DNA of 32,734 nucleotides. Source: Nitrospinaceae bacterium. Lineage in GTDB: Bacteria > Nitrospinota > Nitrospinia > Nitrospinales > VA-1. Positions 1-32,734 of the stretch are shown here, piece by piece (position 1 is the first letter of the stretch; every line of letters begins with the position of its first letter). The translations under genes and the position numbers were made by a program. The notes beneath the pieces were generated by a model. The model was not told the DNA's origin. It saw only the letters and a program-made list of their open reading frames with translations, and made no database searches. The DNA is taken from NCBI GenBank assembly GCA_029261635.1, contig JAJDAW010000034.1, positions 1 through 32,734 on the forward strand. Reading direction: 5' to 3'.

Positions 1-1
1 T

Positions 2-2017
2 TTAACCATTGCGACGACGCGACCTGAAACCATGTTGGGGGATACGGCGGTTGCTGTTAACCCTGATGATGAGCGTTACCAAAAGTACAAAGGTAAAAGC
101 CTTGTCCTTCCTATACTGAACCGCGAGATACCCTTAATTGAAGATAGATATGTCGACACTTCTTTTGGCACGGGTGCGTTAAAAGTAACCCCGGCTCATG
201 ATCCCAACGATTTTGAATTGGGGAGACGGCACCAACTGGAAACTGTAAATGTTATGAATCCAGACGGGACGATGAACTCTCTCGCCGGTCCTGATTATGA
301 AGGACTAGACCGTTTCGAATGCCGAAAGAAACTCGTTGAAGACTTAAAAGATTCAGGAGTGCTGGTTAAGATCGAAGATTTAAGTCATTCAGTGGGTCAT
401 TGTTATCGTTGCCGAACGGTGGTGGAACCTTATTTGTCAAAGCAATGGTTTGTAAAAGCCAAGCCACTTGCCGAGCCTGCTATGAAAGCGGTGCGAGACG
501 GCACTATTAAAATTGTTCCCAAGTTTTGGGAAAATACTTATTTCGAATGGATGGAAAATATCCGCGACTGGTGTATCTCGCGACAGATATGGTGGGGGCA
601 TCAGATTCCTGCGTGGAATTGTCAAGGTTGTGGCGAGGTGATCGTCGCTAGAGAGACTCCAAAATCTTGTTCGGCTTGTTCTTCAACAGATTTAGTTCAG
701 GAAACGGATGTGTTGGATACCTGGTTCAGTTCTGCTCTATGGCCTTTTTCGACTTTAGGGTGGCCGGAGAAAACCCAAACCCTCGAGCGTTTTTACCCCA
801 CATCCGTGCTTTGCACTGGGTTCGATATTCTTTTCTTTTGGGTTGCCCGTATGATTATGATGGGACTCAAGTTCATGGGTGAAGTGCCTTTTCGCGATGT
901 TTATATTCACGCTCTGATCCGCGATGCGGACGGGCAGAAAATGAGCAAGACAAAGGGTAATGTAATCGACCCTTTGGAAGTTATGGAGCAGTATGGAACG
1001 GATGCCTTGCGTTTTACGTTGGCGGCTTTCGCAGCTCAGGGGAGAGATATCAAACTAGCGGAAGATCGCATTGAAGGTTACCGTAATTTCTGCAATAAAC
1101 TTTGGAATGCGTCGCGTTTTGTTTTTATGAATCTGGAAGACTACAAAGGTTCCTGCGCGCTGGATGAAAAAAATAATCTTTCGACAGCCGATCGTTGGAT
1201 ATTGAGTCGGCTGAATCGTGCGACGAAAGATGTCAATGAAGCGTTAGAATCTTTCCGGTTTAACGATGCGGCTTTGGGTGTTTATAAATTTATCTGGAAC
1301 GAATATTGCGACTGGTATATAGAACTTACTAAATCGAAATTGTTCAAATCGGGACCCGAAAAAGTCGCGACGCAGAATGTGTTGATTCATGTTTTGAATT
1401 CGGCGCTCAAACTTTTACATCCCTTTATGCCCTTTATCACCGAAGAAATTTGGCAGAAATTGCCGCAGGACGAAGACAGTATTATGGTCAGTTCTTTTCC
1501 CGAATTTCAGGAAGCGAGAACCGATGAAGCGGTAGAAAAAGAAATGGGCACGGTGATGGAAGTCATAACGGGCATCAGAAATATCCGTGGAGAGATGAAC
1601 CTGAATCCAGGCTTGAAATTAAACGTTTTAGTTAAAACATCCAACCCCAAAATACAAAAAACATTGCAAAATCAGGCATCTTATATACGTGAATTGGCGC
1701 GTGTCGAGCAGTTGCAAACAGGCGCAGAAATCGAAAAACCCAAGTTGTCAGCATCTTCAGTTCTCGGAGAAATGGACCTCATTATCCCTCTCGAAGGTAT
1801 GATGGATTTCCAGGAAGAACGCAACCGAGTAGAAAAAGAGTTGAAAAAAATTGAAAAAGACCTCATATTTTTAAATAAGAAACTCTCCAACCCGAATTTC
1901 GTTAAGAAAGCACCTGCTGAAGTTCTCGAAAAGGACGAACAAAGAAAGACATCTCTTTCTGAAAAACAGGCAAAGCTTGAAATTCATTTGAAAACTATAG
2001 AACAGGGCATAGGCTAA
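2..2017 (+). CDS. valS: Valine--tRNA ligase, C-terminal part (5' end outside window)
   Basis: The frame is open to the window edge and reads LTIATTRPETMLGDTAVAVNP upstream of the listed ATG (ValRS editing domain). Also a GQKMSKTKGNVIDP KMSKS-type motif and a C-terminal coiled-coil tRNA-binding arm. Confidence 0.97.
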   Translation, partial: LTIATTRPETMLGDTAVAVNPDDERYQKYKGKSLVLPILNREIPLIEDRYVDTSFGTGALKVTPAHDPNDFELGRRHQLETVNVMNPDGTMNSLAGPDYEGLDRFECRKKLVEDLKDSGVLVKIEDLSHSVGHCYRCRTVVEPYLSKQWFVKAKPLAEPAMKAVRDGTIKIVPKFWENTYFEWMENIRDWCISRQIWWGHQIPAWNCQGCGEVIVARETPKSCSACSSTDLVQETDVLDTWFSSALWPFSTLGWPEKTQTLERFYPTSVLCTGFDILFFWVARMIMMGLKFMGEVPFRDVYIHALIRDADGQKMSKTKGNVIDPLEVMEQYGTDALRFTLAAFAAQGRDIKLAEDRIEGYRNFCNKLWNASRFVFMNLEDYKGSCALDEKNNLSTADRWILSRLNRATKDVNEALESFRFNDAALGVYKFIWNEYCDWYIELTKSKLFKSGPEKVATQNVLIHVLNSALKLLHPFMPFITEEIWQKLPQDEDSIMVSSFPEFQEARTDEAVEKEMGTVMEVITGIRNIRGEMNLNPGLKLNVLVKTSNPKIQKTLQNQASYIRELARVEQLQTGAEIEKPKLSASSVLGEMDLIIPLEGMMDFQEERNRVEKELKKIEKDLIFLNKKLSNPNFVKKAPAEVLEKDEQRKTSLSEKQAKLEIHLKTIEQGIG

Positions 2018-2059
2018 CCGCCAAGGGAAAACCTTTCTCTTTCCCACGTCTCTTTATTT

Positions 2060-3874
2060 ATGGATGCTAAAGCAGGAACTTTAACGCGCGATGAAATCTC
2101 TGAACAATCCCAATGGGATTTGTCAGGGCTTTATTCATCTGACGAAGACTGGAATAGCGAGCTAGAAGCACTGGAGCGCGAGTTGCCCCGGTATGCCAGC
2201 TTTCTGGGAACGCTTGCGCAATCTTCTGCGAAACTCAAAGCCTGTATCGAATTCGACATGAACTTTTCCAGAAAACTGGAAAAGCTTTATACCTTTGCGC
2301 ATCTGAAAAACGATGAAGACAAGACCAATAGTTTTTATCAAGGCAATTTTGAAAAGGCAATGCGACTGCTTAATGAAGCAGGCAGTGCATCCAGCTTCAT
2401 CCGTCCTGAGATCATGGCAATTCCACAAGATCAAATGGCCCAATTCCTGGAAGACAAGGAAATTGAGTTTTACAGGTTTCATCTTGAGCAGATTTTACGA
2501 TATCGCGAACACACGCTTACAGATAAAGAAGAGAAGCTTCTTGCTGCATCTGGAGAAATGGGACGCGCTGCGCGAGATGCCTTTGATATGCTGGATAATG
2601 CCGATCTGAAGTTAGGAGAAATAGAAGATGAAGATGGTGAGTCTCTTTCTTTAACGCATGGTAATTTCCAGAGCCTGATGCAGAGTTATGATCGACGGGT
2701 TAGGAAAGACGCGTTCGATACTTATTATAATGCTTATGAGTCGCACCGATTTACTTACTCGACGTTACTTTCTGCAAGCGTGAAAAAAGATTTGTTTTAT
2801 TCGCGATCCAGAAATTACTCCGGCTACCGAGCTAAAGCATTGTTTTCCGAAAATATTTCAGAAGGCGTGTACGACAATCTGATTGAATCCGTTCACCAGA
2901 ACTTCAAACCTCTGTATAAATATTTCGATATAAGAAAACGTTTATTGGGTATTGATGAACTGCATGCGTATGATTGCGGTGTGCCTCTTGTGAAAAATAT
3001 TAAATGGCATATGCCGTATGAAGAGGCTGTCGAGAAAATTAAAATCTCATTGCAACCCTTGGGCACGGAGTATGTCGAACGAGTCGAGCAAGGGCTTCTA
3101 ATAGACCGATGGACGGATCGCTATGAGAATAAGGGAAAAAGAAGCGGTGCCTATTCTTCAGGTTGTTACGATTCGAATCCTTTCATCCTTATGAATTATA
3201 AGGAAGATAATATTAATAGTGTTTATACTCTGGCACACGAAGCGGGGCATTCCATGCACTCTCTTTTTTCCAGAGAAAACCAGCCTTATTTATATGCTGA
3301 TTACACTATTTTTGTCGCGGAAGTGGCATCGACCTTTAATGAGTCATTGTTGACAAAGTTTTTTCTGTCGCAGGATATTGATCAGGAAATGCGTATTTAC
3401 TTACTTTGTCGTGAAATTGATAATTTTCGTGGTACGCTGTATAGGCAAACAATGTTTGCTGAATTCGAGCACAAGGTTTATGAGGCTGCAGAAAATAATC
3501 AGCCCCTCACCATTGAAACTTTTCAAGAAATTTATAAAGGTTTACTGGAACTCTATTTTGGTCCAGGTCTGGTGTTAGATGATTGTCTTTCGCTGGAATG
3601 CTTTCGAATTCCCCACTTCTATTTCAGTTTTTATGTGTATAAATACGCAACGGGAATCTCAGCAGCTTATGCTTTGGCCGATCGGGTGCTTTCGGGAGGT
3701 AATGAGGAACTTAATGATTACCTCAATTTTCTCAAATCGGGCGGTTCTAAATATCCCATTGATTTGTTAAAAGGTGCAGGCGTTGATATGAATTCGCCGG
3801 AACCGGTACGTACTGCCCTATCAAAATTTTCCGCTCTGGTTGATGAGCTTGAAAGTTTGACTATAAAGAATTAA
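2060..3874 (+). CDS. pepF: Oligoendopeptidase F-like M3 family metallopeptidase
   Basis: 604 aa; HEAGHSMHS (HEXXH) zinc motif; overall PepF-like sequence (LSGLYSS start, GPGLVLDD, FYVYKYATGISAA). Confidence 0.93.
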   Translation: MDAKAGTLTRDEISEQSQWDLSGLYSSDEDWNSELEALERELPRYASFLGTLAQSSAKLKACIEFDMNFSRKLEKLYTFAHLKNDEDKTNSFYQGNFEKAMRLLNEAGSASSFIRPEIMAIPQDQMAQFLEDKEIEFYRFHLEQILRYREHTLTDKEEKLLAASGEMGRAARDAFDMLDNADLKLGEIEDEDGESLSLTHGNFQSLMQSYDRRVRKDAFDTYYNAYESHRFTYSTLLSASVKKDLFYSRSRNYSGYRAKALFSENISEGVYDNLIESVHQNFKPLYKYFDIRKRLLGIDELHAYDCGVPLVKNIKWHMPYEEAVEKIKISLQPLGTEYVERVEQGLLIDRWTDRYENKGKRSGAYSSGCYDSNPFILMNYKEDNINSVYTLAHEAGHSMHSLFSRENQPYLYADYTIFVAEVASTFNESLLTKFFLSQDIDQEMRIYLLCREIDNFRGTLYRQTMFAEFEHKVYEAAENNQPLTIETFQEIYKGLLELYFGPGLVLDDCLSLECFRIPHFYFSFYVYKYATGISAAYALADRVLSGGNEELNDYLNFLKSGGSKYPIDLLKGAGVDMNSPEPVRTALSKFSALVDELESLTIKN

Positions 3875-3956
3875 ACCTTCTCATTAAAATTAAGGAAACT
3901 TTGAAAATGCAGAGTACCTCCAATTTATCCCCAACTTTTTATAAAGGAAAACCGTT

Positions 3957-4796
3957 TTGAGAAAAACAGGACAGTTTCAGAAAAACGGCGGCAACAAATC
4001 ACGGAACCCCAACAACCGTCAGGGGAATTCCTCAGGTCAATCCAATCAGAACTCAAGCTCCAGAAACTCGAGCTCAAGACAATCCAATCAAAACTCCAAT
4101 TCGAGTTCCAGAAATTCGGGTGCTGGTGGAAACGCCGGTTCCAGAAAAAAGGGAATCCATCCTTGGGTGTCTTCCGGTCCATCTTCGTCACAAGCGTTGA
4201 CATCGCATATTTCGATGGTCAGCAATAGAAGCTCGGCGGAGGGGGGTAACGGTGGTAACAGCCGTAATAAACCACAGGGTCAGAAACGAAGGAATCCTTC
4301 CCATCAGCAAAGAGATAATGGGAATAACGGAAGACCACGAAATCATCAGAATCAGCATGACAAGGCGAAGCGGAATTATAATGCTCCTTCCGCTGCAAAG
4401 GCGGTATCTTCAGGGTCAGAGCAGAAGGGTTCCGAACAAAAACTGACAGGAAACCTGGATGCTTTCGGTTTATTTTGCGCCTACCACTTGGGAATTGGGC
4501 CAAATAAAGAATATAAGGCTTCAAATATTAATGAGGTGGCCAGACGGTTTGGGCAAGATCAAGGGGTTGTTAAACAAGCCTTGAAAGAATGTAATATGGA
4601 TTCTGCGGCTCTGCTCGATAAAGATTTCGATATGGCTTTGGCGCAATTGGATATACAAGTCGCTCCAGAAGGTGTCGATAAAATGGAACTCGCAAAGACC
4701 ATTTACGAAGATTTTTTGGAAGCTCCCAATGTGAAAAGGGATTGGAAAAAAATTATTGAAGAAGATCGCAAGGAAAATAGAAAAATATTTGGCTGA
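3957..4796 (+). CDS. Low-complexity Asn/Ser/Gln/Arg/Gly-rich protein with a C-terminal folded domain, function unknown
   Basis: 279 aa ORF with TTG start downstream of an AAAGGAAA purine run. About 155 aa of N/S/R/Q/G-rich sequence, then a non-repetitive helix-rich C-terminal region (LTGNLDAFGLFCAYHLGIG...NRKIFG). Confidence 0.75.
   Translation: MRKTGQFQKNGGNKSRNPNNRQGNSSGQSNQNSSSRNSSSRQSNQNSNSSSRNSGAGGNAGSRKKGIHPWVSSGPSSSQALTSHISMVSNRSSAEGGNGGNSRNKPQGQKRRNPSHQQRDNGNNGRPRNHQNQHDKAKRNYNAPSAAKAVSSGSEQKGSEQKLTGNLDAFGLFCAYHLGIGPNKEYKASNINEVARRFGQDQGVVKQALKECNMDSAALLDKDFDMALAQLDIQVAPEGVDKMELAKTIYEDFLEAPNVKRDWKKIIEEDRKENRKIFG
4038..4121 (+). repeat. Two imperfect 42-bp tandem repeats within the low-complexity ORF
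   Basis: caatccaatcagaactcaagctccagaaactcgagctcaaga / caatccaatcaaaactccaattcgagttccagaaattcgggt, encoding QSNQNSSSRNSSSR / QSNQNSNSSSRNSG. Confidence 0.8.
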
Positions 4797-4809
4797 ATAG
4801 GATCAAGTC

Positions 4810-6330
4810 TTAGGGGGTCGAAGCGCGTTTTTCTCTGTCGTCTGTCAGCACGCTCCCAGCGGGGATCCTCTGGAAGTTCAGGCCTTTTTTGATGATCTGG
4901 TCCTGAATTTTTTTCACTCTTCTATTTGAACATTTCAAGTCATTCATCAATATTGAAAAGGCGAATAACTCCCCCTCTTTGGATTGGAAAAATCCTGATA
5001 ATGCGCTGACAAAATTTAAAGTTCCTGTTTTTACCCTTGCCTTGCTTGAGCTTGCAACTTTCTTCATTCTATTTTTTACGTTTCCATCGACTCCCATAAC
5101 CCCCAATGCCGTAACAAACTCGGGATAAATGCTCAGGTCATCTTTAACGTTCCGCAGAATGTCTACGATGATTTCAGGGGATAAACGATTTTGTCGCGAC
5201 AAGCCAGACCCGTCAAAAATACGGTACTGCTCTGGCCCATAACCAAGTTGTTGCATATATTCTTCAAAAACGCGTAACCCTTTTTTTGTTGAACCTGGCA
5301 AACCAAGGTGCTCGCCTCCAATTGTTTTTAAAATTTGTTCGGCGACAAAGTTATTGCTGAACTTATTCAGACCTCGTAATGCCAGTGCTAAAGGTTCACC
5401 TTCATGCATATAGAGTTCCACTGCACCATCTGGGATCTCCCCTTGCTGCAATTTCCCGCCAAACTTTATCCCCGAAAGTTCAATATACGATTTGAAAACA
5501 TTCAGTGCATACTGGGTGGGATTTGTAATATTCAAAAAATATTGTGCGCGGGGTTGCCCCAAATTGATCCCCCCTGAAACAGTGATCAGATCGTGATCTA
5601 CTTTGTCTACCCGGTTTACAATCAGTCGACGACGCTTTCCTGATCTCAAGGTCTGTGCATTGTTTTCAAGTTTGATGTATTCATTTTCGGGCTCGATAAC
5701 AATTACAGGCCGGTCACCGACTTTTTTTCCTGGGCTCACATAAACTTTTACCGTATTAAAATTAAATGATAATGCTCCTAGAGGGGCTTCATAGGCCTGC
5801 GCACTTGGATTTTTAATCCAGGTTTTGATCCGCTTTTGATCATCGAAGAAAGAATCATCGGCGATAATATTTCCTTCTATTTTCTTTATGGGGAGATTTC
5901 TTAATTCATTTACCATTAACCATAATTGTTCAGTGACCAATTTGGGGTCGCCAGACCCTTTTATGTAAAGATTGCCCTTGAGCGTTTCATTTTCCAGAAT
6001 GCCATCGGTGTAAATTCCAGTGCTAAATCGATAATTGGAACCAAGATACTTTAATGCCGCTGCGGTGGTGAGAACTTTTGCATTGGAAGCAGGGATAAAA
6101 AGCCGTTTGCTACGGATTTCATACAAAGTTTCACCGCGGTCCAGAGAATAAATTTTTACTCCATAATTATTTTTTCTAAGGCAGGTGCTGGAAAGGAGGC
6201 TGTTCACCGATTTTCGAAACTTGTCTACGCCTTCTTCATTAACCATAGCAAAGGAAAAGGTTGGAAGAAAAACGAAGAAAATACCTAGAATAAAACCAAT
6301 GGCGCGGGTAGTAGAAATATTTTTAATCAT
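4810..6330 (-). CDS. dacB: D-alanyl-D-alanine carboxypeptidase/endopeptidase (PBP4, DacB family)
   Basis: 506 aa with signal peptide; penicillin-binding motifs SNAK (SxxK, PASNAKVLTTAAAL), GSGLSRQN and KTGTL. Confidence 0.93.
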   Translation of the reverse strand: MIKNISTTRAIGFILGIFFVFLPTFSFAMVNEEGVDKFRKSVNSLLSSTCLRKNNYGVKIYSLDRGETLYEIRSKRLFIPASNAKVLTTAAALKYLGSNYRFSTGIYTDGILENETLKGNLYIKGSGDPKLVTEQLWLMVNELRNLPIKKIEGNIIADDSFFDDQKRIKTWIKNPSAQAYEAPLGALSFNFNTVKVYVSPGKKVGDRPVIVIEPENEYIKLENNAQTLRSGKRRRLIVNRVDKVDHDLITVSGGINLGQPRAQYFLNITNPTQYALNVFKSYIELSGIKFGGKLQQGEIPDGAVELYMHEGEPLALALRGLNKFSNNFVAEQILKTIGGEHLGLPGSTKKGLRVFEEYMQQLGYGPEQYRIFDGSGLSRQNRLSPEIIVDILRNVKDDLSIYPEFVTALGVMGVDGNVKNRMKKVASSSKARVKTGTLNFVSALSGFFQSKEGELFAFSILMNDLKCSNRRVKKIQDQIIKKGLNFQRIPAGSVLTDDREKRASTP

Positions 6331-6338
6331 TGCTGAAA

Positions 6339-6367
6339 ATTCTACCTCGTAAAAATAAATTTTACAA
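6339..6367 (-). promoter_or_regulatory. Putative sigma70-type promoter for dacB
   Basis: Minus strand: -35 TTGTAA (6367-6362), 17-bp spacer, -10 TAGAAT (6344-6339). Only 8 nt separate the -10 from the ATG. Confidence 0.5.
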
Positions 6368-6437
6368 TTGACAATTGTCGCTGGATTAGGGACCCTAGGT
6401 TTTAGTTTGATTTCCCCTCCAAATAAGGAACCCTGCC

Positions 6438-6962
6438 ATGATTATTTTTACTCACATTAAATACGGTGTCCTGGTGGCTGTTATTGCAATTCTTTATGGT
6501 GGCTTAATGGGATTGTCTTTTGGTTGCTGTGAGGAGGACATAAAGCGAACCTTGAATAGTAGCGCGCAGGAAGCCATGGCTGACAAGTATGAAGGCGATC
6601 AGGCAAAAGCGGATAAGGTCGTAAAAAAATCATGGGTTTATATGAAACGAGCCCATTTGCATTCGCAGACCATGGGGGTTATTAGCATCGCATTTTCATT
6701 TCTGGTAGCCTGGTTGGCATACCCGGCTAAGGCTCAGCTTGCTATTTCCCTTCTCAGTGGATTAGGTTCTCTAGGATATGGTTTTTTCTGGATGCTCTCT
6801 GGATATCTGGCGCCGGGGATGGGGTCGACTGGCGCGGCTAAGGAATCGGTAGGTCTGATAGCGCAGGCTTCAGGCGGCGCATTCTTTGTTTCGGGATTAT
6901 TATTGTTTAGCATTCTGGTGTATAGAATGTTCGTGACTAAAAACTTAACAGAAAATAACTAA
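6438..6962 (+). CDS. Small multi-pass membrane protein, hypothetical
   Basis: 174 aa with several hydrophobic helices; AAGGAA ribosome-binding-like site upstream of the ATG. Confidence 0.75.
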   Translation: MIIFTHIKYGVLVAVIAILYGGLMGLSFGCCEEDIKRTLNSSAQEAMADKYEGDQAKADKVVKKSWVYMKRAHLHSQTMGVISIAFSFLVAWLAYPAKAQLAISLLSGLGSLGYGFFWMLSGYLAPGMGSTGAAKESVGLIAQASGGAFFVSGLLLFSILVYRMFVTKNLTENN

Positions 6963-6968
6963 AATTTT

Positions 6969-7970
6969 ATGAATTACGATTTGGTAGGAATAGGCAACGC
7001 ACTCGTCGACATTGAAGTGCAGGTGGATGATGCTTTTATTGAAAAGGCCTCAGTGACCAAAGGTGGTATGACATTGTCTTCGATTGAAGACCAAAATAAA
7101 ACCCTCGAATCTTTGCAGTCTAGCCCGAAGAAAATTTCTTCTGGCGGGTCAGCTGCAAACACGATACATGGTGCCAGTGTGCTTGGTGCAAAATCTTATT
7201 ACCTCGGACGCGTTGCCAATGATTCCCACGGTAAGCATTACACTGAGGACATGAAAAGCTGCGGAGTAGGATTCAGCGGACCAAGTTCTGATGAACAGGG
7301 AACAGGCACTTGTGTGGTTCTTATCACTCCAGATACTGAAAGAACCATGCTGACACACTTGGGCGTTTCTTCCTCGCTCCATCCTGAAAATGTCGATGAA
7401 ACCATTGTGAAAAATTCGCGCGGTGTTTATGTCGAGGGCTATTTGTGGACAGGGGATGAAACCCGGGAAGCCGGACAACATATGGCACAAATAGCAAAAA
7501 AAGAAGGAATACCCGTCTCTTTTACTTTGAGTGATGCTTTTGTTGTCAATTCGTTTAAGGAAAGTTTGACCGAGTTTATAATTTCGTATGTGGATATTCT
7601 TTTTTGCAACGAAGTAGAAGCTCAGGCAATGACGGGTGAGTCGGATTCCTTGGCAGCATTCAAAAAACTACAAGCAATGGTCGAAACCGTATTTTTAACC
7701 CTGGGTTCCAAGGGGTCCCTTGTGGGGAAAAGCGGTCAGGAACCTGTAGAAGTGAAAACCTTCCCGGTCAAAGCGGTCGATACAACAGGAGCCGGAGACC
7801 TTTTTGCTGCCGGTGCTCTTTATGGCGTATTGAAAAATCATTCTCTGGAAGAATCGGCGATCATTGGTTCTTATTGTGCGGCGCAGGTTGTGTCTCATAT
7901 GGGCGGACGGCTTCCGCTTAGCTCTCACACCGATGCTGCGCAAATTCTCTCGGAGTATAAAAAACTTTAA
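6969..7970 (+). CDS. PfkB-family carbohydrate kinase, adenosine kinase-like
   Basis: DLVGIGNALVDIEVQVDD N-terminus; GGSAANT; DTTGAGDLFAAGALYG PfkB signature. Confidence 0.93.
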   Translation: MNYDLVGIGNALVDIEVQVDDAFIEKASVTKGGMTLSSIEDQNKTLESLQSSPKKISSGGSAANTIHGASVLGAKSYYLGRVANDSHGKHYTEDMKSCGVGFSGPSSDEQGTGTCVVLITPDTERTMLTHLGVSSSLHPENVDETIVKNSRGVYVEGYLWTGDETREAGQHMAQIAKKEGIPVSFTLSDAFVVNSFKESLTEFIISYVDILFCNEVEAQAMTGESDSLAAFKKLQAMVETVFLTLGSKGSLVGKSGQEPVEVKTFPVKAVDTTGAGDLFAAGALYGVLKNHSLEESAIIGSYCAAQVVSHMGGRLPLSSHTDAAQILSEYKKL

Positions 7971-7987
7971 TCTGACGGAGGGGTGTT

Positions 7988-8287
7988 ATGAAACGTTATC
8001 TCCTATTAACCGTATTATTGTTCCCGTTGTGGCTGGGGTGCGCTTCAGTGGGGAAAGATTTTGACAGTGAAAAAGTCAAGAATATCCAAAACAATGTAAC
8101 AACGCAGCTGGAAATCATCGACTGGTTTGGGGTGCCTTTCAAAGAAGGTAATGAAAATGGGTACACCATGTGGACTTACCAACTCGACAAATGGAAAGCT
8201 GTGGGTGAAGTCGAATCGAAAGGACTCGTCATCCTGTTCGATGATCAAAACAAAGTAAAAGCCTACCGCTACGAATCCAGCTACTAA
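7988..8287 (+). CDS. Small lipoprotein, SmpA/OmlA (BamE)-like
   Basis: 99 aa; lipobox LWLGC; GGAGG ribosome-binding site; short beta-rich domain of the kind seen in SmpA/OmlA proteins. Confidence 0.7.
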   Translation: MKRYLLLTVLLFPLWLGCASVGKDFDSEKVKNIQNNVTTQLEIIDWFGVPFKEGNENGYTMWTYQLDKWKAVGEVESKGLVILFDDQNKVKAYRYESSY

Positions 8288-8390
8288 CCACTAGGCGTGG
8301 GGCCAATAGGTCTATTCCTGTAAAGCAGGAAAAAATTGTTGAGCTTTTCACTATAAGTTCTTTAACTTTTCTACAAGGCGGCTGTTGTAC

Positions 8391-8427
8391 GTCATCGCGA
8401 GCGACCAGAGGGAGCGCGGCGATCCAG
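8391..8427. repeat. REP-like interspersed palindromic element
   Basis: gtcatcgcgagcgaccagagggagcgcggcgatccag; complementary outer arms ATCGC/GCGAT. Resembles the widespread intergenic 'GTCATTGCGAGnnnn...GCGGCAATCT' family. Confidence 0.6.
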
Positions 8428-8479
8428 ACTATTATTACCCTTTGTCATCCCATGTTTCCTTGTAAAAGATATATCAAAT

Positions 8480-9124
8480 ATGCGTAAAATTTCTCTCATT
8501 GTCTACGACTTCGACGGTACTTTGGTAGACACTCTTTTTGATATTGCCGATTCTGTCAATCTAACCTTGGCTGAGCTCGGCCTTTCTCAGCTACCCCGGG
8601 AAACGATCCGTAAATATGTTGGGAAAGGGGTAGAGCGTTTGATGTCGCAAACCCTGAATGACACAGACATTACAGATATTCCCCGAGCGGTCTCCCTTTT
8701 TAAAAAGCATTATTCTGAAAACCTGGTCAATCACACCGATTTTTATCCCCACGGCAGGGAAATTCTCGAACACTTTAAAAATAAAAAGCAGGCTATCTGT
8801 TCCAACAAGCCGGAAGGTTTTGTGCGCCAAATTCTGGAGTCTTTGAACGGATTACAGCCTTTTGAATCGATTCTCGGTGGCGACAGTGTCAAATCAAAAA
8901 AACCCGATCCTGAAGGCCTGAACTCTATACTGGAAGAATTAAATGTTTCGGCAGGCGAAGCGGTGCTAATCGGTGACAGCCCAGTTGATATAGAGACAGG
9001 AAAGCGAGCCGGAGTTTACACTTGCGTCGTAAACTATGGCCTGGGATTCGCAGAAGAAATCGCCGCCGCCAAACCCGATTGTTCCATTGATTGTCTTTCT
9101 GAGCTTAAAGAGATTTTTTATTAG
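8480..9124 (+). CDS. gph: HAD-family hydrolase, phosphoglycolate phosphatase-like
   Basis: YDFDGTLVDT; GKGVERL; SNKPEGF; IGDSPVDIETGKRAG HAD motifs. Confidence 0.9.
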   Translation: MRKISLIVYDFDGTLVDTLFDIADSVNLTLAELGLSQLPRETIRKYVGKGVERLMSQTLNDTDITDIPRAVSLFKKHYSENLVNHTDFYPHGREILEHFKNKKQAICSNKPEGFVRQILESLNGLQPFESILGGDSVKSKKPDPEGLNSILEELNVSAGEAVLIGDSPVDIETGKRAGVYTCVVNYGLGFAEEIAAAKPDCSIDCLSELKEIFY

Positions 9125-9151
9125 CCCATTTATTTCAATGCAAGTTTGATT

Positions 9152-9179
9152 TTGGACTTTTGGCATGACGATATATAAT
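9152..9179 (+). promoter_or_regulatory. Putative sigma70-type promoter for the HD/ATPase gene
   Basis: TTGGAC (9152-9157), 16-bp spacer, perfect TATAAT (9174-9179). ATG at 9187, no Shine-Dalgarno between. Confidence 0.6.
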
Positions 9180-9186
9180 CGAGCCA

Positions 9187-12135
9187 ATGGAAATTCCACC
9201 CTTTTTTGAAAAATTAATTAAAGAAGATCACGATCTCTCCTCTGGGGTTTCCTCTACTGTCCCGAAGTTTGAAAAGTGGATGAGCCAAAGCACTTTACCG
9301 TTTTTCCCTGAATATACCGATCATAACATTAAGCATATTGAAGAGGTGTTAACCACTGCCTACGGTTTGATCAGCGACAATGCTAAGCCGTTGCTTACAT
9401 CAGGCGATGGTACGGTTTTGGTTTTAGCAAGTCTCCTGCACGATTGCGCCATGCATTTAACCGAAGATGGTTTTTTTACGTTAATTGATAAAGGTAATGG
9501 ATGGTTGCCAATCCAACCTTTTGATAATTGCTCTTGGGGCGATTTGTGGGAAGATTTTATGGCAACCGCAAGGAGATTTGATGAGCGTCAATTAATTGCA
9601 ATTTTTGGTGATTCAATATCTCTTCCAAGTCCCAATTTAAGCAAGAAAGTTTTGCATGATGAGGATAGACTTTTAATCGGAGAATTTATTCGTCGAAACC
9701 ACCCGCGTTTAGCTCATGAAATAGCCATTTACGGATTGCCAGGTATTGAAGGGAAATCGGTTCAAATTGTTTTAAATATAGAACCAAAAATTGCCGATCT
9801 TGCAGGTTTGGTAGCAAGAAGTCATGGTATGCCGCTACGTGAATGTTTCGGTTATCTGACCGATAAATTTCAATTGCGAGACTTTGGGGGAATACATGCC
9901 GTTTACCTGATGGTTTTGCTTAGAATTGCAGATTACCTCCAAATTCAGCCTACCCGTGCACCCAAAGAAGTTTTGCAAGTTCGAAAATTAAGAAGTCCCA
10001 TTTCCCAAGGGGAATGGAGTGTTCATCATTCTATAACCAATATTACCAAGGCAGGAGATGACCCGGAAGCTATTTCAATTGATGCTGAACCTCCAGAAGC
10101 AAAAATATACCTTCGGATTAAAGATTGGATTCGAGGTGTTCAACGTGAATTGGATGATTCTTGGGCAGTGTTAGGTGAAGTTTATGGCCGATATGTACCG
10201 GAAGGTTTAAGTAAGTTAAATCTTAGCCTACGGCGAGTTAGGTCTAACCTAGATAATTGGGAAGAATTTTCGGCCAAAGTTGATTATGTGCCTGCAAAAG
10301 TTTCTTTTGAATCTGCAAACCCTGATTTATTAAAGCTTCTGGTTGGGCCTTTGTATAACGAGAAGCCCGAAGTAGGTATTCGAGAGTTATTACAAAACTC
10401 AGTGGATGCAGTGAAAGAGCTTGAATTTTTTTTGAAACGCCATCCAGAGCATAGAGCTATTGAACGAATTACCCAAAAAGAAGATGTTTTAATTACCATT
10501 GAATCGGAAGACGGAGAACCAGAGTGGGTTTGTATTCGAGATAAAGGTATTGGAATGAGTTTGGATATTATTAAAAACTATTTCCTTAAAGCAGGAGCGT
10601 CTTTTAGAAAAAGTAAACCTTGGAAAAAGGAATTTGAGGATGACGATGGGTATTCTCAAGTATTAAGAGCTGGAAGATTTGGGGTAGGGATTCTTGCAGC
10701 ATTTTTACTTGGTGATCAATTATATATAAAAACTAGACACATATCTCAGCCTAAAAATAGGGGTCTGGAATTTGAAGCCGGGCTAGATATTGAAATGCTC
10801 AACCTTAAGTGGGTTTCATTACCTGTTGGAACAGAAATAAAAATCAAAATTTCAAAATCAAAAAGGGCATCTGTCAAAAATTTTCTCGACTATTATGATT
10901 TGGGAAAAGGTAAAATATCTGCTGAATGGGATTGGTATTGTTTAGAAAAACCTGTGGTTAAAAGAAAATTATTACCATTTGAAAAAGAATTGGTACAAGC
11001 TAATGTCGTTCCTTTGGAAAACTCAATTCCAAAAAAACATTGGAGAACATTTTGTCCGCCTGATTTTAAAAAGGTTCATTGGACATTCCATAAAGCTCCT
11101 TCATTGGTTTGCAATGGTTTGATTGTTTCAAGGGACAGTAAACGAGATGGAAGTTATCTCGGCTTTTCAAGAAAAAATTATAGTTCCCTTTTAAACTTCC
11201 CAAAACTTTCCATCTTTGATCCAAACGCAAATCTACCATTAAACTTGCAACGGACGCTATTAATTAATAACGCAATCCCATTCGAGGATGAACTGGCGAC
11301 TTGCCTTTTAGATGATTTTGTAGCTTTTGCTCTAACTAAAGGTCCTCAGCAGCCTATTTATTTAGACACCGCTGCGCAACTGTCATTTAAAGGTTCTAAA
11401 AACGTTAAAGATGACATTTCATGGGACTTTGATGAGAAAAATATTGACCCATGGATTTTTGGGGCAAAGGGGTATTGTTTGAATAATGAATTTCTTTTTA
11501 AGAAATTAAAATTCAGCTCAATTTTGTATATAGCATCCAGTGCTGGGAATATAAATTGTTTCAACTTTCCTAAGATTTCTGATGCAATGGGTGTGTTAAG
11601 TTATAAAAGTAATGTTGACCCTAAAATGGAAAGGTTTTCTATAGAAAGTGGCTTGAAATTTATATTAGGGTTGAAAAAAACAAAAGGCTATTTATTGAAA
11701 GGGCCAATTGGACTAAATCTTGAGTTTACAGGTCGCCGTGTTCTTTTATCAAAAAATATATTTAATAGGGTTCTGGGTTTGGGCTACATTTCCCAAGCAG
11801 TTCAAAAAACTTTGACCGAAGCTGAAAGAGAATTTGAAAATGAAAAATGGGTTTTATTAAAAATTGGGCATTGTCATGAAGAGAAATGTTTTAACTTTAA
11901 AGAGTTGATTGATAACACTAATTGGGGTGCGAGTTTAAATAGTGTATATATGTTTGCAGAAGCTTTCGTGGGAGATGGTAATGTTTTAAAAACTCCTTCT
12001 TCGATTGTCACGGATCATTGGCTAAAAACTGTAGGAAATACCTTAATTCCCTATGTGAAGGGCGATAGAGAAAAAACTTTTCCTAGGTTATATAAGAGTT
12101 TGAGCAAATATATAAAACTACATGAAAATGAATAG
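9187..12135 (+). CDS. HD-domain phosphohydrolase fused to a GHKL/HSP90-like ATPase; putative conflict/defence-type protein
   Basis: 982 aa. N-terminal HD motifs: YTDHNIKHIEEV, LLHDCAMHL, RRNHPRLAHE, LLRIADYLQ. Central GHKL motifs: IRELLQNSVDAVKE (N box), IRDKGIGMS (G1), GRFGVGILAA (G2). Long uncharacterised C-terminus. Confidence 0.88.
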   Translation: MEIPPFFEKLIKEDHDLSSGVSSTVPKFEKWMSQSTLPFFPEYTDHNIKHIEEVLTTAYGLISDNAKPLLTSGDGTVLVLASLLHDCAMHLTEDGFFTLIDKGNGWLPIQPFDNCSWGDLWEDFMATARRFDERQLIAIFGDSISLPSPNLSKKVLHDEDRLLIGEFIRRNHPRLAHEIAIYGLPGIEGKSVQIVLNIEPKIADLAGLVARSHGMPLRECFGYLTDKFQLRDFGGIHAVYLMVLLRIADYLQIQPTRAPKEVLQVRKLRSPISQGEWSVHHSITNITKAGDDPEAISIDAEPPEAKIYLRIKDWIRGVQRELDDSWAVLGEVYGRYVPEGLSKLNLSLRRVRSNLDNWEEFSAKVDYVPAKVSFESANPDLLKLLVGPLYNEKPEVGIRELLQNSVDAVKELEFFLKRHPEHRAIERITQKEDVLITIESEDGEPEWVCIRDKGIGMSLDIIKNYFLKAGASFRKSKPWKKEFEDDDGYSQVLRAGRFGVGILAAFLLGDQLYIKTRHISQPKNRGLEFEAGLDIEMLNLKWVSLPVGTEIKIKISKSKRASVKNFLDYYDLGKGKISAEWDWYCLEKPVVKRKLLPFEKELVQANVVPLENSIPKKHWRTFCPPDFKKVHWTFHKAPSLVCNGLIVSRDSKRDGSYLGFSRKNYSSLLNFPKLSIFDPNANLPLNLQRTLLINNAIPFEDELATCLLDDFVAFALTKGPQQPIYLDTAAQLSFKGSKNVKDDISWDFDEKNIDPWIFGAKGYCLNNEFLFKKLKFSSILYIASSAGNINCFNFPKISDAMGVLSYKSNVDPKMERFSIESGLKFILGLKKTKGYLLKGPIGLNLEFTGRRVLLSKNIFNRVLGLGYISQAVQKTLTEAEREFENEKWVLLKIGHCHEEKCFNFKELIDNTNWGASLNSVYMFAEAFVGDGNVLKTPSSIVTDHWLKTVGNTLIPYVKGDREKTFPRLYKSLSKYIKLHENE

Positions 12136-12325
12136 ATATTAAATTTAGATCCCACCTTTAGTTATTTTTACAATTGCATCTATTCGAAAAGCCTATTTGA
12201 ATTTCGAGATTTTTTCCTATTTATTGTCGGAATGAAAATAGAATGTTGTTGTCATTCAAATTATGTAGAAAAATCTGATATTGCCTTTATTGTGCGTTTT
12301 TTAGGGGTTTTCTGCTCTGAGAAAT

Positions 12326-12354
12326 TTGACTTTATACTGGGTAGTTTCTACAAT
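12326..12354 (+). promoter_or_regulatory. Putative sigma70-type promoter for mpl
   Basis: TTGACT (12326-12331), 17-bp spacer, TACAAT (12349-12354). ATG at 12366. Confidence 0.55.
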
Positions 12355-12365
12355 GCCTCCTTCCT

Positions 12366-13763
12366 ATGGAACCCAAAGACATTAAAAACATTTATCTTAT
12401 CGCGATTTGTGGCACAGGCATGGCTGCACTTGCCGGATTGCTCAAAAAAGCCGGGCATAATGTGACGGGCTCGGATGCTAATATTTATCCCCCCATGAGC
12501 ACGCTTTTGAGCGATGCGGGTATCAAAATATTTCCCGGTTACAAAAAGGAAAATATTTCAGAGGATATTGATCTGGTCATTGTGGGGAATGCTGTTTCTA
12601 AAACCAATGAAGAAGTGCAAGCGGTTTTAGATGCGGGTATCTCCTATACCTCGTTTCCCGCTGCTCTTTCGCAATTCTTCCTGGAAGGAAGAAAATCTCT
12701 TGTGGTGACAGGCACCCACGGTAAGACGACAACGACTTCTTTATTGAGTTGGGTTCTTGAATCGGCTCAAAGAAAACCCGGTTTCATGGTTGGAGGATGG
12801 TTGAAAAATTTTGATACCAACCACCAGGTTCCTGTAGGAGATTATTTTGTGACGGAAGGCGATGAATACGACAGTGCTTTTTTCGATAAAGGTCCTAAAT
12901 TTCTTCACTATCGACCTGATGCCTCTATTTTAACGGGTATCGAATTTGATCACGCGGATATTTTCAGTGACTTGGATCAGATCAAACAGGTTTTTCGTGA
13001 CTACGTAAAACTGGTCAAAGACATTATTCTGGTGAAATCGGATGATGAAAATATCCGCGATGTTTTACAGTCGGCATCTTGCAAAGTCGAAACCTATGGT
13101 TTTAATGAAAATGCCGACTGGCGTGTCGAGGGTTATCGGTTTGAAAAGGGATGTGGACATTTTTCGTTGTCCTTTAAAAAGAAAAAGCAGGCGGAATTTC
13201 AATTGGCGATGATAGGTCGTCATAATGTAGAAAATGCTGCTGCTGTCGCAGCGCTTTGTTTTAATCTAGGTCTGACGGCTGATGAAATTAATGTTGGGTT
13301 TCAAACTTTTAAGGGGATCAAACGAAGGCAGGAAATAGTGGGAGAGAAAAAAGGAATAACGGTTGTCGATGATTTTGCTCATCACCCTACTGCCATTGAC
13401 CTTACGATTGATGCGGTTAAAGAGGCTTACCCCGGCCAACGTGTTTGGGCGGTATTTGAGCCGAGATCGGCAACATCACGTAGAAAAGTATTTGAAGATT
13501 CTTTCCCGAAAAGTTTTTTAAAAGCAGACCGAATTGTATTTGCGGGACTGTTCGCACCAGAAAAAATCAAGGATGAAGAGCGACTTGATGTGCAAGCGGT
13601 GATCGCTTCTATCCAGAAAATGGGGGGCGTTGCGGATCATATCCCCGAAGTAGATGATATAGTAGAGTTTATAACGAAAAATGCAAAATCAGAGGATGTC
13701 ATCCTTGTCATGTCTTCAGGGGGGTTTGGTGGCATTCACCAGAAAATATTGGAAAGATTATAA
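12366..13763 (+). CDS. mpl: UDP-N-acetylmuramate:L-alanyl-gamma-D-glutamyl-meso-diaminopimelate ligase
   Basis: Mur-ligase features: IYLIAICGTGMAALAGLLKKAGHNVTGSD, VTGTHGKTTTTSLL, TEGDEYDSAFFDKGPKF, IGRHNVENAAAV, DDFAHHPTAI. Confidence 0.95.
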   Translation: MEPKDIKNIYLIAICGTGMAALAGLLKKAGHNVTGSDANIYPPMSTLLSDAGIKIFPGYKKENISEDIDLVIVGNAVSKTNEEVQAVLDAGISYTSFPAALSQFFLEGRKSLVVTGTHGKTTTTSLLSWVLESAQRKPGFMVGGWLKNFDTNHQVPVGDYFVTEGDEYDSAFFDKGPKFLHYRPDASILTGIEFDHADIFSDLDQIKQVFRDYVKLVKDIILVKSDDENIRDVLQSASCKVETYGFNENADWRVEGYRFEKGCGHFSLSFKKKKQAEFQLAMIGRHNVENAAAVAALCFNLGLTADEINVGFQTFKGIKRRQEIVGEKKGITVVDDFAHHPTAIDLTIDAVKEAYPGQRVWAVFEPRSATSRRKVFEDSFPKSFLKADRIVFAGLFAPEKIKDEERLDVQAVIASIQKMGGVADHIPEVDDIVEFITKNAKSEDVILVMSSGGFGGIHQKILERL

Positions 13764-13794
13764 TTTCTGTGAATATCGGTTTGTTTAGAAGCTA

Positions 13795-14916
13795 ATGGAT
13801 AAAAAATATTTCGGACAAATAAAACTGGGTTTGATTCAGAGAGGATTAACCGTGCCAACGATGTTACACGGACTTTCTGAAGTTTCGCGTGGTCTCTGCT
13901 CTGGAGAGCCGGGGGAGGAAATAACTTTGGCACTTGCCGAAGACTTCATTGTTAAGGCTACGTTAAACCATCCGGATAAGGATGGGCCGAAGTTGATATC
14001 TCAGCAGGATCGGTTGAGGTTATACATGGAAGAGGGCGAAACCGATGTGAGTATTATTTCCGTCCCAGAATTCCTCAAGCAACAGCTTAAAAAACGCACC
14101 CCCGTTTCTGAAAATATTTGTCTCGATGGTTATTGCTTTAACGTTTTTCTTCGCGCAATGGGGAAGGGGAAAAAATTGAGCATGCCGATCGAAGCCGTAT
14201 TGTCAGTGATTCAAGCGGCATTCGAAGAGGGAGCCGCTGACCTGGTTCAATTGAATATGGATTACACGAATGATGATGATAGTGGGTTTCAAAGGCTGGC
14301 TCCCTTAGTAGAAGCGATCAAAAAACGTTTCAATACTTTTGTTGCTTTTAAAGGATTCCCCCCAGCAGATAAAAGAATAATCGATTTGGTTTATGCTTCG
14401 GGATTTGACATCGTCAATTTCCCTCTTGGTGGATTTTATGGAACGACAAAATCTAAAAAAATCATGGGTGCTGAAAAAATTTACACAGCTCTTGAATATG
14501 CATCGAGTGTTTTTTCTCCCGGAACGGTCTGGACGGATCTGGTCATGGGCCCCGGTTCTCAAGATCAGTTTAAAGAAGGAATTGATCGTCTGACCGATTC
14601 AGGGATCATGCCGCTGATTCTTTTACAACGAGATAGCGAAGGTTCGACCTATCCGAACCTGGTGGAACTTGCAGATCATATGGATCAGGCTATCCAACGC
14701 AATGGCCTTCCTCTTAAATGGTTGTATCCCGCCTGCCGGTTTTTGAGTCCTTTGGACACCCGATTTTTCACAGAAGATCCTTTGAAGGCAAGGCTTGCCG
14801 TTACCCCTGTTTATCGTTCAGGGTTCGGTAAAAGAACTTCTGCTGGGTTCGCCGCAATACGGCGAAAGTTACGGATTCGCAATGTGAACGACTCTTTTGA
14901 ATCTGCCGGGTTATAA
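13795..14916 (+). CDS. Uncharacterised protein, possibly TIM-barrel fold related to radical SAM proteins but lacking CxxxCxxC
   Basis: 373 aa continuous ORF with alternating beta/alpha pattern (AADLVQLNMDY, TFVAFKGFPP, FDIVNFPLGGF, IMPLILLQRDSEG). Fold assignment is inference. Confidence 0.75.
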   Translation: MDKKYFGQIKLGLIQRGLTVPTMLHGLSEVSRGLCSGEPGEEITLALAEDFIVKATLNHPDKDGPKLISQQDRLRLYMEEGETDVSIISVPEFLKQQLKKRTPVSENICLDGYCFNVFLRAMGKGKKLSMPIEAVLSVIQAAFEEGAADLVQLNMDYTNDDDSGFQRLAPLVEAIKKRFNTFVAFKGFPPADKRIIDLVYASGFDIVNFPLGGFYGTTKSKKIMGAEKIYTALEYASSVFSPGTVWTDLVMGPGSQDQFKEGIDRLTDSGIMPLILLQRDSEGSTYPNLVELADHMDQAIQRNGLPLKWLYPACRFLSPLDTRFFTEDPLKARLAVTPVYRSGFGKRTSAGFAAIRRKLRIRNVNDSFESAGL

Positions 14917-15030
14917 AGAACTCAAGATAGTTTGAAATTAATGTTGTGGACAAACGACAAATATTCCTGAACTACTGTTTAATCTCATCTTTCACTGGCG
15001 CAAGCATATACCCTTTGTTAGGCTGTAAGT

Positions 15031-15921
15031 ATGGACGATAAAGTAAAAACACCGACAAAAATCCCCGAAGTTCCACTGAAAGAATTGGATACGTTATGGA
15101 TGCAGGTGGGGGGCACTCTTTGCAACCTGGAATGCACTCATTGTTTCATCAGTTGTGGTCCAAAAAACGACACCATTGCGATGATGACGCTGGCGCAAGT
15201 GGAAGAGAGGTTGCGGGAATCTCGCGAACTGGGTGTTAAGGATTATTATATTACCGGCGGTGAAGTTTTTATCAATCCAGAAATATTCGAAATTCTTGCT
15301 GCCATCTTGAGTTACGGTCCGCTTGATGCGCTCACGAATGGAACGCAAATTACATCCGAAAAGGCCAAGCGGCTAAGAGCCATTCAAGATGCATCCAAGC
15401 ACCCTCTACGATTTCGCGTCAGCATGGAACATTTTGATGAAGATAAAAATGACGCGATCAGAGGAAAAAATGCATACCGCAAGGCTATTGCGGGAATTGT
15501 CTGTCTCGCGGAGGCGGGGTTCTCTCCTGTGCTCACGGTGACGCGAACTTGGGAAGATGAGCGTGATTCTGAAATGGAATCGAAGTTTGTTGAATTTCTC
15601 CGTGAGAGTGGCGTTGCGCAACCGCAAATAAAAATTCTTCCTGGGTTTTTATTGGGGCAGCTGGCAGAAAACGAGCGAGACTATTCGCAAGATGAATATG
15701 TGACAGAAAAATGTTTCGAAGAATTTGATATCACTCAATTGCAATGCGCGACTTCGCGAATGGCCACAGGTGAGGGGGTTTATGTTTGCCCGATCCTGGT
15801 AGATAATCCCGCTGCTCGAATGGGCGATACACTGGGTCATACATTGCGCCCATTTCCCTTGTCGCATTCGGCCTGTTACACTTGCCGGGTGACAGGTATG
15901 ACCTGTAAATCTTCCTCTTAA
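15031..15921 (+). CDS. Radical SAM protein with C-terminal Cys-rich (SPASM/twitch-like) segment
   Basis: CNLECTHC (CxxxCxxC); YITGGEVFINPE; LTNGT. C-terminal cysteines QCATSRM...YVCPIL...ACYTCRVTGMTC. Confidence 0.9.
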   Translation: MDDKVKTPTKIPEVPLKELDTLWMQVGGTLCNLECTHCFISCGPKNDTIAMMTLAQVEERLRESRELGVKDYYITGGEVFINPEIFEILAAILSYGPLDALTNGTQITSEKAKRLRAIQDASKHPLRFRVSMEHFDEDKNDAIRGKNAYRKAIAGIVCLAEAGFSPVLTVTRTWEDERDSEMESKFVEFLRESGVAQPQIKILPGFLLGQLAENERDYSQDEYVTEKCFEEFDITQLQCATSRMATGEGVYVCPILVDNPAARMGDTLGHTLRPFPLSHSACYTCRVTGMTCKSSS

Positions 15922-15935
15922 ACTGAAAGCCCAAC

Positions 15936-16490
15936 ATGGCCTTATTGCATTCCACCATGGTGCCTCTGGGAACCGCTACGATTGATTTTAAATTGCCAGG
16001 CATTGATGGTGTGGAATATTCTCTCGATAATTTTGCAGAGAATAAGGTGCTGGTAATAATTTTCATGTGCAATCATTGCCCCTACGTAAAGGCCGTTATT
16101 CAACGATTGATAGATTTGCAGGAAGAGATGTTGAGTCAGGGCGTTCGGTTGGTTGGAATCAATTGTAACGATGCACAAAAATATCCTGATGATTCTTTTG
16201 AAAGCATGCAAAAGGTTGCAAAGGAATGGGGTCTGAATTTCCCTTACCTTTTTGACGAAACACAAACGGTAGCAAAAAAATATGATGCCGTGTGCACACC
16301 CGATATTTATGTGTACGGAAAAGAAGGGAAATTGCTTTATCGTGGGCGAATAGATGACAACTGGGAGAACGTAGAGCAAGTCACACAACGAGATTTAAAA
16401 CAGGCCATCGATTGCATTCTTTCTGAGCAGGAAGTTCCTGCAAAGCAAGTTCCGTCTATGGGATGTTCTATTAAATGGAAAGTAACTTAA
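15936..16490 (+). CDS. Thioredoxin-fold protein (AhpC/TSA-like)
   Basis: 184 aa; LVIIFMCNHCPYVKAVIQR active-site region; LFDETQTVAKKYDAVCTPDIYVYGKEGKLLYRGRIDD; C-terminal PSMGCSIKWK. Confidence 0.88.
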   Translation: MALLHSTMVPLGTATIDFKLPGIDGVEYSLDNFAENKVLVIIFMCNHCPYVKAVIQRLIDLQEEMLSQGVRLVGINCNDAQKYPDDSFESMQKVAKEWGLNFPYLFDETQTVAKKYDAVCTPDIYVYGKEGKLLYRGRIDDNWENVEQVTQRDLKQAIDCILSEQEVPAKQVPSMGCSIKWKVT

Positions 16491-16500
16491 GGAAAAACGA

Positions 16501-19242
16501 ATGGAAGCTTTAAAGAAGTGGTTGTTTATATTGGCGGCGGTTGTGTTTCTTGGCTCTATGTTTGCCGACAAAATCCTTTCGTTTTATATAGATTGGTTGT
16601 GGTTTGAGAGTCATGGCATTGCCTCTGTACTTTGGACTGTGTTGATTTCCCAATTTGGCATGGGGTTTACTATCGCCATTTTGTTTTTTGCTGCAACCTA
16701 TGGTTTTTTGATTCGCGTCTACAAAAAGACTTCGCATTTACCTATTTTACTATCCGATCAAGTTAGGCGCGAAGTTCCATTGCTGGACATTCTGGCGGGA
16801 AACCTGAAGCTCCTGATAGTAGCCGCTCCTCTGGTTTTGTCTGTTATGACAGGGCTGATCATGGCCCAACAATGGGAGACCATTCTTAAATATCTCAATG
16901 CGTCTTCCTTTAATCAATTGGACCCGATATTTGGCAAGGATGTTGCCTTCTATATTTTTACTCTGCCCTTCTGGCTGATGGTTAAATCCCTGATTTGGGA
17001 AACCATGATAGTGATAACTCTCGGTGTGGGATTGATTTATTTTTTTAAACGCTTCGTATATGTTGCGCCCACAGGTATTGTCCTTCTCCCAGAAGCCCGA
17101 AGAACTCTTTCTGGCTTGGCGGGTTGCTTTTTTCTGCTGTTTGCCAGCGAGTTTTATTTGCAGCGCTATGAATTGCTGACAAAAGGCAACGAACTGATTT
17201 CGGGAATAGGTTTTTCCGATGACTATGGGTCGATTCCCATTTTGTACGCTTTGGTATTCGTGTCTTTATTGGGTGCGGTATTTTCTTTTTCAGGTATCGT
17301 GCGACCGGGAATGAAGAAGATTCTTCTCTCGGTAGTTGCTTTAGCACTGGTTTATTTTGTGGGAAATATTTATCCAAAGATACTGCAAAAATTTGTGGTG
17401 GCCCCAAACGAGTTGATAAAGGAAGCACCTTATATAGAACGTACTATTGCGGGAACGTTGAATGCTTATGGGCTTAGTGAAACGAAAGTCCATGGTCTTT
17501 CCGGCTCTGAATCTTTGAATGCTGAAAGTATCCGTAAGAATGATGCCACTATAGAAAATATCCGGTTGTGGGATCCAGAACCTCTTCTCGATACGCTTGG
17601 GCAGATACAGGAGATACGTACCTACTACCAATTTCAATCGGTTGATAATGATCGCTACCACATAAACGGGAAGTATCGTCAGACCTTATTGTCTCCCAGA
17701 GAATTATTATCCTCGAACTTGCCAAACCGTACATGGATCAATGAACACCTAACCTTCACGCATGGCTATGGTGTTTCTCTCAGTCCAGTAAACCAGGTGA
17801 CCCCGGAAGGTTTGCCAGTTCTGTTTATTAAGGATATTCCACCACAATCAAATATGGATCTTGAGGTCAAACAGCCAGAGATTTATTTTGGTGAATTGGC
17901 GAAAGACCTTGTTTTTGTAAACACGGGTACGAAGGAGTTTGATTATCCAGAGGGTGAAAAAAATGTTTATAAAAATTATGCAGGCAAAGGCGGTTTTCCG
18001 GTAGGATCTTTTTTGAAGAAAGTGGTTCTTGCCGCACGGTTTAAAACACTTAAAATCTTGTTTTCAGATGACATTGAAAACGACAGCCGGGTTTTGATGT
18101 ACCGTAATATAACGGAGCGCGTTCAAAAAGTTGCGCCTTTCCTGAGATTGGACAACGATCCTTATCTGGTTATATCTGAGGGGCGTTTGATCTGGCTTTA
18201 TGACGCTTATACCGTGAGCAACAGGTATCCTTATTCGCAACAAATTCCCCGATTTGGAAACTACGTGCGAAACTCCGTCAAAGTTTCAATTGATGCATAT
18301 GATGGTTCGATGAATTTTTATGTGGCAGATCAATCTGATCCAATCATTAAAACGTATCAAAATATTTTTCCAGATCTGTTTCAAGACTTATCGGAAATGC
18401 CGCAGGATTTGCGAAATCATATCCGATATCCTTCTGACTTGTTTTCGATTCAGACTTTTATCTATGCGACCTATCACATGAAGCGACCGCAGGTTTTTTA
18501 TAATAAGGAAGACCAATGGGAGATCCCTGAAATAGATGGCAGTATCATGCAACCTTATTATACGATCATGAAACTTCCTGGAGAAGATCAGGAAGAATAT
18601 ATCCTCATGGTTCCATACACTCCACAGGGTAAGAGCAATCTGTCGGCATGGATGGTGGCTCGGAGTGACGGTGGAAATTATGGAAAGCTTGATGTTTATA
18701 CATTCCCAAAACAAAAACTGGTGTACGGTCCAAGTCAAATGGTTGCACGTATCAATCAGGATGCGGAAATATCACGACAGATTTCATTATGGGATCAACG
18801 TGGTTCAAGTGTAATTCAGGGCACTTTACTAGTTATACCTATTGAAGAGTCTTTGGTTTATGTCAGACCCCTATATCTGAAAGCAGATGCGGGAAAAATT
18901 CCAGAGCTGAAAAGAGTTATCGTGGGCTATGAAGATAATATTGCTATGGAACGAACATTGGATGAAGCATTAAAGAAAATTTTTCCTGGCCTTACCGGTA
19001 TTCCTTCCAGTATTCCTGAGGAACTCCAAATCGTGGACTCAGGATCTTCAGAATCAAAAGAAAAAAGAAACCTGATATTGAGCCAAACCGATTATGAAAA
19101 GATCCAAGACTTTTATAAGAAAGTTGTAGAGTCTCAAGGCAAGCTCGATCAGTCTTTGAGTAACTATAAAAAGGAATTAAAGGCTTTGGGAGAGGTTTTG
19201 CAGGAGGTGCCGGTTTCTCTTCAACCGGTGAAACCTGAATAG
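16501..19242 (+). CDS. UPF0182 family large membrane protein
   Basis: 913 aa; N-terminal multi-TM region with DWLWFESHGIASVLWTVLISQ; large soluble C-terminal part with EHLTFTHGYGVSLSPVNQVTPEGLPVLFIKDIP, typical of UPF0182/COG1615. Confidence 0.9.
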   Translation: MEALKKWLFILAAVVFLGSMFADKILSFYIDWLWFESHGIASVLWTVLISQFGMGFTIAILFFAATYGFLIRVYKKTSHLPILLSDQVRREVPLLDILAGNLKLLIVAAPLVLSVMTGLIMAQQWETILKYLNASSFNQLDPIFGKDVAFYIFTLPFWLMVKSLIWETMIVITLGVGLIYFFKRFVYVAPTGIVLLPEARRTLSGLAGCFFLLFASEFYLQRYELLTKGNELISGIGFSDDYGSIPILYALVFVSLLGAVFSFSGIVRPGMKKILLSVVALALVYFVGNIYPKILQKFVVAPNELIKEAPYIERTIAGTLNAYGLSETKVHGLSGSESLNAESIRKNDATIENIRLWDPEPLLDTLGQIQEIRTYYQFQSVDNDRYHINGKYRQTLLSPRELLSSNLPNRTWINEHLTFTHGYGVSLSPVNQVTPEGLPVLFIKDIPPQSNMDLEVKQPEIYFGELAKDLVFVNTGTKEFDYPEGEKNVYKNYAGKGGFPVGSFLKKVVLAARFKTLKILFSDDIENDSRVLMYRNITERVQKVAPFLRLDNDPYLVISEGRLIWLYDAYTVSNRYPYSQQIPRFGNYVRNSVKVSIDAYDGSMNFYVADQSDPIIKTYQNIFPDLFQDLSEMPQDLRNHIRYPSDLFSIQTFIYATYHMKRPQVFYNKEDQWEIPEIDGSIMQPYYTIMKLPGEDQEEYILMVPYTPQGKSNLSAWMVARSDGGNYGKLDVYTFPKQKLVYGPSQMVARINQDAEISRQISLWDQRGSSVIQGTLLVIPIEESLVYVRPLYLKADAGKIPELKRVIVGYEDNIAMERTLDEALKKIFPGLTGIPSSIPEELQIVDSGSSESKEKRNLILSQTDYEKIQDFYKKVVESQGKLDQSLSNYKKELKALGEVLQEVPVSLQPVKPE

Positions 19243-19244
19243 CT

Positions 19245-20651
19245 TTATTTTTTTGCGAACAGGTCCAGCTGTTGGGTGGCTGCAAGGTGGTCGGTTACAG
19301 GTACAGGGTAGTTCCCATCAAAGCAGGCAGAGCAGAATTTATTTTTTTCATTTTGCACAACTTCCAACATTTTTTCGATGCTTAGGTAATGCAAGGAATT
19401 TGCGCCCAGGTATTTTCTTGTTTCTTCAAGCGAGTGGGTGTGAGCAATCAATTCTTCTTTGTTTGGAGTGTCGATTCCATAAAAGCACGAATGCAAAATT
19501 GGCGGAGCAGAAATTCTAAGATGCACCTCTTTAGCTCCCGCTTCCAGCAGCATTTTTACTATTTTTCGACTGGTAGTTCCGCGGACAATGGAATCATCGA
19601 TGATAGCCAGCCGCTTTCCTGCAATAATACTTTTTACGGCATTTAGTTTTAGCTTCACTCCAAAATTGCGTATTTGGGATTGAGGCTCAATAAAAGTCCG
19701 GCCCACATAATGGTTACGGATCAGCCCCATTTCAAAGGGGATGCCGCTCTCTTCCGCAAACCCCATCGCCGAAACCACTCCAGAATCAGGAACGGGAACA
19801 ATCAAGTCAACATCAGCGGGACTTTCCCGAGCCATTGCTCGGCCCATTTCCTTTCGCGCTGTATAAACATGCTCGCCGAATAGAAAGCTGTCGGGGCGTG
19901 CGAAATAGATATGCTCAAAAACACAGTGCTTGGTTTCTACTTTCTTAAAAGGAAAAAAGGATTGTAATCCGTCTTCATTGATGAGAATCAACTCGCCGGG
20001 TTCTACTTCGCGAATGAACTCGGCTTCTATAAGGTCCATCACACAAGTTTCCGAAGCAACGATGTATGCACCATCCAATTTGCCAAGGCAAAGAGGTCGG
20101 AATCCGTGCGGGTCACGTGCGGCCACCAATTCAGTTTCTGTCATCAGTACTAAAGAATAGGCACCGCTCACCTGGAGCAATGCTTCTGCTGCACGGTCAA
20201 CGAAACTTTCGCTTTTAGCTTGTGCCATCAAATGAACGATGACTTCGCTATCGTTGGTGGATTGAAAGATAGCTCCCTTGCTACCGAGTTCTTTGCGGAT
20301 GGCTTGTGCGTTGACGAGATTGCCATTGTGTCCGAGAGCCAGCGACCCTGCCGCATAGTTGATCATGCAGGGTTGTGCGTTGACCAGTTCGCTCTTTCCC
20401 GCAGTTGAATAACGGTTATGACCAATGGCAAGAGGCCCAGGAAGTTTTAGCAATCGAGCAGGGTCAAATATGTCAGCGACCAGCCCCATTCCTAATTCTA
20501 GATGCATCTTCGAATGCGTGCTGGCAACAATGCCGGCACTTTCCTGACCTCGATGTTGTAGAGCGTAAAGTCCAAGGTAAACCAGATTAGCCGCTTCCGG
20601 GTGACCGTAAACCCCAACTACCCCACATTCCTCATGTAGTTTGTCCAGCAT
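19245..20651 (-). CDS. purF: Amidophosphoribosyltransferase
   Basis: [71 protein letters not shown]. Confidence 0.97.
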
Positions 20652-22869
20652 AGCGTCCTAGAGAAGTTTTCCAGATTTCTTTTGCAGATTCAATATCCTG
20701 CTTAATATACTCTTTACCGTTGATGCTTGCAGTGAATTGCGACCCTCCCGTTTTTCCTATCAACGAAAAATCTACGGGATAGGATAAAGCCAGATCTTCA
20801 ATTTGATCTGTTAATTCTTCCGGGAAAGAGATAACAATTCGAGATTGCGTTTCACCAAATAAAAGGGCATCACCTCGAAGAGTTGATTCGAGTTCAAGTG
20901 TCGCCCCTAAAGCTCCTTCTTCAGCACCAAAACAGGATTCTGCAACAGCAATAGCCAAGCCCCCTTCGGAGCAATCGTGCGCCGATTGAATGAGCCCTTT
21001 CTGTATCAACTCGAGACAGAAGTCTTGCACTTGTTTTTCGTGTTTTCGGTCTAGAACCGGGGGCTTACCTTCATTTCTGTCAAACAACACCTTAAGGTAT
21101 TCGCTTCCCCCCAACTCTTCCATAGTGAAGCCAATGAGTCCGATACAATGCCCGGATTGTTTGAATCCGGCTGTCATAACTTTGGACTGATCTTCAATCA
21201 GGCCCACCACTGCAACTGTGGGAGTGGGGAAGATGGCTTCACCTTTTGTTTCATTATAGAGGCTCACGTTTCCACTGACTACCGGAATATCAAAATAAAG
21301 ACAGGCATCGCCCATTCCGCGGACAGCTTGCTCGAACTGCCACATGATTTCTGGTTTTTCGGGGTTCCCAAAATTAAGACAATTGGTCAAACCAATAGGC
21401 GAGGCTCCAGAACATACTACGTTGCGGCTGCTCTCAGCCACGGCGATGGCGGCGCCTTCATAAGGGTCGAGGTAACAGAAGCGGCTATTGCAATCCACTG
21501 AAAGCGCCACAGCTTTTTTTGTGTCTTTGATGCGTATAACAGCGGCATCCGAGCCGGGTAAAACCAGTGTATTGAGACGCACCATATGATCATATTGTTC
21601 ATAGACCCATTCTTTGCTGGCAATATTGGGGCAGGCCAGTAGTTTGGTGAATGCTTTATCACCTCGGGCTGGTTCTGGCAGTTCCGTTAGATTTAAATGC
21701 CCAACTTGATCGAGGTATTCAGGACGTTCGGTTTCGCGTTTCAGATCTAAAGCGCCATCCACGACAGGCAGTGTGGGTAGATTGACTACTTCTTTGCCTT
21801 CAAACTGGATTCGTACTCCCAGCTCATCAGTGACTTCCCCAATGATCGCGGCATCAAGCCCCCACTTCTCCAGAATGGCGGTGGCTTCTTCTTCATGTCC
21901 CGGCTCAATCACAAACAACATTCTCTCTTGTGATTCGGATAACAGGATCTCGTAGGGGGTCATCCCTTCTTCTCTCAATGGGACTTTTGACAAGTCCATG
22001 TTCACCCCTGCATTCGAACGGTGAGCCATTTCGAAAGAGGATGAGGTAAGCCCTGCGGCTCCCATATCCTGCACGCCTACCACCCAGCTAAACTCCATAA
22101 TTTCAAGACAGGCTTCGATTAAAAGTTTTTCAGTGAAAGGGTCGCCTACCTGCACCGTGGGCCTTTTGTCCTCTGTCGTCTCGTCAAATTCGGAGGAAGC
22201 AAGCAGGCTGGCACCATGAATTCCATCGCGCCCGGTTTTTGATCCAACATATAAGATACGGTTGCCTACCCCACCGGCTTTCGCAAGAAAGATGCGGTCC
22301 GCTTTTGCCAGTCCCAGACAAAAGGCATTGACGAGAATGTTGCCGTTGTAACAAGAGTCAAAATAAACTTCGCCTCCCACAGTGGGGACACCCGTACAGT
22401 TTCCATAACTGGCAATTCCATCAACAACACCGTTCAGTAAAAACCGTGTGCGTGGTTCATCCAGTTCGCCAAATCGTAACGAGTCCATCAAAGCAATGGG
22501 TCGTGCACCCATAGTAAAAACGTCGCGCATGATTCCACCCACACCCGTTGCCGCGCCTTGATGCGGTTCTATGAAAGAGGGGTGATTGTGGCTTTCAATT
22601 TTGAACACTACAGCGAGTCCATCTCCAATATCGACGACGCCAGCATTTTCTCCGGGGCCTTGCAGGACCCTGGGGCCTTCAGTCGGTAATTTCTTTAAAA
22701 AAGGCCGTGAACTTTTATAGCTGCAATGCTCACTCCACATCACAGAAAAAATGCCTAATTCGGTAAAGTTGGGTGGGCGCCCGATTAAATCAAGAATACG
22801 CCGATATTCGTCACTCGTTAATCCATGGTCTTTAACAAGTTGAGAAGTGATTTCAGGTTCGTTTTGCAT
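20632..22869 (-). CDS. purL: Phosphoribosylformylglycinamidine synthase, large subunit (PurL)
   Basis: [22 protein letters not shown] start placed internally to the 769-aa [71 protein letters not shown]. Confidence 0.96.
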
Positions 22870-22871
22870 TT

Positions 22872-23561
22872 TCAGCTTTGTGAGATAAGAGATTGAAAAA
22901 TGCTTTGTCCGTCTATGTTCGTCCATAACGGGTCGGCACAACGTTCGGGATGCGGCATCATTCCCATCACATTTTTTTGTTCATTACAGAGCCCGGCAAC
23001 AGAACCTACAGAGCCGTTGGGATTGCTCGATTCAGAGATATCGCCTTTCGCATCACAATATCGAAAAAGAATTTGTCCCTTTTCCTCCAGATCGCTTAAA
23101 GAATGCGGGTCAATATAATAGCTACCCTGATGATGTGCGATGGGAATTTCCAGCACCGATTTATCGTTGCATTTTTGAGTGAATGGGGTTTCCGACGATT
23201 CAACTCGGACATATACATTTTTGCAGATAAACTTTCGCGTGTGGTTCTGCATCAAGGCGCCGGGTAAGAGACCGGATTCGAGAAGGATTTGAAACCCGTT
23301 ACAAATCCCAAGCACTTTGCCGCCATTTTCTGCAAAACGGATAACAGAGTTCATAACAGGGGAAAAACGGGAAATAGCCCCGGCGCGGAGGTAGTCACCA
23401 TAGGAGAAGCCTCCAGGAAGCACAATAAGGTCAAAGGAACTCAGGTCAACTTCGTCCTTGTGCCACAGCCAATGTGTTTCCTGGTTGAGAATTTCTTTAA
23501 GGATGTGGTAGCAATCGTGATCGCAGTTTGATCCAGGAAAAACAACTATGCCGCACTTCAT
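22872..23561 (-). CDS. purQ: Phosphoribosylformylglycinamidine synthase, glutaminase subunit
   Basis: [58 protein letters not shown]. Confidence 0.96.
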
Positions 23562-23586
23562 GTTTGACCGATTCGGTTAGTGAGTT

Positions 23587-23835
23587 TTATTCAGTGGAGA
23601 CAAGTTTAAAACGGAAGGATTCAATAACGGTGTTTGCAAGGAGCCGTTCGCACATTTCCCGTACTCGAATTTCCGCTTCTTCTTCAGAAACAGAGTCGAG
23701 TTTGACTTCCAGATACTTGCCGATGTGTACATCAAGTACCTCATCGTAACCTAAATCGTTCAACGCATGGTGGACGGTTTTCCCCTGCGGATCGAGTACA
23801 CCTTCCTTGAATGTTACATGTATTTTGGCAAGCAT
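23587..23835 (-). CDS. purS: Phosphoribosylformylglycinamidine synthase subunit PurS
   Basis: 82 aa; VTFKEGVLDPQGKTVHHALNDLGYDEVLDVHIGKYLEVKLD; immediately upstream of purQ. Confidence 0.95.
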   Translation of the reverse strand: MLAKIHVTFKEGVLDPQGKTVHHALNDLGYDEVLDVHIGKYLEVKLDSVSEEEAEIRVREMCERLLANTVIESFRFKLVSTE

Positions 23836-23997
23836 TTTGCGAACTCTAGCACAGAAAAAGTTTCAATTCAGCAGGCTTTTAGCAGGAATTTAAAAAAACT
23901 CAAAGGCCCTTTTTTGACCGACCCGAAAAATTATGATAAACAATGAGTTAGGAAGTTTTGCCACATCCATTCTCGCCAAAAAAATTTTCCTCGAAAC

Positions 23998-25500
23998 ATG
24001 AATTCTAAAACCATCTTCTTATTTCTTTTTTTCGTTTCTATCTATTTTCTGACGGGTCAGGGTTCTATTCAATCCAGTGACGGCAAAATCATGTATTTGC
24101 TAACCCAGTCGCTGGTAGAACACCAAGGCCTGAGTTTTACGGAATCTGTGACCGCTGCAGATACTCAGGGGCCACAATACTCAAAATATGGTCTGGGGAT
24201 GAGTGTTCTGGCAGTTCCCTTTTATATTTTGGGGAAAGTTTTATCTGCTTTGCTAGGGATAGAAAAATCCATGGCGACTCAGTTCATGGTCAGCATGATC
24301 AATGCGATCCTTACCGCTTTCAGTTGTGTGATGATTTATCGTTTTGCTCTAGATCGGCTTAACTTTCGCTCTTCAACCGGTTTATTCCTTGCTGCCGGAT
24401 TTGGGCTGTCTACCATTGCCTGGTATTACTCCGAAGATTTTATGAGTGAACCCGCGACCACACTATTTTTGCTATTGGCTGTTTATTTTGCAACCAACCC
24501 GAATAAAGCACGTAAAAACCGCTCGTTGTTCTTTGCAGGAGTTTTTCTGGCCTGCGCTGTTTCCTGTCGACTGGCGACTTTGTTGGCAGTTCCCGGTTTT
24601 GTCTTCTACCATTGGATGATGTGGAAAAATGAGCAAAAGGGGGCTGAATTATGGGTCGACATTTTCCGTGCTGCAATACCCGTTGTTTTCATCCTGATAA
24701 TAATCATGGCGTACAACTATGTGCGATTTGACGATCTGTTTGAGTCAGGCTATGAGAAAGGAGGGTTCGGAGGCCGATTTATTGTCGGCTTCTATGGAAT
24801 CCTGTTTTCTCCGGGGAAGTCACTCTTCCTATACAATCCGTTGATTATTTTTGGTTGTCTGGCATTCACGCGGTTTCTTGCAGGGAACAAAAAAATAGCT
24901 TTGTTTTTCGGTTGGTTGATTCTTTCTCATCTATTGATGTTTTCTTTCTGGCACAGTTGGGCCGGGGGAATGGGGTGGGGGCCGCGGTTGATGCTTGTTG
25001 TGATGCCTTATTTAATTCTCCCTGTCGGATTTCTATGGGAAGCGTTTGCAAAAGAAATCAAAATTCCTTTAATAGCGGCGTTGGTTTTGGGAATCGTAGT
25101 GCAAATACCTTCTATAACGGTGAACATTTCTCGATACTATTATGAAATGAGCGAGCAGTTTGGCTCGGGGGGGCATGACAAGCTTCTTTTTTCGCTGGAA
25201 CAATCGCCTTTGATCGGTCAGTTCAAACAAGTCGCCGTGGTTTATGAGAATCTGAATGACGACTTTCAGATAGTGCAAATGGTGTCCCTGGCAAAAAAGA
25301 AAGAAAAATTTATCGGCGCAGATATTAAAGTGGTGTTGGATAATGGTCTGGCGGTCAACGTCCCCAATTTTTGGTGGTATTATATGTACTTGTTCGGCTA
25401 CCCTTTTTATCTCTGGTTATTACCGCCGATTCTGCTTGCAGGTGTCGCGGTGTTCAGTGGATATAAACTTGCCCAAGGGGCAAGAAGTGAAACGACTTAA
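23998..25500 (+). CDS. Multi-pass membrane protein, GT39/ArnT-like glycosyltransferase or related DUF
   Basis: 500 aa; many hydrophobic helices; N-terminal loop with SIQSSDGKIMYLLTQSLVEH; YSKYGLGMSVLAVPFYILGK pattern typical of GT-C type membrane proteins. Confidence 0.7.
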   Translation: MNSKTIFLFLFFVSIYFLTGQGSIQSSDGKIMYLLTQSLVEHQGLSFTESVTAADTQGPQYSKYGLGMSVLAVPFYILGKVLSALLGIEKSMATQFMVSMINAILTAFSCVMIYRFALDRLNFRSSTGLFLAAGFGLSTIAWYYSEDFMSEPATTLFLLLAVYFATNPNKARKNRSLFFAGVFLACAVSCRLATLLAVPGFVFYHWMMWKNEQKGAELWVDIFRAAIPVVFILIIIMAYNYVRFDDLFESGYEKGGFGGRFIVGFYGILFSPGKSLFLYNPLIIFGCLAFTRFLAGNKKIALFFGWLILSHLLMFSFWHSWAGGMGWGPRLMLVVMPYLILPVGFLWEAFAKEIKIPLIAALVLGIVVQIPSITVNISRYYYEMSEQFGSGGHDKLLFSLEQSPLIGQFKQVAVVYENLNDDFQIVQMVSLAKKKEKFIGADIKVVLDNGLAVNVPNFWWYYMYLFGYPFYLWLLPPILLAGVAVFSGYKLAQGARSETT

Positions 25501-25525
25501 AGTCAAAAAATAATTTAGGAAAATT

Positions 25526-27586
25526 ATGGAAAACAAATGGAAAGATTCCGCAGCTAAGGCCGCGATTGAACAATACAGCGATGTCCATGAAGATATTGCT
25601 CTTCGTGTCTATACCTCACGTTTGATCGGGGCAGACCCCTCTCTTGTGCTTCATGGAGGAGGAAACACCTCGGTGAAATCTCGAACCAAAAATAAGGTAA
25701 ACGAAGAAGTCGATGTTCTTTATGTCAAAGGTAGCGGATGGGATCTGGATACACTGGCACCTCCCGGGCTTCCCGGTGTTCTGCTCGACCATCTTGTTAA
25801 ATTGCGAGATCTGGATTCTTTGACAGATGAAGATATGGTCAACGAACAGCGAACGCATTTGTTGGATGCCTCCTCGCCAAATCCGTCTGTTGAAACCCTG
25901 CTACACGCATTCTTGCCGCATAAGTTTATCGATCATTCCCATGCCGATGCCAGTCTGATCATTGCCAATCAACCCGACGCAGAAAAAATATGTCGGGAGA
26001 TTTTTGGCGAAACCATTGGCATGGTTTCTTACATTATGCCGGGGTTTGCATTGGCCAAGGCGGCGGCAGAAGTTTACGAGAAAAACTCAAAGGTAGAAGG
26101 GTTGATGTTGATCAACCACGGTCTGTTCACTTTTGGAGCAACCGCTAAAGAAAGTTACGATCGGCATATTGATGCAGTGACCAAAGCCGAAGAATATATT
26201 GCAAAAAATCCACCCAAGGCGTTAACGTCGCTTGAAGGGCCTGCAGTCAGCGCTAGCGAAAAAGAGTTGCTCAATGCCTTGGCTCCCGTGGTGCGTGGAT
26301 TGTATGGGCTGAAATCCGAAAAAACCTGGGTGGTGCACCATAGAAAAGACGAAAAAGCCAAAGCGTTTGCCTCTAGTGAAGAATGCGTTACTTGGTCGCA
26401 AGTAGGGACAGCAACTCCCGATCACGTCATCCGCACCAAACAGAAACCGCTATTGTTAAATTTGAAACAATGGCAAGACGAAGATGCGTTGCGCGAAGAA
26501 GTCGCCTCTGCTCTAGAAACGTATTACGAAAATTATCACCAATATTTCAAAACCAATAAAGATGCTAAAGGTGCCGATAAAACGGAGCTGGACCCGTTGC
26601 CTCGAGTTTTGTTGGTTGCAGGGCTAGGTCTGTTGACCATCGGCAAGACCGTTAAAGAAACCAAAATCGCGGCAGATATTTATCAACACACGATAGACAT
26701 CATTCATAAATCGTTTTCTGTTGGAGACTACGCACCTTTGAAGTCCGATGACTTGTTTGATATGGAATACTGGTCTCTCGAACAGGCGAAGCTGGGTAAA
26801 AGTAAAGCTCCTCCATTGCAGGGCAAAGTGGCTTATATTACCGGAGCCGCATCGGGGATAGGTTTGGCAACAGCAAACCTGTTTGCCGAGCAGGGGGCGA
26901 ATCTCTATCTGGCAGATTTGAACAACGACAAACTAAGTGTTGCGGCAGATGCTATTAGCAAAAAATATAAAGTAGGTGTCACCGCAAAGGTATTAAACGT
27001 GGTTGATGAAGATGCAGTGAAGCAGTCGTTTGCAGACGTGGTCGCCAACTATGGCGGCGTAGACTTTTTAATATCCAATGCCGGGAACGCCGTGCAAGGT
27101 GCGATAGGCACAATAGATATGAAAACCTTGCGGCAGAGCTTCGAGTTAAACTTTTTTGCGCATCAGGTGTTGGCTTCTGAAGCGGTGCGTCTGTTTATGA
27201 TCCAGAAAACAGGTGGAGTGTTGTTGTTCAACGCCTCCAAGGCGGCGTTCAATCCGGGGAAAGATTTTGGTCCCTACGCGCTCCCAAAAGCAGCAATGGT
27301 GGCTTTGACCAAACAATACGCTCTCGATTACGGCCAATTCGGAATCCGCTCCAACGCCATCAATGCCGATCGCATTCGAACCTCTCTTTTTTCAGAAGAG
27401 GTTGTTACCGAACGCGCTGCAGCACGAGGCCTTTCTGCCGACGATTATTTTAAATCCAATTTGTTACAACTAGAAGTGTATGACACCGATGTAGCGCAAG
27501 GGTTTCTTAACCTTGCTCTCGCAGAAAAAACCACAGGCAGCATTCTCACCATCGATGGCGGCAACATAGCCGCCAGCCCCCGCTAA
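25526..27586 (+). CDS. Bifunctional class II aldolase / short-chain dehydrogenase
   Basis: N-terminal class II aldolase (GGGNTSVK, HSHADASL, INHGLFTFG). C-terminal SDR (GKVAYITGAASGIGLATANLFAEQGA, YALPKAAM, LTIDGG). Confidence 0.92.
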   Translation: MENKWKDSAAKAAIEQYSDVHEDIALRVYTSRLIGADPSLVLHGGGNTSVKSRTKNKVNEEVDVLYVKGSGWDLDTLAPPGLPGVLLDHLVKLRDLDSLTDEDMVNEQRTHLLDASSPNPSVETLLHAFLPHKFIDHSHADASLIIANQPDAEKICREIFGETIGMVSYIMPGFALAKAAAEVYEKNSKVEGLMLINHGLFTFGATAKESYDRHIDAVTKAEEYIAKNPPKALTSLEGPAVSASEKELLNALAPVVRGLYGLKSEKTWVVHHRKDEKAKAFASSEECVTWSQVGTATPDHVIRTKQKPLLLNLKQWQDEDALREEVASALETYYENYHQYFKTNKDAKGADKTELDPLPRVLLVAGLGLLTIGKTVKETKIAADIYQHTIDIIHKSFSVGDYAPLKSDDLFDMEYWSLEQAKLGKSKAPPLQGKVAYITGAASGIGLATANLFAEQGANLYLADLNNDKLSVAADAISKKYKVGVTAKVLNVVDEDAVKQSFADVVANYGGVDFLISNAGNAVQGAIGTIDMKTLRQSFELNFFAHQVLASEAVRLFMIQKTGGVLLFNASKAAFNPGKDFGPYALPKAAMVALTKQYALDYGQFGIRSNAINADRIRTSLFSEEVVTERAAARGLSADDYFKSNLLQLEVYDTDVAQGFLNLALAEKTTGSILTIDGGNIAASPR

Positions 27587-27601
27587 GCGGCGAACCGCCG
27601 C
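27587..27601. repeat. Short GC-rich hairpin immediately after the aldolase/SDR stop codon
   Basis: GCGGCG-aac-CGCCGC perfect 6-bp inverted repeat. No T-tract, so a Rho-independent terminator is not supported. Confidence 0.5.
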
Positions 27602-27672
27602 GGGTAAGGGGGCAGGGCTTTGATGGGCGATTCTACGGCCCCGAGCTTCTGGATAGGGGTGTTTAAATAATT

Positions 27673-27699
27673 CCCCCTGATAAGGGGGATATAGGGGGT
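27673..27699. repeat. Interspersed-type palindromic repeat
   Basis: CCCCCTGATAAGGGGGATATAGGGGGT; CCCCCT/AGGGGG stem with GATA loop. Resembles the common 'CCCCCTTnnTAAGGGGGAnnnAGGGGG' intergenic repeat. Confidence 0.5.
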
Positions 27700-27815
27700 T
27701 GCTTGATTGTTCTTCTCTTTGCTAAAGAGGGGAGCATGTAGGTAGTGCGCCGATAGCCGGGCCACGCCGGGTGGGGAAATGATGTTAAAGTCGGAATTTG
27801 TTAAGAAAGTCTGAG

Positions 27816-28172
27816 ATGAAAACCAATTCCAAAGATCGAGTTGTCTACTCCACCGAACACGGTAAAGTTTGTCCCGGCTGTAGTAATCCCGTTAAAAAAT
27901 GCACCTGTCGCAAACAGACAGCACCGATCGGTGATGGCAACGTTCGAGTCTCCCGTGAGACCAAGGGCAGAAAAGGTAAAGGAGTCACGTTGATTAAAGG
28001 GCTCGCTATGGATACTGATGCCCTCAAATCGATGTGCAAAAAGCTAAAAGCGATGTGCGGTTCCGGCGGTACTGTCAAAGAAGGCATCATCGAGATCCAA
28101 GGCGACCATATTGAACGGATACTTGACTATTTGGAGAAGCAAGGCGTGAAGGCTAAACGGGCTGGTGGGTGA
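27816..28172 (+). CDS. SUI1/eIF1-like translation initiation factor (YciH family)
   Basis: MKTNSKDRVVYSTEHGKVCPGCSNPVKKCTCRK; VSRETKGRKGKGVTLIKGL; CGSGGTVKEGIIEIQGDHIERILDYLEKQG. Confidence 0.92.
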   Translation: MKTNSKDRVVYSTEHGKVCPGCSNPVKKCTCRKQTAPIGDGNVRVSRETKGRKGKGVTLIKGLAMDTDALKSMCKKLKAMCGSGGTVKEGIIEIQGDHIERILDYLEKQGVKAKRAGG

Positions 28173-28247
28173 AGAGGTTAGCCTACGCCGGAATTATGGG
28201 TTAATTAAACTACAACATTGGAATACGTTACTCTCCGGTTTTAGAGG

Positions 28248-28279
28248 CTGCTTCCGACCCAAAGCGGACATTTTTCAAC
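28248..28279 (-). repeat. Dispersed repeat copy A (minus orientation)
   Basis: Minus strand reads ttgaaaaatgtccgctttgggtcggaagcag; shares AAAAATGTCCGCTTT with copy C and TCCGCTTT with copy B. Confidence 0.5.
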
Positions 28280-28314
28280 AGCATACAACTTTCACCAATC
28301 AAACAAATATAACT

Positions 28315-28707
28315 ATGGAAACAGTTAAAGACTTTATGGATGATGAAATACTTTGGATAAGTTCAGATGCCACAGCAACCAAAGCATCACAGGAAATGAC
28401 GAAGAATTGTGTTGGGTCATTGATTGTCAAAGAAGATACCTTCTACGTTGGGTTTCTAACAGAGGGAGATATTTCGAGAAAGGTTGTGTCTAAACAACTA
28501 AATCCCGATGAAGTAACGGCGAAAGAAATAATGAGCAAGGAAATCGTTACAGTGGAAAGCAATTCTTCAATGGAGCAAGCGTTCAAGGAAATGAGCAAGA
28601 GGAAAATCCGTCACATTGCAGTTATCAATAAAGGAAGATATGTTGGAATACTTTCAATCAAAGACTTTGCTACTTACTATACTAATAAGCATGTGAAAGA
28701 ATTATAA
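28315..28707 (+). CDS. CBS-domain pair protein
   Basis: METVKDFMDDEILWISSDATATKASQEMTKNCVGSLIVKEDTFYVGFLTEGDISRKVV...IMSKEIVTVESNSSMEQAFKEMSKRKIRHIAVINKGRYVGILSIKDF. Internal ATG chosen because the 50 aa upstream lacks CBS-like sequence. Confidence 0.88.
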   Translation: METVKDFMDDEILWISSDATATKASQEMTKNCVGSLIVKEDTFYVGFLTEGDISRKVVSKQLNPDEVTAKEIMSKEIVTVESNSSMEQAFKEMSKRKIRHIAVINKGRYVGILSIKDFATYYTNKHVKEL

Positions 28708-28800
28708 TTCCCATCTACAAAATAAATCTCAAAGATCAAACAGTTACCTTAATTAACTGTACCCTCTTCAAGCTATTATAATAATTTTAGTCAACCCATC

Positions 28801-28818
28801 TCCGCTTTTGGCCGATTC
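28801..28818 (+). repeat. Dispersed repeat copy B
   Basis: tccgcttttggccgattc; shares TCCGCTTTTGGC with copy C. Confidence 0.4.
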
Positions 28819-29052
28819 CTACCACTTCGCTAGCCGATTAAAAACCAACTGTCGGATTGGCACCTGATCCCAGCTTTAGCAATACCTGATCTCACCATAT
28901 TATTTTGATAATATTGTCTTTTTTAAGATGTTCTCATGACCTGCTCCTACTTACCCCACTACATCCTTTTTACAAAATCGTGACACTTTAAAAACTCTTC
29001 CGTAACACTGATTAAGTATCTCGTCACTTTTTTAACCAACAAATTTGACAAT

Positions 29053-29066
29053 CTGAATTAATTCAG
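29053..29066. promoter_or_regulatory. 14-bp perfect palindrome upstream of the MCP gene; possible operator
   Basis: CTGAATTAATTCAG, identical to its own reverse complement; about 180 bp upstream of the MCP start. Confidence 0.35.
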
Positions 29067-29245
29067 GAACCATTTTATGTAAAGCAATAAGGCTTGATTT
29101 TCTGAATGTGTCAGAGAAGAAATAGAGCTACGGCCCCTGTATTAATCCGTTAATGGCTATTATTTTATAAACTTACGATACAAAATTCGAAATTCTAATT
29201 CATAAATTAAACAAATTTGATCTGAAAAATTTAGGAGAATAGAAA

Positions 29246-31735
29246 ATGGATGGTTTAAAAAATCTGTCAGTAAAACAAAAAGTTTATGGAGCCATTACGA
29301 TATTGCTTTTGGTTGTTCTAGTTTCCCTGGCAATAATAATATCTTCCATCAAAACCTCAAAAGAAAACCTCGAGACCTATAATGCCTTAGGCCGACAACG
29401 AATGTTATCTCAGGCAATGGGTAAAGCGGGCCTGGGATATGCCATGGCAAAAAGCAGAAAAAAAACTATAGAACAGCAAATCAGTTCTCTTGATCGTTAC
29501 ATCACTCAAATGAGAGGCACTTACACCAAAACCATTATCGGGACAGCCAAGAAATCGGGTGTACCTATCAGCATGGATCCAGAGAATGAACCTCACCCAG
29601 CAGTTCCCTTTCCAGCAACTTTCACTCGTTTGACTAATGAAAAATTTGGGGAAGGAAGAGATTTTGGGATCGATATTATTTCAGAGGACCCAATCAATCC
29701 TAATAAAAGTTTAAAAACGGACCTGGATAAAGAGGCGAATACATATTTAAAAGCTAACCCGGACAAGGTATTCAATAAGGTTTTTGAGGAAAATGGCAAA
29801 CTCTATATAGGTTTATATACTGCTGACAAGGCGACAGTGCCTGTCTGCGCTTCTTGCCATTCCAGCATGAAAAATGGAAAACCGTTCAAGGTTGGAGATG
29901 TTCTTGGAATCAGATCATTCAAACTCGTTTTTTCTGAGGATATTCCTCTAGGAAAATCGGAGCTCAATGCAACAGTAACCGAATATGAAGCAGCGAAAAA
30001 AATATTTTCAGAAACTCTAAATGCAGTTGATAAAGGCGGTAAATATCCCTTGGATCTGAAAATGACGAAGTACAGGGAAATAAAAGCTGCGACCGGACCA
30101 GATACACGTCAAAAAATAAAAGAGGTGGAGAATAAATTTTCAGAATACATCCAGGCAGTGGATACCCTGATTAATTCTGAAATCAACTCTATTCCTTTCA
30201 GAAAGTCTCAGGTCAAGATTCTATCCGATTCCAATAAGCTTAGAAAAGTGAGTAATGATCTGGTTGCGGTTTGGGGGCATCTTGTTGAGGAAGAACAAAA
30301 TGGAATCAAAAACTCCATAATCATTTCAAGCATGCTAACAGTGGTAATTTTAATAGGCATTGGTATATTTTTGTCGAGAGCCGTCATTGAACCGGTTATC
30401 AATATATCCAGATCATTGGTCGATGCCTCCGAAGGGAATTTGAATCAGCAAAAGCTAAAAGTCGATTCGAATGATGAGATTGGCAAATTGGGCAATTCCT
30501 GCAATTTATTGATGGAAAGACTTCAGTCATTTATTGGTTCTTCAAAAGAAATTCTTGCTGGAGAACTCGATATCAATATTCAACAAGAAAAAGGGGATTT
30601 TAAAAATTCTTTGGAAGATATGCTTTCTCAGTCTCAGGAAAAAGAGAAAGCTGAAGAAGATATGGCCCTGGCTAGAAAAGAACAGGAAGATCTCAAACGA
30701 CAACAGGAGGAACAGGAAAGAAAAGATTTTGAGGAAAAAACCCGACGGGATAAGGAACAGGCTGATAAGGAATTGCAAGAAGCTCAAGAATTGCAAAATA
30801 AAGTAAATTCTATTCTTGCTGTAGTGAGCAGTGCCGCTGAAGGAGACCTGACAAAAGAAATCACCGTCTCTGGAACCGATGCCATCGGAAAAATGGGAGA
30901 AGGATTGAAATCATTTTTTAATAGCTTACGGAAAGATATAGGAGATATTGGTAATAATGCAGAGTCAGTTAGTGCCGCGGCTGAAGAACTCACTGCAACT
31001 AGTACCACTATGTCTGCTAATGCGGAGGAAACCTCAGCGCAGGCCGGTGTTGTTGCTTCAGCAAGTGATGAGGTAGGAAAAAACGTTCAAACTGTGGCCA
31101 CAGGTTCAGAAGAAATGGGTGCCAGCATTGGAGAGATCTCAAGCAATGCCACCCAGGCTGCTAAAATTTCTGATGAAGCGGTTGAAGTTGCCAAAAGAAC
31201 AAATAGTACAATAAGCGCCCTTGGTGAAAGCTCAAAAGAAATCGGTGAAGTTGTGAAAGTGATCACATCGATTGCCGAACAAACCAATCTGCTGGCTCTA
31301 AATGCTACAATTGAAGCCGCCAGGGCGGGGGAAGCAGGCAAAGGTTTTGCAGTTGTGGCCAATGAGGTAAAAGAATTAGCTAATCAAACCGCCAAAGCTA
31401 CGGATGAGATTAGCAACAAAGTCCAAACCATTCAATCTGATACAGGAAATGCTGTCGAAGCAATTGCTGAAATAGGAGAAATCATAAACAAAATTAATGA
31501 TATCTCAAACACAATAGCAAGTGCTGTGGAAGAACAAAGTGCGACCACAAATGAAATGTCGCGGAATGTATCGGAAGCTGCCAGAGGTGTGGCTGAAATT
31601 TCCCAGAACATCTCGGGTGTTTCATCAGCAGCAGAGGAAACGACTCAAGGCTCCAGCCAGACAAAAGATGCTGCAAACGAGCTAGCCAAGCTTGCCACAG
31701 ATCTTTCAGGTCTGGTTACTAAGTTCAAAATTTAA
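29246..31735 (+). CDS. Methyl-accepting chemotaxis protein with PilJ-like N-terminus and putative haem-c (DUF3365/Tll0287-like) sensor domain
   Basis: 829 aa; N-terminal [18 protein letters not shown] (PilJ-type helix); VCASCH (CxxCH); second TM then [46 protein letters not shown] signalling hairpin. Confidence 0.93.
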
Positions 31736-31763
31736 TACTTGGTTCCAACCAAATTCAAAATAG

Positions 31764-31810
31764 AAAATAGGAGGGATTAAGATAAAACCTTAATCTCTCC
31801 TATTTTATTT
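31764..31810 (+). terminator. Rho-independent-like terminator after the MCP gene
   Basis: AAAATAGGAGGGATTAAG-ataaaac-CTTAATCTCTCCTATTTT, an 18-bp stem with one G-U pair, followed by TTATTT. Confidence 0.8.
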
Positions 31811-32060
31811 GCACCCTCGTTATATGCCTCTGATTTAGCAAACCTGGACCACACGCATGTTTTCACCAATTGCTTTTATATCAAAAGGCAGAGAAGAGGA
31901 TTTTCTAATACTCAATATTGATCCATTTGGGGATTTAATAGATTTTTCCTTCGAAAACCTTCCAAGCAAATAATTTTTGTTTAATAAAATTTATGCGAAA
32001 TCTATTGAGACAATAGAAGCTTTGGTCCAGCCAAAGGTTTACAAATTTTGACTTTAAAAA

Positions 32061-32073
32061 TGTCCGCTTTTGG
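32061..32073 (+). repeat. Dispersed repeat copy C (truncated at the putative IS30 left end)
   Basis: tgtccgcttttgg, preceded by aaaaa as in copy A; similarity to copy B stops at TTTTGGC. Confidence 0.4.
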
Positions 32074-32734
32074 CTGCAACCTCAACGGATCGACGCAACA
32101 CTTTATCTTAAAAATAAAAAGATGGAGGGCATATCGAACTCGAATAAATTATACATCAGCACAGATGTCAGAGTTATGGGATTTATGGCAAAAAGGCGAA
32201 ACCCTCAAAGCAATCGGTCGCGTATTTGATCGGAACTCATCCTCAATATTTGGTCTATTATCACCAACGGGTGGCATTCGACCTCCACCACGACGACGTT
32301 CAAGATTAGTTTTGACGCTTCGTGAACGTGAAGAGATATCACGAGGTCTTATCAGTGGTCTTTCTTTACGATGCATTGGATCTCAATTAAGCCGTTCCCC
32401 TTCTACAATTAGTAGAGAAGTCGTGCGTAACGGTGGCCTGAAACACTACCGAGCCAGTCAGGCAGATGAAGCCGCTTGGGATAGAGCACATCGCCCAAAA
32501 CCATGTAAACTAGCCCTGCATCCTGAACTGAAACGACTTGTTGCATCAAAGCTTAAAATGAATTGGTCACCGAAACAGATTGACGGTTGGCTAAAACGAC
32601 AATACCCATTTGATGAGAATAAGCACGTGTCACATGAAACGATTTATCGCAGTTTGTTTATTCAGGCCCGTGGAGTCCTTAAAAAAGAGCTGCAGTTGTA
32701 CCTGCGCACTCAACGCGCCATCCGTCGCTCGAAG
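32073..32734 (+). mobile_element. IS30-family insertion sequence, left portion (continues past window)
   Basis: Contains the IS30-type transposase reading frame. The putative left end is around gctgcaacctcaacggatcgacgcaacac. The right end is not in the window. Confidence 0.7.
32165..32734 (+). CDS. IS30-family transposase, N-terminal part (runs off window; not in the supplied ORF track)
   Basis: Manual translation: MSELWDLWQKGETLKAIGRVFDRNSSSIFGLLSPTGGIRPPPRRRSRLVLTLREREEISRGLISGLSLRCIGSQLSRSPSTISREVVRNGGLKHYRASQADEAAWDRAHRPKPCKLALHPELKRLVASKLKMNWSPKQIDGWLKRQYPFDENKHVSHETIYRSLFIQARGVLKKELQLYLRTQRAIRRSK. HTH with SPSTISREVVRNGG, then the DDE domain start. Confidence 0.9.
   Translation, partial: MSELWDLWQKGETLKAIGRVFDRNSSSIFGLLSPTGGIRPPPRRRSRLVLTLREREEISRGLISGLSLRCIGSQLSRSPSTISREVVRNGGLKHYRASQADEAAWDRAHRPKPCKLALHPELKRLVASKLKMNWSPKQIDGWLKRQYPFDENKHVSHETIYRSLFIQARGVLKKELQLYLRTQRAIRRSK

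Follow-up and report, generated by a model that had tools for sequence, protein, structure and literature searches.

HD-CE is catalogued as a Pfam family (PF24391) and goes back to computational studies of conflict systems. Several described proteins share part of the plan of the protein analysed here. Avs and other STAND proteins combine an N-terminal effector, a central P-loop NTPase that serves as the switch, and a variable C-terminus. In VcSduA, a Shedu nuclease with a GHKL ATPase, the clamp is proposed to control the fused effector, and an entwined dimer is predicted (PMC12137116). Clover CloA and other defence dNTPases use an HD-superfamily hydrolase as the anti-phage effector (PMC12265719); in these the HD motif is canonical and accompanied by an HE dyad, and the NTase regulator is separate. 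Our literature search covered open-access papers, with subscription papers outside its scope. It returned only unrelated papers for HD-CE by name, and within it we found no paper on a fusion of HD-CE to an HSP90-type ATPase and no experiment on any such protein.

The window, a stretch of 32,734 nucleotides from a Nitrospinaceae bacterium, belongs to a draft genome in 181 contigs that is 81% complete. Between the genes gph and mpl it encodes a 982-residue protein in which an HD-CE domain is joined to an HSP90-type ATPase. The reading frame contains no internal stops over its 982 codons, and an assembly artefact in the draft genome is an unlikely explanation for the insertion. The features of the locus are as follows.

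8480..9124, + strand: gph (HAD phosphatase), left flank (Pfam, congener comparison)
9125..12325, no strand: inserted segment, from the gph stop codon to the mpl promoter (empty-site comparison with 8 congeners)
9187..12135, + strand: HD-CE/HSP90-like ATPase fusion gene, 982 aa (ORF call, Pfam)
9187..10251, + strand: HD-CE phosphohydrolase module, residues 1-355 (Pfam PF24391, 33/33 sequences, AF2)
10282..10896, + strand: HSP90-type N-terminal (Bergerat) ATPase module, residues 366-570 (Pfam, profile alignment, residue conservation)
10897..11391, + strand: HSP90 middle-domain-like module, residues 571-735 (HtpG profile alignment, Foldseek, R689)
11392..12000, + strand: hypervariable region, residues 736-938, candidate sensor (low clade identity, low pLDDT)
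12001..12132, + strand: helical C-terminal tail, residues 939-982 (IPY...R motif common to close homologues)
12326..12354, + strand: mpl promoter TTGACT-17-TACAAT, kept, right insertion edge (junction alignment)
12366..13763, + strand: mpl (Mur ligase), right flank (Pfam, congener comparison)

The protein resembles each of the described systems and departs from each. Like VcSduA, it holds a GHKL clamp, proposed as the controller of a fused effector, in a single polypeptide, but its effector would be an N-terminal HD hydrolase, where that of VcSduA is a C-terminal PD-(D/E)xK nuclease. With Avs and the STAND proteins it shares the order of N-terminal effector, central NTPase switch and variable C-terminus. 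The switch, however, is of the HSP90 type, and Pfam finds no P-loop STAND NTPase domain in the 982 residues. An HD-superfamily hydrolase, here the proposed effector, is common to Clover CloA and the defence dNTPases, whereas the present HD domain has two extra invariant histidines and is nearest to phosphodiesterases. The whole HD-CE profile and all of the invariant HD residues of the Pfam entry are retained, but the domain is joined here to an HSP90 N-terminal and middle (N+M) module and a hypervariable tail. From HSP90, HtpG and TRAP1 the protein keeps the Bergerat motifs, the catalytic Glu, Asn and Asp, the match to the middle domain and an LPLN-x-x-R loop; in contrast to them, it gains an N-terminal HD enzyme, and no C-terminal dimerisation domain is recognised in it, residues 780-934 being modelled with low confidence. 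A PADLOC scan of the protein returned no system model (top match a type II REase model, E 0.028), and an NCBIfam search gave no assignment.

The HD-CE match spans residues 40-323 (E 2e-45; 156 bits, where the cut-off is 27) and covers positions 1-262 of the 263 in the profile; the scores of this match and of HATPase_c_3 (residues 395-524, E 2.4e-8) put both domain calls far beyond chance. A sequence-only reading of the window had described one open reading frame with HD and GHKL motifs, and every motif that it quoted is present: LLHDCAMHL, whose HD is H85-D86, and RIADYLQ, with D249, in the HD domain, followed by LLQNSVDAV (N404), DKGIGM (D452) and GRFGVGI as the N, G1 and G2 motifs of the Bergerat fold. 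H46, H50, H85, D86, R169, H172, H213 and D249 are the same in each of the 33 sequences that extend over the HD domain; the homologue scan was seeded with two motifs, so that H46/H50 and residues 397-404 are partly fixed by construction while the other residues were free to vary. AlphaFold (AF2) models the domain with confidence (pLDDT 91.8). Class I cyclic-nucleotide phosphodiesterases are its nearest relatives both by profile (E 0.0015 over 42 residues) and by fold (E 0.006, TM about 0.3), and both matches are weak. On these scores we reject membership of that class and treat its enzymes as the nearest solved relatives only. The residue order H-x3-H, HD, H, H, D fits what we take to be the pattern of multi-metal HD phosphodiesterases. 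Judged by its residues, HD-CE is probably a multi-metal phosphodiesterase-like hydrolase that would act on a nucleotide or a nucleic acid.

Key residues of the Bergerat module are E400, N404, D452, G454, G456, G499, G501 and T549. In the 33-sequence alignment R399, E400, Q403 and N404, which lie in the seeded stretch, are invariant, as are D407, D452, G454, G456, F498, G499 and G501 in the rows that cover them. The similarity to HSP90 extends beyond the nucleotide-binding domain: the profile alignment spans HtpG residues 9-476, that is, the N-terminal and middle domains, and Foldseek matches TRAP1, Hsp82-type and HtpG structures over the same two domains. At residues 682-689 lies NLPLNLQR, which presumably corresponds to the HSP90 middle-domain loop with its catalytic arginine; R689, arginine in 30 of the 33 sequences, would be the equivalent residue by motif. 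HMMER left the loop itself unaligned, so the assignment of the catalytic arginine is a motif argument. With this loop the protein carries the elements of an HSP90-type GHKL ATPase with a middle domain. It is not an HtpG chaperone, scoring 59.2 bits against the curated equivalog cut-off of 371. Modelled as a monomer, the N+M module may work as an ATP-driven dimeric clamp switch.

The sequence-only reading had left the C-terminal 400 or so residues unassigned. For about 165 of these (571-735) the HSP90 middle domain supplies an assignment, whereas for residues 736-938 no confident fold emerges. The full-length AlphaFold model, built from an alignment that left out one plasmid-collection row, is good to about residue 720, and residues 780-934 are of low confidence; pLDDT in the hypervariable region is mostly under 50. 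Within the clade of the window protein this region is only 12-26% identical, as against 34-51% for most HD domains. Because of this divergence, which is the sole basis for the proposal, residues 736-938 are a candidate sensor or recognition region.

The insertion is unusually clean. In all eight genomes of the same genus the gap between gph and mpl measures about 103-119 bp, compared with about 3.24 kb here, and the orthologous site is empty in each; the gene is not conserved at this locus. The junction alignment shows that the gph stop codon is kept to the left of the insert and the mpl promoter to its right. We looked at the edges for target-site duplications, terminal direct or inverted repeats and element remnants and found none, nor are there tRNA or Rfam elements at the site. 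No homologue of the whole protein occurs in about 100 searched relatives, among them 45 from the family and the remainder of the order; four weak matches there are proteins of about 600 residues that share the ATPase domain only.

Composition sets the gene apart as well. The AT-richness that had been remarked on, increasing toward the 3' end, is borne out by a GC content that falls from 0.405 (residues 1-330) through 0.363 (331-580) to 0.336 (581-982). In a 138-gene sample of the genome the gene has the lowest GC3, 0.282 against a mean of 0.418 (sd 0.049), and its composition is thus not core-like. Its codon-fit score is high rather than low because the favoured codons of the genome end in A or T; the gene is therefore an outlier by its shift toward AT rather than simply by a foreign codon choice. 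The empty site in eight of eight congeners, the lack of a homologue in relatives, the outlying GC3 and a patchy clade that spans several phyla directly support horizontal acquisition, as the sequence-only reading had proposed.

When genome contigs were scanned with an alignment of three members, 208 encoding loci came up and 80 of them were retained; the highest identities among these are 48% to a Nitrospirae protein (partial gene) and 45% to one from Acidobacteriota. In a 43-member tree the window protein falls in a clade of 11 (SH-aLRT 100), whose other members come from seven named phyla: Nitrospirota, Acidobacteriota, Pseudomonadota, Cyanobacteriota, Planctomycetota, Spirochaetota and Bacillota. 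This distribution is patchy and transfer-like. No housekeeping function is known for any homologue. A tblastn search of plasmids and phages yielded only two real homologues, on Hymenobacter and Aliarcobacter plasmids; the remaining matches, HtpG among them, are confined to the ATPase domain, and a scan of viral contigs with the protein alone found no relative.

Several homologues lie in mobile contexts or beside defence genes. A Photobacterium homologue lies in a prophage, with a Q-like antiterminator/Dam pair on one side and an endolysin on the other (L024 8326-14050), in the orientation opposite to the flanking phage genes and 43 bp after the gene for a small membrane protein. This membrane protein weakly matches DUF4231 and a PADLOC 2TM effector model, and has homologues close to the members from Anabaena and OCS116 and to two from Amycolatopsis. 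A SLATT-like partner is found at five loci in all and a NUDIX gene at three; in Anabaena and Amycolatopsis the NUDIX gene sits between the SLATT-like gene and the HD-HSP90 gene. We note that this trio recurs in Cyanobacteria and Actinobacteria (L018 8562-13435, L045 8568-12706, L048 1646-5764). SLATT domains have been predicted in a survey to be nucleotide-regulated membrane effectors (PMC9503650).

Elsewhere, an NTase-HEPN gene precedes two Dysgonomonas members, a Polbeta-type NTase gene precedes the Nitrospirae member, and a pair of AbiLi-like and RloB/AbiLii-like genes lies directly upstream, at 7 bp, of two Bacteroidales members (L050 2-4671, L051 8202-12763). HsdM-type methyltransferases of type I restriction-modification (R-M) systems lie near three other members, one of them checked by Pfam. 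An integrase adjoins one homologue, the Hymenobacter plasmid member adjoins recombinases, and the island that holds the Aliarcobacter plasmid member also contains a Shedu gene and genes for antibiotic resistance. In Aliarcobacter the homologous sequence is broken into two reading frames (L015 11494-14315). Most close homologues are solitary, and the window gene, like its Acidobacteriota, Gimesia and Lambdaproteobacteria relatives, stands alone between ordinary genes.

An enrichment of defence genes near homologues is seen in the PADLOC families matched by 127 neighbours of homologues (332 at 1e-6, 68 at 1e-35) as against 104 control neighbours (68 and 9, respectively); the counts are of redundant models rather than independent proteins, and the single, imperfect control consists of neighbours of HSP90-like proteins of about 600 residues from the same scan, so the enrichment is indicative only.

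Within the phylum, 5 of 77 genomes encode HD-CE. In two cases it is fused to P-loop STAND-like NTPases with readable Walker A and B motifs (L011 935-3070, L012 1327-3543), and in a third it lies directly upstream of a STAND-like NTPase that matches the STAND-type sensor PH0952 with E 1.5e-9 (L007 1402-3630). HD-CE joined to STAND-type NTPases looks like a swappable effector; this supports an effector role for the HD domain, for which the HSP90 module would be an alternative switch.

Taken with the homologue neighbourhoods and the prophage carriage, these fusions lend indirect support to the conflict or defence role first read from the sequence, and we consider a defence function well supported on such grounds. 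Since homologues adjoin phage-defence genes, the protein most likely forms an immune device of a single gene, of a rare kind. We think it probable, with an appreciable margin of doubt, that the gene is a horizontally acquired single-gene conflict protein, most likely anti-phage, composed of an HD effector, an HSP90 clamp switch and a variable recognition region. We infer, rather than show, the defence function, the dimeric clamp, which part is effector and which sensor, and the control of the HD site by the ATPase. The N-terminal HD-CE domain would be the effector, kept inactive by the clamp at rest. An infection cue, treated like a client, would bind the middle or C-terminal region, whereupon ATP would drive closure of the dimeric clamp, and the HD domain would be aligned or released. 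The active HD domain could then degrade its substrate and stop phage growth or the cell.

In a more specific and tentative version, which we hold to be possible rather than probable, the protein would be an NLR-like sensor in which the HSP90 clamp stands in for the STAND switch and phage proteins are the clients, recognised by the hypervariable C-terminal region, with clamp closure turning on a phosphodiesterase-type HD effector; some lineages would add SLATT-like and NUDIX proteins to make a multi-gene system.

The weak affinity of the HD domain to class I cyclic-nucleotide phosphodiesterases, in profile and in fold, together with the SLATT-like neighbours at five loci and NUDIX at three, would also suit a regulator that degrades a signal: the HD domain would turn the signal off by hydrolysing its messenger, a cyclic or linear nucleotide, a separate SLATT membrane protein would do the killing, and the window copy would be an orphan. 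We regard this as unlikely. Most close homologues are solitary, a search of this genome, run without a positive control, turned up no such SLATT gene, and HD-CE stands N-terminal, ahead of the STAND-like NTPases, in the fusions, which looks like the position of an effector.

It is also rather improbable that the protein serves stress tolerance or proteostasis rather than phage defence, as an HSP90-family chaperone acquired for that benefit and using its HD domain to adjust alarmone or nucleotide levels. The N+M similarity with its catalytic arginine and the solitary position among ordinary genes, here and in the Acidobacteriota, Gimesia and Lambdaproteobacteria relatives, are what such a protein would show. 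Prophage and integrase contexts, neighbours of the SLATT, NUDIX, NTase-HEPN, AbiL-like and R-M kinds, congeners without the gene, the hypervariable C-terminus and the fusion of HD-CE to STAND-like NTPases elsewhere all speak against it. That the gene is an addiction or maintenance relic of a lost mobile element, with no present defence function, is very improbable, for although homologues occur in mobile contexts (plasmids, prophage, integrase) and no partner genes accompany it here, its edges lack element remnants and direct or inverted repeats, and its reading frame and catalytic residues are all intact.

If the single-gene conflict reading is correct, an HSP90-type clamp serves prokaryotic immunity as the direct switch of an enzymatic effector in one polypeptide, in parallel with STAND proteins that bear the same HD effector. 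HD-CE, a catalogued family, would gain a concrete mechanism, and HSP90 client recognition would be tied to pathogen sensing.

Three smaller features of the locus were also observed. In both the HD-HSP90 gene (9174-9187) and mpl (12349-12366) the -10 box ends 7-11 nt before the ATG and no Shine-Dalgarno sequence is visible, which suggests leaderless transcripts for the two genes. Directly upstream of gph, a small lipoprotein-like reading frame of 99 aa at 7988-8287 falls under the ORF-listing threshold. A short interspersed intergenic repeat of the type GTCATCGCGAGCGACC...GCGCGGCGATCC lies at 8389-8430; its region has 34 matches in the same genome and many in congeners.
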